Of a stretch of DNA of 64,000 nt, positions 1 to 64,000 are shown in pieces (position 1 is the stretch's first letter; each line of letters opens with the position of its first letter). Location: positions 1 to 64,000 of the forward strand of contig WFVH01000025.1 in NCBI GenBank assembly GCA_015491735.1. Direction: 5' to 3'. Under the pieces are notes generated by a model. That model did not search any database and was not told where the DNA came from. It saw nothing but the letters and a program-made list of their open reading frames with translations. The position numbers and the translations under genes were made by a program. The DNA comes from Gammaproteobacteria bacterium. GTDB taxonomy: Bacteria; Pseudomonadota; Gammaproteobacteria; Thiohalospirales; Thiohalospiraceae.

Positions 1-1
1 A

Positions 2-130
2 GAGGGGCAATCGGTGCTGCTGGAGGAGTACGCCCGGCGCATGATTACCGAAGAGGAGATGCACCAGGGAGAGGTGGACAAGATGCTGCGCACACCGGGG
101 GACGTCGCCATATTCTCCGAAGCCGGATAG
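2..130 (+). CDS. C-terminal end of a possible ferritin-like protein (partial)
   Basis: This is an open frame entering from the left edge and ending at TAG 128-130; 42 residues are visible. The tail is charged and helical and holds EEEMHQGE, an ExxH pattern of the kind used as metal ligands in ferritin-like/rubrerythrin four-helix bundles. hemP begins only 3 bases after the stop, so the two are probably co-transcribed, which fits an iron-handling role. The family call is inference from a short segment; the rest of the gene lies outside the window. Confidence 0.45.
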   Translation, partial: EGQSVLLEEYARRMITEEEMHQGEVDKMLRTPGDVAIFSEAG

Positions 131-133
131 ACC

Positions 134-319
134 ATGAACAAAACATCAGATAAAACCGTTCGCCCGGACGATACACTCCGCGAAAAACCACGACCGGGAG
201 AGTCCCGCGTATCCACAGACGCGCTTTTCAACGGTACGCGGGAGTTGATCATCGAGCATACGGGAGAGGAGTATCGCTTGCGCATCACCAGCAAGGGAAA
301 ACTGATTCTCACCAAGTAG
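134..319 (+). CDS. hemP: Hemin uptake protein HemP
   Basis: This is a 61-residue small protein. Its C-terminal half carries the HemP signature: LFNGTRELIIEH, then GEEYRLRIT and the terminal GKLILTK. HemP/HmuP-type proteins are found next to outer-membrane haem receptors and in several proteobacteria are needed for receptor expression. Here the gene lies 3 bases after a ferritin-like tail and 110 bases before a TonB-dependent receptor, the usual setting. The N-terminal half is polar and poorly conserved in the family. I did not recognise a Fur box around it. Confidence 0.9.
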   Translation: MNKTSDKTVRPDDTLREKPRPGESRVSTDALFNGTRELIIEHTGEEYRLRITSKGKLILTK

Positions 320-429
320 AACGTCAAAACAGTATACAGCAGTCGCGTCAGCCAGCCACCCCGCCTCCGGGCAAAGGTAGCCAGCCATTATTTTTTGGTT
401 CGGTACCTTTTGTTCAAGGAGGTTTTTTT

Positions 430-2436
430 GTGGGTCTTTTAGCCCTCTCAACCATATCCTTGTTGGTAGTGACTCTGGTTCTGTCTGAGGCCGCAGCTGC
501 CGAGCAGAACACCGCAGAGATCACCAGACTGCGCGACGTAGTGGTCACCGGCACCCGCACCGAGAAACCGGTGCTGGAGGTGCCGGTGCGCACCGAGGTA
601 GTAAACCGCAGGGAGATCGAGAAGACCCACGCCCGTGATCTGAAAGAGGCGCTGGAGGATGTGCCCGGCCTGCTGCTCAAGCCCATCCACGGCAAAACCG
701 GTTTCCAGGTCTGGCTGCAGGGAATCAATTCTGACCGGGTACTGGTGGTACTCGATGGCGAGCCCATCAGCCCCAGCACCGGCTCCTCGGTTGATCTCAG
801 CCAGATCGGCGCAATGGATATCGAGCGCATCGAGATTGTCAAGGGCGCCACCTCGGCACTCTACGGAAGCAACGCCATGGGGGGTGTCATTAATGTTATT
901 ACCCGCAAACCTTCGCTGCCGCAGAGCTATCAACTGAGCCTGGATGGCGGCAGCTACGGAGACAAAAACCTCAGCGGTGACTCCAGTGACATCAGCGCCC
1001 GCCGCCTGGCAGCCAATCTGGCGCTGAAACGGCCTGGCGGGTATCTGCAGCTCAACGCTGATCTGCGCGACAAGGATGGTTACACCCTCGACCCGGACAC
1101 CTTTGTTTCAGAAGGTGAGGAGGGCAGCAAAATCAACCTTAATCTGCGCCTGGCCTGGACCCCGGATGACCAGACTGAAATCTATATTCTACCGCGCTAT
1201 TACCGGGAGAATATCAGCAACAACACTCTTTCAGACCTTATCCCCGGTGTCGGCAAACTCAAAAAGAGAAAAAATGAAGATGCCAGTCGCTTCGGCACCA
1301 CACTGGGTGTTGAACGCAAACTGGATAACGGTGGCCGGTTGCGCGGCTGGCTGCTTCGAGAGAACTGGCAGGATGTCACGCAGCAGGATGTCATCGCCAC
1401 CCCGGAGATAGAGCAGCAGCGTACCGCAGAGATTGATACCTGGCGCGCCGAATTGCAGTGGGACAGACCCGTGGGTGAGAACCAGGTTCTCACTTCCGGG
1501 CTGTTGCTCGGCCAGGAGGTCATGAATCAATACCAGGGGACTGGCCGGATTCGCGCCCCCGAAGTGGATAGCGCGGAAAAACGCAACATCGAGGCCTACT
1601 TGCAGGATGACATATTTATTGGCGAACAGTGGGAGGTCGTGCCGGGAATACGTATGCAGGAGGACAGTGATTTCGGTTTCCATGTTGCGCCCAGGATCAA
1701 CGCCATGTTTACGCCAAAGTGGTTTGCCGATGTCATCACCAATGTGCGCATGGGTATTGGCCGTGGTTACCGGGTGCCAAATCTGAAAGAGCGCTTTTTT
1801 GTCTTTGATCACAGTCAATTGGGTTACATGATAATCGGCAACGACGAACTGCAACCGGAGAGTTCTGACAGCTACCAGTTAGGCATCGAATTTGCGCGAG
1901 CGAATGAATTTCATGCCGACATTACCCTGTTTCACAACCGAATCAAGAATCTCATCGACACCCGGATCAATCCCGCCAAATCCAACCCCGCGATGAACAT
2001 TTTTGATTACCAGAACTTTGCCCGCGCCATGACCCAGGGGGTTGAGATCAGTGGCAGTCGCCGTGCGGGCCGTTTCGAGATGAAAGGCAGTTATACCCTG
2101 CTCGACAGTAAAGATCGCGATACAGGGAAAACGTTGAAAGAGCGCCCCCGCCACCAGATCAAGCTGGGGGCAGACTGGTACAGCAAGGCGGGGGGAACCG
2201 TGCTGACCTTGCGGGGCGTCTACCAGAGCCGGGAGTTTTATGATGCGGAAAATCTTCTGGAGTCACCCGCCTGGACCACCTGGGATCTGAAACTGACCCA
2301 GGCGGTTGGCGACAGATTCAAGCTGTTCGGCGGCATCGACAACCTGACCGACGAGCATCGTGACCCCGATGTCCGTTACGACAGGCGGCCCGAAGCGGGG
2401 CGCTTCATCTATCTGGGGGTGCGTTTCGATGGCTGA
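430..2436 (+). CDS. TonB-dependent outer-membrane receptor, probably for haem
   Basis: The protein has 668 residues. The GTG start is supported by AAGGAGG seven bases upstream (416-422). A signal peptide covers about residues 1-23. It is followed by the plug domain with a TonB-box-like stretch (RDVVVTGTR), the plug motif VPGLLLKPIHG, and IEIVKGATSALYGSNAMGGVINVIT. The rest is a 22-strand type barrel with the FRAP/NPxL-like region around NLKERFF and NDELQPESS. It ends in aromatic LGVRFDG, near the usual barrel-terminal pattern. Such receptors import metal-porphyrins or siderophores using TonB-ExbBD energy. The HemP and HmuY-like neighbours make haem the likely ligand; the ligand itself is inferred. 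Confidence 0.88.
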   Translation: MGLLALSTISLLVVTLVLSEAAAAEQNTAEITRLRDVVVTGTRTEKPVLEVPVRTEVVNRREIEKTHARDLKEALEDVPGLLLKPIHGKTGFQVWLQGINSDRVLVVLDGEPISPSTGSSVDLSQIGAMDIERIEIVKGATSALYGSNAMGGVINVITRKPSLPQSYQLSLDGGSYGDKNLSGDSSDISARRLAANLALKRPGGYLQLNADLRDKDGYTLDPDTFVSEGEEGSKINLNLRLAWTPDDQTEIYILPRYYRENISNNTLSDLIPGVGKLKKRKNEDASRFGTTLGVERKLDNGGRLRGWLLRENWQDVTQQDVIATPEIEQQRTAEIDTWRAELQWDRPVGENQVLTSGLLLGQEVMNQYQGTGRIRAPEVDSAEKRNIEAYLQDDIFIGEQWEVVPGIRMQEDSDFGFHVAPRINAMFTPKWFADVITNVRMGIGRGYRVPNLKERFFVFDHSQLGYMIIGNDELQPESSDSYQLGIEFARANEFHADITLFHNRIKNLIDTRINPAKSNPAMNIFDYQNFARAMTQGVEISGSRRAGRFEMKGSYTLLDSKDRDTGKTLKERPRHQIKLGADWYSKAGGTVLTLRGVYQSREFYDAENLLESPAWTTWDLKLTQAVGDRFKLFGGIDNLTDEHRDPDVRYDRRPEAGRFIYLGVRFDG

Positions 2437-2604
2437 TGAACCCGGACCGCATACCCTCATGAGCAGGCTGCGGAGAGCGGGGCGTGAAAAATCAAACACA
2501 AGCACCCCTGCTCCGGTTTTTTGCGTCCTGCTCTCCACAGCTTGTTTAACGGTTTTTCTGCCTGGCAGACGATTTTTCACTATCCACAACAGGAGTAAAC
2601 AAAG

Positions 2605-3972
2605 ATGAAACCACGCAAACGGCAAATCGTTCTGTCGCTCCTCATGTCCATGGCCCTGATCGGATTGAGCGGATGTCTGCATGAAGAGAAGGATGCAGCT
2701 CCTGATCCCGAGTCCGTCCCCGATCCGGAACCTGATCCCGAACCCGACAATAGCCTCTCTCTGATTGAGCTGAATGCCACGGCAGGAGGATTCGGCGCGC
2801 AGCCGGATGACCCGGCCAACAAGTACACCTACTTCAACCTGCACACGGGAAAGGTGCTGGAGTTGACGGACGCTGAAGCGGATAACTCCACCGAATGGCA
2901 TGTCGCCTTCAAGCGCACCAGGATCAAGCTGAACGGGGGAGCATCCGGCCCCGGTTCGGTAAAAGGCGCGGTCGCCGACCGGCAGGAGGATTTCCACCTG
3001 CCCGACGGATCGCCGAATGTCCCGGTATTTCTCGCCGCCACGGCCGAAAGCGAGCTGGCGGTATTCGAGCGCGTCACCGACAGCACGGCATTGACCTTCG
3101 AAGAGGAGAACAGGGAGCCGGCGATCGAGGGAGACGGAAGCAGCGCCGGCTGGTGGCTGTACAACCCGCAAGACCACACCATAACCGCCAACAGCGGCGC
3201 CTGGTGGCTGATTCGATCCGCCAGGGGGGACAGCTACGCCAGGATGCGCGTAACCCATATCGCACAGGCGGACAAGGAGGTCACGCTGGAGCTGTTCGTC
3301 CAGGGCAAGGATGACGACCGCTTCTCCGCCACCCCCGTCACCTGGATCGCGGCCATTGGCGCCGAAGGCGGCAGCAGGTGTTACGACTTCGACAACACCT
3401 CCCAGGTGGACTGCACCGGCCTGGGCGCAGGCAGCTGGGACATCATGGTGGATATCTCCGGCCGGGACTGGAATATCTGGACCAACGGAACGGTCAAGGG
3501 GTTTGGCAAGGGAGGCGCATTCGGAAAGATCGATGAGGCCGACATCGGCAACTACCCGGGCGGCACCGTAACCGCCGGGGGAGAGGATATCGCCGCCCGC
3601 TATCAGGCCGACCGCAGCGGACTGTTCAACAACAACAGCTGGTACGCCTACAGCCTGCAGGGCAACAGCAGGCTCTGGCCCAACTACCGCGTCTATGCCA
3701 TCGACACCGGCACGGCGAGGTACAAGCTCCAGATCATCGGCTACTACAACACCGGCGGGATCAGCGGTCACATCACCCTGCGCTACGCGCCCATCCCCGG
3801 CTCCGGGACGGTCAACGTCACCCTCGAGGAGTGGGGCATCTCGCTGGACAAAACCGCGGTCAAGGCGGGTAAGGTCAGCTTTCGGGTAACCAACAAGGGG
3901 CCGGATGACACCCACGAGCACCGTATCGGGAGAACAAGGATACCGTCGATCTGCCGCGCCGCCCCGGCATGA
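2605..3972 (+). CDS. HmuY-like haem-binding lipoprotein with truncated cupredoxin tail
   Basis: The protein has 455 residues. A lipoprotein signal peptide ends in the lipobox LSGC (Cys24), followed by an acidic Pro-rich linker (PDPEPDPEPD). Residues about 50-395 resemble HmuY-family proteins (tyYFNLHTG, WHVAFKRT, then alternating beta segments ending HITLRYAP). HmuY proteins are surface haemophores that hand haem to a TonB receptor, consistent with the gene upstream. From about residue 400 the sequence changes to a sulfocyanin/plastocyanin-like start (EEWGISLDKTAVKAGKVSF, VTNKGPDDTHEH). It then loses family resemblance and stops. The copper-site half of that cupredoxin is missing. At the same place another frame opens into a multicopper oxidase end, so the C-terminus looks like a deletion junction. 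Confidence 0.75.
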   Translation: MKPRKRQIVLSLLMSMALIGLSGCLHEEKDAAPDPESVPDPEPDPEPDNSLSLIELNATAGGFGAQPDDPANKYTYFNLHTGKVLELTDAEADNSTEWHVAFKRTRIKLNGGASGPGSVKGAVADRQEDFHLPDGSPNVPVFLAATAESELAVFERVTDSTALTFEEENREPAIEGDGSSAGWWLYNPQDHTITANSGAWWLIRSARGDSYARMRVTHIAQADKEVTLELFVQGKDDDRFSATPVTWIAAIGAEGGSRCYDFDNTSQVDCTGLGAGSWDIMVDISGRDWNIWTNGTVKGFGKGGAFGKIDEADIGNYPGGTVTAGGEDIAARYQADRSGLFNNNSWYAYSLQGNSRLWPNYRVYAIDTGTARYKLQIIGYYNTGGISGHITLRYAPIPGSGTVNVTLEEWGISLDKTAVKAGKVSFRVTNKGPDDTHEHRIGRTRIPSICRAAPA

Positions 3973-4205
3973 GCGGAACCAGCACAACGGTCAGAGTAGC
4001 CGTCCGCTTTGCGCCCGGCCCGGGCAGAACGGTGGCGGAAACCGTTGCCTGGGGCGGAGCAGATGCCATCGTCAACGCCGATCCCGCCGGGAACCTGAGA
4101 GGCCGCTCCGGCGGCTGGCTGTTCCACTGCCACATCCTGCCTCACGCCGCGCGGGGCATGATGTCCTACGTCGAGGTACGGGCAAACGGCGGGGAGAACC
4201 CATGA
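3909..4205 (+). pseudogene. C-terminal remnant of a multicopper oxidase
   Basis: A frame open from 3909 to TGA 4203-4205 overlaps the end of the HmuY-like gene in a different phase. It encodes ENKDTVDLP, then TTVRVAVRFAPGPGR, and ends GGWLFHCHILPHAARGMM. The HCHxxxHxxxxM pattern is the type 1/type 3 copper-ligand block that closes multicopper oxidases, and the preceding text matches the last beta strands of that domain. No start codon with a ribosome site and no N-terminal domains are present, so it is a remnant. It most simply arose by a deletion between the cupredoxin domain of the upstream gene and this oxidase, leaving the two halves out of frame. Confidence 0.65.
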
Positions 4206-4227
4206 AACTGTTTTCGGAGCATTCCCC

Positions 4228-4599
4228 ATGACGACACACACACCCTTTTTCCAGGGAAGAGACCGTACGGGCAGGGATGCCCACCCTTTAACCAGATCCG
4301 GATCGCTGGACGGAGGAGGGAAACCAGCGGATCCGGAAGAGCAGAATGTACCGCCGCCCGGAACACGCATGCCACCGCCCCGGGAAATCGAGGAAAACCT
4401 GGAGCTGTGCATCCGCAGATATCAGCGAAACCGCCGGTACGAACGGCTTGCCGGGAAAATCACCGAACTGCTGGCGGCACTGCTCGCCCACCCTGAAGCG
4501 GACGAGGAGATCCCCCGCTGGAAGCTGTGCCAGTATCGGCGCATGGCGAAACGGTGGCGCTGGATCGCATCCGGGCAGGGTGGAACCGGCAGGTTGTGA
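4228..4599 (+). CDS. Hypothetical basic protein in the haem cluster
   Basis: This 123-residue protein is not recognised. The first 45 residues are Gly/Pro-rich and probably disordered. The C-terminal two thirds is helical and basic (ENLELCIRRYQRNRRYERLA, then KLCQYRRMAKRWRWIAS), which looks like a conserved small domain rather than chance coding. It has no signal peptide or membrane segment. It starts 22 bases after the multicopper-oxidase remnant and is followed by a hairpin with a T-run. It may be a cytoplasmic accessory factor of the cluster; function unknown. Confidence 0.55.
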   Translation: MTTHTPFFQGRDRTGRDAHPLTRSGSLDGGGKPADPEEQNVPPPGTRMPPPREIEENLELCIRRYQRNRRYERLAGKITELLAALLAHPEADEEIPRWKLCQYRRMAKRWRWIASGQGGTGRL

Positions 4600-4631
4600 G
4601 CGGCAATGAAACACCGGTAATAACAATTTCC

Positions 4632-4693
4632 CCCGCTTCCCACTGTTTGAAGCACCGTTCCTCCGTTTGGTCCGGGAAGCGGGTTTTTCTTTT
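4632..4693 (+). terminator. Hairpin with T-run, terminator or attenuator
   Basis: A 10-bp perfect stem (CCCGCTTCCC at 4632-4641, GGGAAGCGGG at 4674-4683) is followed directly by TTTTTCTTTT. The loop is long (32 bases). It sits between two genes on the same strand, 20 bases before the Shine-Dalgarno of the next one. It could therefore end the upstream transcript or attenuate expression of the two genes downstream. Confidence 0.6.
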
Positions 4694-4713
4694 GATACAT
4701 AAGGAGGTTGAGC

Positions 4714-4983
4714 ATGACAAACGAGCGCATAGCGGAACTGGACCGACTGGCCAGCGATGCCATCCGGGAGTGCCGGATCCAGGGGCAGCCGGACAACCCT
4801 GTCCTGGAGTTCTGGAAAGGGGTCAAGATGGTGGTGGATGAGTTGAAGCGGGAAAGGGCGAGCCGCCAGGATGGCGGGAAAAGCGAACCCACGTTCGTGG
4901 GCAGAGGTTCAAGCCAGAACATGTACCCATCCGTCGTTGCCGGCGCTTCGGAAAGATCTATTGAGAAAGGGGTGAAAAGATGA
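4714..4983 (+). CDS. Hypothetical small protein coupled to the CbiX-like gene
   Basis: This 89-residue protein is not recognised. The ATG at 4714 is preferred over the TTG at 4708 because AAGGAGG (4701-4707) lies six bases upstream. The N-terminal 50 residues form a predicted helical segment (MTNERIAELDRLASDA, LEFWKGVKMVVDELKRE); the C-terminus is polar and low in structure. There is no signal peptide. Its stop codon overlaps the start of the exported CbiX-like gene (ATGA at 4980-4983), so the two are translationally coupled and probably act together. Confidence 0.6.
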   Translation: MTNERIAELDRLASDAIRECRIQGQPDNPVLEFWKGVKMVVDELKRERASRQDGGKSEPTFVGRGSSQNMYPSVVAGASERSIEKGVKR

Positions 4984-6677
4984 GTTTGAGCAAGATGTGG
5001 CCACAGTTCGTCCTTCAGGCAGGCATATTCTGCGTAATGCTCCTTTTTGCGCACTACTGCCAGGCGGGAGCCGCAAAAACCGGGTTTCTGGTGATGGCCC
5101 GGGATCGCGGCTTTCTCGGTAATCAGGAGATTGTCGCAATAGTGGAGCAGTTCCGGCAGGCGTACCCGGCCCGGCTGGCTCTGGTCGGATACAACCAGCC
5201 AGGAGTAAAAACCAGTTATGACGAGTACATTCATCGGGCGGTAAGTGACCTTGAAAGAGTGGGGGCAGAGAAGATCATCGCAATCCCCTTTTTCCTCTCC
5301 GATGCCGATCCCGTCTATAAACGGTACCGGGATCGGGCAAGGGAGTTTGCGGAATCTGCCACCCTCGAGTGGGCGCCAGCCATGGCGGAGAGCTATCTGA
5401 CCGCCCAGATCCTGCTCGATCGGGTGGAGGAGTTGAGTACCGACCCGACTCAAGAACGCCTGATAATAGTCGGCACCGGCGCAATGGATGAAGCCAGCCA
5501 CCAAGAGATAAAAAAGGATATAGACGCGTTGCTTGGCGAAATTACCGACCGCCACCGGTTCGAGGAGATCGCTGTTCACGTCTATTATGATCAAAATGCA
5601 ACTGATGCTGCGGAGAAAAACAGGGCGATCGACGAGCAGATAGTTCGCACTGCGGCAAAACGCGGGCACGCCCTGCTAGTGCCCTTTTTCATTGGCGTCA
5701 AATTCGATCAGCGTATGTCCCGCGAGCACTGGCTGGCGCAGCGGTTCGCGGAGTTCAGAATCGACGTGGGCAAATCATTGCTGCCCCACTCTGACCTGCT
5801 GACCTGGCTCGAAAAAACCGCAAACCGTCACTCACCCGCATCGATGGATCAGATCGGTGTGTTGATCATGCCCCATGGCTCCATTCAACCCTACAATGAC
5901 GGACTGGAAACGGTCATCACACCACTGCGAAAGCGCTACCGGGTGGAAGTTGCGCCCGGCATGGGTGACCCGCTGATTCTGGGACAGGCGGTACGGAAGC
6001 TGGAGCGGGACGGAATCAAACGAATCATCTTCATCCGCATGTACGCCATGGAGGAGAGCATGAAGGCGAAAACCGACTATATCCTCGGGCTGTCCAGGCA
6101 GCCCCCGGGCCACCATCACGGATCACTGCCGCCGCGAATCCGCAGCAGCGCGGTTTTCTACCCCTTTGGCGGCTATGAAGAAGACCCTCTCATTGCAAAG
6201 ATTCTTGAGGAGCGTATTCTGGAGATCAGTGAACAGCCCAAAAATGAAACTGTCATCCTGCTTGCCCACGGAGCCGGGGATGATGAGACAGACAAACGCT
6301 GGATCGACATCATCAACGGTAACATCGAGCAAATACGCAAGAAGCTTCCCCCGTTCAGATCCATCGAGGCCATGACCATGCGCGAAGACTGGCCGGACAA
6401 AAGGAGACAGTCTCTGGAAAAGATCCGGAGGCGGATCGAAAAAGGCAATCAAAACGGTGGCCGCGTACTGATTGTCTCGAACCGCCTGTATGGCTCCGGC
6501 CCTTACCAGCGCCTGCTCGGGGAGGCCGGCTTCAAAATGAACCACCAAGGGCTGGTGCCCCACCCCAACCTGACGCGCTGGCTGGAGAAAGGCATTGAAC
6601 AGACTCTCCATTCAGCACTGCTGCCAGCAGCCTTGCCGGAGAAGAAGGCGGGTGATACTACCAGAAATGTGTGGTAG
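4980..6677 (+). CDS. Exported protein with four CbiX-like (chelatase-fold) domains
   Basis: The protein has 565 residues. An N-terminal signal sequence (hydrophobic about 10-28, then CQAGAA) sends it to the periplasm. Four successive blocks follow the sirohydrochlorin cobalt/iron-chelatase (CbiX/SirB) plan: about residues 34-135 (FLVMARDRGF), 160-270 (IIVGTGAMDE), 288-375 (VLIMPHGSIQPYNDGLETVI) and 420-520 (VILLAHGAGDDETDKRW). Only blocks three and four keep the catalytic-type HG. Canonical CbiX is cytoplasmic, 120-300 residues, and inserts metal into a tetrapyrrole. An exported, duplicated version beside HemP, a TonB receptor and an HmuY-like lipoprotein suggests a periplasmic tetrapyrrole-binding, metal-inserting or metal-removing role. 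That role is inference. Confidence 0.75.
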   Translation: MSLSKMWPQFVLQAGIFCVMLLFAHYCQAGAAKTGFLVMARDRGFLGNQEIVAIVEQFRQAYPARLALVGYNQPGVKTSYDEYIHRAVSDLERVGAEKIIAIPFFLSDADPVYKRYRDRAREFAESATLEWAPAMAESYLTAQILLDRVEELSTDPTQERLIIVGTGAMDEASHQEIKKDIDALLGEITDRHRFEEIAVHVYYDQNATDAAEKNRAIDEQIVRTAAKRGHALLVPFFIGVKFDQRMSREHWLAQRFAEFRIDVGKSLLPHSDLLTWLEKTANRHSPASMDQIGVLIMPHGSIQPYNDGLETVITPLRKRYRVEVAPGMGDPLILGQAVRKLERDGIKRIIFIRMYAMEESMKAKTDYILGLSRQPPGHHHGSLPPRIRSSAVFYPFGGYEEDPLIAKILEERILEISEQPKNETVILLAHGAGDDETDKRWIDIINGNIEQIRKKLPPFRSIEAMTMREDWPDKRRQSLEKIRRRIEKGNQNGGRVLIVSNRLYGSGPYQRLLGEAGFKMNHQGLVPHPNLTRWLEKGIEQTLHSALLPAALPEKKAGDTTRNVW

Positions 6678-6731
6678 TTGAATCCACGGGGGAGAACCGG
6701 TAACTGTCAGAGCAAGTCTGAACTACTACAA

Positions 6732-7214
6732 CTAACAGCTTGCAATCTCCAGTTGTAACCGTTTCACCAGCTGCTCCACTTTTGCCATGGTTGCCAGATA
6801 CGCCTTGCGGAATGCTTCTTGCTCCTTCTGTACCTCTGCATGGATGCTTGCCTGTTTGCGATGCTCCGTCTCCAGTCTTTCCCGTTTGACCGGATCTTTT
6901 TCTCCCCGGGCCATGACGGCAGCCAGCCGTTTTTCATGCTCCTTCAAGCGGTTTTCATGATCCTCGATAACATCGGACAGATGAGTGGCAACATCACGAT
7001 AATCGGGAAGTTCTCTCTCCAGTTGATACAGTATCGCTTCGATACGGCGCTGTTTTCTTTTCCAGCCGACGATATCTTTCTTCCATTTTCTGTGCTCTCT
7101 ATGCCAAGTTGCATACTCGGCCTGCATCGCCTTGATCTGCGCAGTCAGCGCGGCTTGCGCCACGAGCAGCTGAGTCACGGGTGATTGCCATGGTATTGCC
7201 AGCTGTTTACCCAT
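6732..7214 (-). CDS. Hypothetical coiled-coil protein
   Basis: The 160-residue form is counted from the ATG at 7214, which is preceded by a GGGGGGAGAGAG ribosome site; an upstream in-frame start would add 25 residues. After a short N-terminus (MGKQLAIPWQSPVTQLL) the whole protein is charged and helical, with long Glu/Lys/Arg-rich heptad-like stretches typical of coiled coils. It has no membrane segment or signal. It lies 71 bases downstream of a general-stress-type gene on the same strand and converges on the CbiX-like gene. Family not recognised. Confidence 0.5.
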   Translation of the reverse strand: MGKQLAIPWQSPVTQLLVAQAALTAQIKAMQAEYATWHREHRKWKKDIVGWKRKQRRIEAILYQLERELPDYRDVATHLSDVIEDHENRLKEHEKRLAAVMARGEKDPVKRERLETEHRKQASIHAEVQKEQEAFRKAYLATMAKVEQLVKRLQLEIASC

Positions 7215-7285
7215 CTCTCTCCCCCCGGATAAACCGGTCATTGAAACCGCCGGTGCATGAACCGGATTCCGATCGGTCCGGTTCC

Positions 7286-7810
7286 TCAACCGGGAAAGAG
7301 CCGCACCGACTCAGCTCTGCCCCTGGATACAATCTTTTGCCAATCGCTCTCATCCCGCTTGCCATACTGCAGCAGCAACAGTGTCTTGCCATCCATTATG
7401 GATTGATGCAGATAGGCCAGATCCTCACCGGGTATACCCATGCGCCGCAAGGCGATGGTCAGATGCGTAACGGCCGCCGCACCGCTCATCAATCCGCTGC
7501 CCACAACGGCTCCGGCAATCAGCTCGGCAAAAGGACCCAGCACCAGCAATGGACCAACGCCGGGAATCACGAACAATCCCATCGCTCCGGCAAGCAAGCC
7601 GCCCAATGCGCCCCACACAGCACCCTGTTCGCCCCAAACCTTGAAGCGCTCACGCTCACTTTCATAGGAAACGCCGAGAAAATCGTCTCCTTGACCTCGG
7701 GCGCGCTGCAACAGGGAGATTTTGTCCATGGGAAAATCATGCTCAATCAGCCGCTCAGCCACCGCGTGTGCGTGCTGCGGATTTTCAAAAACGGCAGCGA
7801 GTATGGTCAT
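7286..7810 (-). CDS. General stress protein 17M-like / DUF1269-type membrane protein
   Basis: The protein has 174 residues. The N-terminus (TILAAVFENPQHAHAVAERL, FPMDKISLL) matches the alpha/beta start of general-stress-protein 17M (YflT)-type domains. A central Gly-rich hydrophobic segment (about 65-110: WGALGGLLAGAMGLFVIPGVG, then ELIAGAVVGSGLM) resembles glycine-zipper hairpins seen in DUF1269-like proteins. The C-terminal part (MGIPGEDLAYLHQSIMDGKTLLLL) is again soluble. Proteins of this build are usually stress-induced and membrane-associated, and their biochemical role is unknown. Confidence 0.65.
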   Translation of the reverse strand: MTILAAVFENPQHAHAVAERLIEHDFPMDKISLLQRARGQGDDFLGVSYESERERFKVWGEQGAVWGALGGLLAGAMGLFVIPGVGPLLVLGPFAELIAGAVVGSGLMSGAAAVTHLTIALRRMGIPGEDLAYLHQSIMDGKTLLLLQYGKRDESDWQKIVSRGRAESVRLFPG

Positions 7811-7952
7811 CGCCGTAATGCTCCTCCATTTCCTGAGCTACCTACCCCGGTCGACCTTCTTCGTTATATGGATTCGGGATCGCTGTTTTTCAAGAGGCGA
7901 AAAGAAAAAGCAACCACTCTGCGAACTGCAAATTTTCAGGGTTACAAGAAAA

Positions 7953-8104
7953 GTAACTATTCAGCATCGTATGAAACAAGCCGGTAACTGTTCAGATTGC
8001 CCCTGAAATCCGTCAGTTCAAGGCGAAAAATGGGAGTTTACGCGTGTAAATGACCATTTTTCAACGCAGAAATGGCGGATTTCAGGGGTGAGCTGAATAG
8101 TTAC
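7953..8104. mobile_element. IS66-type miniature element, complete copy with 8-bp duplication
   Basis: A 152-bp non-coding element with ends GTAACTATTCAGC and GCTGAATAGTTAC. It is flanked by the direct repeat CAAGAAAA (7945-7952 and 8105-8112). Inside, a second GTAACTGTTCAG begins about 30 bases in and opens a long imperfect palindrome that fills the rest of the element, centred on GCGT. GTAA ends with 8-bp target duplications are characteristic of IS66-family elements. It lies in the 313-base gap between a stress gene start and the ubiB stop; apart from this element the gap shows nothing I recognise. Confidence 0.9.
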
Positions 8105-8123
8105 CAAGAAAAAACCATCCCGC

Positions 8124-9809
8124 TCACTCCCGCCTGCCGCGCCAGATGGATACCCATAACCAGGCAAGCCCCAGACAGGCAGCGATAAAACCCAGCACCA
8201 CGAACAGGGAGTACCCCAGCACCGTTGGCCCATGCTCCGGAGCAGTAAGAACAATCGAGGTGCCAATAATCAGCGCCGCCGTCACCATACCTACCGAGAT
8301 GCGGCTGGCGGCGCGGTCCAACTGATGACCGAAGTGATCGAGGCGGGTGACATCCACATGAACCTGCAGCGCGCCGCGCCGCGCCATGCGCAGCAGCCGG
8401 CGGATGTCGCGGGGCAACCCGGTCAGCAGCTCGAAACCCCCGGAGAGGTTGCTCCACCCCTGCTTCACCAGGCTGGAAGGCAGGTAGCGTTTCATGATGA
8501 TGCGCTGCAGAAACGGAGTTATCTCGGCCACGATATTGAAATCCGGATCCAGCTTGCGGCCCAGCCCATCCAGAGAGACAAATGCCTTCAGCAGCATGGA
8601 GAGGTCGGGGGGCAGGCTGAGCTGGTGGTCACGGAACAAAGCCATCAGATCAGCCAGCATGGCGGTAAAATCCAGCTGTTTCAGCGTCAGTCCGTGATAG
8701 GAATCGAGAAAAGCCTCCAGCTCATCGCTGAGCCGGTCGGTATCGACCGCGCTCGTCCCGCCGGTCCATTCCTGCAGTACATCGATGATATTGTCGGTCT
8801 CGCGCATCATCATCCCGTACAGCAGATCCACCACCTGCTCCCGGCGCAGTTTTGACAGGCTGCCGGTCATGCCAAAGTCGATAAAGGCGATCCGGTTTTC
8901 CGGCAGATAGAACAGGTTGCCCTGGTGTGGATCCGCGTGGAAAAAACCGTCTACCAGCGTCATCTGCAGAATGGCGTTGACACCCCGCCGCGCCAACAGC
9001 GGGCGCTCCAGCCCGGCCGCCTCGATGGCTTCGAGATCCCTCGCCGGGATACCCTCGATATACTGCTGGACGTTGAGGCGCCTGCAGGTCCACTGCCAGT
9101 ATATTTTTGGAATGATGATATCGCGCCGACCGGCGAAATTGGCGGCGACCCGCTCTGCTGATCGGGATTCGTTTTCCAGATTGAGCTCCCGGCGCAGCGA
9201 GCGGCTGAACTGGCGCACCATTGCCACCGGATGGTAGCGGCGCAGCTCGGGGATCTCCGCCTCGGCAATCTCGGCAAAACGGGCCAGCAGATGCAGATCG
9301 GCGTTGACCGTCTTTTCGATACCGGGGCGGCGGATTTTGAGCACTACCCGGGCGCCATCGCTCAGCTCTGCCCGGTGAACCTGGGCGATGGAGGCGGCAG
9401 CCAGAGCATCTCTCTCCAGGCGCGGAAATATCTCATCCGGCGGCTGGCCCAAATCCTCCTCCAGTTGCGCGTACAGCGCTTCAAACGGAACCGGAGGAAC
9501 CTCATCCTGCAGCTTCTCGAACTCATCGATCCACTCCGGCGGAAACAGATCGATCCGGGTGGCCATCACCTGCCCCAACTTGACGAAGGTCGGCCCCAGC
9601 TCCTGCAGCACGACGCGCATCCGTTCCGGTGCGGTGGTTTCCTCCACTTCACCACTCTCCCCCCAGTGCAACACCCTGCCCGCCTGCTCCAGAAACCGGC
9701 CGATTCCCAGCTTGCGCACCAACTCACCCATGCCGTGACGAATCAGCACCGAAGCGATGGTGTGCAGACGCCCCAGATCGCGGGCCGCACCCAGCGTTTC
9801 CCAGAACAT
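8124..9809 (-). CDS. ubiB: UbiB/AarF-family (ABC1) atypical kinase
   Basis: The protein has 561 residues. It shows the family hallmarks: KxGQ (FVKLGQ, residues 75-80), the Ala-rich loop ALAAASIAQVH (135-144) replacing the Gly-rich loop, VVLKIRRPG with the conserved Lys, ADPHQGNLF and IDFGMTG for metal/ATP binding. Two membrane helices close the C-terminus. UbiB-type proteins are membrane-bound ATPases required for coenzyme Q biosynthesis, possibly by extracting lipid intermediates. It is not in a ubiE-ubiJ-ubiB operon but overlaps by one base a DUF6781-like gene, so it may be a second AarF paralog rather than the housekeeping UbiB. Confidence 0.85.
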   Translation of the reverse strand: MFWETLGAARDLGRLHTIASVLIRHGMGELVRKLGIGRFLEQAGRVLHWGESGEVEETTAPERMRVVLQELGPTFVKLGQVMATRIDLFPPEWIDEFEKLQDEVPPVPFEALYAQLEEDLGQPPDEIFPRLERDALAAASIAQVHRAELSDGARVVLKIRRPGIEKTVNADLHLLARFAEIAEAEIPELRRYHPVAMVRQFSRSLRRELNLENESRSAERVAANFAGRRDIIIPKIYWQWTCRRLNVQQYIEGIPARDLEAIEAAGLERPLLARRGVNAILQMTLVDGFFHADPHQGNLFYLPENRIAFIDFGMTGSLSKLRREQVVDLLYGMMMRETDNIIDVLQEWTGGTSAVDTDRLSDELEAFLDSYHGLTLKQLDFTAMLADLMALFRDHQLSLPPDLSMLLKAFVSLDGLGRKLDPDFNIVAEITPFLQRIIMKRYLPSSLVKQGWSNLSGGFELLTGLPRDIRRLLRMARRGALQVHVDVTRLDHFGHQLDRAASRISVGMVTAALIIGTSIVLTAPEHGPTVLGYSLFVVLGFIAACLGLAWLWVSIWRGRRE

Positions 9810-10483
9810 CAGTGGTTGTCGTCCTGCGGCTCCCGTTTTCCCTCCGCAAGAGCGATCAGGGCCTCCCCCGCTCCGGCCAGAACGCCGCGGGCAATCTGGC
9901 TGATGCGGCTGGCTGCCGCCTCCCCTGCCCCGGCGGTATCCGCACCCAGCTCCCGCAGCCGGTTCTGCAGGCTTTCCATGTTTTCGGCAACGTGCCGGCC
10001 CACGCTGGTGCCACTGTTGTGTGCATGGGCTGCCAGATCTTCGGCGATGCCGCGGACAATCTCTCCACCGTTTTTGGCGGTGCGCTGCAGGGTTTCGACA
10101 AAGATATCCTCCAGGCTGTCCAGATCATTCACCGAGCGCTTCAGTTCACCGGAACTGAACTCGTTTATCCTTCCTGCCGCCTCTTCGATAGCCAGCCGGA
10201 AGGCATCCGCCGCCTGAATCAGCGCCTGCTCGAGACCGGCCGCAGTTTCGCTCAGACTCTCCTTCAGCCGCTCTCCCCCTTTTGCCACCGCATCACCGGC
10301 GCCCGCCATCACCGCTTCGGCGACCGATGTTATACGCTCCCTGTCCAACTCACCTTTGCCCAGCGCCTTCAGCGTGATGTCCCGAACCGCTGCCTGCACA
10401 TCTTCATTTTTCTCGACCGCCTGCTGCACGATGTTGCGCACCTGCTGCAGATCACTGCTGGTTTCGTCTGACATTGTATTCAA
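9809..10483 (-). CDS. DUF6781-like helical protein
   Basis: The protein has 224 residues and is almost entirely helical, Ala/Glu-rich, with no membrane segment or signal. It resembles the DUF6781 family (QQVRNIVQQAVEKNEDVQAA, then amphipathic repeats with ALIQAADAFRLAIEEAAGRI). Proteins of this sort look like apolipoprotein/phasin-type amphipathic helix bundles that could coat membranes or granules; that comparison is structural impression only. Its stop overlaps the start of the ubiB-like gene (TGATG), so the two are translationally coupled. Confidence 0.6.
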   Translation of the reverse strand: MNTMSDETSSDLQQVRNIVQQAVEKNEDVQAAVRDITLKALGKGELDRERITSVAEAVMAGAGDAVAKGGERLKESLSETAAGLEQALIQAADAFRLAIEEAAGRINEFSSGELKRSVNDLDSLEDIFVETLQRTAKNGGEIVRGIAEDLAAHAHNSGTSVGRHVAENMESLQNRLRELGADTAGAGEAAASRISQIARGVLAGAGEALIALAEGKREPQDDNH

Positions 10484-10496
10484 CTCCTCTGGTGCT

Positions 10497-10694
10497 TAGT
10501 ACTCCGTCAAGGTAACAAATCAGGATTCAGTATCCATGGCGGCGTTGATGGAATACATCCCTGTATTCCACCCCTTCGGGGTCGCTTCGCGCTCCCAATC
10601 CACTCCGGTGGATTGGTGCGCCTCTTGCAACGGACGACGGCCATTTGCTGCGAGGAGCGCCTTGCCCCGGACGCTGGCCGGCAGTCGGCGCCTC
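10497..10694. repeat. Structured repeat with one end of the second miniature-element family
   Basis: The 10497-10513 stretch (TA then GTACTCCGTCAAGGT) matches the end of the IS630-type miniature element found at 33385 and 55177, but no matching right end is seen. The body is a chain of hairpins: GGAATACA/TGTATTCC, ACCCC-TTC-GGGGT and AATCCAC-TCCG-GTGGATT. No coding is evident. It fills the gap between the H+-ATPase stop (10695) and the start of the DUF6781-like gene, and may be a truncated or hybrid mobile repeat. Confidence 0.5.
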
Positions 10695-13334
10695 TCAAAT
10701 CAGTGCTGCATCCTTGCGGCGCAGAAAGCGGTACGTGGCCATCTTTATCATGTCATTGAACAGGAACCAGACCAGTGCATAACCCCACATCCATGCCGCA
10801 TACTCCCAGCCGATAGGGGTAATGAGGAAACCATACACCGCTATCAGCGTGCCCAGAATCTCGGTTCCAAATGTGGCGAAAAACAGCAGTGGCGCCGGGA
10901 AAGGCCGCTGCCAGAACCACCCCTCCACCCGTGTTATATAGAGGGTACTGTGTCCGGCGATAATCAGCTTGAGGAACAGCAAGCTCTGAATGATCTCCTC
11001 GGGGAAAGCCATCCGCTGCAGAATATAGAACAGCAAAAACGATGAAACCACCCCGGACACCCCCAGCACGGTGGCTACGGTCAGCAGCTCCGGCATCTTC
11101 CAGCGTACCGGTTTTTTGTCCACCCTGGTGCGATCGTAGGCGATGGCGAGAATGGGAATATCGTTGAGCAGCGCCAGCAAAATAATCATCAGTGCGGTGA
11201 GTGGGTAGAAGTTGAATACCACGATGCTCAACGCCATAAACAGGATGATGCGGATGGTCTCGGCGATGCGGAAAATGGCGTAGCTCTTCATCCGCTCGAA
11301 GGTGATGCGCGCCTGTTTTACCGCCTCGTTGATCACATCCAGGCCAGGAGCGGTCAGAATGATGTCCGCGGCGGCGCGCGCCGCGTCGGTAGCATTGGAT
11401 ACCGCAATGCCGCAGTCCGCCTTGCGCAACGCCGGCGCATCGTTCACCCCGTCACCGGTCATTGCCACGATGTGGCCACCTTTCTGCAGCGTATCAACAA
11501 TGCGGTATTTGTCTTCCGGCACCACCTCGGCAAAGATATCCACCTCCTCGATCATCTCGATAATGGCCGACTCATGGGTATGGATAAATTCGCGCTCCAG
11601 CAGCGTAGTGTCATACATCTCCTGCACGCTGTCCATCACCGCTCTGGCAAACTGCTGCGCCTCGTTGCGGGGCACCTCCGGCTTGAGGCGCTGGTAGATG
11701 GCCGCAGCCAACACCTCCGTCAGCCCCAGCAGCTCGTTACCGGCGCTGCCGGAGAGCTGGCTGGAGTTCATGGCGTGCGGTTTCAGACCCAGCAGATGGC
11801 CAATCTCCCGGGCGATGGCGCTGTTGTCGCCGGTCACCATCTTTACTGTAACGCCATAGCCGCGCATCTCCTCGATGACCCGGGCCGAGTCCTTGCGCGG
11901 TGGATCGTATAACGGAATCAGGCCGATCAGTTCCAGCGGCTTGCCATCCTTCTGGCGACCAACCGCCAGCGTACGGTAGCCCTTGGAGGCCAGCAGATCC
12001 ACCATCTGGTTAACACTCCAGATCTCCCGCTCCGGCAGCTCGGCCATCTCCAGCAGCACCTGGGCAGCGCCCTTTACCGCAACAAAGCGCTCCCCGTCCT
12101 TTTCGATCACAGCCTCGGTCCGCTTGCGGATGGGGTCAAATGGCGCAAAGTCGATCTGACGCCAGGAGCGCCAATCCAGTTCGGGGAAGTGCTCATCGAT
12201 GTAGTGGAAGATGGGCAGCTCGATGGGATCACGATTCTCCAGCCGGGAGGCCAGCGCCGCGACCAGAAACAGCTCCTGCTCCTGATGACTCCCCAGCATC
12301 AGCGGTGATGCCACTTTCATCTCGTTGCGGGTCAGCGTGCCGGTCTTGTCGGAGCAGAACACATCCATTCCGGCCAGCTCTTCGATGGCGGTCAGGCGGC
12401 TGACAATCGCCTTGCGCCGCGCCAGATTAACCGCACCCACCGCCATGGTCACCGACAGCACCGCCGGCAACGCCACCGGGATCGCCGCCACGGTCAGCAC
12501 CATGGCGAAACGGGCGATTTCGATGAAATCTTCATTGCGGAACAGCGCCACCATGATGATAATCAACACCAGCACCAGTGTAATCAAAATGAGAAAATTG
12601 CCGATCTGAATCACCATCTTCTGGAAGTGGCTGCGCTCTTCCAGACTGGCTTTGGCCACCAGCGCAACCACCGAGTGGAAGTTGGTGCGGGTTCCGGTAT
12701 TGACCACCACCGCCAGCATCTCTCCCTGTTTGGCGATGGTGTTGGCGTAGGCCACTTCACTGGTTTTTTTGCTGACCGGCAGTGACTCTCCGGTGAGCGC
12801 GGACTGGTCTACCAGCAGATAGTCCCCCTGCACCAGCTGCACATCCGCTGGCACGATGTCACCGATCTTGAGTTTGATGATGTCACCGGGAACCAGCTCG
12901 CGGGCGGCAACGGTGTGATACCTGCCATCGCGCATCACGATCACCTCGGTGGCCAGGCGCTGCTTGAGCGCCTTCAGCGCATTGAGGGCCCGATGCTCCT
13001 GAAAGAAGTCCAGGCCGGCGTTCACCAGCAGCATGATGGAAATGATGGTGAAATCTTCCCATTTCTGAACCAGCGCGGAGAGAATCGCCGCAATCTCGAT
13101 CATCCACGGGATCGGCCCCCAGAAACGGCGCATCACCCGGTGCCAGAGCGGCTCCTCCTTTTCCCTGATCTCGTTGTAACCGTAACGGGCCAGGCGCCGG
13201 CGCGCCTCCTCATCACCCAGCCCTTTTTCCATGTCGACCTGCAATTCCTGGAGGGTTTTTTCTACGCTTTGCCGGGCGTAATCATCCGTCGACTTGAGAT
13301 GTTGACCCTCCCCGGGCGTTTTCCTGCTCATCAT
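10695..13334 (-). CDS. P-type H+-exporting ATPase (P3A, plasma-membrane type)
   Basis: The protein has 879 residues. Cation-ATPase N-terminal domain (about 22-80), TGES actuator loop (181-184), the helix-4 motif PVALP (286-290), phosphorylation site SDKTGTLT with Asp329, and the hinge MTGDGVNDAPALRKADCGIA are all present. Ten membrane segments are expected and the hydrophobic pattern fits. The sequence is closest in feel to plant/fungal-type proton pumps, which exist in some acid- or salt-adapted bacteria and archaea. It would pump protons outward using ATP. A short internal insertion between GLTEVLAAAIYQRLKPEVPR and IHTHESAIIEMIEEV is noticeable near the nucleotide-binding domain end. The substrate is assigned by family only. 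Confidence 0.88.
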   Translation of the reverse strand: MMSRKTPGEGQHLKSTDDYARQSVEKTLQELQVDMEKGLGDEEARRRLARYGYNEIREKEEPLWHRVMRRFWGPIPWMIEIAAILSALVQKWEDFTIISIMLLVNAGLDFFQEHRALNALKALKQRLATEVIVMRDGRYHTVAARELVPGDIIKLKIGDIVPADVQLVQGDYLLVDQSALTGESLPVSKKTSEVAYANTIAKQGEMLAVVVNTGTRTNFHSVVALVAKASLEERSHFQKMVIQIGNFLILITLVLVLIIIMVALFRNEDFIEIARFAMVLTVAAIPVALPAVLSVTMAVGAVNLARRKAIVSRLTAIEELAGMDVFCSDKTGTLTRNEMKVASPLMLGSHQEQELFLVAALASRLENRDPIELPIFHYIDEHFPELDWRSWRQIDFAPFDPIRKRTEAVIEKDGERFVAVKGAAQVLLEMAELPEREIWSVNQMVDLLASKGYRTLAVGRQKDGKPLELIGLIPLYDPPRKDSARVIEEMRGYGVTVKMVTGDNSAIAREIGHLLGLKPHAMNSSQLSGSAGNELLGLTEVLAAAIYQRLKPEVPRNEAQQFARAVMDSVQEMYDTTLLEREFIHTHESAIIEMIEEVDIFAEVVPEDKYRIVDTLQKGGHIVAMTGDGVNDAPALRKADCGIAVSNATDAARAAADIILTAPGLDVINEAVKQARITFERMKSYAIFRIAETIRIILFMALSIVVFNFYPLTALMIILLALLNDIPILAIAYDRTRVDKKPVRWKMPELLTVATVLGVSGVVSSFLLFYILQRMAFPEEIIQSLLFLKLIIAGHSTLYITRVEGWFWQRPFPAPLLFFATFGTEILGTLIAVYGFLITPIGWEYAAWMWGYALVWFLFNDMIKMATYRFLRRKDAALI

Positions 13335-13426
13335 TCATCACCTTGGCAGCGTGCAATCAGTCACCGTTTGCGCTATAAATCTGATATTGGGTTAGTAACT
13401 TCCCGTTGCAACCTCTGTAAAAAAAC

Positions 13427-14935
13427 ATGAATGTGCTGAAACTGCGCCATGTCGCCATTGACACCCATAAGGAAAATGTAGCCTATCTGCACCGGGACTG
13501 TACGGTCTATCGCACCGAGGGGTTTCAAGCCCTGAGCAAAATAGAGATTCACAAGGCAGAGGATGGTGCGCCGGTCATTGCCGTGCTGAATGTGGTCGAT
13601 GATGAGTCTATCACCGCGCCGGGCCAGTTGGGTTTGTGCGAGCAGGCGTTCCGGCAGCTGGGGCTGGAGGAAGGCGCACCGCTGAGGGTCACCCACGCCA
13701 AACCGCCGCTGTCACTCAAGGCGGTTCACCGGAAAATAGCCGGGGAGCGGCTGGACTTCGATGATTATCTGGCCATTTCAAGGGACATTGTCGCCAACCG
13801 TTACTCCAAAATCGAAATGGCCGCCTTTCTGGTTGCCTGTGCCGAAACAGGGATGGAGCGCGAGGAGGTGCTCTATCTGACGCGCGCCATGATCGAGACC
13901 GGCGAAAGACTGGAGTGGGGGGAGCCGCTGGTGGCGGACAAACACTGCATCGGGGGTGTCCCGGGCAACCGTACCACCATGGTGGTGGTCCCCATCGTCG
14001 CCGCACACGGCATGTTGATGCCAAAGACCTCGAGCCGCGCCATCACCTCCCCGGCCGGCACTGCGGATACCATGGAAGTGCTGGCTCGCGTCAAACTGGA
14101 GATGGAGCAGCTTCACGAGATCGTGCGCCGGCAGCGCGGTTGCCTGGTGTGGGGCGGAACAGCAAGGCTGGCTCCGCTCGATGATATCCTCATTTCGGTC
14201 GAACGCCCCCTGTCGCTGGACTCCTCGGGCCAGATGACCGCCTCCATTCTGTCCAAGAAAATCGCTGCAGGTTCTACCCATCTGCTAATCGATATCCCCG
14301 TCGGCCCCACCGCCAAGGTGCGCAGCAGCCTCACCGCGATGCGGTTGCGCAAGCTGTTCGAGTATGTGGGCGACCGCCTGGGTCTGCATCTGGATGTCAT
14401 CCTGACCGATGGCCGTCAACCCGTCGGGCGCGGCATCGGCCCGGTACTGGAGGCCCGCGATGTGATGGATGTGCTGAACAACCGGCCCGACGCCCCCACC
14501 GATCTGCGGGAAAAATCGTTGCAACTGGCCGGCAGAATACTGGAATTCGATCCGGATGTCCGCGGTGGACAGGGATACATCATTGCACGCAATATCCTCG
14601 ACTCCGGCCGGGCGCTGGAGAAGATGCAGGCTATTGCCGAGGCACAAGGCGCAAATGAAAAGCCACCCCAACTGGGGCATCTGCGCCACAAGGTGGTGGC
14701 TCCGCGGGGCGGCCGCGTCGAATCGATCGACAATCTGCAGATGGCGCATATCGCCCGGCTGGCCGGCGCACCACTGGACAAGGGCAGCGGCGTCGATCTG
14801 CACAAAAAGGCTGGAGATCCGGTCGAGGCGGGTGAACCGCTGTACACCATCTATGCCGAATTTCCTTCAGACTTCCAGTTTGCCCGGGAGGCGGCCGCGA
14901 ATATGAGCGGCTATCAAATCGGATCCCCCCCATGA
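13427..14935 (+). CDS. Type-2 thymidine phosphorylase / AMP phosphorylase homolog
   Basis: The protein has 502 residues. Three regions fit the family: an extra N-terminal barrel (about 1-90) absent from classical DeoA, the helical and alpha/beta phosphorylase core with [17 protein letters not shown] and [18 protein letters not shown] (phosphate and nucleoside binding), and a C-terminal domain after about 410. The added N-terminal domain is typical of the putative thymidine phosphorylase 2 group that includes archaeal AMP phosphorylase, which converts NMP plus phosphate to base plus ribose-1,5-bisphosphate. It is coupled to a PRPP-synthetase-like gene by an ATGA overlap, which points to phosphoribose metabolism. 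Which nucleotide it uses cannot be told from sequence. Confidence 0.85.
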
Positions 14936-15813
14936 ACAGCGGTTCGCTGGTACTCGGTTTTCCCGAATATCGCCAGCAGGCGGAGAAGATGGCTGCCGCC
15001 GCCGGTTTTCCCTGCAAGGCGGTGGAGATCCACCATTTCCCCGACGGTGAAAGCCGCATCCGGTTGCCGGAAAAGCTGCCACAACGGATCATCTTCTGCC
15101 GCAGCCTGTACCAACCCAACGAGAAACTCATCGAACTGTTCCTCGCCGCCGCCACGGCCCGCCGCCTGGGCGCCGTATCAATCTCCCTGGTGGCCCCCTA
15201 TCTCTGTTACATGCGCCAGGACAAGGCGTTTCACCCGGGCGAGGCTATCAGCCAACGCATCATCGGTGAACTGCTGGCCAGCCACTTCGATGCACTGGTC
15301 ACCGTCGATCCGCACCTGCACCGGGTCCACAATCTGCAGCAGGCAGTGCCGGTGGAACGGGCCATCGCCCTCTCCGCCACCGGCGTTATGGCCGCCTGGC
15401 TGGAAAAACAGATGGACAATCCCCTGCTGATTGGCCCGGACGAAGAGTCCGTTCAGTGGGTAGCCGCCATCGCCAGACACAACCAGACAGACTACTGCAT
15501 CGCCAGAAAAGAGCGTTTGGGGGACCGGAGCGTGCGTATCACACTACCCGATGGCAACTACACAGGCCGCCATGTCGTTCTTGTAGATGATGTGGCAAGC
15601 ACCGGGCAAACCCTGGAAATAACAGCGAGGGAGTTGCTCCCCCACAAACCGGCCAGCATCTCGGCGCTGGTTACCCACGCGCTGTTTTTTGATGACACCC
15701 GGCAACGCCTGCAGCGCGCCGGAATTGAGCAGATCTGGAGTTGTGATACCGTCCCTCATCCAACCAACCGCCTGCAACTGGCAACACTGCTGGCGGGCGC
15801 GATCAAGTCATAA
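14932..15813 (+). CDS. Ribose-phosphate pyrophosphokinase-like protein
   Basis: The protein has 293 residues. It follows the PRPP synthetase plan: two phosphoribosyltransferase-type halves, [13 protein letters not shown] near the start, the substrate segment [27 protein letters not shown] (metal binding), and the PRPP-binding loop [13 protein letters not shown]. It is shorter than the usual 310-320 and diverged, so it is probably the accessory type rather than the main housekeeping PrsA. It starts inside the stop of the phosphorylase gene (ATGA). Together they could turn NMPs to ribose-1,5-bisphosphate and on to PRPP, but that route is inferred. Confidence 0.82.
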
Positions 15814-15851
15814 CCTGTCCGCGCGTACCGCTGTGTTCAATGGGTCAACGG

Positions 15852-16115
15852 TCAATAACGGCGCTTCCGCCCCGGCCGGGGAGACTCGAACCCAACCTTG
15901 ATGGTCTTGCCGTTGAAACTTTTGCCATTCAGGCCGGCGATAGCGGCCCGGGCCTCATGACCCTCCATCTCGATGAAACCGAATCCCTTGCATTGACCGG
16001 AAAAAACATCCATTACCAGCTTTACCGAACGCACCGTGCCAAATTCGGAAAACAATGCCTGGAGGTTCTGCTCATTGGTATTGGCAGGCAAATTACCTAC
16101 AAATAATTTTTTCAA
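15852..16115 (-). CDS. RNA-recognition-motif RNA-binding protein
   Basis: An 87-residue single RRM: RNP2 KLFVGNLP at 3-10, RNP1 KGFGFIEM at 43-50, and a short basic tail (RPGRKRRY). Bacterial single-RRM proteins of this size bind single-stranded RNA and are often cold-inducible. A cold-shock gene lies 275 bases upstream on the same strand with its own terminator between. It converges on the PRPP-synthetase-like gene. Confidence 0.9.
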   Translation of the reverse strand: MKKLFVGNLPANTNEQNLQALFSEFGTVRSVKLVMDVFSGQCKGFGFIEMEGHEARAAIAGLNGKSFNGKTIKVGFESPRPGRKRRY

Positions 16116-16330
16116 TTCTGCACCCCTTTCTGGAGCATGAAACTGTTGTAAAACCCATTAGTTGCCGCCAGTTGCAATCTGTATCACAACACGGCAGCCA
16201 GCAAACACCACGTTTCCCGCCGGCACCCCCGTTTTACTGCAAACGGTTCTATTTGTCACGCTGGATATAACAAGGTGCTGATGCCCGGCAGGGAGGTTCG
16301 TCAGAAACGGCACCAATGGAGACGGTTTTG

Positions 16331-16360
16331 TAAAAAAAGAACCCCGCCGAAGCGGGGCTC
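16331..16360 (-). terminator. Intrinsic terminator of the cold-shock gene
   Basis: Reading the minus strand, the stem AGCCCCGC-TTCG-GCGGGGTT is followed by CTTTTTTTAC. The stem is GC-rich with a UUCG tetraloop and lies 30 bases past the cold-shock stop. This is a textbook rho-independent terminator. Confidence 0.9.
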
Positions 16361-16390
16361 TCCATACCTGTTAAACCGATAACGCTCTAT

Positions 16391-16594
16391 TCAAGAGGCG
16401 GTAACACTGGTTGCCTGGGGACCCTTAGGACCGTTTTCAACCTCGAAGGTGACCGCCTGGCCTTCGTTCAAGGTCTTGAAACCCGAATCCTGAATCGCGC
16501 TGAAATGCACAAATACATCTGCGCCACCGTCATCCTGAGAGATAAAACCAAAACCTTTGGATTCATTGAACCACTTTACAGTACCTGTAGCCAT
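16391..16594 (-). CDS. Cold-shock protein (CspA family)
   Basis: A 67-residue cold-shock OB fold. RNP1 KGFGFISQ and RNP2 VFVHFSAI are intact, and GTVKWFN opens the protein. It binds single-stranded RNA/DNA as an RNA chaperone. The 260-base region upstream (16595-16854), shared with a divergent gene, is long enough for the extended 5' leader usual for csp genes, but I could not identify a cold box in it. A strong terminator follows. Confidence 0.95.
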
Positions 16595-16854
16595 ATAACT
16601 TTTACCTTAATTTGGAATAATAATTGAACAACACTGCATACAGGTAATGAAACGGGGAATTTCGGGAGTAACGGGACGGAACAACCAATGCCGCCAATAA
16701 CAAAATCTGTAGCAGCGTCCATTGTACGACAACCATCCACTGTTTTCCAGAAAAAACTTGAAAGCACGGGGAGCAGCCATCGATCCGCTTGATTTGCGCC
16801 ATCCCCACCCTCATCTATCTGGTAGCCCATGCGCTTATCAAAGGAGAAATCACA

Positions 16855-17184
16855 ATGAACCTGCACGAATTCGAAGAACTGGATTTTGAAGATGCCCTCG
16901 ATCTGCTTGAAACCCGTTTGATAGATTTGCAAGAACGCGTTAACAAAATGGAGCAGTTGGAGAACAGCAAAAACGCCACTGTTCGCGGCAAGGCCCGGCA
17001 AGCGCTTGACCGGATCCGTCAACACCAGGCAGATATCGAAGAACGGCTGATCAGACTGAGAAAAATCAGGGCGGCCGAACTTGCCGGGGAAAGCAGCAAT
17101 CTCCTCAGCGCAACTTTCTCGCTATTCGACCAGGCCGGGGAGCGTATCGATCGGTTCTTCCGGGAAACAGACAGATCATCCTGA
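16855..17184 (+). CDS. Hypothetical acidic coiled-coil protein
   Basis: The 109-residue form starts at ATG 16855, which has AAAGGAG eight bases upstream; a longer frame begins at 16789 but lacks a ribosome site. The N-terminus is acidic (NLHEFEELDFEDALDLLE). The middle is a predicted coiled coil (LIDLQERVNKMEQLENSK, ALDRIRQHQADIEERL). The C-terminus has a short amphipathic segment (LLSATFSLFDQAGERIDRFF). There is no signal or membrane helix. Family not recognised. Confidence 0.55.
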   Translation: MNLHEFEELDFEDALDLLETRLIDLQERVNKMEQLENSKNATVRGKARQALDRIRQHQADIEERLIRLRKIRAAELAGESSNLLSATFSLFDQAGERIDRFFRETDRSS

Positions 17185-17369
17185 CTCAACACACTTTTCC
17201 AACGCCGTGTTACCAGGGAAAACCATCCGGCAATCACTCCCTGGCAACGCCCTCCCTGAAAAACCCCTTGATGCAACGGCCATGTTGTGTGGAATCGAGC
17301 AGCAAGCTAACATGACCGCTACAACCGCTGATCTGGCTCGGCGGATAATACCCAAACGGATCGTCTATC

Positions 17370-18389
17370 ATGGATATTGTTACGCAGGGTCTGGTGGGGG
17401 GTACGATGGCCCTGGCCTTCGCCCGGCGCAGGGAGTCGAAGACCGCTGTATTGATCGGTTTTGCCGCCGGCTTGCTGGCGGATGCAGATGCCTTGATCAG
17501 ATCGCCGGGCGATCCGCTGTTGACGGTCGAGTTTCACCGCCATTTCTCCCACTCCCTGTTTTTCATTCCCTTTGGCGCAGGGATCGCCTTCCTGATCCTG
17601 TGGCCGTTCTTGAGAAGACGCATTTCGCCCCAGCGGCTCTATCTGTATGCGTTGCTGGGTTATAGCATGAGCGGCCTTCTCGACAGCTGCACCAGTTATG
17701 GAACCCTTTTGCTATGGCCATTGAGCAGTGAGCGATTCGCCTGGAGCATCATATCCATTTTTGATCCCGTTTTTTCCCTCATCCTTGTTTTTGCGCTGAT
17801 ATATGGTGTTACGAAAGCGCGCCCGGCAGTTGCCAGAGGAGGGCTGCTGCTTGCAGGCGCTTACCTGGCAGCAGGTGTTTTTCAACAGCACCAGGCCGAA
17901 ACGGCAATCCATGAACTGGCCCGGCAACGCGGGCACACGATCGAGCGCCAGGTAGTAAAGCCCACCGTTGCGAACCTGATACTGTGGCGCTCCGTCTATG
18001 AGAGCGAAGGGGTTTTCTTCATTGATGCCGTCCGGATCATACCCTTTTCGTCAGCGCGCATCTATCCGGGAGGGCGGCTCGCGAAATTCGATACCCGGCG
18101 GGATCTTCCGGAGTTGAAAGCCGGTTCAGCCGTTGCGCATGACATCTCCCGCTTCATCCGTTTCTCTGACAACTTTGTCGCCAGGCACCCGGCCCGCCAG
18201 AACATGCTGATTGACGTAAGATACTCCTTGCTGCCCACCGGGGTTGCGCCACTATGGGGGATTGAAATGCCACTGACCTCCCAGCACCAGCACTCCCGTT
18301 TCATTCACTTCCGGAAGATATCCGCAACCGACAGAAGCCGGTTCATCAGAATGCTGGCCGGTAGTGATTTACCTTCCACGGCGCAGTAA
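17370..18389 (+). CDS. YdjM/LexA-binding-type membrane-bound metal-dependent hydrolase
   Basis: The protein has 339 residues. The N-terminal half matches the YdjM family of predicted inner-membrane metal-dependent hydrolases: MDIVTQGLVGG, LLADADALI, then FHRHFSHSL with the conserved His-rich motif, several membrane helices and LDSCTSYGT. The C-terminal 150 residues are soluble and poorly conserved. Substrate unknown in the family. It overlaps the convergent lnt by 21 bases at the 3' end. Confidence 0.75.
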   Translation: MDIVTQGLVGGTMALAFARRRESKTAVLIGFAAGLLADADALIRSPGDPLLTVEFHRHFSHSLFFIPFGAGIAFLILWPFLRRRISPQRLYLYALLGYSMSGLLDSCTSYGTLLLWPLSSERFAWSIISIFDPVFSLILVFALIYGVTKARPAVARGGLLLAGAYLAAGVFQQHQAETAIHELARQRGHTIERQVVKPTVANLILWRSVYESEGVFFIDAVRIIPFSSARIYPGGRLAKFDTRRDLPELKAGSAVAHDISRFIRFSDNFVARHPARQNMLIDVRYSLLPTGVAPLWGIEMPLTSQHQHSRFIHFRKISATDRSRFIRMLAGSDLPSTAQ

Positions 18390-19907
18390 AACCGCGCCGA
18401 GCACGCCTGTCATGAACACAACCACTGGCAGATTGCCCCATGTCACGTAGGGGGTGGCGCCCTGGCGGGGTTGTGCCTGACCGGTCAACGCCGCCACCTG
18501 AAACTGCGGAGCAGTGGAGACGATACCTCCACGATGATCGACGATTGCCGTTATGCCGGTATTGGTGGAACGCAACAACATGCGTCCGCCTTCCAGAGCG
18601 CGCATGGCGGCTATCTGCAAATGCTGGTGGGGGCCAAAGCTGTCCCCCCACCAGGCATCATTGCTCACATTGACCAGAAATGCCGCCTCTGGCAGGGTTC
18701 GAATCACTTCGTAGCCAAAAGCATCTTCATAACAGATGGAGATTCCGACCTTGTAACCCGCAGCCTGCAGCAATGGCTGCTCAAGCGGTCCCGGACTAAA
18801 GGAGGACATGGGCAGATCGAAAAAGGCGATGAGGCCTCGCAGCTGCTCCTCAAACGGCAGGAAATCCCCAAACGGGACCAGATGATGCTTGCGATAGAAC
18901 CCCTGATGGCTGCCCAGGCTCATCACGGCATTGTAGTAGCGGCCTGTTGTTTGATCGATGATGGGCAGTCCCACCAGAAGGTCGGTATCATGATCCATCG
19001 CCGCCTGCCGAAGATAGGAGATAAAACCGTCCTTCAATTGATGGTGGAAGGCGGTGACTGCCGTTTCCGGCCAGATAACCAGGTCGCTGTCCCAGTGTTG
19101 CGCCGTAAGGCCGGTATACAGCTCCAGACTCGGCTGTAACTGTTCAGGAAGCCATTTGATCTCCTGGGGGACATTGCCTTGCAGCAGGGCTACCTTGATT
19201 GGCGCATCAACCGGTTGAGTCCACTCAACCCTGCCCGCCAGCCATGCCCCCCCCCAAAGAAGCGCCAATGCAGCCAGACAGTGCCAGCGGCAAACCGGCC
19301 GAAGCAGTATCAGCGCCAGCAGACCGGCGCTGAACGCCGCGGCCCAGGATACTCCGTACTCCCCCAGCACCGGCGCCAACCCGGCCAGCGGAGCGCCAAT
19401 CTGGCTAACACCCAGATTCAGCCAGGGAAACCCGGTAAGGAACCAGCCACGCCACCACTCGAACAGCGTCCACAGCGCCGGCATGACTGCCAGCAAACCA
19501 AGCGTTGCGGTTAACCGCCAGTCGCCACGCCACCGGCTTAGCAGACGTGTGGTCACGTAACCCAGTAACGCCGGATACAGCGCCAGAACAGAGACGAACA
19601 GCAAGGTGAACAGAGCCGCCAGCGGAATGCTGGCAGAGCCGAATTTATGTATCGATACGAAAATCCAGGAGACGCCAACACCGAACATCCCCAAACCAAA
19701 CAACCAGCCACGCCAGAACGCCCGGACCGGCGCAAGCGGCAGCCAGGCCAGGAACAGCAGCGCCGGAGAAACAATTGCGAGGGGAAACAGATGGTAAGGA
19801 GCAAAAGCGAACGGCAACCCCGCTCCTGCTCCAAAAACCAGCAGATCGCCCCGCCACCCTGCAATCACCCCACCTGGACGCTCTGGAGTGGACAAAAGGA
19901 TCCTCAA
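18369..19907 (-). CDS. lnt: Apolipoprotein N-acyltransferase
   Basis: The protein has 512 residues. It has about six N-terminal membrane helices and then a nitrilase-type periplasmic domain. The Glu-Lys-Cys catalytic set appears in order: Glu in VIWPETAVTAF, Lys in the KHHLVPFGDFLPFE neighbourhood, Cys in GISICYEDAFG. A final membrane helix is present. It adds the third acyl chain to lipoproteins in the inner membrane. Its start overlaps the end of the ybeX homolog by four bases, the common gammaproteobacterial operon arrangement. Confidence 0.95.
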   Translation of the reverse strand: MRILLSTPERPGGVIAGWRGDLLVFGAGAGLPFAFAPYHLFPLAIVSPALLFLAWLPLAPVRAFWRGWLFGLGMFGVGVSWIFVSIHKFGSASIPLAALFTLLFVSVLALYPALLGYVTTRLLSRWRGDWRLTATLGLLAVMPALWTLFEWWRGWFLTGFPWLNLGVSQIGAPLAGLAPVLGEYGVSWAAAFSAGLLALILLRPVCRWHCLAALALLWGGAWLAGRVEWTQPVDAPIKVALLQGNVPQEIKWLPEQLQPSLELYTGLTAQHWDSDLVIWPETAVTAFHHQLKDGFISYLRQAAMDHDTDLLVGLPIIDQTTGRYYNAVMSLGSHQGFYRKHHLVPFGDFLPFEEQLRGLIAFFDLPMSSFSPGPLEQPLLQAAGYKVGISICYEDAFGYEVIRTLPEAAFLVNVSNDAWWGDSFGPHQHLQIAAMRALEGGRMLLRSTNTGITAIVDHRGGIVSTAPQFQVAALTGQAQPRQGATPYVTWGNLPVVVFMTGVLGAVLLRRGR

Positions 19908-20809
19908 CCCTGATCCGGCGCAGGCTCTTGCGGTTGTTTACCGGCACTGTCGATTTTGGTCACCTGGAGCAGATGGATTCGGCGATTGTCGGCGCGCAGC
20001 ACCTTGAACTGAAACGGGTCGAGGATAACCGTCTCTCCCCGCTTCGGCATATACCCGAAACCATGCATCACCAGACCACCGATGGTATCAAACTCCTCGT
20101 CACTGAAATCACTACCGAAATACTCGTTGAATTCGTCGATAGGGGTCAACGCCTTGACCGTATGCCGGTTGGAACCGTACTGCATGATGTAGGTATCATC
20201 GTCGAAATCATGTTCGTCCTCGATCTCGCCGACAATCTGTTCCAGCACATCTTCGATGGTTACGAGTCCGGCCACACCCCCATATTCATCAACGACGATG
20301 GCCATGTGATTGCGGCTGGCCCGAAACTCCTTCAACAACACATTGAGCCGTTTGCTTTCGGGAATGAACGCCGCCGGCCGCAGCGCCTCGCGAATATCGA
20401 ACACCGCATCCTCCCCCTGCGCCAGCAGGGCGAGCAGATCCTTGGCCAGCAGGATGCCGACAATCTCGTCCCTGCTCTCGCCAATCACCGGAAAACGGGA
20501 GTGGGCCGACTCGATAATCACGGGAAGATAGGAACGGGGATCGGCATCATGCTCCACGACAACCATCTGGGAACGGGGAATCATGATGTCCCGCACCTGC
20601 ATCTCGGCTACCTGCAGCACCCCCTCGATCATCGCCAGGGCATCGCTGTCCAGCAGGCCGCGCCGTGACGCGTCCCGCATCAGCTCCAGCAGCTCTTCCC
20701 TGTCACGGGGTTCTCCCTGATACAGAACCTGGCCAATCTTCTCCAGCCAGGAACGGTGCGGCTTCTCTCCGTTCGCCGCAAAACTGTCAGAATGACCTTC
20801 TTCGTTCAT
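19904..20809 (-). CDS. ybeX: CorC/YbeX-family CBS-domain protein
   Basis: Counted from ATG 20809 the protein has about 301 residues; an in-frame start at 20836 would add nine. An N-terminal helical part (ELLELMRDASRRGLLDSDA) is followed by paired CBS domains (MQVRDIMIPRSQMV, then FIPESKRLNVLLKEF, MAIVVDEYGGVAGLVTIEDVLEQIVGEIEDEHD). The C-terminal CorC_HlyC domain has the EEFDTIGGLVMHGFG motif. YbeX proteins have been tied to magnesium/cobalt efflux and to ribosome metabolism. The gene lies between ybeY and lnt as in E. coli. Confidence 0.92.
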   Translation of the reverse strand: MNEEGHSDSFAANGEKPHRSWLEKIGQVLYQGEPRDREELLELMRDASRRGLLDSDALAMIEGVLQVAEMQVRDIMIPRSQMVVVEHDADPRSYLPVIIESAHSRFPVIGESRDEIVGILLAKDLLALLAQGEDAVFDIREALRPAAFIPESKRLNVLLKEFRASRNHMAIVVDEYGGVAGLVTIEDVLEQIVGEIEDEHDFDDDTYIMQYGSNRHTVKALTPIDEFNEYFGSDFSDEEFDTIGGLVMHGFGYMPKRGETVILDPFQFKVLRADNRRIHLLQVTKIDSAGKQPQEPAPDQG

Positions 20810-20968
20810 ACTCCATTCACACCATTGACCCACCAACCATTATGCCGGCTTCGGCTGTTACCCGCTTTGCCCGCAACAGGCATTGAAAAGGCCCGCTGCG
20901 GCCACCCCATAGCATATGTCGAAAACAGAATCTGCCAACGTGTCAACCCGGCATAGTGGGTTGCCGGG

Positions 20969-21433
20969 TCAATAATCATAGGGGTTGTCATAGCCTAATC
21001 CGGCCAGGATGGAAATTTCAAGCGTTTCCATTTTCTGCGCCTGGCGCAGTTCAACATGATCATGCCCAAGCAGATGAAGAACGCCGTGAATAACCATATG
21101 CGCCCAGTGAGCCAAGCAGCGCTTGCGCTGTTGAGCCGCCTGCCGCACCACCACTGAAGCACATATTACCAGATCGCCCAGCAACGGGAGTACCACGCCG
21201 GGAGGATTCTCGAACGGAAACGACAGTACGTTGGTGGGGGCCGGCTGATGACGGTAGATCCGGTTCAGCCGGGCGCTCTCCTCCGGCTCCACGATACGAA
21301 TGGTCAACTCCACCTCTCCGCTGGCAAAGCCCACCCCTTCGAGCGCTGCCCGTACCCACGCCTCGAACTGCTCGCTGCCCGGGAGTTTCTCCACCGTCTC
21401 CACGGCTATTTGTAAATCAACGGTAATATTCAA
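20969..21433 (-). CDS. ybeY: Endoribonuclease YbeY (16S rRNA maturation)
   Basis: The protein has 154 residues. The zinc motif HGVLHLLGHDH is intact and the upstream TNVLSFPFE is also conserved. YbeY is a single-strand endoribonuclease for 16S 3'-end maturation and ribosome quality control. The best-placed start is a TTG at 21433. It follows the phoH-like gene by 22 bases and is 159 bases before ybeX. That gap holds no clear feature. Confidence 0.95.
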   Translation of the reverse strand: MNITVDLQIAVETVEKLPGSEQFEAWVRAALEGVGFASGEVELTIRIVEPEESARLNRIYRHQPAPTNVLSFPFENPPGVVLPLLGDLVICASVVVRQAAQQRKRCLAHWAHMVIHGVLHLLGHDHVELRQAQKMETLEISILAGLGYDNPYDY

Positions 21434-21455
21434 AACTGCTTTTCAACAGCAAGCG

Positions 21456-22421
21456 CTACTCTTCAAACCGTTCATAGGCGGTCACAATCCGCTGCACCAG
21501 CTGATGACGCACCACATCCCTGGCCTGGAAAAAGGTAAAACCGACCCCCTCTACCCCCTTCAGCACCTCCACCACATGGCGCAAACCGGAACGGCAGCCC
21601 CGCGGCAGATCGATCTGGGTCACGTCACCGGTAACCACCGTCCGGGAGCCGAAACCAATCCGGGTGAGGAACATCTTCATCTGCTCCACGGTCGTATTCT
21701 GCGCCTCATCGAGAATGATGAAAGAGTCGTTGAGCGTGCGGCCGCGCATATAGGCCAGCGGCGCCACCTCTATTACATTGCGCTCAATCAATTTGGCGAC
21801 ATGCTCGAAACCAAGCATTTCGTACAGGGCATCGTAAAGCGGCCGCAGGTAGGGATCGATCTTCTGGGCCAGATCCCCCGGCAGAAAGCCGAGCCGCTCC
21901 CCTGCCTCCACCGCCGGCCGGGTCAGTACGATGCGCCTCACCTTTTCCTGCTCCAGCGCCTGCACCGCACAGGCCACTGCCAGATAGGTCTTGCCGGTAC
22001 CGGCGGGACCAATGCCGAAGATGGCATCCTGCTGTTGAATCTGCTGCAGATACTGCTGCTGGTTGGCTCCCCGCCCGCGGATTTGGCCACGCCGGGTCTG
22101 AATGACAGTCTCCGGCACGCCGGCAACAGGCTGATCCAGCTGGCTGTCAACGCCGGAGTGTTGCAGAAAGAGATGCACACCGGAAGGGGTCAGCGGCTTC
22201 TCGGCCGTCTCCCGATACAGCGCCTGAACCACCTTGCTGGCCAGCCGGACAGCACTGCTGTTGCCGATGACCCGGAAGTTGTTGCCGCGGTTGTTGATCT
22301 CCACGCCCAGGCGGCGCTCCACCTGGCGCAGGTGCTCGTCGAGCTGCCCGCAGAGATTGGCCAGACGCTGATTGTCGGCAGGTTCGAGAACGAAATCGAC
22401 GCTTTGCAGGGACTCGGTCAT
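21456..22421 (-). CDS. ybeZ: PhoH-like ATPase YbeZ
   Basis: The protein has 321 residues. It has an N-terminal KH-like portion, Walker [12 protein letters not shown], Walker [11 protein letters not shown], and the conserved [12 protein letters not shown] and [18 protein letters not shown]. It is a predicted RNA-associated ATPase that works with YbeY. The start overlaps the miaB stop by four bases (ATGA), so the genes are coupled. Confidence 0.93.
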
Positions 22422-23773
22422 ACACAGAGACTCCGCGGCGCGGAGTGCACGACCAGCTCGCCGCGCAGGGAGTTCGGCAGCGCCTCGGTGATCTGCACTT
22501 CGGCAAACCGCCCGATCAGCGACAGGTCGCCGGCATCAAAATTGACCACCCGGTTGTTCCCGGTGCGCCCCCTGAGCTGCCGTTTGTCCTTGCGGGAGAC
22601 GCCATCCACCAGCACCGTCTGCACCGTTCCAACCATGGCGCGGCTGATCTCCGCCGCCTGCTGGTTGATGCGCTGCTGCAAAATGGCCAGACGCTGCTTT
22701 TTTACCTCGGGAGCGACATCATCGGGAAGCGCGGCGGCGGGCGTGCCGGGGCGGGCGCTGTAGATAAAACTGAACGAGTGGTCAAAACCCAGCTCGGCGA
22801 TCAGGTTCATGGTAGCCTCGAAATCGGTGTCGGTCTCGCCCGGAAAGCCGACGATGAAATCGGAAGAGATGGAGATATCCGGCCGCACGGCGCGCAGACG
22901 GCGGATGATCCGCTTGTACTCCAGCACGCTGTGGCCGCGTTTCATCATCGCCAGAATGCGATCCGATCCGCTCTGCACCGGCAGGTGCAGATGGCTGACC
23001 AGTTGGGGGATCTCCGCATAGGCCTGGATCAGGCTGCTGCTCATCTCCACCGGATGGGAGGTGGTATAGCGGATCCGTTCGATACCGTCCACCGCCGCCA
23101 CGTAGGAGAGCAGCAGCGCCAGATCAGCATGCCCGCCGTCATCCATCATCCCGCGGTAGGCGTTGACATTCTGCCCCAGCAGATTGACCTCACGCACCCC
23201 CTGCCGCGCCAGCAGCGCCACCTCGGCTATCACATCATCGAAGGGGCGGCTGATCTCCTCCCCCCGGGTGTAGGGAACCACGCAGTAGCTGCAGTATTTA
23301 CTGCACCCTTCCATAACGGCCACATAGGCTGACGGCCCGTCGGCGCGGGGTTCGGGAAGCCGGTCGAACTTTTCAATCTCCGGAAAGGAGACATCGATCA
23401 CCCCTCCCTGGCCACGCTGCACAGCCTCCAGCATCTGCGGCAGGCGGTGCAGTGTCTGTGGACCAAACACCAGATCCACACAGGGCGCCCGTTTGCGCAG
23501 CAGTTCACCCTCCTGGCTGGCCACACAGCCGCCCACACCGATCATCAGCCCGGGACGCCGCTCTTTCAACTCGCGCCACACCCCCAGCAGGGAGAACACC
23601 TTCTCCTGCGCCTTCTCGCGGATCGAGCAGGTGTTGAGCAGCAGCAAATCCGCCTGCTCCGGCTCGTTCACACGCTCAAAGCCGTGTGAGGCATTGAGCG
23701 CCTCCGCCATCCTGGCGGAGTCGTACTCGTTCATCTGACAACCAAACGTCTTGACATAGAGCCTGCGCTTCAT
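22418..23773 (-). CDS. miaB: tRNA-2-methylthio-N6-dimethylallyladenosine synthase
   Basis: The ATG at 23773 gives 451 residues beginning [20 protein letters not shown], matching the family start; an upstream frame start would add 11. The N-terminal MTTase domain has the three cluster cysteines ([21 protein letters not shown]). The radical-SAM core has [16 protein letters not shown] (CxxxCxxC). A C-terminal TRAM domain is present. It adds methylthio at position 37 of tRNAs decoding UNN codons. First gene of the miaB-ybeZ-ybeY block on this strand. Confidence 0.95.
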
Positions 23774-23886
23774 GAAATAAAGATCCACCTCTGTGCGGAA
23801 AAACAACGGTAAAACGCGCTATTCTACCGCAGGGTGGTTACTACTCACAATCACCAGGAGAAAACAGGACTCAGGCAGTCACGGGT

Positions 23887-24846
23887 TCAGGCTGTCACCT
23901 TTTTGTCTTTCAGCAAAGGCAACAGCACCTCTGCCAGCTCCTTGGGTTTGAACTTTCCAACATAAGCGTCAGCGCCTACGCTTTTCCCGATATTGCTGTT
24001 CGCGGCCGCGGACAACGAGGAATGCATGATGACCGGAACGCCTTTGAACCGGTTATCGCTCTTGATTTTTTTGGTCAGCACATAACCGTCCATTTCCGGC
24101 ATCTCGACATCGGTCAGTATAAAATCGAGCTTGTCTGCCACCGATACCCCTTCCGCCTCGGCCTCGGCCGCAATCCTGCATAGTTTCTCCCACGCCTGTT
24201 TCCCGTTTTTGGCGCTGGTGTGGTGGATTCCCATCCGGTCCATCGTCATCTCAATCTGGGTACGGGCAACCGAAGAGTCATCGGCGAAAAACATATTTGC
24301 AGGTACTTGCGCCTTCTCGATGCCATCGAAAAGATGGGGGTCGGCCGTGCGGCCTGTCGTTTCGTCCAGTATCTTCTCCACATCCAGTATCATCACGATA
24401 CGATCCTCTTTCAGATCGGCCACGGCGGTCACCAGCCCGCCATGACGGTGCGCCATCATCGCCGGCGGTTCCTTGATGGAGCTCCACTCCATACGCACGA
24501 TCTGATCCACCGAGTCCACCAGGAAGCCCTGCATGTTATAGTTGTACTCAGTGACAATCAGCGCATCCGGTTTGCTGCTGACTTTTACATCGCAAAAATG
24601 GGACATGTGAATGACCGGAATCATGACGCCCCGCAGGCTGACCATTCCCTCCACACCCGGGGGCATATCGGGCGCACGAACTATTTCGGGAACCCGCAGC
24701 ACCTCTCTCACCTTGAATACATTGATCCCAAACATCTCTTCACGCCCGCTGTTTTCATCCACGCCAAGACTGAACAGCAAAATCTCCAGCCGATTGGCGC
24801 CAGCCAGACCCGTTCGATCATCTACAGATTTTAGAAAATTTGACAT
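23887..24846 (-). CDS. cheV: Chemotaxis protein CheV (CheW-REC)
   Basis: The protein has 319 residues from ATG 24846. An N-terminal CheW domain (FGINVFKVREVLRVPEIVRAP, GMVSLRGVMIPVI) is followed by a receiver domain with acidic pair FFADDSS, phospho-acceptor Asp in FILTDVEMPEMDG, and conserved Lys in YVGKFKPKEL. CheV couples chemoreceptors to CheA and is tuned by phosphorylation. It stands alone here, away from other che genes, as orphan CheVs often do. Confidence 0.92.
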   Translation of the reverse strand: MSNFLKSVDDRTGLAGANRLEILLFSLGVDENSGREEMFGINVFKVREVLRVPEIVRAPDMPPGVEGMVSLRGVMIPVIHMSHFCDVKVSSKPDALIVTEYNYNMQGFLVDSVDQIVRMEWSSIKEPPAMMAHRHGGLVTAVADLKEDRIVMILDVEKILDETTGRTADPHLFDGIEKAQVPANMFFADDSSVARTQIEMTMDRMGIHHTSAKNGKQAWEKLCRIAAEAEAEGVSVADKLDFILTDVEMPEMDGYVLTKKIKSDNRFKGVPVIMHSSLSAAANSNIGKSVGADAYVGKFKPKELAEVLLPLLKDKKVTA

Positions 24847-25002
24847 CACCTACTATCCTGCTTGTCCCGGTACAAACCCTGTTTCAGCCGTCGCCTACTT
24901 CGACAGCCAGCCCAATCATCAACCCGGCAGTCCGATTTCGTGACGGGTCACTACTCTGTAACGGCCGTCGTGCAGAAGTACTTGAGTGGTTTCATACCCT
25001 CT

Positions 25003-25695
25003 TCATTTGTTGTGGCACTTGAGGCATAAGGCGCTGCCTGTATTGTCCACGCGCAAGAAGGTCGGGTTGGTGCTTTCATGGGGGTCATGACAAGATGCGC
25101 ACTGGATAAAACCGTTGAACAGCCTTACTTCCGTCAAACTGGCTGGATCATGGAGGGAGCTGTCCGCCGCAAACAGGGCGGCGTCATAGCGGAAGTTAAC
25201 AGGGTGATCGTCTGTCAAATCCGCACCGATATTGGAGGTTCCGGCCGGCATCACGCCACCGGCGCCGGTGCCGGTCATGGTTGGATTTCCCCCCGTTGCG
25301 TTGGAGGGGTTGTTCAATGAGTTGATCGCGACTGTTCCATCATGACATGAGAGGCACAGGTTGCTCACCGCCGCCGTGGCCGCATTGGTTCCCCCGAGAT
25401 CCGAAACACTCGAAGCACCATCGAAAGTCGGGCTGGTATACACACCATAACTGGCCGTCGTCGATAAATCATGATTCCATAAGGGAATATTGTCATTTTT
25501 TATCGCCTGGTGGGGTGTGTGGCAAAAAATGCAAATCTCTGTTTCATCGGTGGATTTTACCGAGCCGGTGCCGGTGATGGACAGATTGTGCTTGGTACCT
25601 ACGATACTGGCATACAGGGCGCCCGAGGGTACCAGCAACCCCGCAAGGGCGACAACACCCAGTCGCAACGATAACTGTTTCAAGCAATGTTTCAT
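25003..25695 (-). CDS. Secreted tetrahaem c-type cytochrome (doubled-CXXCH type)
   Basis: The protein has 230 residues with a signal peptide (about 1-30, cleaved near ALYA). Four haem-binding motifs are visible: CIFCH (55-59), CLSCH (114-118), CASCH (199-203) and CLKCH (224-228). The spacing and the ICIFCHTPHQA / CASCHDPHES wording fit doubled-CXXCH-motif cytochromes. It is probably periplasmic, for electron transfer. A good ribosome site (GGGGAGGAG) precedes the start. It is monocistronic, with no obvious redox partner next to it. Confidence 0.88.
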   Translation of the reverse strand: MKHCLKQLSLRLGVVALAGLLVPSGALYASIVGTKHNLSITGTGSVKSTDETEICIFCHTPHQAIKNDNIPLWNHDLSTTASYGVYTSPTFDGASSVSDLGGTNAATAAVSNLCLSCHDGTVAINSLNNPSNATGGNPTMTGTGAGGVMPAGTSNIGADLTDDHPVNFRYDAALFAADSSLHDPASLTEVRLFNGFIQCASCHDPHESTNPTFLRVDNTGSALCLKCHNK

Positions 25696-25919
25696 GGCTG
25701 CACTCCTCCCCTGATTCAGGGTCTCAGGGTTCTTGTTTTAATTACCAGCGGATGCGGGACTGTGATTCCCGGACAGATCACTACTTAGTATCGTCGTTTT
25801 TCGCCAGGCTTTTAATCTGCAGCGTTTTCTTTGCGTTTATTTTACTGTTGAAACAGTTTTGTTGACCGGTGATCTGTCATACCGGGGCGGTCTCCATCAG
25901 GTTGAGAGAAAGGTGAAAT

Positions 25920-26071
25920 GTAACTATTCAGCTCACCCCTGAAATCCGCCATTTCCGCGTTGAAAAATGGTCATTTACACCCGTAAACTCCCATTTTTCG
26001 CCTTGAACTGACAAATTTCAGGGGCAATCTGAACAGTTACCGGCTTGTTTCATACTATGCTGAATAGTTAC
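25920..26071. mobile_element. IS66-type miniature element, complete copy with 8-bp duplication
   Basis: A 152-bp copy in the opposite orientation to the one at 7953. Ends are GTAACTATTCAGC and GCTGAATAGTTAC; the flanking direct repeat is GGTGAAAT (25912-25919 and 26072-26079). It lies in the 544-base gap 25696-26239 between the cytochrome start and the protease end. Apart from this element and a hairpin at 26176, I see nothing in that gap. Confidence 0.92.
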
Positions 26072-26175
26072 GGTGAAATCAGTATGCTCGATCCCCTTGT
26101 ATGCGGGAGACAAATCACCATCCTCAGAAATGACAACAACAAGTGCAAGGCAGTCTCCTGTTCAGGCCGCTGAGA

Positions 26176-26196
26176 ACCGGAGGGCTGCCCTCCGGT
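26176..26196 (-). terminator. GC-rich hairpin past the protease gene, possible terminator
   Basis: A 9-bp perfect stem ACCGGAGGG/CCCTCCGGT with loop CTG lies 43 bases past the protease stop when read on the minus strand. It lacks a clear T-run, so it may be a weak or rho-assisted terminator. Confidence 0.4.
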
Positions 26197-26239
26197 ACAC
26201 ACCCGTATCCGCTCGACACAAAACCACCCGCCAGACCCT

Positions 26240-27286
26240 TCAGCAGGTTCGGCCCACGGCGGGCGCCCGGCGCCGGCGACTCATGGCAATCAGCATGGCC
26301 AATCCGCTCATCATCAACCAGACCGCCGCCGGCACGGGAACCGGAGCCACTTTGGCGTAACCGATATCTCTCAAAATCCCCAGCTCGACTGCTGACAGAG
26401 TACGCGTACCCGTTCCGGAATAAACCGACGACTCCATTACCAGATCGCGGCCGGTGAAATATTCATCATCCAGATGGGCAACACTGCTGCCAGGCTCGAA
26501 AGGATTGGGAGAGTAAAGATTGACCAGATTGCCACCGTTTGCCGCTACCGCATTGGCGCCACCGAAAAACAGCCCCTCTGTTCCGGTTCCGCCCGTCACG
26601 TCATCCACCTTGGCGGCATCGAATACACCATCCGGATCAATCAGCGGCTCACCTGCGCCATTGGTCAAAAACTGATCGAATGTAAACCAGGTATCAGGTG
26701 TCCCCGGAGGGAGATACTCCAATCCACCACCCGCGTCATCCACCGCCGAGGTAAACCCGAACGCGTGTAGCAGCTCATGCACGGCGGTAGCTTTCAGGTC
26801 ATAGGAGCCGTCAGCGACGCTGTCACCGGTGTCCCAGGCTGTATCGGAAGAAAAATTCCATTCGATAAAACCATCGGCCGCACTACCATTGACATCTGCA
26901 CCGGTGAGTATCTCACTCTGAACGAATGTCTGCTGAAAACTCCCCCGGTTCAGATAGACACTGCTTCCACCCCCGGCAAGAATGCCTGTGCCGGGTTCAT
27001 CCAGGGACATAACGTCAAATTCCAGGGACGCGGTATATCCGGTAAAATAAGAGCCGAGATCGTTCGCTGCCGCCTGGAGCGAGGCTCTGCGCTCTGCCCC
27101 GTAGACGGGATCCCAAAAACCGAAACCGGAACCAGCATCAAGGTAGTTGAAGTTGAACGTCAAGGCGGCATGCCCCGCTTGAGGGTTCGACAACCCAATC
27201 ACCAGCAAACCGGCCAGGAAAACATGGCGCCCTCCAAACCACCTGCCCGTGAATTTCAAAACCCTCATTTTGATAATCGCCAGCAC
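26240..27286 (-). CDS. Secreted HExxH metalloprotease-like protein with PEP-CTERM-type sorting signal
   Basis: The protein has 348 residues; the GTG start has AAGGAG just upstream. A signal peptide ends near GHAALTF. Residues 168-178 read TAVHELLHAFGF, an HExxH zinc site of the kind in NF038122-like/M10-like secreted proteins. The C-terminus has the tripartite sorting signal: VPVPAAVWL, a hydrophobic helix LMMSGLAMLIAM, then SRRRRAP. That is the VPxPA/PEP-CTERM form recognised by exosortases, so the protein is predicted to be processed and linked to the envelope or exopolysaccharide. A third zinc ligand is not obvious, so activity is uncertain. Confidence 0.75.
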   Translation of the reverse strand: MLAIIKMRVLKFTGRWFGGRHVFLAGLLVIGLSNPQAGHAALTFNFNYLDAGSGFGFWDPVYGAERRASLQAAANDLGSYFTGYTASLEFDVMSLDEPGTGILAGGGSSVYLNRGSFQQTFVQSEILTGADVNGSAADGFIEWNFSSDTAWDTGDSVADGSYDLKATAVHELLHAFGFTSAVDDAGGGLEYLPPGTPDTWFTFDQFLTNGAGEPLIDPDGVFDAAKVDDVTGGTGTEGLFFGGANAVAANGGNLVNLYSPNPFEPGSSVAHLDDEYFTGRDLVMESSVYSGTGTRTLSAVELGILRDIGYAKVAPVPVPAAVWLMMSGLAMLIAMSRRRRAPAVGRTC

Positions 27287-27491
27287 TTTTTTCTCCTTGT
27301 TTTCAATAAATAAACACCAACACGCTTACCTCGAGCGAACGACCACCCCGGCGTTCAACAAACAGATGGCAGAATCGCCGGAGTCTCTATCGATAGCATA
27401 CCCCATTCCGGTGTGACCATGTTGTAAAAACTCCTGACAAAACAAGCACTCATCCACAGCAAAAAATCGCGCCCTGCATCGGCTCCCCGGT

Positions 27492-28862
27492 TCAAATGCT
27501 GTCCACCGCTTCACTGAGACGCTGAACCGCAATCACCTCCAACCCGTTGACTCCCTGCTTGGGGGCATTGGCCCGGGGTACGATGGCGCGGCTGAAGCCG
27601 TGGCGGGCGGCTTCGCGCAGACGCTCCTGGCCGCTGGGGACGGGACGCACCTCCCCGGCCAGCCCAATCTCGCCAAAAACGAACAGATCATTCGGTAGCG
27701 GCCGGTTGCGCAAACTGGAGAGAACCGCCAGAAGCACCGGCAGATCAGCAGCGGTTTCGGTGACCCGGACACCCCCAACCACATTGACGAACACATCCTG
27801 ATCATGGGTCGCCACCCCTGCATGACGATGGAGCACTGCCAGCAGCATGGCCAGCCGGTTGTGTTCCAGCCCCAGGGTAACCCGGCGCGGGTTGCTGAGA
27901 TGGCTCTCATCCACCAGCGCCTGCACCTCCACCAGCAGGGGGCGGCTCCCTTCACGGGTCACCAGGGTAACGCTGCCTGCCACTGGCCGTTCATGCCGGG
28001 AAAGAAAGATGGCCGACGGGTTGCTCACTTCGCGCAGTCCCTTCTCCGTCATGGCGAACACACCCAGTTCGTTGACCGCACCAAAGCGGTTTTTGACCGC
28101 GCGGATCACCCGGAAACTACGGCTGCTCTCCCCCTCGAAATAGAGCACTGTGTCCACCATATGTTCCAGTACCCTTGGCCCGGCCAGTTGCCCCTCCTTG
28201 GTGACATGGCCAACCAGAAACATGGCAATACCGCTCTGTTTGGCGAAACGAACCAACCGGGCGGCGCTTTCCCTCACCTGGGCAACGGAACCGGGAGCCG
28301 ACTGAAGCAATTCAGTATAAATGGTCTGAATGGAGTCGACGACCATCACCTGCGGACGCTCTTTCTCCGCCAGCGCGATAATGCGCTCGACCCGGGTCTC
28401 GGTCAGCAGCCGTACCCCTTCCATCGGCAGTTCCAACCGTTTGGCACGCAGGCTGATCTGCTGGGGTGACTCTTCGCCGGTGACGTAAAGGGCGCTGATC
28501 TGCTGCGCCAGCATGGCCAGCGTCTGCAGCAGAATGGTGGATTTGCCAATTCCCGGATCGCCGCCGATGACCACCACCGATCCCGGTACCAGCCCTCCAC
28601 CCAGCACATGATCCAGTTCGGACAAACCACAGGGGATTCGCGGCGCTTCGCCACTGCTCTTGACCTCGGCAAGCGACGTAACCTGCAACCCGGAGGTGCT
28701 GCCGGCATAGCCGCCAAAACGGCCGCCGCGCTCCTTGTCCGTCGCTGGCGCCACAATCTCAATCAGCGTATTCCAGGCACCGCACTCACTGCACTGACCG
28801 GCCCATTTGGGCAACTGGGCACCGCATTCACTACAGCTGTAGAGCGTCTTCTTTCTGGCCAC
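27492..28862 (-). CDS. radA: DNA repair protein RadA
   Basis: The protein has 456 residues. The N-terminal C4 zinc finger (CSECG, then CSECGAW), Walker A GGDPGIGKST, the RadA-specific KNRFG (VKNRFGAVNELGVF) and the Lon-like C-terminal domain (LFVFGEIGLAGEVRPV) are all intact. It is a branch-migration helicase acting with RecA. It lies two bases downstream of a PNPOx-like gene on the same strand; the two are probably co-transcribed. Confidence 0.96.
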   Translation of the reverse strand: MARKKTLYSCSECGAQLPKWAGQCSECGAWNTLIEIVAPATDKERGGRFGGYAGSTSGLQVTSLAEVKSSGEAPRIPCGLSELDHVLGGGLVPGSVVVIGGDPGIGKSTILLQTLAMLAQQISALYVTGEESPQQISLRAKRLELPMEGVRLLTETRVERIIALAEKERPQVMVVDSIQTIYTELLQSAPGSVAQVRESAARLVRFAKQSGIAMFLVGHVTKEGQLAGPRVLEHMVDTVLYFEGESSRSFRVIRAVKNRFGAVNELGVFAMTEKGLREVSNPSAIFLSRHERPVAGSVTLVTREGSRPLLVEVQALVDESHLSNPRRVTLGLEHNRLAMLLAVLHRHAGVATHDQDVFVNVVGGVRVTETAADLPVLLAVLSSLRNRPLPNDLFVFGEIGLAGEVRPVPSGQERLREAARHGFSRAIVPRANAPKQGVNGLEVIAVQRLSEAVDSI

Positions 28863-28864
28863 CG

Positions 28865-29413
28865 TCAGTCGTTGAGCAGGTGCGTGGGCAGGCCATCGAT
28901 GCTGGTCAGATTGTTTCTCACCCAGTAGTCGCGAATCCCCTCTTCACCTTTTTTCCCGGCCCACTCTTTCAGCGTTTCCCGTTCCCGCAGGACACCTTCC
29001 ACCACGGGGACACCGTAGCCACAAGAGGTCTGCACCGACCCGATCTCCATCAGGATGATCTGCCGCTCACCGGGCTGGGACGGAAAACAGGCATGGTACT
29101 CCCGCCAGGCGTCATCCTGCTGCCGAATCACCCTCCCCCGCCCATACAGTTTCAAAATCAGCGGTTTCTCCGAGAAGCTGCAAAACATGAAGGTGATGCG
29201 ACCGTTCTGCTCGAGGTGGGCAGCCGTCTCGTTGCCGCTGCCGGTGACATCCAGATAACCGGCTGTTCGCTCATCCAGGCAACGGAAACTGTCCATCCCC
29301 TTGGGAGAGAGGTTGATCCGCCCCTGCTGCGGCGCCGTCGCAACGAAAAAGATCGGCTGCGCCGCGATGAACTGCTGTAATGCCGGTGTCAGGGTTTCAT
29401 AGAATTTAGCCAT
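28865..29413 (-). CDS. PNPOx-family FMN-binding protein
   Basis: The 182-residue form starts at ATG 29413; a TTG six codons earlier is possible. The split-barrel flavin-reductase fold is suggested by FFVATAPQQGRINLSPKGMDSF, ITFMFCSFSEKPLILKLYGRG and the Cys-Gly-Tyr segment SCGYGVPVV, typical of the pyridoxamine-5'-phosphate-oxidase-like group annotated as general oxidoreductases. The true substrate is unknown. It sits between alr and radA on the same strand. Confidence 0.82.
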   Translation of the reverse strand: MAKFYETLTPALQQFIAAQPIFFVATAPQQGRINLSPKGMDSFRCLDERTAGYLDVTGSGNETAAHLEQNGRITFMFCSFSEKPLILKLYGRGRVIRQQDDAWREYHACFPSQPGERQIILMEIGSVQTSCGYGVPVVEGVLRERETLKEWAGKKGEEGIRDYWVRNNLTSIDGLPTHLLND

Positions 29414-29448
29414 GGTTTCAATGCTCAACAAACGATAAAAAGAATCTG

Positions 29449-29592
29449 GTAACTATTCAGCTCACCCCTGAAATCCGCCATTTCTGCGTTGAAAAATGGT
29501 CATTTACCCACATTTTCGCCTTGAATCCACGGCGAATTCCGGGGGGCATCCAAGCTGTCACCCTCACATTCTACACTTCGCTGAATGGTTAC
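29449..29592. repeat. Diverged full-length IS66-type miniature element
   Basis: Starts GTAACTATTCAGCTCACCCC and ends GCTGAATGGTTAC. The first half is almost identical to the intact copies; the second half has many changes (144 bp rather than 152). The flanks (AGAATCTG and CTGTCAAT) no longer match, so this is an older insertion or a recombined one. Confidence 0.75.
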
Positions 29593-29608
29593 CTGTCAAT
29601 GTTGCCGG

Positions 29609-29659
29609 GTAACTACTCAGTACTCAGCATGGTATGAATCATGCCGGTAACTATTCGGT
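29609..29659. repeat. Terminal fragment of the IS66-type miniature element at the alr stop
   Basis: About 50 bases matching the 5' end of the element, with a 7-bp internal duplication (TACTCAG twice): GTAACTACTCAG, CATGGTATGAA, GCCGGTAACTATTCGG. It runs directly into alr. The alr stop codon (TAG, 29651-29653 on the minus strand) lies in the element-derived GAATAGTTAC. Confidence 0.7.
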
Positions 29660-30733
29660 TTCGATAAAACGCACCCGGCTGCGGGCCACGCCACACAACA
29701 GTTCATAGGCAATGGTGCCGGCATGTTCGGCAATGGTTTCAACCGGAAGGCCCCTGCCCCACAACACAACCGGATCTCCGATAGCAGCCTGGGGCTGACT
29801 GCGCAGATCCACCGTGATCATGTCCATGGATACGCGGCCGACAAGCGGCACCGGTTTCCCGTTGAGCAGCACCGGCGTCCCCGGCTGCGCATGGCGTGGA
29901 TAACCGTCTCCGTAACCGACGGCAACCACACCGACCGGCATCTCTTCCGGGCATTGCCAACTGCCGCCATAGCCAATGGAGTCACCCCGTTTGAAGTAGT
30001 TAATCGCTATCAACGCCGAATGCAGCGTCATTACCGGTTGCAACTGGCAGGCCTCGCCACGCCCGCAAATAAAGGGAGAGACGCCATACAACATGATTCC
30101 AGGCCGCAACCAGCCGCGGCGGGTTTGAGGCCAGCCCATGATTGCCGCGGAGTTGGCGATACTGCAGCCCGTACCAAAAGTGGCGGTGGTTGTATCAAAC
30201 CTGGCCAATTGACGCGCAGTACGGTCATCCGCCGGATCATCGGCACTGGCCAGGTGGGTCATGGGAACGACCGGGTTGGCAACATTGGCACACGCCGACA
30301 ACCGTTGCCACGCCGCAACGCTTTTTTCTGGCGGAAAACCCAGCCGGTGCATGCCACTATCCACCTTGAGCCAGGCTTTGATCGGAGTCATCGATGCTGA
30401 ACGTTCAAGCAAACACAACTGCCACTCATGATGGATGACAGCCGTCAATTCATGCCTGGCGATAACCTTTAGTTCGGAGCTGTCGAAAAAACCTTCCAAC
30501 AAAATGATCGGGTGAGAAAACCCGGCATCGCGAAGACACAATGCCTCTTCGATACAGGCTACGGCAAAGGCATCCGCCCCCGACAGCGCCCGCGCCACCC
30601 GAATCAAACCGTGACCATAGCCATCCGCCTTGATTACCGCCGCAACCGGGCAACCAGGGGCCAATGCCCGGACCCGGAGCAGATTCCGCCTTAGTGCAGA
30701 AAGCCCGATTTCCGCCCGAACTGCACGACTCAT
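29651..30733 (-). CDS. alr: Alanine racemase
   Basis: The protein has 360 residues. PLP lysine in AVIKADGYGHG (about 34-40), catalytic tyrosine region SIGYGGSW, VSMDMITVDL and the C-terminal ELLCGVARSRVRF are conserved. It makes D-alanine for peptidoglycan. The coding sequence ends FIETE with a stop that belongs to a repeat fragment, so the original last residues may have been altered slightly; the family usually ends within a few residues of this point. Confidence 0.95.
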   Translation of the reverse strand: MSRAVRAEIGLSALRRNLLRVRALAPGCPVAAVIKADGYGHGLIRVARALSGADAFAVACIEEALCLRDAGFSHPIILLEGFFDSSELKVIARHELTAVIHHEWQLCLLERSASMTPIKAWLKVDSGMHRLGFPPEKSVAAWQRLSACANVANPVVPMTHLASADDPADDRTARQLARFDTTTATFGTGCSIANSAAIMGWPQTRRGWLRPGIMLYGVSPFICGRGEACQLQPVMTLHSALIAINYFKRGDSIGYGGSWQCPEEMPVGVVAVGYGDGYPRHAQPGTPVLLNGKPVPLVGRVSMDMITVDLRSQPQAAIGDPVVLWGRGLPVETIAEHAGTIAYELLCGVARSRVRFIETE

Positions 30734-31051
30734 AAATTGTGACCACGCTCAATCAGAAAACCCATGCGGCACCCCCGCTGAATATAACATGGGTGATCCA
30801 AAAAACCACACGATTCTGACAGTTTGAAAGGCCTGACCCGGTAAGGAACCCGCTCGGCAAGCCATTCGAAATGGACCCTCCCTGGCGGTGGACAAGCAAA
30901 CAGATCCTTCTGGACTTGGACTATATCACGGGAATGAGAACCCCTTCACGGAACAGGAATATCCCGGACATGTATAGTCACCGCTAACTTCAACTCAGGT
31001 GATGTTGAAAATTTCCCGGCAACAAACATCAAACAGCTCAGGTAGATAATT
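30734..31051. other. Intergenic region upstream of the repeat lipoprotein
   Basis: A 318-base gap between the divergent starts of alr and the repeat lipoprotein. It must hold both promoters, but I could not assign boxes with confidence. No hairpin, tRNA or repeat of the families described here is seen. Confidence 0.5.
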
Positions 31052-33154
31052 ATGTTTTTGAAACCAATCTTGATTCGTACGGCTTCCGCTGTCTTCCTGG
31101 CTTCGCTGCTTGCAGCGTGCCAAACAGAAACCCCTTCAGCCTTCGAGAATGTAGAGGATGACGACTCCCCCATCGCCGAAGACGACGGCAAAAACGGTGA
31201 CACACCGCCAGCAGACAACGGCAAGAAAAATGATGACACGCCTGATGGCAAGGACAACAACACGCCAACCATAGACGACGGCAAGAACAACGGCATGCCA
31301 CCGGCAGACGACAGCAAGAACAACGACACACCGCCGGCAGACGACGGCAAGAACAACGACACACCGCCGGCAGATGATGGCAAGAACAACGACATGCCAC
31401 CGGCAGATGACAGCAAGAGCGACGACACGCCACCGGCAGATGATGGCAAGAGCAACGACATGCCACCGGCAGATGATGGCAAGAGCGACGACACGCCGCC
31501 GGCAGATGATGGCAAGAGCGACGACACGCCACCGGCAGATGATGGCAAGAGCGACGACACGCCGTCGGCAGATGATGGCAAGAGCGATGGCGCGCCGCCC
31601 CCGCTATCTTCAAATGACTCCTACTCTTGTACCCATACCGGTAACGGAATAGATTACCCGGTCGGGCCTGGCCAGCGTTACGCTTCGCTTGCCGATGTTC
31701 CCTGGACCACGCTGGGAGCGGGAGATACCGTGCGTATATTCTGGCGCAGCACCCCGTATCGGGAAAAGATCCTTCTCAGTACACGCGGCTCGAAAGAGCA
31801 GCCAATCCGGATTTGCGGAGTACCGAACGCCGATGGCGCACGCCCGGTTCTCAGCGGGCAAGATGCCACAACTTCACCCCAGTTCAAAAACCTGGACAAC
31901 TATTTTTCCAAGAACCATAGTAACTTCCAGGGTCTGGGGCTGATAATCATCTCTGGCAACTATGACGAAAAACCGGCCAATATCAACATTGAAGGGTTGC
32001 ATCTGAAACAGGCCCGCACCGAGTACAGCTTTACCGATACCGATGGAAACAGGAACTCGTATGGTAACGGAGCAGCCTGCATTCGTGTGCAAGCCGGCGA
32101 CAACATCGTGATCAAAAACAACGAGATCGAAAGTTGCGGCAATGGTATCTTCACCATGTCACAGGCGTACAACGAGGCCAGCCTGACCCGTAATATCCTT
32201 ATCGAGAGCAACTATCTGCATAACAACGGGCAACCCGGCAGCTACCGCGAACATGGCGTGTATATTCAGGCCATCGGGGCAACCTATCAGTACAACCGGT
32301 TTGGACCGAATGCCCCCGGTGCCGACGGTGCGACGCTAAAAGAGCGGGTGGCCGGTTCGACTATCCGCTACAACTGGTTCGACAGTGGCAGCTCCCGCGT
32401 CATGGATCTGGTGGAGGTTGAAGATGCCGGCCCTTGGTATCTGGAAAAAGTCTATCGCCAATGGGCTTCGGAAAATGGCGAAGCAATCGACCCGGAGCGG
32501 CTGGCCAAAGTGCAGGCAGCAGACGCGAGTTACCGCAAGACCTTCGTCTATGGAAACTTCATCAAGCACGTTGGCAGCAAGACCAATGCGGGCAACCTGA
32601 TCCACTACGGTTATGACAATGATCCGGAATACGCCCGTGAAGGAACACTCTACTTCTACAACAATACCGTGTCGATTCTCAACGATCGCAGCGATAGCTG
32701 GCGGGTTAGACTGTTTGACGTCTACCTTTACGACGAAAGTGCGTCCACGCCGGCGAAAGAGACGGTAGAGGCCTTCAACAACATCATCTATCACAGCAGT
32801 GAAACACCCGGCGCAGAGCCAAGCCATTTCTGTTTCGGGCGATACAGTGGCACCATCAACCTCGGTGTCAATTGGGTTTCGGACAGCTGGAAAGCAGCGG
32901 AGACCCAATCGGAGTGCTACCCCGATCCGAAAGAGCAGCCGACCATCAACGGAACCGCCAACCTGGCAGGTACTGCGAGCGAAGCGGCGCCGATCGATCC
33001 GAACACGCTTGAACCCAAAAGCGTCACCAGCATCCACAATCAGGTTCAGGCGGCGGCGGATGGAGTTCCCCCGGTCACGGAGCAGTATACACCCCACCTG
33101 GGCAGCGAACGCCGCTCTACCGTGAGTGTTCCGGGGGCAATGGAACTGCCCTGA
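31052..33154 (+). CDS. Lipoprotein with Asp-rich repeat linker and parallel beta-helix domain
   Basis: The protein has 700 residues. A lipoprotein signal ends with lipobox LAAC (Cys23). Residues about 43-184 are an acidic linker made of 11-residue units of the form DDGKSDDTPPA, ten of them in regular phase from residue 75. From about 190 on the sequence resembles right-handed parallel beta-helix proteins (pectate-lyase/chondroitinase-B-like): NIVIKNNEIESCGNGIF, NILIESNYLHNNG, TIRYNWFDSG, TLYFYNNTVSIL. Many of these act on polysaccharides at the cell surface. The linker would hold the domain away from the outer membrane. The substrate is unknown and catalytic residues cannot be assigned. A terminator hairpin follows. 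Confidence 0.75.
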   Translation: MFLKPILIRTASAVFLASLLAACQTETPSAFENVEDDDSPIAEDDGKNGDTPPADNGKKNDDTPDGKDNNTPTIDDGKNNGMPPADDSKNNDTPPADDGKNNDTPPADDGKNNDMPPADDSKSDDTPPADDGKSNDMPPADDGKSDDTPPADDGKSDDTPPADDGKSDDTPSADDGKSDGAPPPLSSNDSYSCTHTGNGIDYPVGPGQRYASLADVPWTTLGAGDTVRIFWRSTPYREKILLSTRGSKEQPIRICGVPNADGARPVLSGQDATTSPQFKNLDNYFSKNHSNFQGLGLIIISGNYDEKPANINIEGLHLKQARTEYSFTDTDGNRNSYGNGAACIRVQAGDNIVIKNNEIESCGNGIFTMSQAYNEASLTRNILIESNYLHNNGQPGSYREHGVYIQAIGATYQYNRFGPNAPGADGATLKERVAGSTIRYNWFDSGSSRVMDLVEVEDAGPWYLEKVYRQWASENGEAIDPERLAKVQAADASYRKTFVYGNFIKHVGSKTNAGNLIHYGYDNDPEYAREGTLYFYNNTVSILNDRSDSWRVRLFDVYLYDESASTPAKETVEAFNNIIYHSSETPGAEPSHFCFGRYSGTINLGVNWVSDSWKAAETQSECYPDPKEQPTINGTANLAGTASEAAPIDPNTLEPKSVTSIHNQVQAAADGVPPVTEQYTPHLGSERRSTVSVPGAMELP
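31274..31603 (+). repeat. 33-bp minisatellite, ten units, within the lipoprotein gene
   Basis: Ten in-frame 33-bp units encode DDGK(S/N)(D/N)(D)(T/M)PPA-type 11-mers (residues 75-184). The last units are nearly identical at DNA level (GATGATGGCAAGAGC then GACGACACGCC), while earlier ones have drifted to AAC/GAC codon changes. That is the usual picture of recent slippage or unequal exchange at one end. Because 33 is a multiple of three, unit number can change without breaking the gene. Confidence 0.9.
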
Positions 33155-33180
33155 TGCGGGGGTGAGAAAAGGCGTAACCA

Positions 33181-33232
33181 GAACCACACAGAGATACCGC
33201 AAGCTGTCGGGTATGCACTGTGTGGTTCTTTT
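33181..33232 (+). terminator. Terminator hairpin of the repeat lipoprotein
   Basis: An 11-bp perfect stem (GAACCACACAG at 33181-33191, CTGTGTGGTTC at 33218-33228) is followed by TTTTC. It lies 26 bases past the stop, with a 26-base loop. Confidence 0.75.
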
Positions 33233-33239
33233 CGATTCT

Positions 33240-33314
33240 TGACCCGGCCACAACAGGGATCGTGTTCAGCCGCGTAGTACGCGGCTGAACACGATCCCTG
33301 TTGTGGCCGGGTCA
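33240..33314. repeat. Perfect 75-bp palindrome
   Basis: Two 37-base arms, exactly complementary, separated by a single G at 33277. The arm begins TGACCCGGCCACAACAGGG. It has no T-run on either side, so it is not an ordinary terminator. A perfect palindrome of this length is unstable in most cells unless recent. It sits just after the lipoprotein terminator and before a second-family miniature element. Confidence 0.9.
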
Positions 33315-33384
33315 TCAATAACATCAACACCATAAAATCAAACAGCACAGCAGAAGAAGACGTTCAGGTTCCCCCTGTACCCTA

Positions 33385-33542
33385 GTACTCCGTCAAGGTG
33401 ATAACTTGGGATGCAGAGCTTCCCAAACCGGCCAATGCTGCGTTGCACTCCTTGGAAAGGGCATGCCATTCCCGGCGGACTGCGCCTTGCCTTGGCCGGT
33501 TTGGGAAGCTCTGCATCCCAAGTTATCACCTTGACGGAGTAC
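33385..33542. mobile_element. IS630/mariner-type miniature element, complete copy
   Basis: 158 bp with perfect 51-bp inverted ends (GTACTCCGTCAAGGTGATAA at the start) around a 56-bp centre. It is flanked by TA (33383-33384 and 33543-33544), and removing it restores CTAG, the favoured target of IS630-type elements, which duplicate TA. No coding capacity. It lies in the 501-base gap 33155-33655 with the terminator and palindrome above; the remainder (33546-33655) shows nothing recognisable. Confidence 0.88.
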
Positions 33543-33655
33543 TAGATAAACCCAACCTTGTTGACAAGGTTGCAGATTCCGCAACCGGGGAACAGGGGGC
33601 AATCCGGGAAGCGTCAATAACCGGTAACCGCCCTCTTTCTCAAATCCGCGTTTCC

Positions 33656-34075
33656 CTATTTCACTTCAGCCGCCCGCAGTTTCTGGGCCACCTTATCGAG
33701 AACACCATTGACATATCGATGCCCCGATTCACCTCCAAACGATTTGGCGAGTTCCACTGATTCATTGATGATTACACGATAAGGAATCTCGGGGCGCTGC
33801 ATCAGTTCATAGGTTCCGAGACGCAGGATAGCCCGTTCGACGGGATCCACCGCCTGCAACTCCCGATCCAGAAACGGAGCAATCTCATCATCCAGCGCAT
33901 AGACCCGGTCAGCCACCCCATGAACAAGTTCATGAAAATAATCGATATCCACCCGGGCCATGGAGTGCTCGGCGACAAAATGCTTGCAGATACCGGAGAT
34001 ATCCTGGCCGGTCATCTGCCACTGATAAATTGCCTGAACGGCCCGGCTGCGGGCCCTCGTTCTTTTTCTGCTCAT
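33656..34075 (-). CDS. nusB: Transcription antitermination factor NusB
   Basis: The 139-140 residue form starts at ATG 34075 (MSRKRTRARSRAVQAIYQWQ), the usual family length; a longer frame reaches 34183 but has no family support there. Conserved: LRLGTYEL, PYRVIINESVELAKSFG, and YVNGVLDKVA near the end. It binds boxA RNA with NusE in rRNA antitermination. Last gene of the riboflavin cluster, as in most gammaproteobacteria. Confidence 0.95.
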   Translation of the reverse strand: MSRKRTRARSRAVQAIYQWQMTGQDISGICKHFVAEHSMARVDIDYFHELVHGVADRVYALDDEIAPFLDRELQAVDPVERAILRLGTYELMQRPEIPYRVIINESVELAKSFGGESGHRYVNGVLDKVAQKLRAAEVK

Positions 34076-34185
34076 TCGACTTCGATGATTCGGTTTGGCT
34101 CGTGGGCCGATATCGTTACTGCCAACCTGGCAATCATTTTTGTTTACCCCGTTGAAACGAGAGGTTACAGATTGAAAAGACAATG

Positions 34186-34227
34186 GTAACTATTCAGCAT
34201 AGTATGAAACAAGCCGGTAACTGTTCA
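34186..34227. repeat. End fragment of the IS66-type miniature element
   Basis: 42 bases matching the outer end of the complete copies (GTAACTATTCAGCATAGTAT onward, through the inner GTAACTGTTCA); the rest of the element is missing. It lies in the ribH-nusB spacer. Confidence 0.85.
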
Positions 34228-34295
34228 AATGGTTTTTCATCCCTGTCAAGGAAAACAGATGGCCTGGCAACGCATCAGAAAAGAGGGTGGCCGGA

Positions 34296-34769
34296 TCAGC
34301 GGCCTAACTGTTTCAGCAGGTTAACCATCTCAATCGCGGTAAGCGCCGCATCTCCCCCTTTGTTGCCCGCCTTGGTTCCCGCGCGCTCGACCGCCTGTTC
34401 AATCGTATCCACGGTAAGCACACCGAATGCCACCGGCACTCCGTACCGCTGACCAACGGCCGCCAGCCCTTTGGCGCATTCGCCGGCGACATAGTCAAAG
34501 TGTGGCGTGGCGCCCCGAATGACCGCCCCCAGCGCAATAATGGCGTCATACTTTTCCATCGCCGCCATTCGTTGGGCGACCAATGGAATTTCATGCGCTC
34601 CAGGCACCTTCACCACCTCTATATCACGCTCTTTCGCTCCGTGGCGCAACAGGCAGTCGACTGCTCCCCGCTGCAAGCTGTCCACGATCAGGCTGTTGAA
34701 ACGGCTGACTGCCAGACCAAACCGGGCACCCTCTACAACCAAGCTGCCCTCCACTGTGTTTATACTCAT
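34296..34769 (-). CDS. ribH: 6,7-dimethyl-8-ribityllumazine synthase
   Basis: The protein has 157 residues. Conserved: [51 protein letters not shown] and [20 protein letters not shown]. It condenses 5-amino-6-ribitylamino-uracil with dihydroxybutanone phosphate. GGGGAG ribosome site just upstream. Sits between ribBX and nusB, with element fragments in both spacers. Confidence 0.97.
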
Positions 34770-34792
34770 ACCGGCTCCCCGTTACCCTGAAT

Positions 34793-34816
34793 GTAACTAT
34801 TCAGCTCACCCCTGAA
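34793..34816. repeat. End fragment of the IS66-type miniature element at the ribBX stop
   Basis: 24 bases, GTAACTATTCAGCTCACCCC then TGAA, identical to the other end of the complete copies. The stop codon of the upstream RibBX protein (TGA, 34806-34808 on the minus strand) and its last codons (ATT CAG GGG) fall in this segment. Confidence 0.8.
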
Positions 34817-35915
34817 TATACTCCACTACCTCGAGACCAAATCCGGACAATGCATGCAGATGTTTTGGCGCACTCATTACCCGCATCCTGCGCACACCAA
34901 GATCCAGCAGAATCTGTGCCCCAACACCATAGGTGCGCAACTCGCCACCGGACGGCGCTGCCGGAAGCGTCACCCCCTGATCTTGCAGTTGATACTCCTT
35001 GATGCGCCGCAACACCTCGGTTTCCTCCTCGGCCTGACGCAAGATGATGACAATACCACAGCCATTCTTGTCAATATACCGTAACGCCTCACCCAGGGAC
35101 CAACTGCCCGTCCCCCGTTTGCCGGCAAACAGATCACCCAAACTGTCCTGCATATGTACGCGAACCAGCACAGGCCTGTCACTGTCGATATCGCCCTTGA
35201 TCAACGCCACGTGCAAACGCTCATCGATTTCATCCTGATACAGTTTCAGATTGAAATCCCCATACGCCGTTGGCATGTTGCACTCGGCAACGCGATGGAT
35301 GGAGTGCTCGTTCTCCAGACGATACTTGATCAGATCGGCGATGGTGCCTATTTTCAACCCATGCTCGACAGCAAACTTTTCCAGATCCGGACGGCGCGCC
35401 ATGCTGCCATCTTCATTCAGCACCTCGACAATGACCGCCGCAGGCTCGAAACCTGCCAGCCGGGCCAAATCGCATCCGGCCTCGGTATGACCCGCGCGGG
35501 TCAGCACGCCGCCAGGCTTGGCCATCAGGGGGAAAATATGGCCGGGACGCACCAAATCTTCTGGCCGGGCTTCAGGAGCAACGGCAGCACGCACCGTCAT
35601 CGCCCGATCAGCCGCCGAGATGCCGGTGGTCACCCCGTGTGCCGCCTCAATGGACAGGGTGAAATTCGTGCCATGTTTTTCATTGTTATCGCGTACCATC
35701 AAGGGGAGATCCAGCTGTTTGCAGCGTGCGGAACTGAGCGTCAGGCAGATCAATCCCCGCCCATAGCGGGCCATGAAATTGATATCCTCCGGCCGAACCC
35801 AGGTTGCCGCCATGACCAGATCGCCCTCGTTTTCACGCGCCTCATCATCCATGATGATCACCATCCGGCCTTGACGAATATCTTCAATAATATCCTCTAT
35901 CTTATTTAACTGCAT
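34806..35915 (-). CDS. ribB: 3,4-dihydroxy-2-butanone-4-phosphate synthase with degenerate GTP cyclohydrolase II domain
   Basis: The protein has 369 residues. The N-terminal half is an intact Rib[12 protein letters not shown] (23-33), RPGHIFPL (123-130) and HTEAG (143-147). The C-terminal half follows the GTP cyclohydrolase II fold, but the zinc-binding cysteines are gone. The place where active enzymes have a GD-x-x-GS-x-x-CDC block reads [15 protein letters not shown] (254-268). It should therefore make dihydroxybutanone phosphate only, like the RibBX form in pseudomonads, and a separate RibA is expected elsewhere. The last residues and stop lie in a mobile-element fragment. Confidence 0.92.
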
Positions 35916-35921
35916 GCGTTT

Positions 35922-36590
35922 TTATACATCATCTCTGGCCAAACCTGCTGCGGCTAAAGCACTCCTGGTCACACCGCTCCCACCCGGTCGAACCTCCCGC
36001 CCACCGAGCAGCAACCGTTCGAGGTAACGGGCGATTATATCAACCTCCAGATTGACCCGGCACCCCGGCCGGTATCCCTGTATCGTCGTCTGCTGCAAAG
36101 TGTGCGGCACAATATTCAGCTCAAACTCCGTTTCCTGCACATCATTTACCGTCAGGCTGACCCCATCCACGCAGATCGACCCTTTTTTGGCAATATACCT
36201 TGCCAGGTGGGCCGGCGCCCGAATTCGAAGCCGGACAGAACGACCATCTTCCGAGCGCTGCACCAACTCTCCCACGCCATCCACATGCCCGGTAACCAGA
36301 TGACCGCCGAGACGGCTGGAGAGGGTGAGCGCCTTTTCGAGATTGACGGAAGAACCCACGCCCATCTCCCCCAGCACGGTATGCATCAGTGTTTCACGGG
36401 AGACATCCGCCCAGAAACCATCATTCAGCAGAGAAACAACGGTCAGGCAAACACCACTGACCGCTATACTGTCACCCACGGCTACATCTGAAAGATCCAG
36501 CCCCGCCGTGCAGACGCGCAGGCGAACGTCCGCTCCTTTCGGCTCCCGGGAAACCACGTTGCCAATCGCTTCAATAATACCTGAAAACAT
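35922..36590 (-). CDS. ribE: Riboflavin synthase alpha chain
   Basis: The protein has 222 residues from ATG 36590 (MFSGIIEAIGNV), matching the family start; a TTG five codons earlier overlaps the ribD stop and may be used for coupling. It is a duplicated lumazine-binding domain: DSIAVSGVCLTVVSL in the first half and GSICVDGVSLTVNDV in the second, with GHLVTGHVDGVG between. It dismutates lumazine to riboflavin. Located between ribD and ribBX. Confidence 0.96.
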   Translation of the reverse strand: MFSGIIEAIGNVVSREPKGADVRLRVCTAGLDLSDVAVGDSIAVSGVCLTVVSLLNDGFWADVSRETLMHTVLGEMGVGSSVNLEKALTLSSRLGGHLVTGHVDGVGELVQRSEDGRSVRLRIRAPAHLARYIAKKGSICVDGVSLTVNDVQETEFELNIVPHTLQQTTIQGYRPGCRVNLEVDIIARYLERLLLGGREVRPGGSGVTRSALAAAGLARDDV

Positions 36591-36601
36591 GCTGCTATAA
36601 C

Positions 36602-37741
36602 TCAAAGTTGAATTGATTTCTTATCAACTCGGGCTGTGATGCGCCAATCCCTGCCAATCGCACGTATCTCCCGAATATCCACTCCAATACGCTCCTTCAT
36701 GTATTCAATCCCTGGCAGATGAAACAAACCCCTGCCCATGTCACCCATGATATGGGGAGCAACGTAGACTACCAGCTCATCGATCAACCCTGCCTGCAGC
36801 ATTGCGCCACTCAGGGTGGCGCCCGCCTCCAGCATTATCTCATTGATCTGCCGCTGCGCCAGCTGCAGCATCACCGCCTCCAGATCCACTCCCCCCTTAT
36901 GGAAAGGAACGGGAACAATCTCGCCACCGGTACCCGCCAGATCCTCCCGCCGATGACGGAGGGCTTCACCACAGAAAACGATGACATCTCCCGGTGCAGA
37001 AAACAAGCGGGCGGAAGATGAGATTCTGAGCCGCCGATCCAGCACCACCCGCAGCGGCTGCCGCGGCTGTTCCCCCAACTCCGGCGAACGCACGTTGAGC
37101 AGTGGATCATCAGCGATTACTGTTTCTATGCCGGTAAGAACGGCTGAACTGCGGGCGCGCAGTTTCTGCACGTCTGCCCGCGCCTGCCGGGAGGTGATCC
37201 ATTTGCTCTCTCCGTTGGCCATCGCCGTACGCCCGTCGAGACTCATCGCCAGTTTGCATCGCACCCAGGGCCTCCCTCGGGACATGCGACTGATAAATCC
37301 CGGATTCAGCTCCTCGGCCTGATCCCTCAACACCCCTGAAACAACGTGAACACCGGCGTTGCGCAACGCCGAAAACCCCCGCCCGGAAACCCTGGGGTCG
37401 GGGTCCGGCATCGCCGCCACCACCCGCGCCACCCCGGCCTCCAGCAGCGCGTTGGTACAAGGGGGGGTTCTTCCATAGTGACAGCAAGGCTCCAGTGTCA
37501 CGTATACCGTCGCCCCGCGCGCCTTCTCACCGGCCTGAGACAGGGCGTTGATCTCTGCATGAGGTTCACCGGCTTGCCGGTGCCACCCCTCTCCCACGAC
37601 AACCCCCTCTTTCACCAACACACAACCGACCCGGGGATTGGGATCGGCAGAGTAGATCCCGCGAGCGGCAAGGCGTAAAGCCTGTTGCATAAACTGGCAG
37701 TCGGCGCTGTTCAAGGCAGTTTCCGAAGTAACAAGGGACAT
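36602..37741 (-). CDS. ribD: Bifunctional riboflavin deaminase/reductase
   Basis: About 379 residues from ATG 37741; a start at 37762 is also possible. The N-terminal deaminase has the zinc motif HAEINAL and PCCHYGRTPPCTNALLEAGV. The C-terminal reductase has VRCKLAMSLDGRTAMANGESKWIT. First gene of the rib block on this strand and divergent from a PilZ gene with only 60 bases between. I see no FMN riboswitch in that short leader. Confidence 0.96.
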   Translation of the reverse strand: MSLVTSETALNSADCQFMQQALRLAARGIYSADPNPRVGCVLVKEGVVVGEGWHRQAGEPHAEINALSQAGEKARGATVYVTLEPCCHYGRTPPCTNALLEAGVARVVAAMPDPDPRVSGRGFSALRNAGVHVVSGVLRDQAEELNPGFISRMSRGRPWVRCKLAMSLDGRTAMANGESKWITSRQARADVQKLRARSSAVLTGIETVIADDPLLNVRSPELGEQPRQPLRVVLDRRLRISSSARLFSAPGDVIVFCGEALRHRREDLAGTGGEIVPVPFHKGGVDLEAVMLQLAQRQINEIMLEAGATLSGAMLQAGLIDELVVYVAPHIMGDMGRGLFHLPGIEYMKERIGVDIREIRAIGRDWRITARVDKKSIQL

Positions 37742-37801
37742 GCTAATATTACCGCAACTCATTGAGATGATATTCAGACATCAACAGGAATCAGGCCGGT
37801 C

Positions 37802-38191
37802 ATGAACGCCAGCGACAACACACCAAAGCGAAGACGCTTCACGCGCATCCCTTTCGTGGCGAGAGTCATTCTTTCCAACGACAGGGGAATCTGGCACGGT
37901 GACCTGCTGGACATATCCCTGCATGGTCTGCTGATGTCAAAACCACAAAACTGGGATGGTATCATCAACAGTGACTGCCGTGTGGGAATATCGCTGGAGC
38001 GCGGCGGCCCCTCGATCGATGTCAACGCCCGCATAACCCATGCCGATGGTCAGTTGCTGGGTCTCTGTTTCGAGCAGATGGATGTACAGAGCGCCACCCA
38101 CCTGCACAAACTGATTGCGCTCAACCTGGGCGACGAGCACTTGCTGGAGCGGGAGCTCGCCGAACTCATCAAACTCAATCTTACCACTTGA
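37802..38191 (+). CDS. PilZ-domain c-di-GMP receptor protein
   Basis: The protein has 129 residues. The PilZ signature is present: the Arg-rich KRRRFTRIPF (RxxxR, about 9-18) followed by LLDISLHGLLM in the D/NxSxxG position. It is a single-domain cytoplasmic protein that would bind cyclic di-GMP and act on motility, pili or export. It is followed 50 bases later by a metallo-beta-lactamase-fold gene on the same strand, and the flagellar block is nearby. Confidence 0.88.
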   Translation: MNASDNTPKRRRFTRIPFVARVILSNDRGIWHGDLLDISLHGLLMSKPQNWDGIINSDCRVGISLERGGPSIDVNARITHADGQLLGLCFEQMDVQSATHLHKLIALNLGDEHLLERELAELIKLNLTT

Positions 38192-38241
38192 GCCGGTAAC
38201 TGCCCGGTCGCCCTTCTCCCAACTGCCTGCCCGGAAGTTCC

Positions 38242-38868
38242 ATGCATTTCACCATTATCCCTGTCACGCCGCTGGCGCAAAACTGCACGCTGCTCTGCTG
38301 TGAACAAACCCGCCGCGCCGCCATCGTCGACCCCGGCGGAGAGATCGAGCATATCCTGGCGACAGCCCGGAGAAAAAAGGCGGAGATAGAGAGGATTCTG
38401 ATTACTCATGGACATTTCGATCACATCGGTGGAGTGGCTGAGCTGGCCACACGACTCTCCATTCCGATTGAAGGGCCACACCGGGAAGACCGCTTTCTAA
38501 TCGAATCCCTGCCTCAGCAGTGCGAATACTATGACTTCCCTGCGGCGCACTCCTTCACACCGGACCGCTGGCTGGCAGAGGGCGATCGGGTAACGTTTGG
38601 CAATCAGCAGTTGGAGGTGCTTCACTGCCCCGGTCATACCCCTGGCCATCTGGCCTATTTTCACAGGGATGAACGACTGGTATTGGTGGGTGATATACTG
38701 TTCAGGGGTTCGATTGGCCGTACCGATTTCCCACGCGGAGATCATGCCACCCTTATCAACTCCATCCGCGAAAAACTCTGGACACTGGGTGACGACGTGC
38801 AGTTCATTCCCGGCCACGGCCCGCTGTCCACCATTGGTGAAGAGCGAAGAACAAATCCCTGTGTGTAA
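38242..38868 (+). CDS. GloC/YcbL-type metallo-beta-lactamase-fold hydrolase
   Basis: The protein has 208 residues. The THGHFDHIGG motif (zinc site one and two), the VLHCPGHTPGHLAYF histidine, GDILFRGSIGRTDFPRG, and FIPGHGP near the end match the glyoxalase-II-like YcbL/GloC group, which hydrolyses lactoylglutathione or related thioesters. It ends NPCV. The last sense codon and the stop fall at the end of a miniature element; without the element the reading would be the same four residues and TAG instead of TAA. Confidence 0.9.
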   Translation: MHFTIIPVTPLAQNCTLLCCEQTRRAAIVDPGGEIEHILATARRKKAEIERILITHGHFDHIGGVAELATRLSIPIEGPHREDRFLIESLPQQCEYYDFPAAHSFTPDRWLAEGDRVTFGNQQLEVLHCPGHTPGHLAYFHRDERLVLVGDILFRGSIGRTDFPRGDHATLINSIREKLWTLGDDVQFIPGHGPLSTIGEERRTNPCV

Positions 38869-38926
38869 CTATTCAGCTCACCTCTGAACAGTTACCGGCT
38901 TGTTTCATACCATGCTGAATGGTTAC
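38865..38926. mobile_element. Internally deleted IS66-type miniature element with 8-bp duplication, at the gloC-like stop
   Basis: 62 bp: GTAACTATTCAGCTCACC, then directly the other end CTGAACAGTTACCGGCTTG and GCTGAATGGTTAC; the central palindrome is missing. The flanking direct repeat is CCCTGTGT (38857-38864 and 38927-38934). The insertion is within the last sense codon of the upstream gene; the element's own GTAA makes the GTG-TAA end. Confidence 0.92.
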
Positions 38927-38994
38927 CCCTGTGTTTAGTGGCCAGGTTAATGAACAGCAACGACTCAGCGGGTTGCAGAGTTCGAAAGTAACCG

Positions 38995-40203
38995 CTATCG
39001 CATGAACTCGAACAGCGACAGCCCCTGCACCTTCAGATAGACCTGTTGCGCTGCCTGCATCCCGACCATCTGCCGATTCAGTTTTCCGACCGCCTCCGCA
39101 TAGTCAAGATCTTCCAGGCCGGACATGACCTCCTGCAAATTGAGAACCGTATCTTCATTTATGAATACCTGCCCTTCCACGCTATTCAAACGGCTACCAA
39201 CGCTGGCGGATACGTTGAGAATATGATCCAGTGCGTTATCCAGTTCCGCGATTGAGCGGGTAATCTCCATCTTGGCCTTGGTCTCTTCCGATGCAAGCCC
39301 TGACGGCTGACCCAGGGCATCGGCCAAGCGTTTGACGGTGGCGAATAAATCCTGGCTGCTGGAGGGTTTGACGGAAAAGGTATCGGCGCCGACCACAGGG
39401 TCTCCCGCAAGGGTGACGGCCACCCCGTCGAAAACAATCTCCTCGCCGGGTGTATAGGTTTGGGGAAACCCGGAAACAGCGGTGCCCAACGTATCGTCGG
39501 TAACCAGCACCTGACCAGCAGCGGGAAACGAAATGGTATAGTCGTGGCGGGTGTACGCCATGATGTTATCCACCCGGCCCTGGTCGATGGTTGCTGTACC
39601 CGTATTGGCGGGGTTGTATTCCGTGGCGAATACACGATTGCCGTTTTTGATACGCATGAACACGTCGGAGCCCGGATCACCATCGTCGACAAAGAAATCC
39701 GGTCCAATCTGCAAACGGCGCTGACCGTCATCTCCGTTATACACGACGACATCGGCACTCTTCACGAACGGTGGTGTCTTTCCCCGGTTGCCGCCAAAAA
39801 TGTATTCGCCGTTTGCATCCATCGTATTGGCCATGCCGATGAGTGCTTCCAGGCGGGTGTACACCTCTTCAGAAATGGATTGGCGGCCGACATCAGACAG
39901 CGCACCGTTGGCGCCGGCCACAGCCAGTTCGCGCACCCGCTGAATACTGTCCACCACGCCTTTCAATATACCCTCCTCCGAACCGAGCCGGTTCCTGACC
40001 TGATCGGCGTTGGACTGATACTGTTGAAGAATACCGATGGACTCCTTGAAAGAGTGAATGCGTGTCGCCGCGACAGGATCATCCGCCGGAGAGAGAATCC
40101 GTTTGCCGGTGGCCATCTGCTCCTGAGTCCGGCTCAACGCATTCTGGCGCTCAAGAATACCGTTGATGGAGGTCTGCTGAAACTGGCGGGTGGATATTCT
40201 CAT
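38995..40203 (-). CDS. flgL: Flagellar hook-associated protein 3
   Basis: The protein has 402 residues. The flagellin-like N-terminus (MRISTRQFQQTSINGILERQ, GKRILSPADDPVAA) and C-terminal helix (DYAEAVGKLNRQMVGMQAAQ, then VQGLSLFEFMR) are characteristic. It joins hook to filament. Starts three bases after flgK ends. Normal length for the family. Confidence 0.96.
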   Translation of the reverse strand: MRISTRQFQQTSINGILERQNALSRTQEQMATGKRILSPADDPVAATRIHSFKESIGILQQYQSNADQVRNRLGSEEGILKGVVDSIQRVRELAVAGANGALSDVGRQSISEEVYTRLEALIGMANTMDANGEYIFGGNRGKTPPFVKSADVVVYNGDDGQRRLQIGPDFFVDDGDPGSDVFMRIKNGNRVFATEYNPANTGTATIDQGRVDNIMAYTRHDYTISFPAAGQVLVTDDTLGTAVSGFPQTYTPGEEIVFDGVAVTLAGDPVVGADTFSVKPSSSQDLFATVKRLADALGQPSGLASEETKAKMEITRSIAELDNALDHILNVSASVGSRLNSVEGQVFINEDTVLNLQEVMSGLEDLDYAEAVGKLNRQMVGMQAAQQVYLKVQGLSLFEFMR

Positions 40204-40206
40204 CGC

Positions 40207-42171
40207 TTATCTCCTGACCGCACCCAGCAATGAGTCAAACATGCTTTGTGCTGTACTGATTACCTGCGCCGAAGCCTGGTAAGCCTGCTGAAAACGCATC
40301 AAGTTAGCCGCCTCTTCATCAAGATTGACGCCAGATACGGCTTCCCGCGCGCTCACCGCCTGACGCAACAGGGTCTGCTGTGCCTGATTGGCGATATCGG
40401 CCTGGTGGGTTTTCGTGCCGACATCGGTAACAATTCCCGCATAGGCATCGAGAAAACTGGCGGTCCCCTTCAACATGCTGTTTTCGGTCTGCAGCCCGGC
40501 CAGAACCAACATGTTGCTGTTATCACTTACCCCTTGAGCATTGTAGCCGATGGTGAACCTGTCCCCCAGGCCGGGTTCTCCCTTGATGTGCGACTCATAA
40601 CCAAAACCCAGCGCATTGTCCGCCACCACATCCAGACCAACCGCGGGATCATAGGTGTTCGGGCCGGAAATCAAAACCGGGGAGCCTGCTACAGAGGCGT
40701 CATAGACGCGATACTGATTTGGCGTCACAGAGTCAAATTCAATGAGCAGCGGCGGCGTCAGCGCGCCGGGAGTGCTGCTGAATTCCGCTCCTGTCGTGTC
40801 GGAAACAGCGCTCAACGAAATCTCGCCACTACCGATGTTCCCCAAATCGGAAGCTACCCGTACCGGAGCAGCAGCGGCGACTTTTGCGGTATCGCTAATC
40901 AACACCTCCAGGGAGCGGGCCATGCCTTTTGTTGGGCGGATAAGAAACGAATCCCCCGCAGCGGGAGATACGCCGCCGACATCAATCCTGAAGCCGTCCA
41001 CCGAGGTAAAGGGCAACCCGGCGATTGGGCCTTCTCCCTGGCCATCGGAGAGACGGGTCAGCGTATAGCTGCTGCCATCGAATGTCAGCTTGTAGTCGCT
41101 ATTGCTGAGCAGATCAGGATCGACAATTGTTGCACTGATACTGGCCGTGGAAACATTGCCGTTGCTCGCCAGAACTTCCGGCGAGCCAACAGCGAAAAAA
41201 TCCCCCCCCAGGGAAGAGTCAAGGGCCATGCCCAGACGATGCTGCCGGTTAAAGGTATCGCTCAAGGCAACGGCAATCCGGCCCAGAGCATTCTCGCTGG
41301 GTTCAATCACTTCGGTTCGCTGATCAATCAACCCCCCCAGCCGCCCACCGGTCAACAGCGATGTGATATTGACAGTGGAGTTCCCATTGGCGTACCCGAT
41401 ATCCATCTGGCTGGAATCATAAGGATTGGGAATGACGCTCAACTGCTGGCTTTCGCTGTCCGTCACCAAACTCTGCCCGTTTCCAATATAAACGTTCACG
41501 CTAAAGTTGCTCTGCTCGACCGTCTGCACGTTGACGAAACGGGAAAGCTGCACGATCAGTTGATCGCGCTTGTCCATCAAATCATTGGGCATTCGCCCGC
41601 TCCGGACACCGGGAGAACGGGAGATGGCATCGTTGAGAGAGGCGATCTCCCCGGCCAGACTGTTGATTTCGGGAACGATACTGCCAATCTCGACGTTGAC
41701 ACTGTCACGCAGATCATTCATGCGGCGAGACATGACATCAAAGCGGTTCGCAAGACTCTCCGCTGAAGTCAACAGAACCTGCCGCGCCGGAATCGAGGCG
41801 GGATCATTGGCTACTCCCCGCCCGGCATCGAAAAACTTCTGCAGCGCCGGCGTCAGCCCCGCCTGGGGATCAGCAAGCAGATTGTCCATTTGCGAAGCGT
41901 AGCTGTATGCAACCTCGAGCTGATTGCCCTGCGTGGTATTGCTAACCACCTGCCCGTTGAGAAAGGCGTCATAGACCCGGCGAACATTGGTAACACTGGA
42001 ACCGGCCCCCAGATACCCCCCTGGCGCATAGAGTGGCAGCCGGCTGACAACATCGGCACGCTGACGGGAGTACCCTTCAGTATTGACGTTGCTGACGTTG
42101 TTACTGGTAACGGTAAGGGAACGCTGTGCTGTCAGCAGACCGGAGATACCAATATTCAGTGAATCACTCAT
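40207..42171 (-). CDS. flgK: Flagellar hook-associated protein 1
   Basis: The protein has 654 residues. N-terminus SDSLNIGISGLLTAQRSLTV with SNNVSNVNTEGYSRQRA, and C-terminus GVNLDEEAANLMRFQQAYQA with the ISTAQSMFDSLL helix, as in FlgK. It is about 100 residues longer than the E. coli protein because of a central insert, normal for environmental gammaproteobacteria. Overlaps flgJ by four bases. Confidence 0.96.
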   Translation of the reverse strand: MSDSLNIGISGLLTAQRSLTVTSNNVSNVNTEGYSRQRADVVSRLPLYAPGGYLGAGSSVTNVRRVYDAFLNGQVVSNTTQGNQLEVAYSYASQMDNLLADPQAGLTPALQKFFDAGRGVANDPASIPARQVLLTSAESLANRFDVMSRRMNDLRDSVNVEIGSIVPEINSLAGEIASLNDAISRSPGVRSGRMPNDLMDKRDQLIVQLSRFVNVQTVEQSNFSVNVYIGNGQSLVTDSESQQLSVIPNPYDSSQMDIGYANGNSTVNITSLLTGGRLGGLIDQRTEVIEPSENALGRIAVALSDTFNRQHRLGMALDSSLGGDFFAVGSPEVLASNGNVSTASISATIVDPDLLSNSDYKLTFDGSSYTLTRLSDGQGEGPIAGLPFTSVDGFRIDVGGVSPAAGDSFLIRPTKGMARSLEVLISDTAKVAAAAPVRVASDLGNIGSGEISLSAVSDTTGAEFSSTPGALTPPLLIEFDSVTPNQYRVYDASVAGSPVLISGPNTYDPAVGLDVVADNALGFGYESHIKGEPGLGDRFTIGYNAQGVSDNSNMLVLAGLQTENSMLKGTASFLDAYAGIVTDVGTKTHQADIANQAQQTLLRQAVSAREAVSGVNLDEEAANLMRFQQAYQASAQVISTAQSMFDSLLGAVRR

Positions 42172-43142
42172 TTACTCTCTCTTGCAAGCACTGCCTTGTA
42201 TGAGAGTATCGGTTCTGGAACGGGAAACTTTACCGCATCCACCGCCTCGGCCATAACCCGGCTTTGCATGACACGCCAAACCTTGTCGGCATACTGGGGA
42301 TCAGTGGCATACCCGGCCCCATGCAGCGCCTCCACAAACGCGCGATCATCTCCCGTTTTCAGCAAAGCCGCCCCATAACGGGGGTTGGTGCGCAAAAAAT
42401 TCACGTAATCGGCAAAGCTCTCGGCATAGCTGCCATAGGCGCGAAATGCTGCCCGCTGCCGAACCATGTTCCCGTCGACATGTTCCAGTGTGGTGAGAAG
42501 GGCCTTTTCCCCATTCCAGCTCCGGTCCGCCTTGATGTTAAACAGATTGTAGCTACTCCCCCGCTGCTCCTGCTGAATGATTTTCCCACCCCAACCGGTC
42601 TCCAGCGCCGCTTGCGCAAGCAAAACCCGGGGACTGACTCCAAGTTCCGTTGCAGCCCGGCTTGCATCCGGCCAAAGCTGTTTTACGAACTCGGCAGGTG
42701 ACCTGAACGTTGACGGCTGTCGTGACGGTTGAAGCTCGGTTACGGGGGCCGCTGCCGGCTCCCGGATCGGCGGGACAGGTGCCAGCCGGGCAGTTTGCAC
42801 CGGCAGGGATGGCTCATCCTCATCCCCCCCCTTTTTCTTCGGGAGCAGCTGCTTGCCCAACTGCTCCACCAACATGTCGGCAATCCCCATCCCCCCCTTG
42901 TGGGCCAGATCTACAGATAACTGCTTGTCATACATCTCCTGATAGAAATCTGTCTGTTGACTGCCAAACAGGGGATCGCCAAAACTGCTCTCCCGCACGC
43001 TTTTGAGCATCATTTGCAGAAACAGAGCCTCGAACTGCCGGGCAACGATATCCAGCCCCTTGCCGGTGTCCTCGCGCGTCAGTTCGCGCAGCCGGGACAA
43101 CCCGTGCAGATCAGTATGGATATCCGGCGGTGTTGAAATCAT
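42168..43142 (-). CDS. flgJ: Flagellar rod-binding protein / peptidoglycan hydrolase
   Basis: The protein has 324 residues. The N-terminal rod-chaperone domain (QFEALFLQMMLKSVRES, then QTDFYQEMYDKQLS) is joined by a Pro-rich linker to a C-terminal glucosaminidase domain (PRVLLAQAALETGWG, with the catalytic Glu, then SYNLFNIKADRSW). It opens the cell wall for the rod. Two-domain form, as in beta- and gammaproteobacteria. Confidence 0.96.
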   Translation of the reverse strand: MISTPPDIHTDLHGLSRLRELTREDTGKGLDIVARQFEALFLQMMLKSVRESSFGDPLFGSQQTDFYQEMYDKQLSVDLAHKGGMGIADMLVEQLGKQLLPKKKGGDEDEPSLPVQTARLAPVPPIREPAAAPVTELQPSRQPSTFRSPAEFVKQLWPDASRAATELGVSPRVLLAQAALETGWGGKIIQQEQRGSSYNLFNIKADRSWNGEKALLTTLEHVDGNMVRQRAAFRAYGSYAESFADYVNFLRTNPRYGAALLKTGDDRAFVEALHGAGYATDPQYADKVWRVMQSRVMAEAVDAVKFPVPEPILSYKAVLARESK

Positions 43143-43159
43143 CGCTAGAGAACGTCCCT

Positions 43160-44275
43160 CTAGATAATGACCAGCCTGGCGCGCAACGCACCGGCGCTGC
43201 GCAGACCTTCCAGAATCGCCACCAGATCACCGGGGGCAGCCCCGACCCGGTTGACCGCCTGCACCAGAGAGTCCAGCGAAACACCGGGATTGAACAGAAA
43301 CATCCGCTTGCCCTCCTGGGTAATATCCACTTCAGAGGCTGGCGTCACAGCCGTTTGGCCGCCAGACAGCGCCCCCGGCTGACTGACCTGGGGATTCTCC
43401 CGAATCGTGACAATCAAGTTACCGTGAGAGATTGCCGCCGGCATCAGGCGCACGTTCTTGCCAATGACCACCGTTCCGGTGCGTGAGTTGATGATCACCT
43501 TTGCCACCGCTTCATCAGGGTCGACCTGAATATTTTCCAGCATCGACAGATAGGAGACCCGTTGGCCGGCATCGAGAGGGGCGCTCACAACCACTGACGC
43601 AGCATCCTGGGCCGACGCGGTCCCCGCACCCATAATCTCATTGATCGCCCTGGCCATCCGGTGGGCCGTCGTAAAATCCGGCCGGTTCAGATTGAGGATC
43701 AGACTGTCGCCCCGGGCAAAAGCGGTTGGCACCTCACGCTCTACCGAAGCGCCATTGGGAATCCTGCCGGCGCTGGGAATGTTGATGGTAATCCGCGAGC
43801 CATCCTGGCCCTGAGCGCCCAGCCCCCCAACCACCATGTTACCTTGCGCAATGGCGTAGATATTGCCATCCGCCCCCCGCAGCGGCGTCATCAACAGTGT
43901 ACCGCCACGCAGGCTCTTCGCATTGCCGATAGAAGATACTGTCACATCGATAGTTTGCCCCGGTTTGGCAAATGGCGGCAGGTCGGCATGCACACTCACC
44001 GCCGCCACATTTTTCAACTGTAATGTCTGGTTGGCCGGCAGCGTAATGCCAAACTGCGACATCATGGATTTCAGGCTCTGGGCTGTAAAAGGCGCCTGAC
44101 TGGTCTGATCACCGGTTCCATTAAGGCCAACGACCAGTCCATAGCCGATCAGTTGATTGCTGCGCACCCCGGCAACTGAAGCGATATCCTTGATCCGCTC
44201 GGCACCTGCCGACATACCTGCCAACAGCAATACCGTGCAAAAAACCATTCGCAAAAAAGTATGAGCTCTCATCAT
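43160..44275 (-). CDS. flgI: Flagellar P-ring protein
   Basis: The protein has 371 residues with a signal peptide (about 1-25). Conserved [20 protein letters not shown] near the start, [19 protein letters not shown], and the C-terminal [20 protein letters not shown]. It forms the P-ring in the peptidoglycan layer. It is the first flagellar gene of this block: no flgH or other rod genes lie upstream, where instead there is a sigma-54-type promoter and then an unrelated gene. Confidence 0.97.
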
Positions 44276-44308
44276 CTGTCCGCATATCAGGTATCACCAT
44301 TAATTTAT

Positions 44309-44326
44309 ATGCGATACTCATGCCAA
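44309..44326 (-). promoter_or_regulatory. Sigma-54-type (-24/-12) promoter for flgIJKL
   Basis: Read on the minus strand the stretch is TTGGCATGAGTATCGCAT. The GG (-24) and GC (-12) are at the required spacing and TGGCA-N8-CGCA is a close match to TGGCAC-N5-TTGCA. It lies 34 bases before the flgI ATG. Many gammaproteobacterial flagellar operons depend on RpoN with a FleQ/FlrC-type activator, which fits. Confidence 0.65.
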
Positions 44327-44500
44327 CAAGATGAGCGGTTCATGATCAACAGGTTAACGGAAGTATACCGTCGTTTTTCTCCACAACCGGCAACTTTCCG
44401 CCGCCGCCTGGTTCATCACGCCGTAACAGCAGCTGAGGCCGGAACCGCCGTTATTGTAAAGCCGGCAACAATAACAGCGGCTGAAACTGATATGATGAAA

Positions 44501-44653
44501 GTAACTATTCAGCATAGTATGAAACAAGCCGGTAACTGTTCAGATTGCCCCTGAAATTCGTCAGTTCAAGGCGAAAAATGGGAGTTTACGCGTGTAAATG
44601 ACCATTTTTTCAACGCAGAAATGGCGGATTTCAGGGGTGAGCTGAATAGTTAC
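44501..44653. mobile_element. IS66-type miniature element, complete copy with 8-bp duplication
   Basis: 153 bp, same orientation as the copy at 7953 and nearly identical to it; one extra T in the run before the centre of the right arm. The flanking direct repeat is TGATGAAA (44493-44500 and 44654-44661). It lies in the 418-base gap between flgI and the exported-protein gene, 40 bases before the latter's start, where it may influence its promoter. Confidence 0.92.
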
Positions 44654-44693
44654 TGATGAAACAGCCACCGCTGGTGAAGAAAGGAGTGAAAAA

Positions 44694-45080
44694 ATGCGCC
44701 GCGCCGGAAAAACGCTCTCTTTGGCACACATCCCGCTTTTACTGTTTCTCATCCTGTCCGCCGGTGGGAATGTATTTTCCGAACCGGAAAACATCAAACC
44801 GGGCATACCCTACTATGCCGACAGTTACCGCTATGAGGGAGATATCGCCGAGTTGGGAGAAGAGAAAAATTACGAAGAGGTGTTCAAAAACTACGAATAT
44901 TACGAAAGTATCTACAATGAACGAAAACGCCCCGCTGTATTCCGCGCCTACAAGCGGGGCAAGGTGGTCTGGCAGGAGCGCTATTATTATGACAGAGAAG
45001 GAGAGCCACTAAAAAAAGAGGTCTCGAAAGACGGCAACCCGGCAAAAACCATCTATTTCAACAAAGCAGAACGAAATTGA
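44694..45080 (+). CDS. Hypothetical exported protein, Tyr/Glu-rich
   Basis: The protein has 128 residues. AAAGGAG lies a few bases before ATG. A signal peptide (about 1-29: LLLFLILSAGGNVFS) is followed by a short mature part rich in Tyr, Glu and Lys (YYADSYRYEGDIAEL, NYEEVFKNYEYYESIYNE, WQERYYYDREGEPLKKE). The last part resembles the antitoxin-like WxExYyD-x-G beta hairpins of MORN/YD-type repeats, but too briefly to name. Divergent from flgI with a mobile element between. Function not recognised. Confidence 0.6.
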   Translation: MRRAGKTLSLAHIPLLLFLILSAGGNVFSEPENIKPGIPYYADSYRYEGDIAELGEEKNYEEVFKNYEYYESIYNERKRPAVFRAYKRGKVVWQERYYYDREGEPLKKEVSKDGNPAKTIYFNKAERN

Positions 45081-45164
45081 CGGGATACCGCGTATACACC
45101 AAGACAAATCGATACTCAGCTGTTGCGCACCCGCACGGCGTTCATAACAAGTGGATAGCTTCCG

Positions 45165-45644
45165 TCATATATAGCGCACTTCGACAATCTCATACGCCTT
45201 GATGCCACCGGGAGTCTTTACCTCGGTAACATCCCCCTCCTCCCGGCCTATCAACGCCCGCGCCACCGGAGAGTTGATGGAGATAAGCCCCTGTTTGATA
45301 TCGGCCTCATCATCACCGACAATCTGGTAGGTTACCTCCTCACCGCTCTCTTCATCCGCGAGCGTAACCGTTGCACCAAACACCACCCGGCCGCCCGCGT
45401 TGAGCGCGGTAACATCAATGATCTGCGCATGAGAAAGCTTGCCTTCAATCTCTTTGATGCGCCCTTCAATAAACGCCTGCTGCTCACGCGCCGCATGATA
45501 CTCGGCATTTTCTTTCAGATCGCCGTGGGCACGCGCCTCGGCAATCGCGGCGACCACCCTGGGGCGGGCCACACTCTTCAGCTCTTTCAGCTCGGCACGC
45601 AACTTCTCTGCACCACGCGCAGTCAATGGTATTTTGCCGTTCAC
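45165..45644 (-). CDS. greA: Transcription elongation factor GreA
   Basis: The protein has 159 residues. The coiled-coil N-terminus with the conserved acidic tip ([20 protein letters not shown]) and C-terminal FKBP-like domain ([31 protein letters not shown]) are intact. It stimulates RNA cleavage by stalled RNA polymerase. Coupled to carB by a four-base overlap, the usual carAB-greA order. Confidence 0.97.
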
Positions 45645-48600
45645 CCGGCCAACTCCTTATGCAACTCCTGAAGACAGTTTACCTCGGCGTCATCTTTCCG
45701 CTGCAGCGCCATACAGATGGCTTCAGCACCGGTTAATGTAGTAGTGTAGCTCACATTATGCATCAATGCCTCCCGCCGGATAGTGTAGGAGTCGGCGATC
45801 GCCTGCTTGCCTTCGGTGGTATTGACAATAAAACTGATCTCGCCATTCTTGATCATGTCCACGATATGAGGGCGCCCTTCAGTTACCTTGTTGATATGCT
45901 GACAGGGTATGCCCGCCTTCTCCAGTACGCGGGCGGTGCCATGAGTCGCAACCAGTTCGAAACCCAGTTTTATCAGCTCCTTCGCCACCCGGCCAATGCC
46001 TTTCTTGTCCGTCTGGCGAACGCTGAGGAAGGCCCGGCCACCATAAGCGAGCGTCTCGCCCGCCCCAAGCTGGGCTTTATAGAACGCTTCGCCAAAACTA
46101 CGGCCGATACCCATCACTTCACCGGTGGATTTCATTTCCGGACCAAGAATCGGATCCACGCCGCGAAACTTCACGAACGGAAATACCGCCTCTTTCACAG
46201 AAAAATAGTCCGGGGTTATCTCCGCTTCTACTCCCTGTTCCGCGAGTGAGCAGCCGGTCATGCAGCGGGCAGCGATCTTGGCCAGCGGCCGGCCGGTCGC
46301 CTTGGAGACGAAAGGAACCGTTCGGGAAGCCCGCGGGTTGACCTCCAGCACATAGACCTTGCCATTCTGGATGGCAAACTGGGTATTCATCAGGCCAATC
46401 ACCCCAAGCTCCAGCGCCATTCTGCGAGCCTGCTCGCGAATGGTATCCAGAACTTCACCGCCCAACGTATAGGGAGGCAGGGAACAGGCGGAATCGCCGG
46501 AGTGTACCCCGGCTTGTTCGATGTGCTCCATAATGCCGCCGATAACGATCTGTTTTCCATCGCAAACGGCGTCCAGATCCACCTCGATGGCATCATCCAG
46601 AAAACGATCCAGCAGAACCGGTGAGTCGTTGGAAACCTCTACCGCTTCGGCCATGTAACGGCGCAACTCCGCTTCATTGTATACGATCTCCATGGCGCGC
46701 CCGCCGAGCACGTACGATGGGCGCACCACCAGCGGGTAGCCAATCTCGTCCGCCAAGCCAATCGCCTCATCTTCCGTCCGCGCCGTACGGTTAGGAGGTT
46801 GAAGCAGCCCCAGTCTTTCAATCATCTGCTGGAAACGCTCACGATCCTCCGCCAGATCGATGGAGTCCGGGGTCGTGCCGATAATGGGGGCTCCGGCCGC
46901 CTCCAGCGCACGCGCCAGCTTGAGAGGGGTCTGCCCGCCATACTGGACGATGATTCCCCTGGGGCGCTCCAGCTCTACCAGCTCCAGCACATCCTCCAGG
47001 GTAAGCGGCTCGAAATAGAGGCGATCCGACGTATCGTAGTCGGTGGAAACCGTCTCCGGGTTACAGTTGACCATGATGGTCTCATACCCATCTTCCCGGC
47101 AGGCCTGGGCTGCGTGCACACAGCAGTAGTCAAATTCAATCCCCTGACCGATACGGTTGGGACCTCCCCCCAGCACCATCATCTTGTCACGCTGGCTGGG
47201 AGCCGCTTCGCACTCATCTTCGTAGGTGGAGTACATATAGGCAGTGGCGGTGGAAAATTCGGCAGCACAGGTATCCACGCGCTTGTAGACCGGCCGGACA
47301 CCGAGCCGATGGCGCCGTTCTCGAAGCGCCTGCTCGCTGATCCCTGCCAGGCTGGCGAGGCGGCTGTCCGAGAACCCCTTGCGCTTCAGAAAACGCATCC
47401 GTTCCCGATCCAGGGCATCGACTCCACCCGCCCGCACCTCCTGCTCGATCCGTACCAGCTCCTCGATCTGCACCAGAAACCAGGGGTCGATACGGCTGTA
47501 CTCATGTACCTGCTCCAGACTCATGCGGTAGCGGAAAGCGTCCGCTACATACCACAACCGCTTGGCACCCGGGCTACGCAACTCCTGGCGCAGCGTCTCT
47601 TTCACGGTTTCGCTATCCGGGCCGATCTTTTCATTCAGGCCATCGCTGCCGATCTCCAAACTGCGCAACGCCTTCTGCAGCGACTCCTGAAAGGTACGGC
47701 CAATAGCCATTACCTCTCCTACCGATTTCATCTGGGTCGTCAGCCGATCATCGACGTTGGGAAATTTCTCGAAGGTGAACCGGGGCACCTTGGTAACCAC
47801 ATAGTCGATACTTGGCTCGAACGAAGCAGGAATAGCGCCTCCGGTAATATCATTGGCCAGTTCATCCAGCGTATAACCCACCGCCAGCTTCGCAGCGATT
47901 TTGGCAATGGGAAAGCCCGTGGCCTTGGAGGCAAGCGCGGAAGAGCGGGAGACCCGTGGATTCATCTCGATAATGATCATCCGGCCATTATCCGGATTGA
48001 CGGCAAACTGCACGTTGGAACCGCCGGTTTCGACACCGATCTCCCGCAACACCGCGAGCGAGGCGTCCCGCAGAATCTGATACTCCTTGTCGGTGAGTGT
48101 CTGGGCCGGTGCGACGGTAATGGAGTCGCCCGTATGGACACCCATGGGGTCCAGGTTCTCGATGGAGCAAATAACGATACAGTTATCGGCGCGATCCCGC
48201 ACGACCTCCATCTCGAACTCCTTCCAACCCAGTACCGACTCCTCTATCAGCAACTCATTGGTGGGAGACAGATCCAGTCCATGTTCACATATCTCCACGA
48301 ACTCCTGTTTGTTGTACGCGATACCGCCACCACTGCCACCCATGGTGAAGGAAGGCCGGATGATGGCCGGAAAACCGATCGGGGCCTGAACCTGTAACGC
48401 CTCCTCCATACTGTGGGCGATGGCGGAGCGAGGGGTATCCAGACCGATTTTTTTCATCGCCTGCCGGAACAGATCACGATCTTCCGCCTTGTCAATAGCT
48501 TCCCGGCTGGCGCCGATCATCTCCACGCCAAACTTTTCCAGTATGCCGTTACTTGCCAAATCCAGCGCACAGTTGAGCGCCGTCTGCCCCCCCATGGTGG

Positions 48601-48862
48601 GCAACAGCGCATCGGGCCGCTCCTTCTCGATTATGCTGGCGACGGTTTGCCAGCGAATGGGTTCGATATAGGTTGCATCTGCCATCCCGGGATCGGTCAT
48701 GATCGTGGCCGGGTTGGAGTTGATCAACACGATCCGGTAACCCTCTTCCCGTAACGCCTTGCAGGCCTGGGCTCCGGAGTAGTCAAACTCGCAGGCCTGC
48801 CCGATAACGATGGGGCCAGCGCCAATTACCAGGATAGTCTCTATATCGGTGCGTTTTGGCAT
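45641..48862 (-). CDS. carB: Carbamoyl-phosphate synthase large chain
   Basis: The protein has 1073 residues, the standard length. It contains two homologous ATP-grasp halves ([14 protein letters not shown] and the second at [14 protein letters not shown]), an oligomerisation domain, and an MGS-like allosteric C-terminal domain ([15 protein letters not shown]). It makes carbamoyl phosphate for arginine and pyrimidine synthesis together with CarA, six bases upstream. Confidence 0.98.
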
Positions 48863-48868
48863 GGGGAA

Positions 48869-50017
48869 TCAAGACGCTCCTGCTTGGCGAACCAGTGATA
48901 CGAAGCGATCAAACAGCGGCGCCATGTCATGCGGGCCGGGGCTGGCCTCAGGATGTCCCTGGAAACCAAAGGCAGGCAGATCAGTACGCTCCACCCCTTG
49001 CAGGGTGCCGTCGAACAACGAGCGGTGTGTGGCACGCAGGTTGACCGGCAGACTGGACTCATCAACAGCAAAGCCGTGATTCTGGCTGGTAATCATGACC
49101 TGCCCGCTATCCAGATCCTGCACCGGATGATTGGCGCCGTGGTGACCAAATTTCATCTTGATTGTCCGGGCTCCGCTGGCCAGGGATAGCAGCTGATGTC
49201 CCAAACATATCCCAAACGTTGGAATCCCTCTCTGCAGCAGCTCACGGATGGCGCCGATGGCGTAGTCACACGGCTCCGGATCACCCGGCCCGTTGGACAA
49301 AAACAGCCCGTCCGGCTGCAACGCCAGCACTTCGGATGCAGGGGTCAGGGCCGGAATCACGGTAACGCGACAGCCACGATCCACCAGCATACGGAGGATA
49401 TTGCGCTTGATGCCGTAATCATAGGCCACAATGTGCAAGGGCAGTTTTTCATCGAGAGGATAGGGGCACTCCGGCAGGCCCTCTTCGAGAGTCCAGCTGC
49501 CCTGCGCCCACTCATAGGGGAGATGGGTTGTTACCTCTTTGGCCAGATCCATCCCCTTGAGACCGGGGAAAGCCTGCGCAGCAACCAGGGCCTGCTGCTC
49601 ATCGATATCCGTTCCCGCCACGATACACCCGTTCTGGGCGCCCTTTTCACGCAGGATGCGGGTCAGTTTACGGGTATCGATATCACTGATGGCCACGATC
49701 CGGTGGCGGCGCAGATAGTCCTCCAGTGGTTCCTGGGCGCGCCAACTGCTCACGACGGGAGACAAATCACGGATGACCAGCCCCGCCGCCGCAATGCCGG
49801 AGGACTCTTCGTCATCCGGATTACAACCAATGTTACCAATATGAGGAGAGGTAAGCGTAACGATTTGGCGGCTGTACGAGAGATCAGTAAGAATCTCCTG
49901 ATAGCCCGTCATGGCGGTATTGAATACAACCTCCCCGACAGTCTGTCCGTTGCAACCTATCGAACTTCCGGGAAACGAAGTCCCGTCTTCCAGAACCAGC
50001 AGGGCAGGCTCGCTCAC
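48869..50017 (-). CDS. carA: Carbamoyl-phosphate synthase small chain
   Basis: GTG at 50017, preceded by GGAGGTGAA, gives 382 residues, equal to the E. coli protein; an upstream frame extends 23 codons without family support. The glutamine amidotransferase domain has the catalytic Cys in [10 protein letters not shown] and the His/Glu pair in [12 protein letters not shown]. The N-terminal domain has [11 protein letters not shown] and [11 protein letters not shown]. The 279 bases upstream hold no recognised element; dapB is not there. Confidence 0.97.
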
Positions 50018-50296
50018 TTCACCTCCATTGACAAAACCGCCCGGAAAAACCGCGATAATTTCACCAGACAGCCCTGTTATATGCACGAAGCGGGAGCGTT
50101 CCTCCGGAACCTCCCGCTGTCTTCACACTCAGCCGGTGTTTCAGCTTTTGACCTGAGCCGCTCTTGTGGCCCTGGGGGTCGGCTAACTTAATGTTCGGGC
50201 TGGCATCAACCTGGCAACCAAAGTTAACGGGCCTCGGTTGCCGGGTTGATATTCTACGTTGAACAGTTGATGTTCGACAAGCGCTCCACCCTCTGT

Positions 50297-50875
50297 TTAC
50301 TGAAATAAAATACGCATTCCTACATGGGCGCCTTCATCCAGAGTTGCCGTTTTCCCGGTATCTTCCCGTTCAATCTTCAACAATCGATAACCGACATAGG
50401 CGAAGGCTTGCGGCAATATCTGGTACTCCACATTCAGCATCCCCTCGAAGGCGTTGCTTACATCGCCGAAAGAGACTATATCAGGTGCGTAGTGCAACTG
50501 AGCGCCAAACACCAGGCGATTGACGGTTTCGGGATAATAGCGGACGCCGAAGCCGAGTCCCAGCGCCAACCCGTCTATCTCGTCGTCACCGCTGGACAAG
50601 ACGCCAAGCAGCTTGCCGCCGACACCGGCTTCCAGCGGGTTGCCCTGCCGGCCGGTTTCACCCACTACTCGCACACCAAGCGTTCCGATATAGTAATCAT
50701 CAGTGTTGTAGTAGATTGCAGCCTCCCCCTCCAGGCTATTGGGCGAAGGACTGGTCATCCAGCTGAGCGCCAGGCGCACGCTATCATTGTTCAGGTTGAT
50801 ATCGAGCGCACCGGCGACCGATGCGCTACTGGCGGCCAGTAACAGACTGCCCACCCAGGTTCTTGTGGTCTTCAA
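50297..50875 (-). CDS. YfaZ-family outer-membrane protein
   Basis: The 192-residue form starts at a TTG (50875) behind GAGAGGGG; an in-frame TTG at 50920 would add 15 residues. A signal peptide ends near SVAGALD. The mature part is a small predicted beta-barrel with alternating pattern (LNNDSVRLALSWM, YYIGTLGVRVVGE, GLALGLGFGVRYYPE) ending GMRILFQ with the terminal aromatic expected of barrels. It resembles YfaZ-type proteins, whose role is unknown. Confidence 0.7.
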   Translation of the reverse strand: MKTTRTWVGSLLLAASSASVAGALDINLNNDSVRLALSWMTSPSPNSLEGEAAIYYNTDDYYIGTLGVRVVGETGRQGNPLEAGVGGKLLGVLSSGDDEIDGLALGLGFGVRYYPETVNRLVFGAQLHYAPDIVSFGDVSNAFEGMLNVEYQILPQAFAYVGYRLLKIEREDTGKTATLDEGAHVGMRILFQ

Positions 50876-50916
50876 TGTATCCCCTCTCTTACTCCTGGCT
50901 GTCCAAAGGGCTGAAA

Positions 50917-51126
50917 TCAACTATCACGATAGTGAGGATCAACCCAGCATCGGGGCAAACACTCCCCTGACGGAAATATTAACTCGTCTTTGTTGAACAG
51001 CTCCGCATCCTGAAGTTCCTCACCTGAATGGAAACGTCCCTTTGCCTTTTTTTGAAAAGGATCGAACAATCCACTCAACTCCACTATCTCGACCAGATCA
51101 CCACTGCTTTTGTGTTTCATGAACAT
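50917..51126 (-). CDS. Conserved small acidic protein
   Basis: 69 residues from ATG 51126, which has TAGGAG seven bases before it; the longer frame is not supported by a ribosome site. The protein is acidic and soluble: SGDLVEIVELSGLFDPFQ, GRFHSGEELQDAELFNKDELIFPSGE and LPRCWVDPHY. I have an impression of similar short proteins in related bacteria but no function. It is on the same strand as, and 28 bases past, the giant FAD/Fe-S oxidoreductase. Confidence 0.55.
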   Translation of the reverse strand: MFMKHKSSGDLVEIVELSGLFDPFQKKAKGRFHSGEELQDAELFNKDELIFPSGECLPRCWVDPHYRDS

Positions 51127-51154
51127 AACTGCTCTCCTACGTAGACAAGCGGAA

Positions 51155-54100
51155 CTATAACACCACCCGTTCGATACCTCCCCTTTTAACACGCTCTATG
51201 AAGTTCTGCTGCCACGCAGCTCCCAACCGCTCGGCGACCAGCTCAACCACCACATAGTCCACCTCCAGCCCGGTATCCTCCGTGTAGCGCAACAGCCCCG
51301 TCTGACAGGCCGGACAGGAGGTAAGCATCTTCACCTCGCCCGCTGAAACAGTCTGCTCGCCAATCAACTGCCGGATACCGCCATGCAACTCCTCCTGTTT
51401 ACGATAGCGCAACTGGCTGGCGATATCGGGGCGCGATATGGCCAATGTTCCCGCCTCTCCGCAGCAACGGTCGGAAAGCAGCACCTCCTGCGACATCAAA
51501 CCGGAAACAACCCTGACTGGCGGCGCAGTTTTTATCGGTGTATGACAGGGATCGTGGTACAGATAGGCGGTATCCCCCCCTCCCTGCATGCTGATACCCT
51601 TCTCCAGCAGATATTCATGAATGTCCAGCAACCGGCAGCCGGGAAAAATCTTGTCAAAACGATACTGCTGCAACTGATCCATGCAGGTGCCGCAGGAGAC
51701 GATCACGGTTTTTATATCCAGGTAGTTGAGCGTGTTGGCCATGCGGTGAAACAGCACCTGATTGTTGACCGAGATGCGGCCGCCCTTTTTCCTGTCCCCC
51801 GCAGCGGTCTGTGGATAGCCGCAGCAGAGATAGCCTGGCGGTAACACGGTTTGTACGCCGGCATCAAAAAGCATCGCCAGTGTCGCCAGCCCTACCTGAC
51901 TGAACAGCCGTTCCGAACCGCAGCCGGGGAAGTAGAATACCGCCTCCGAGTCGTCGGCGGCCTTGCCCGGATGGCGCAGGACAGGCACGATTTCACTATC
52001 CTCGATACCCAACAGCGCACGCGGCGTCTGTTTGGGCAGATTACCCGGCATCGGCTTGTCCACGAAGCGGACAATCTGCTCTCTGACCGTTTGCGGCCCG
52101 GTGGTGGCCGCAGGCGGCTCTCCCTTGCCCAGCAAACCGGCTGCTCTGGCGGCGCGGTGGGCCAGACGCTGGGCGGCATAGCCCCACTCCACCAACCCTT
52201 TGCGCACCACACGAATCGCCGCCGGGTCGGTCAGATTCAGAAACATCATCGACAGCCAGGTGCCCGGGTTGAGCCGTTTCTTGCCCTGTTCACGCAAGAT
52301 ATTGCGCATGCGGATGGTTACGTCACCGGTATCGATATTCACCGGGCAGGGGGCAAGGCATTTGTGGCAGATGGTACAGTGGTCGGCCACATCGTTCAAC
52401 TCCTCAAAATGACGAACCGAAATCCCCCGCCGGGTCTGCTCCTCATAGAGAAACGCCTCGATGATAAGGCCGGTCGCCAGGATCTTGTTGCGCGGGGAGT
52501 AGAGCAGATTGGCGCGTGGAATATGGGTGGTGCAGACCGGCTTGCATTTGCCGCAGCGCAGACAGTCCTTGATGTCGTTGTTGAGTTCGCTCAGTTCACT
52601 CGCCTCCAGAAGCAGGGCCTCCTGCTCCACCAAGCGCAGTGAAGGGGTATAGGCGTTATGCAGACCGGAGTCCGCCAGCAGCTTTCCCCGGTTGAAACAA
52701 CCATCGGGATCCACCCGCTGCTTGTATTCAGTAAAGGCCTGGATCGCTTCGGGAGCCAAAAACTGCATTTTCGTCAGGCCGATGCCGTGCTCACCGGAGA
52801 TAACGCCGCCCAGCGACTCCGCCAGCGCCATAATCCGCTTCACCACCTGATCCGCCTGATGCAGCATCTGATAGTCATTGGAGTTTACCGGAATATTGGT
52901 GTGGACATTGCCGTCCCCGGCATGCATATGGATGGCAACAAACAGGCGGCTGGCACGGCAGCTGGCGTGAATTTCATCCAGCTTGCCACGTACCGCCGCC
53001 AGTTCGCGACCGATGAAGATCTCTTTCAGCGGCCGCTCCACCTGCTGGCGGTAGGAGATGCGCAGTTCACGCCGCTGCAGCAGCCGAAAGAGCGTGTCTC
53101 CGGATTGCAGCCGCTGGCCAACCTGCTCCTCAAACAGCGACAAATACTGGTCGGCCGGGGCATCCAGGTTGGCGAGCACCTCTCTCCAGCGCCGGCGCAC
53201 CTGCTGCAGATGCTGCAGGGCTGCCTGCTGCTTGCTGGCGAGAATTGCGGCGGACTCCGCGCTCTCATCGAACTCGCCACTCTGTTTCAGCTCGGGCAGT
53301 TCTCCGCCAAGATAGGCGGCAACTGCCTCGATCATATCCAGTTTGTTGGCGGTGGAGAGTTCGATGTTGATGCGTTCGATGCCATCATTGTATTCCGGCA
53401 ACCGCTCCAGCGGAATCACCACATCCTCGTTTATCTTGAACGCATTGGTGTGGGCCGCGATGGCGGCCGTGCGCGCCCGATCCAGCCAGAAGTGGCCGCG
53501 GGCCTCGGGACTCACCGCAATGAAACCCTCCGCCCCCCGCCGGTTGGCCAGCTTCACCACCCCCGACGCGGCCCGGGCTACCGCATCCTCGTCATCACCG
53601 GCCACATCGATCAGCAGAACCATTTTGGGTAGCTCGCGGCGTGGCGCCTTCGGGCTGTATTTGATCGCCCGCACATAACGCTCATCGAGATGCTCCATTC
53701 CGGCCAGTACCACCTCGGAATCTGCATCAAGATAGGCTTTGGTCTCCACGATGGCAGGAACCGCGCGGTGCAGATCCGGATCGAAAAACTCCAGGCAAAC
53801 CGTGCGCATGGCCCCTGGCATACGGTGCAGAATAAATACCGCCGAGGTAATCAGGCCATCACAACCCTCTTTCTGCACGCCGGGCAATCCGCCGAGAAAC
53901 TTGTTTGTCACATCCTTGCCCAGACCCGGCTTGCGCAACTCGTTGCCGGGAATCTTCAGGATCTCCGGTTCAGCGACCGGCTTTTTCAGATCAGAACCAT
54001 AGCGGGTAAGGCGAAACGCCACCACCGGCTGCTCATGAATCTTTCCCAGGTTGTGGTTGAGCCGCTCTACCTCCAGCCAGTTGCCATCCGGCATCACCAT

Positions 54101-55003
54101 CCGCCACGAAACCAGATTGTCCAGCGTGGTGCCCCACAACACCGCCTTCTTGCCGCCGGCATTCATGGCGATATTGCCGCCGATACAGGAGGCATCCTGT
54201 GAGGTGGGATCCACCGCAAAGACATAACCTGCCTGCCCGGCACGCTCCGCAACCCGCCGGGTAACGACACCTGCACCGGCTCGGATGGTGGCAACGTCGG
54301 ATTCCACACCGGGCAGGGGGCGTTTTTCGATCGCTCCCAGCGCATCCAGTTTTTCGGTATTGATTACTGCGGTATCCTGAAACAGCGGCACAGCTCCTCC
54401 GGTATAACCGGTACCGCCACCACGGGGAATAATGGTCAGACCCAGTTCGATACAGCCTTGCACCAGGGCGCGAACCTCCTGTTCACTGTCTGGCGTCAAC
54501 ACAACCAGCGGATACTCCACCCGCCAGTCGGTGGCATCGGTCACATGAGATACCCGTGCCATGCCGCTGAAATCGATATTGTCACGGCGGGTCAACCGGG
54601 AGAACCGCTTCAGCAACTTGCTGCGTAAAGCCTGCTGGCGGGGAAACCACTGCTCAAATCCGGTTACCGCTTCACGGGCCTTGTCAGCCAGCCACAACGC
54701 CTGCTGGTTCCCGTCCGCCCGCGCCACAATTTGATCCAGGCGGTGATGCAGCGCCTGGATCAGTGATTCACGGCGTTTCTCGTTCTCCAGCAGATCATCC
54801 TGGATAAAAGGGTTGCGATTCACCACCCACATATCCCCCAGCACCTCGAACAACATGCGCGCGGATCGGCCGGTAATCCGCTCGTTACGCAGCCGCTGCA
54901 GTACCTGCCAGGCCTCCTCCCCCAACAGGCGGATCACGATTTCCCGATCGGAAAATGAGGTGTAGTTATAGGGAATCTCGCGGATGCGATGCTCGCTCAT
55001 CAT
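51155..55003 (-). CDS. Giant FAD- and iron-sulfur oxidoreductase (D-lactate/glycolate-oxidase type, DUF3683)
   Basis: The protein has 1282 residues. The order is: a DUF3683 N-terminal part (about 1-130), an FAD-binding domain of the vanillyl-alcohol-oxidase type ([17 protein letters not shown], about 195-211), and an FAD-oxidase C-terminal domain ([32 protein letters not shown]). Then come two 4Fe-4S cysteine groups ([11 protein letters not shown] and [12 protein letters not shown]), and two CCG domains ([11 protein letters not shown] ... CCGYPQ; CHTPIK ... CCGEAGT). It fuses what is GlcD-GlcE/Dld plus GlcF in other organisms into one chain. It probably oxidises a 2-hydroxyacid and feeds the quinone pool. 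The substrate is unproven. Confidence 0.88.
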
Positions 55004-55046
55004 TTATGCCACGGTTTCAGAAGACAAGATTTCGAGAAAACATTGA

Positions 55047-55169
55047 GTAACGGCCCGGCCCGCCGCGAAATTCGTCAGTTCAGGGCGAAAAAACATGAGT
55101 TTACATGTGTAACCGACCATTTTTCAACGCAGAACCGGCCACGGATTTCAGGACGGACCGGGCGGTTAT
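55047..55169. repeat. Diverged IS66-type miniature element (inner palindrome only)
   Basis: About 123 bp running GTAACGGCCCGG to GGGCGGTTATC. The inner-palindrome text AAATTCGTCAGTTCAGGGCGAA and CATTTTTCAACGCAGAA is recognisable, but both ends have changed. It ends a few bases before the second-family element at 55177, so two unrelated element types sit side by side upstream of the giant oxidoreductase. Confidence 0.75.
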
Positions 55170-55176
55170 CAACCTA

Positions 55177-55239
55177 GTACTCCGTCAAGATGATAACTTG
55201 GGAAGCTCTGCATCCCAAGTTATCATCTTGACGGAGTAC
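55177..55239. mobile_element. IS630/mariner-type miniature element, short copy
   Basis: 63 bp: perfect 27-bp inverted ends (GTACTCCGTCAAGATGATAA onward) around AGCTCTGCA. Flanked by TA (55175-55176 and 55240-55241); removal restores CTAG. It is an internally deleted relative of the 158-bp copy at 33385, with a matched change (GATGAT for GGTGAT) in both arms. Confidence 0.88.
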
Positions 55240-55295
55240 TAGCCTGTAAAACGTACGCTATTGAGCAGGATGGGGTAATGGAGCAGCGGGAGAGA

Positions 55296-55369
55296 TGGCT
55301 GGGGAACTAGGATTCGAACCTAGATTGACGGAGTCAGAGTCCGCTGTCCTGCCGTTAGACGATTCCCCA
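55296..55369 (-). tRNA. tRNA-Gln (CTG anticodon)
   Basis: Read on the minus strand from 55369: acceptor TGGGGAA pairs with TTCCCCA; a D-loop with TAACGGCAGG; anticodon loop CTCTGAC with CTG at its centre; T-arm GGTTCGAATCC; discriminator G and an encoded CCA. 74 bases including CCA. Downstream of rpsI on the same strand. Confidence 0.95.
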
Positions 55370-55377
55370 TCAGATGA

Positions 55378-55400
55378 TCCGGGGGGATAATACCCCCGGA
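55378..55400 (-). terminator. Hairpin between rpsI and tRNA-Gln
   Basis: An 8-bp stem TCCGGGGG/CCCCCGGA with a 7-base loop lies directly past the rpsI stop. No T-run follows, so it may be a pause or processing site rather than a full terminator. Confidence 0.45.
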
Positions 55401-55411
55401 CAGCAAACAGA

Positions 55412-55804
55412 TTAACGCTTGGAGAATTGAGGACGCTTGCGCGCCTTGTGCAAACCAACCTTTTTACGCTCCACCTCGCGCGCATCCCGGGTCACATAAC
55501 CCGCCTGGCGCAACGCCGGGCGCAAGGACTCATCATGCTCCATCAAGGCGCGGGTGATGCCGTGACGTATCGCCCCGGCCTGACCACTGATACCGCCACC
55601 TTTCACCACCACGTTTACATCCAGGTTATCCGTCATCTCCACCAGTTCCAGCGGCTGACGAACCACCATGCGCGCGGTCTCGCGGCCAAAATACTGTTCC
55701 AGCGTCCGGTTGTTGACAGTGATATTACCACTGCCGGGGGTCAAATAGACCCGCGCCGTCGATGCCTTGCGGCGCCCGGTTCCATAATAGTGTTTATCTG
55801 GCAT
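55412..55804 (-). CDS. rpsI: 30S ribosomal protein S9
   Basis: The protein has 130 residues. [16 protein letters not shown] near the start, the central [19 protein letters not shown] and the basic C-terminal [17 protein letters not shown] are diagnostic; the tail contacts tRNA in the P site. Follows rplM on the same strand with an 81-base spacer that contains a mobile-element remnant. Confidence 0.98.
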
Positions 55805-55842
55805 ACTGTTTCCGTCTCAAATAATTCAGGTTGAACCATAAT

Positions 55843-55883
55843 GTAACCACCCGGCCAGCCCCTGAAACTCGCCATGTCGTTAC
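55843..55883. repeat. Short remnant of the IS66-type miniature element in the rplM-rpsI spacer
   Basis: 41 bases: GTAAC, then CCCCTGAAACTCGCCATGTC (17 of 20 identical to the element's CCCCTGAAATCCGCCATTTC), ending GTTAC. Flanking 8-mers do not match. Small and diverged, so the assignment rests on the 20-base core and GTAAC/GTTAC ends. Confidence 0.55.
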
Positions 55884-55885
55884 AA

Positions 55886-56314
55886 TTAAATATCCAGCCG
55901 TTGCGGCTGCTGGGCGGCATGCTTATGCTCGGCACCCGCATAGACCTTGAGTTTCCGGAACATCGCCCGGCCCAGCGGGTTCTTTGGCAGCATTCCCTTC
56001 ACTGCCGTTTCAATGACCCGTTCGGGTGCGCGTTGAATCAGCTTGTCAAAAGTGAGCGATTTAATACCACCCGGATAACCGGTGTGGCGATAGTAGGTTT
56101 TGTCGGTCGCCTTGTTGCCCGATACATGCACCTTTTCCGCATTGATTACGACAATATAGTCACCGGTATCCACATGCGGCGTATACACCGGCTTGTGCTT
56201 GCCGCGCAACCGCCGGGCAATCTCGCTGGCAAGGCGGCCCAGGGTCTTGCCGGTGGCATCGACCAGATACCAGTCACGCTTGACTTCAGAAGGTTTTGCG
56301 CTGAAAGTCTTCAT
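55886..56314 (-). CDS. rplM: 50S ribosomal protein L13
   Basis: 142 residues from ATG 56314 ([20 protein letters not shown]), exactly the usual length; an upstream frame is unsupported. Conserved [34 protein letters not shown], and [18 protein letters not shown]. Downstream of tyrS by 77 bases. Confidence 0.98.
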
Positions 56315-56391
56315 ATCCAAATACTGCTCCAAAATGAGGCGTCCCGCCCAAACTCGAAAACGGGTAATCCTACAGCACTCATCCACGAGAT

Positions 56392-57606
56392 TCAAGCGCT
56401 GTTTGCCTTGCGCAGGTAAACCTCAGCCACCCGGCGCTTGCCTACCTGGAACACATGTCTGCTGCCGGCACATATGGCCAGGCCGCGATCAGCGATCCGT
56501 TCTCCGTCGACACGAACGGCGCCCTGCTTGATCATCCGCAGCGCTTCGGAGGTGCTGGCGGTCAACCCTGCATCCTTGAGCAGATTGGCAATCGGCAAAC
56601 TGCCGTTGTCGACAGTCAATGTAACCTTGTCGGGATTCTCCGGCAAAGCGCCGTGCCGGAAGCGGGATACGAAAGCCTCGTGCGCCTTCACGGCGGCTTC
56701 GCTGCCATGGAAACGCCCTACCAGCTCTTCAGCCAGCCGAATCTTGATGTCACGCGGATTGGCGCCCTCCGCCACCTGCTTGCGCCAGCGGGCAATCTCG
56801 CTCATGGGGCGGAAGCTGAGAAGTTCGAGATAACGCCACATCAACGCGTCCGACACAGACATCAGCTTGCCGAACATGTCGTCCGGTGGTTCGTTGATGC
56901 CGATATAGTTGCCCAACGATTTGGACATCTTCTGAACCCCGTCCAGACCCTCCAGAATCGGCATGGTAATAACCACCTGTGGTGGCTGGCCATACTGTTT
57001 TTGCAGCTCCCGGCCCACCAGCAGATTGAATTTTTGATCGGTGCCACCCAGTTCCACATCGGCTTTCATGGCCACAGAGTCGTACCCCTGGATAAGTGGA
57101 TAGAGGAACTCATGAATGGCGATGGCGGTTCCGCCACGGTAGCGTTTGTGGAAATCCTCCCGCTCCAGCATGCGCGCGACGGTATGGCGCGCCGCCAACT
57201 GAATCAAATCAGCCGCACTCATGCCATTCATCCAGCTGGAATTGAACATGACAAGCGTCTTTTCCGGCTCCAGTATCTTGAAAATCTGCTCTTCGTAGCT
57301 TCTGGCATTTTCAATCACTTCATCCCGGGTAAGGGGGGGGCGGGTGCTGTTCTTGCCGGTGGGATCCCCAATCATTCCGGTAAAATCACCAATCAAAAAC
57401 ATGACCTCGTGACCCAAATCCTGGAACTGTCGCAACTTGTTTATCAGAACCGTGTGTCCAAGATGAAGATCCGGCGCGGTGGGGTCAAACCCGGCTTTGA
57501 TGCGCAAAGGACGCTTCAGTCCGAGCTTCTCTATCAAGGCGCTCTCCAGCAGAATCTCATCGCATCCCCGCCCGATGAGCTGCAGGGACTCTTGCAGTGA
57601 AGGCAT
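56392..57606 (-). CDS. tyrS: Tyrosyl-tRNA synthetase
   Basis: The protein has 404 residues. Class I signature HLGHT (in [10 protein letters not shown]), KMSKS ([12 protein letters not shown]) and a C-terminal S4 domain ([14 protein letters not shown]). The spacing matches the TyrZ-type found in many proteobacteria. Divergent from the M23 peptidase gene, a common arrangement. Confidence 0.97.
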
Positions 57607-57762
57607 TCAGTCGCTCCCGAATTAATTTTGTATTAACAATTAAGATATTGCGCCGTTATCAGGAATAAGATTATTATACAGGACTCTGGCCGACGTGTTG
57701 TCTCAAGTTCTGCCTCTTCTTTTCCGATATCATTGGTCAGTATAAACGAACACAAACAAGAA

Positions 57763-59115
57763 ATGGCATTCCGAAAACAGGCGACAGCACTGGAAAGAGA
57801 CAAAAGAAACATGACGGGCTTCCCTTTGCGGCCCCTGTTTTTCGTCGCGGGGCTGGCGGTTGCAACCACGCTGTTTGCCGTCGTGATGGATGCGCCGGAC
57901 CAACCTGCTGCGCCTGCCGCCGTTCCGCTGGAAATCCCGACCCGGTCCATGACCACCGAACAGGAGGCCGCACCGCTCCCCCCCCCTGTGGATCGCCCCA
58001 AGCCGCAGCTCATCACCATTAAGCAGGGAGATACCTTTTCCGGCATTCTCGACAAAATGGGGGTTGGCCGGCAGGAACTGCGCCGTATACTGGAACAGAG
58101 AGAGGCACGCAAGATACTCCGGAACATCCAGGCCGGCAAGCAGCTGAGTCTGCTCATCGAGGATGGGCGGTTACAATCCCTGAGCTACGCCATCAATACC
58201 GCTCGAACGCTGGAGATGCAGCGGGATGGCAACGGCTTTCGCACGACCGTTGTTCAACACCCCTTCGAGCGCCGGTTACGCTTCGCCAGTGGAACGATCA
58301 ACAGCTCCCTGTTTCTTGCCGCGCAACGGGCCGGCCTGCCGGACAAAATCACAATGGAAATGGCTGACATTTTTGGTTGGGATATCGATTTCGCGCTGGA
58401 TATCCGCGCTGGCGACCAGTTCAGCGTGCTGTATGAAGAGTTGTACCGGCATGGAGAAAAGGTTCGCAGCGGCAACATTCTGGGGGCGGAGTTCACCAAT
58501 CGGGGTAAACGCCATATCGCTATTCGCTACACCAGTCCGGAAGGGCATTCCGGCTACTACTCGCCAGACGGGATGCGCATGCGCAAGGCTTTCCGGCGCA
58601 CTCCTGTCGAATTCTCCCGTATCAGCTCCCGTTTTGGCAATCGCTTTCACCCTATTCTGAACCGCATGCGCGCTCACAGGGGGGTCGACTATGCAGCTCC
58701 CGCCGGCACCCCCATCCGCGCCACCTCGGATGGCAAGGTGACTTATAAAGGGCGTAGAGGGGGTTACGGCAAAACAGTCATTCTGCAACATGGCAAGCGC
58801 TACAGTACGCTATACGCCCATATGTCCCGTTACGGGAGGGCAGTTCGCACCGGAAAAACCGTGAAACAGGGGCAGATTATCGGCTATGTCGGTCAATCCG
58901 GAAGTGCCACCGGCCCTCATCTTCATTATGAGTTCCGCATCAACGGCGTACATCACAACCCGTTGACTGTGCGGCTGCCGAAGGCGCAGCCCATTGACAA
59001 GAAGTACCGCGATGACTTCAGGGCAACGGCAGAGAAAGTGCTCGCTCATCTTGAACAGCAGAAGGGGGTGATGGTCGCCCGGCTTTCCGGACAAAACGGG
59101 GAGAAGCAGAGATAA
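57763..59115 (+). CDS. M23-family murein endopeptidase (MepM-like)
   Basis: About 450 residues from ATG 57763. A cytoplasmic N-terminus with one membrane anchor (PLFFVAGLAVATTLFAVV), an OapA/LysM-like domain with IKQGDTFSGILDKMGVG, the second Csd3-type domain, then the zinc peptidase. That domain has HPILNRMRAHRGVDYAAP (HxxxD) and the HxH of TGPHLHYEFRING. It cuts peptide cross-links in peptidoglycan to allow growth. Next to anmK, as in many gammaproteobacteria. Confidence 0.92.
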   Translation: MAFRKQATALERDKRNMTGFPLRPLFFVAGLAVATTLFAVVMDAPDQPAAPAAVPLEIPTRSMTTEQEAAPLPPPVDRPKPQLITIKQGDTFSGILDKMGVGRQELRRILEQREARKILRNIQAGKQLSLLIEDGRLQSLSYAINTARTLEMQRDGNGFRTTVVQHPFERRLRFASGTINSSLFLAAQRAGLPDKITMEMADIFGWDIDFALDIRAGDQFSVLYEELYRHGEKVRSGNILGAEFTNRGKRHIAIRYTSPEGHSGYYSPDGMRMRKAFRRTPVEFSRISSRFGNRFHPILNRMRAHRGVDYAAPAGTPIRATSDGKVTYKGRRGGYGKTVILQHGKRYSTLYAHMSRYGRAVRTGKTVKQGQIIGYVGQSGSATGPHLHYEFRINGVHHNPLTVRLPKAQPIDKKYRDDFRATAEKVLAHLEQQKGVMVARLSGQNGEKQR

Positions 59116-59139
59116 AGCACCGCCTTCTGGAATCGGCAG

Positions 59140-60243
59140 ATGGGTGAGTTGTACATAGGCCTTATGTCCGGCACCAGCCTGGACGGAGTTGACGCGGCCC
59201 TGGTGGAGTTCGAGGGGGATGCCCTCTCCTGTATCGCCACCCATACAGAACCCTATACCCCCGACCTGCGCGCGGCTGTGCTGGCGCTTTGCCGGCCGGA
59301 TGCCACTATCGACAAAATGCTGGAACTGGACGTACGGCTGGGCAGGTTGTTTGCCCGGCAAATCCAGCAGCTGCTGGCGGCAGCCGGAGTTCCAGCATCC
59401 CGGGTAATCGCTGCCGGGAGTCATGGGCAAACAATTTATCACCAACCCCGCGGCAGCTATCCTTCCTCACTGCAGATTGGTGATCCCAATATTATTGCCC
59501 ATCTGACCGGCATTACAACCGTGGCCGATTTCCGGCGCCGTGATATGGCCGCTGGAGGCCAGGGCGCCCCGCTGGTTCCTGCTTTTCACAAAGCGTTTTT
59601 TCAACAGGAGGGAGAGAACCGGGTCATCGTGAATATTGGCGGCATTGGCAACATCACCGTTCTGCCCGCTGATGCCGAAAAGGCGGTCACAGGGTTCGAT
59701 ACCGGGCCGGGAAACGTGCTGCTGGACAGTTGGACAGCTACCTGCCTAAAGACCCCAATGGACAATAACGGAGCCTGGGCAGCCAGCGGCAAAGTCGATA
59801 CCAGACTGCTGGAGCGCATGTTGCGCGATCCATTCTTCCAGCAATACCCTCCCAAAAGCACGGGACGTGAATACTTCAATCACGCCTGGTTGCAAAACCA
59901 CCTGTATACGAAGACCCTGGCTCCCGAAGATATAGCCGCCACTCTCTGTGAACTTACCGCCAGCACGATTGCTCTCGCCATTCGCCAGCATGCGCCGCTG
60001 ACCGAACATATCCTTGTTTGCGGGGGGGGAGTTAACAATACGACGCTGTTCCGGCGGCTGAAGGAGCTGATGGCGCCCTCCCCCGTAGAATCCAGCAAAG
60101 CGGCAGGAATCGATCCGGACTGGGTGGAAGCCATCGCTTTTGCCTGGCTGGCCAAACAAACAGTGGAGAAGAAACCGGGCAATCTGCCCGCTGTTACCGG
60201 CGCCGAACGGTTCGTGTCATTGGGAGGGCGCTATCAGGGCTAA
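59140..60243 (+). CDS. anmK: Anhydro-N-acetylmuramic acid kinase
   Basis: The protein has 367 residues. GLMSGTSLDGVDAALVEF near the start, GSHGQTIYHQP, VADFRRRDMAAGGQGAPLVP, and FDTGPGNVLLDSW are the family signature. It phosphorylates and opens anhydroMurNAc in cell-wall recycling, the logical companion of the upstream murein peptidase. Confidence 0.97.
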   Translation: MGELYIGLMSGTSLDGVDAALVEFEGDALSCIATHTEPYTPDLRAAVLALCRPDATIDKMLELDVRLGRLFARQIQQLLAAAGVPASRVIAAGSHGQTIYHQPRGSYPSSLQIGDPNIIAHLTGITTVADFRRRDMAAGGQGAPLVPAFHKAFFQQEGENRVIVNIGGIGNITVLPADAEKAVTGFDTGPGNVLLDSWTATCLKTPMDNNGAWAASGKVDTRLLERMLRDPFFQQYPPKSTGREYFNHAWLQNHLYTKTLAPEDIAATLCELTASTIALAIRQHAPLTEHILVCGGGVNNTTLFRRLKELMAPSPVESSKAAGIDPDWVEAIAFAWLAKQTVEKKPGNLPAVTGAERFVSLGGRYQG

Positions 60244-60255
60244 CCCGAATATTTC

Positions 60256-60279
60256 ACCCGGCCGCTGAAACCGCCGGGT
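60256..60279. terminator. Hairpin between convergent anmK and chemoreceptor genes
   Basis: A 7-bp stem ACCCGGC/GCCGGGT with a 10-base loop lies in the 35-base gap between two convergent stops. No clear T-run on either side; possibly bidirectional. Confidence 0.35.
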
Positions 60280-62036
60280 TAAACGACCCGGAATCTCGAC
60301 ATTTTTGCATGCAGCTCTCCTGCCTGTGTAACCAGACGGTCGCTGGATAGCACACACTCGGAAAGGGCCTCGGCATTACTGACCGCAATGCTGCCAATAG
60401 ACTGAAGATTGGCATTGATGCTCTCCATGACACTGTTCTGCTGCTCTGCGGCAACGGCGATCTGGGCGTTCAAATCGGTGATTCCCTCAACCGTTTCGGC
60501 AATCAGCTCCAGGGCCTCTCCCGCATCGACCGCTTGTTCTACACACTGTTCAGCTCTTTCCTTGCCTTGCGTCATGGCCTTCATGGCCTTCTGAGTACCC
60601 GCCTGAACAGACTCGATCATTCCCTCGATTTCACGGGTGGACTCCTGGACGCGCTGCGCCAATGTTCGCACTTCATCCGCCACCACGGCAAATCCACGTC
60701 CCTGCTCCCCAGCGCGCGCTGCTTCGATTGCCGCATTGAGAGCCAGCAGATTGGTCTGTTCCGCGATACTTTTGATAACATCCAGCACATTTCCAATCCG
60801 ATCACTGTCCTCATGCAATTTATTGATGACATTTGCCGCGCTGTCCACCTCTTCCGCAAGCACGCTAATCGACTGAATGGTGGATTCCACCTCTGTTTTG
60901 CCCTTGTTTGACTGTTGGCTGGAGTTGCGCGCCATCTGTGCCGCTTCAGTCATGTTCCGCGCCACCTCCACGAAAGAGGAGGCCATCTCGTTAGCCGAGA
61001 CCGCCAGCAGATCCGTATCGCGGGTCTGCTTTTCAATCTGGCTGTTGGCTCCCCGCATTGAATCGGACATCTCCCGGGCCGACCCCGCCACGTTGATAGT
61101 GGCCTTGTTGACATCAGCCAGTATCTGCTGGAATTTATCCAGCATCCGGTTCAACGATGCGGCGATCTGGCCCAATTCATCATCGTAGCGTTCGTCGAGC
61201 CGCGCGGTCAGATCAGAGTTACGTTCAATACGATCGATGATCTGCGCCATGCCAAGAACCGGCATGCTGATCGTTCGCGCCAGCAGCCAGGCTAAAACAA
61301 CGCAAACCAGCAGGGCAAAAAAATTGATCGGCAGCAACTCTTTCAGAATGGCCCCCTTCAACGCCCCGATATTTGCCGCATCCATCACCATCCATATCTC
61401 ACCCCCTCCCCGGTTTCCTACAGGTAGCAACAAATGCAGCTGCCATCTCTTTTTGTCAAGATAGTAACCGTCGGTAATCTCTTCCGGGTTTGGCTGCGTA
61501 TACTGCCGGGCTGCGGCCGTCGATACCAGTTTGGCTTCCCGGTATCTGTCGAGTTCCTGCTGCTTTTCCCTCAGCATCTTCTCTATTTTTGGACGCTTGC
61601 GGTGATCCGCCGGCACTTTTTCAAGCGCCTTTTCTATTTTGCTGATTCTGGCCTCAAGCTTTTGCCGGTAACCGGCCGGGTAGAATGTCCTTGCCACCTG
61701 CCCCTGATCACGAAGATAGGTGACGCCATACCGCTCGCCATTGTTGTCGGTTTTACCTTCGACCGAAAAAAACAACAACTCGCCATTGGCCCGGTACAGC
61801 TTCAGTGCGTCTTCATCCTGTACATTTGCGTAGTTACCACCGCCAACACTGGATCTCATCAAACCAAGGATTGGCTGAGCACCGACCTTGGCCAGCTCCA
61901 GTGCCTGATTCACCGCCTTGTCATATTCACTGTAGTACCGGCTGATCCCCAATATCACGCTCAATATGAAAAGTAAAACAATCGGCCCACCAGTTACCAG
62001 TTGCTTGATTGTGAACAATTTTCTAAGGTTGTTCAT
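60279..62036 (-). CDS. Methyl-accepting chemotaxis protein
   Basis: 585 residues from ATG 62036 ([14 protein letters not shown]) behind an AGGAAACAG ribosome site; the frame opens further upstream but overlaps the cytochrome gene. Two membrane helices (about 15-35 and 245-270) enclose a 200-residue periplasmic sensor with a coiled stretch ([17 protein letters not shown]). A HAMP domain and the signalling hairpin follow, with tip [20 protein letters not shown] and [15 protein letters not shown]. No C-terminal CheR-binding pentapeptide. The ligand is unknown; the cytochrome upstream may be its partner. Confidence 0.92.
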
Positions 62037-62103
62037 GCCGATCTGTTTCCTGTGTAAAGGGCTGATTGACTTGGCCTGCACCTGGCGTCTGTCTCCACTT
62101 TTG

Positions 62104-62604
62104 TCAGTTATGAGAGCAGATCCCGGTAACGCAGGCCTCGCCGTAACCGGTATGGCAGGCAACACAGGCTTCAGGACTCAGTGACGGATGCGCTTCCGAA
62201 ACATCCTTGCCATCATATGTATAAGCGCCATATTGCGGCTCTCCCAACAGGTGCTCCGTTACCAGCAACACCCCTATGTCAGTCAGCTCCAATACGGCAG
62301 TAGGCCCGTCGGGGTAGTCACCAGTACGCGCCTTGTAGGCCTCTGCATGGGCTGGATTTACCCGGATGTTGTATTTCGAACCTTTGCCGTCCTGAATCCA
62401 GTTGTAGGTCTTGATTGTCTCCTTGACTATCGCTGGCAGACTGTCTGGAATCGCAGATTGATTGTCCGGAATCGCCGCACTGCTCAATACCGGCCAGCTC
62501 TTCCACCCTCCGGGGAACTCGGCATCCGAGTCAGCTTGCGCGGTCACTGCAACGACAACACCCAGAGCGCCTATCAATCCAACATGCTTTCTGTTAACGA
62601 ACAT
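62104..62604 (-). CDS. Secreted monohaem cytochrome-like protein
   Basis: 166 residues from ATG 62604 ([20 protein letters not shown]), a signal peptide cleaved near AQA. One haem motif CVACH at 147-151, close to the C-terminus, with the unusual tail [14 protein letters not shown] containing two further cysteines. The middle ([18 protein letters not shown]) has the look of small periplasmic sensor-like cytochromes. It is 67 bases before the chemoreceptor on the same strand, so a haem-based sensing or redox-signalling role is possible. Confidence 0.72.
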
Positions 62605-62646
62605 ACGCTTACCCCGATAGTATCGATTAAAACCCAAAGAACAGAT

Positions 62647-62798
62647 GTAACTGCTCAGCCTGCCCCTGAAATCCACCATTTCCGCGTTGAAAAAGGGTTA
62701 TTTGCGGGCGTAAACTCACACTCTTGGCCTCGAACTGATGGACTTCAGGGGCAGGCTGAGCAGTTGCCATAAAGCGCTGCAACTCGCTGAGAAGTTAC
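62647..62798. repeat. Diverged full-length IS66-type miniature element
   Basis: 152 bp, the same length as the intact copies: GTAACTGCTCAGC to GCTGAGAAGTTAC. The inner palindrome is well kept (GCAGGCTGAGCAGTTGC pairs with the left arm) while the outer 30 bases have drifted. The flanking 8-mers GAACAGAT and GGACAAAC agree at 5 of 8 positions, as expected for an old duplication. Confidence 0.78.
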
Positions 62799-63038
62799 GG
62801 ACAAACCTTCCAGGTGATTGCGTATCTTTTTGAATATACTGAATTTATCGAACAACCCCAAAATATCTTTAGCAGATATTTTAGATTTTCGGTATTTTGT
62901 AAATATTTTATTAACTTGCACGCCGATTGCGAATTTGACCAATTATTGCTCATGCGGCTGAATAGCAATTGCCAACTGAACCCCCTATCCCGGATAATCA
63001 GATGGCGATACGCTGGCAAGAGGAAAAAGGCCACTCCA
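62799..63038. other. AT-rich region upstream of the aldolase gene
   Basis: This 240-base stretch is clearly richer in A/T than its neighbours (ATATCTTTAGCAGATATTTT, GTAAATATTTTATTAACTT). An open frame crosses it, but there is no ribosome site or family similarity before ATG 63039. It probably holds the aldolase promoter, with possible binding of an AT-selective nucleoid protein; this is inference. Confidence 0.45.
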
Positions 63039-63683
63039 ATGAACCACGCAGCCCTGCGCCAGGAGCTGATCGATACCGCCATGGACATGAACCGTTCCGG
63101 CATCAATCAGGGAACCTCGGGAAATATCAGTGTGCGGGTCGATGAGGGGTTTCTTATCACCCCCTCTGCGCTTCCGTACGCAGTGTGCCTACCGGAAGAT
63201 ATCGTACTGATGGATCTGGAAGGAAACAGTCAGGGCTGCCGGAAGCCCTCCAGCGAGTGGCGCTTTCATCGCGATATCTATCGCCATCGCGAAGAGGCAG
63301 GCGCTGTCCTGCATGCCCATCCGCCCTGGTGCACTTCTCTCGCCTGTCTGGGCAGAGAGATCCCGCCGTTTCACTATATGATTGCAATCGCGGGCGGGGC
63401 AAGCATTCGCTGCGCCCCCTATGCCCTCTTTGGGACGCAAGCGCTGTCAGACCTCGTTCTTGAAGCACTTGAGGATCGCAAAGCCTGCCTGCTCGCCAAC
63501 CATGGCATGCTCTGCCTGGAAAAAGATCTGCAGCAAGCTCTCTCGCTTGCCATCGAGGTCGAAAATCTCGCCCGCACCTATGGTCAGGCGCTACAGATAG
63601 GCAAACCGCAACGACTCGGGCGGGATGAGATCGAGCAGGTTCTTCAAAAATTCCGCGATTACCGGCAGCGGACGCTCCCATGA
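63039..63683 (+). CDS. Class II aldolase/adducin-family protein (fuculose-phosphate-aldolase-like)
   Basis: 214 residues from ATG 63039 (AGGAAAAAGG upstream). Conserved: GTSGNISVR (phosphate binding), PSSEWRFH with the catalytic Glu region, the zinc pair in VLHAHPPWC, and ANHGMLC for the third His. These enzymes cleave sugar phosphates to dihydroxyacetone phosphate plus an aldehyde. Without partners nearby the sugar cannot be told; a role in methylthioribulose or fuculose metabolism is possible. Confidence 0.85.
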   Translation: MNHAALRQELIDTAMDMNRSGINQGTSGNISVRVDEGFLITPSALPYAVCLPEDIVLMDLEGNSQGCRKPSSEWRFHRDIYRHREEAGAVLHAHPPWCTSLACLGREIPPFHYMIAIAGGASIRCAPYALFGTQALSDLVLEALEDRKACLLANHGMLCLEKDLQQALSLAIEVENLARTYGQALQIGKPQRLGRDEIEQVLQKFRDYRQRTLP

Positions 63684-63702
63684 AGCGCCGGAAAAAAACC
63701 GC

Positions 63703-63927
63703 TTATCCGTCCGGGTGCCGGGTATAGCGCAGATAGATCCGCACCCCGTCCAGCAAATTCCACCACAGTAACAGAAAGGCTGCAAGCAGGCATGCGGCGG
63801 CAACCCGGGTCAACGGTTCTGGCCACACCACCGCAGCCAGCATCAGCAGAAAAGCCGCAAACTGGAGCCAGAACTGCCAGTGGCTGCGCCGCTGAGGCAG
63901 GATCTGTTTCATGTTGGGGATTTTCAC
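63703..63927 (-). CDS. Small membrane protein, hypothetical
   Basis: 74 residues from a GTG at 63927; an ATG five codons later is an alternative, and neither has a strong ribosome site. Two closely spaced hydrophobic helices (FWLQFAAFLLMLAAVVW and ACLLAAFLLLWWNLL) with a basic N-terminus and C-terminus. Family not recognised. Convergent with the aldolase gene. The last 73 bases of the window (63928-64000) hold no feature I can support. Confidence 0.5.
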   Translation of the reverse strand: MKIPNMKQILPQRRSHWQFWLQFAAFLLMLAAVVWPEPLTRVAAACLLAAFLLLWWNLLDGVRIYLRYTRHPDG

Positions 63928-64000
63928 AGCCCAGCATCCGGTCGCCTGCAGGTGGTTATTAAGGTGTAACCAGACAAGAAACGGTACTATCTTGTAAAGC

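Follow-up and report, generated by a model that had tools for sequence, protein, structure and literature searches.

An exported, duplicated class II chelatase-like protein at TonB receptor-linked haem and iron uptake loci as a candidate periplasmic haem de-chelatase

The window, by which we mean the whole 64,000-nucleotide stretch of gammaproteobacterial DNA analysed here, carries at its start a haem uptake cluster that encodes an exported four-lobed protein built from a duplicated two-lobed class II chelatase-like unit (Table 1). Its relatives share the export segment and two invariant histidines of the C-terminal unit, and in most of them the gene lies close to that of a TonB-dependent receptor. 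On our analysis the chances are about even that the protein is a periplasmic haem de-chelatase, which would remove iron from imported haem.

Table 1 Features of the haem uptake cluster and of the four-lobed chelatase-like protein, in window positions
Feature	Position	Strand	Basis or remark
HemP, haemin uptake protein	134..319	+	Pfam hemP 65 bits, E 5e-18
TonB-dependent receptor, haem/B12/siderophore class	430..2436	+	Pfam beta-barrel and Plug
HmuY-like protein, C-terminal cupredoxin-like domain shortened by deletion junction near 3920	2605..3972	+	Pfam HmuY 58 bits, E 1.5e-15
Multicopper oxidase C-terminal remnant	3969..4205	+	Pfam Cu-oxidase_2 E 2.9e-6
123-aa ORF, function unassigned, genus-restricted	4228..4599	+	phmmer matches in G006 and G007 only
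Hairpin and T-run, terminator- or attenuator-like	4633..4694	+	terminator scan; ~20 nt 5' of 89-aa gene
89-aa genus-specific protein	4714..4983	+	ATGA overlap with chelatase-like gene (4980..6677)
Exported four-lobed (duplicated two-lobed) class II chelatase-like protein, 565 aa	4980..6677	+
N-terminal signal segment, residues 1-29	4980..5066	+	predicted helix 6-29 and hydrophobic stretch, present in all relatives
Block 1 (N unit, lobe 1)	5073..5447	+	invariant DRGxxGN in place of HG
Block 2 (N unit, lobe 2)	5448..5834	+	HG His gone, G167 retained
Block 3 (C unit, lobe 1)	5847..6230	+	PHG with invariant His299, codon 5874-5876, aligned to active-site HG of CfbA/CbiX
Block 4 (C unit, lobe 2)	6237..6620	+	AHG with invariant His430, codon 6267-6269; EDW motif

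Against Pfam CbiX the window protein scored 19 bits over residues 48-109, below the 22-bit gathering cut-off, and against Pfam Ferrochelatase it scored 14 bits. Five four-block relatives scored 24-50 bits against CbiX (PF01903), above the cut-off, as did most four-block relatives tested, and the family assignment therefore does not depend on the window protein alone. A phmmer search of PDB sequences with the single window sequence gave no match, and a profile of the family matched SirB and CfbA, with His299 falling on the HG of CfbA. AlphaFold modelled the whole protein with a pLDDT of 87.3 and a pTM of 0.85, and the C unit with values of 93.6 and 0.89. When the C unit was compared with the PDB by Foldseek, the best fold match was SirB (probability 1.00, TM 0.70-0.73; PDB 5zt7 and 6m25); periplasmic CbiK of Desulfovibrio vulgaris (TM 0.64; PDB 2xvz), FetB of Porphyromonas gingivalis (TM 0.60; PDB 9b86), other CbiK proteins and HemH were also matched, and the likeness to sugar- and amino-acid-binding proteins was weak (TM 0.3-0.45). 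These models predict the two-lobed Rossmann-like class II chelatase fold of the CbiX/SirB/CbiK/HemH superfamily, as the original prediction had supposed. For the N unit, the predicted fold is drawn from the whole-protein model, from homology to the C unit and from an alignment of blocks 1 and 2 to SirB.

The four CbiX-like blocks first seen behind a signal peptide are real, although they are not four independent domains strung together. In hhalign comparisons using profiles from 33 near-full-length members, the N-terminal half matched the C-terminal half with a probability of 99.5% (E 1.5e-22), block 1 matched block 3 (96.7%) and block 2 matched block 4 (98.1%), while blocks 1 and 2 gave no match to each other. 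Thus, the repeat unit is two-lobed and the protein is a duplicated two-lobed chelatase unit; this pairing rules out four independent tandem CbiX domains. A hydrophobic N-terminal export segment was present in all 33 members, with a lipobox-like sequence in two. The leader and the duplicated unit do not fit the profile of a cytoplasmic SirB/CbiX biosynthetic enzyme, which has no leader and one or two lobes.

The distribution of the HG motif over the blocks, kept in the third and fourth and lost from the first and second, was also as originally described, and it extends to the relatives. His299-Gly300 of block 3 is invariant (His in 33/33), as is His430-Gly431 of block 4 (His in the 32 of 32 relatives with a letter at that position). 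Block 2 retains only the glycine. The HG position of block 1 is occupied by the DRGxxGN loop, and because this loop is itself invariant, block 1 has been remodelled and has not merely decayed. The position of the second CbiX/SirB metal ligand (His74/76) is Ser360 in the window protein and histidine in 17 of 33 relatives, the alignment of this loop being approximate; the replacement could mean binding without catalysis. Further invariant or near-invariant positions are Met246, Met328, Asp330, Arg353, Glu469-Asp470-Trp471 and Arg502. In the member from G320 (L031 8088-9917), blocks 3 and 4 are separated by a His-rich insertion, HAMHGQDEHDQGHDHDPAHG, possibly a metal-binding loop.

In the window, HemP, the TonB-dependent receptor and the HmuY-like gene all lie 5' of the chelatase-like gene on the plus strand (134-6677), which agrees with the cluster originally outlined. 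HmuY and a TonB receptor stand here in one cluster, as in HmuR/HmuY-type haem uptake loci. The receptor scored 193.6 bits against the NCBIfam TonB-B12 model and 189.5 bits against TonB-hemin, both below the cut-off. The C-terminal part of the HmuY-like protein is homologous to a stand-alone cupredoxin in the genus mate G006. Compared with another genus mate, G007, the window has a deletion junction within 3811-4205, where the HmuY-like gene runs from its cupredoxin portion into the C-terminal part of the multicopper oxidase in a different reading frame; G007 has both genes at full length as far as its contig extends (L012 1-1332 and 1334-2971), and the second encodes a whole 545-aa multicopper oxidase. 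The junction could be genuine in the window genome or an assembly error. A Pfam search with the 123-aa ORF returned no match. Directly 5' of HemP, the contig start truncates an ORF (2-130) whose remaining C-terminal end resembles, by eye, that of bacterioferritin-family proteins.

In a scan of positions 1-14000 for Fur boxes, where the sequence 5' of HemP is interrupted by the contig end, no 19-bp site exceeded 14 of 19 matches, and the highest-scoring site was distant from the cluster. A riboswitch search of positions 1-9000 found no Rfam family at gathering and three sub-threshold matches only. Just 3' of the chelatase-like gene, at 6701-6757, there is a weak match to Rfam psRNA2 (E 0.012, 24 bits against a gathering score of 65).

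The interval to which the original prediction was assigned, 4714-6677, holds both of its ORFs but covers two genes, the chelatase-like one starting at 4980. The ATGA coupling to an 89-residue partner proved correct in the window, yet phmmer found homologues of this protein in G004, G006 and G007 only, all within the genus; two of these, G006 and G004, have a cupredoxin gene between it and the chelatase-like gene. A conserved partnership of the two proteins is thereby ruled out beyond the genus. The hairpin upstream of the 89-aa gene is common to the genus mates (alignment with G006 and G007). It is possibly a terminator or attenuator; its folding energy was no better than that of shuffled sequences (z -0.64).

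The iron or haem uptake setting, originally proposed for this one cluster, recurs in other families and in another phylum. In 25 of 33 loci the four-lobed gene has a TonB-dependent receptor no more than 8 kb away, and five of the eight loci without one are interrupted by contig ends. When the comparison was limited to the 12 loci flanked by 8 kb or more on either side and with a Plug count for the genome, a receptor was observed in 11, where the per-genome counts of Plug domains predict 0.87 (p ~7e-13, a value that is indicative only because related genomes are not independent). The recurrent neighbours are TonB/ExbBD, HmuY, PepSY, Fur, and bacterioferritin or multicopper oxidase. The commonest order in Nitrospirota is MacAB-like ABC genes, TonB, the four-lobed gene, the receptor, an exported two-lobed CbiX and a PepSY_TM-like gene, with bacterioferritins frequent; both canonical histidines (H63 and H133) are present in 10 of 10 aligned Nitrospirota copies of this two-lobed partner. 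The two-lobed gene was seen between the receptor and the PepSY_TM-like gene in L016 (13780-14778), and also in L070-L073 and L085-L089. In G936 the order is ExbB-ExbD-TonB, the four-lobed gene, receptor and HmuY; in G320 it is HemP-TonB-ExbB-ExbD-cytochrome c/FTR1, receptor and the four-lobed gene, with a bacterioferritin-like gene, SCO1 and a multicopper oxidase farther out.

HemP is found at the locus in the window and in G320, and HmuY adjoins the four-lobed gene in two clades of two phyla. HmuY was present in eight of 27 genomes searched, all eight of which also carry the four-lobed gene, seven of them on the same contig (the contigs of the eighth, G006, are short). An apparent HmuY in G979 was rejected: the match was to the cupredoxin part of the query, and a dedicated HmuY search found none. 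The linked receptors of G940 and G320 scored above the cut-off for haem receptors and that of G950 near it; those of G131, G1012 and G888 were siderophore-like. The predicted folds are those of chelatases and the family does not occur consistently away from haem genes, the two points on which the original prediction had staked itself.

The family is found mainly in Nitrospirota, with scattered members in Proteobacteria. In the window genus, four of eight genomes (G000, G004, G006 and G007) carry the gene, the G004 copy being read as two overlapping pieces. Eight of 369 genomes sampled from the class of the window carry it when two-lobed and partial matches are included, and the full-length gene occurs in ~19 of 296 Nitrospirota genomes. 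Methyloversatilis, Nitrospira and Manganitrophaceae MAGs also have it, as do three Candidatus Manganitrophus plasmid records, where it is annotated 'hypothetical protein'. A tree places the window protein in a gammaproteobacterial clade, apart from a Manganitrophaceae-type clade and from a large clade of Nitrospirota; further proteobacterial members are more distant, and the deep joins are unsure because some branches are long. Exported two-lobed relatives occur in G376 and G734. G376 has three that resemble the C unit (L034 7918-8967; L035 7529-8638 and 9241-10413), two of them with His-rich stretches directly behind the leader.

SirB and CbiX are cytoplasmic biosynthetic enzymes of one or two lobes with a pair of histidines, and class II chelatases normally insert metal. 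CbiK-P of D. vulgaris, for which a role in haem transport has been proposed, is an oligomer that holds haem between its subunits. DR2241 of Deinococcus radiodurans is, to our knowledge, not four-lobed, and we know of no report that it is exported or encoded in a haem locus. With SirB and CbiX the window protein shares the Pfam family and the active-site HG histidine as well as the fold; it differs in being exported, in having four lobes and in the replacement of the second histidine. Like CbiK-P it is a class II chelatase-type protein of the periplasm, though a double and not a single unit. DR2241 (PDB 2jh3) resembles it in being multi-domain with a matching chelatase-like fold. IhtB/FetB of P. 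gingivalis, an exported CbiK-like lipoprotein encoded in a locus with a TonB receptor, is believed to strip haem of its iron (PMC10913741); according to a 2026 review, FetB produces Mn-protoporphyrin (PMC13402209). IhtB/FetB likewise combines an exported class II chelatase fold with a TonB-receptor iron or haem locus, but it consists of one two-lobed unit, whereas the window protein has two homologous units in one chain, and the companion genes differ; the similarity between the family profile and the IhtB/FetB sequence is marginal (E 0.059). HmuS of the Bacteroides hmu loci, a class I chelatase relative, is an established haem de-chelatase (PMC12583661). It too adjoins HmuY and a TonB haem receptor; unlike the window protein, with its class II fold, HmuS is CobN-like, membrane-bound and NADH-dependent. 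No CobN match to the window protein was found in Pfam or NCBIfam, and no sequence relation to HmuS was seen. In its likely function the window protein would be an analogue of IhtB/FetB, of CbiK-P and, through convergence, of HmuS.

What was originally called an undescribed system is new in part: single-unit exported chelatases at TonB-linked haem loci are already known from IhtB/FetB, and the four-lobed form is annotated 'hypothetical protein'. The family stands apart from IhtB/FetB and HmuS in its fused double unit, its remodelled N unit, the phyla in which it occurs and its companion genes. A literature search on CbiX, TonB receptors and Nitrospira found no title or abstract describing it among open-licence papers. 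We tentatively suggest, with somewhat less than even confidence, that it is an unrecognised family of double-unit class II chelatases working in reverse in the periplasm, taking iron out of haem without opening the ring. It would be a counterpart of HmuS by convergence, with HmuY-linked branches of its own, in Nitrospirota (including Nitrospira) and Proteobacteria.

The export signal, the chelatase fold and the setting in haem loci together point to a periplasmic location and to a tetrapyrrole delivered by the receptor, and the family probably handles imported haem there. Since some receptors are siderophore-like and that of the window scores slightly better as a B12 than as a haemin receptor, haem is only a putative ligand for the family as a whole. 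In the mechanism that we propose, the neighbouring TonB receptor would carry haem over the outer membrane, assisted by the HmuY-like protein. The N unit, having lost both HG histidines, probably has a structural or binding role. In the C unit, His299 and His430, one per lobe, would face one cleft, on the model of known class II chelatases, and haem held in this cleft would most likely lose its iron there. The freed iron, possibly handled first by the locus-encoded cupredoxin or multicopper oxidase, would then enter through an ordinary importer, FeoB in the window genome and others elsewhere.

The protein may instead bind haem without acting on it, as a periplasmic chaperone or buffer that takes haem from the receptor and hands it on, unaltered, to a carrier in the inner membrane or to the maturation of cytochromes. 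The N unit without its HG histidines and the serine at position 360 would suit this role, FetB was deposited as 'Heme-binding protein', and in the ten Nitrospirota loci with a separate exported two-lobed CbiX, that protein, with its canonical histidines, could be the catalyst. The two invariant histidines of the C unit, on the other hand, resemble an active site, and about half of the members have kept the second histidine. The import genes of the carrier genomes also bear on this reading. A FecCD match above cut-off, in most cases a strong one, was found in 11 of 13 member genomes tested, and inner-membrane import of haem or a siderophore is therefore possible in other members. In the window genome, rated 100% complete, a domain search found no FecCD permease and FTR1 was not found; haem oxygenase (PF01126) was absent from all 13 member genomes, that of the window included. 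FTR1 was ruled out as a general exit for the iron, being present in G320 only. Of the member genomes searched, only that of the window yielded FeoB, whose sole copy there lies on the same contig, ~64 kb 3' of the cluster (G000 contig C25 70937-71095). With FecCD, FTR1 and PF01126 absent and FeoB present, periplasmic iron removal followed by import of the free ion fits the window organism better than inward transfer of haem, and the shuttling of haem to an inner-membrane permease, one of the options originally offered, becomes the less likely one here. This argument is limited to the window organism and does not extend to the whole family, since most other member genomes have FecCD and FeoB was not found in them. 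Overall, we regard a chaperone as unlikely, though by no means negligible.

It is improbable that the family serves siderophore or ferric-iron uptake, its bilobal fold acting as a substrate-binding protein for iron or an iron chelate with no tetrapyrrole involved. The siderophore-type receptors linked to three members, the PepSY_TM proteins and multicopper oxidases that are common neighbours and the weak Foldseek likeness to sugar- and amino-acid-binding proteins would be explained in this way, but HmuY, HemP and haem-type receptors stand at several loci, and chelatases, not binding proteins, are the top fold matches. That the protein inserts or exchanges a metal (Fe, Co or Mn) in a scavenged porphyrin, in keeping with the usual direction of class II chelatases and with the product described for FetB, is very improbable beside neighbours that are iron-uptake genes (TonB, Fur, bacterioferritin and FTR1) and not tetrapyrrole-salvage genes.

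The haem de-chelatase reading bears on how iron is released from haem without haem oxygenase, a question answered only recently and for Bacteroidota only, by HmuS. The family suggests that in Nitrospirota and Proteobacteria a second, unrelated enzyme class may release haem iron, or at least handle haem, in the periplasm. It offers a testable function for proteins annotated 'hypothetical' and gives a name to a recurrent cluster of TonB, four-lobed chelatase, receptor, two-lobed chelatase and PepSY.
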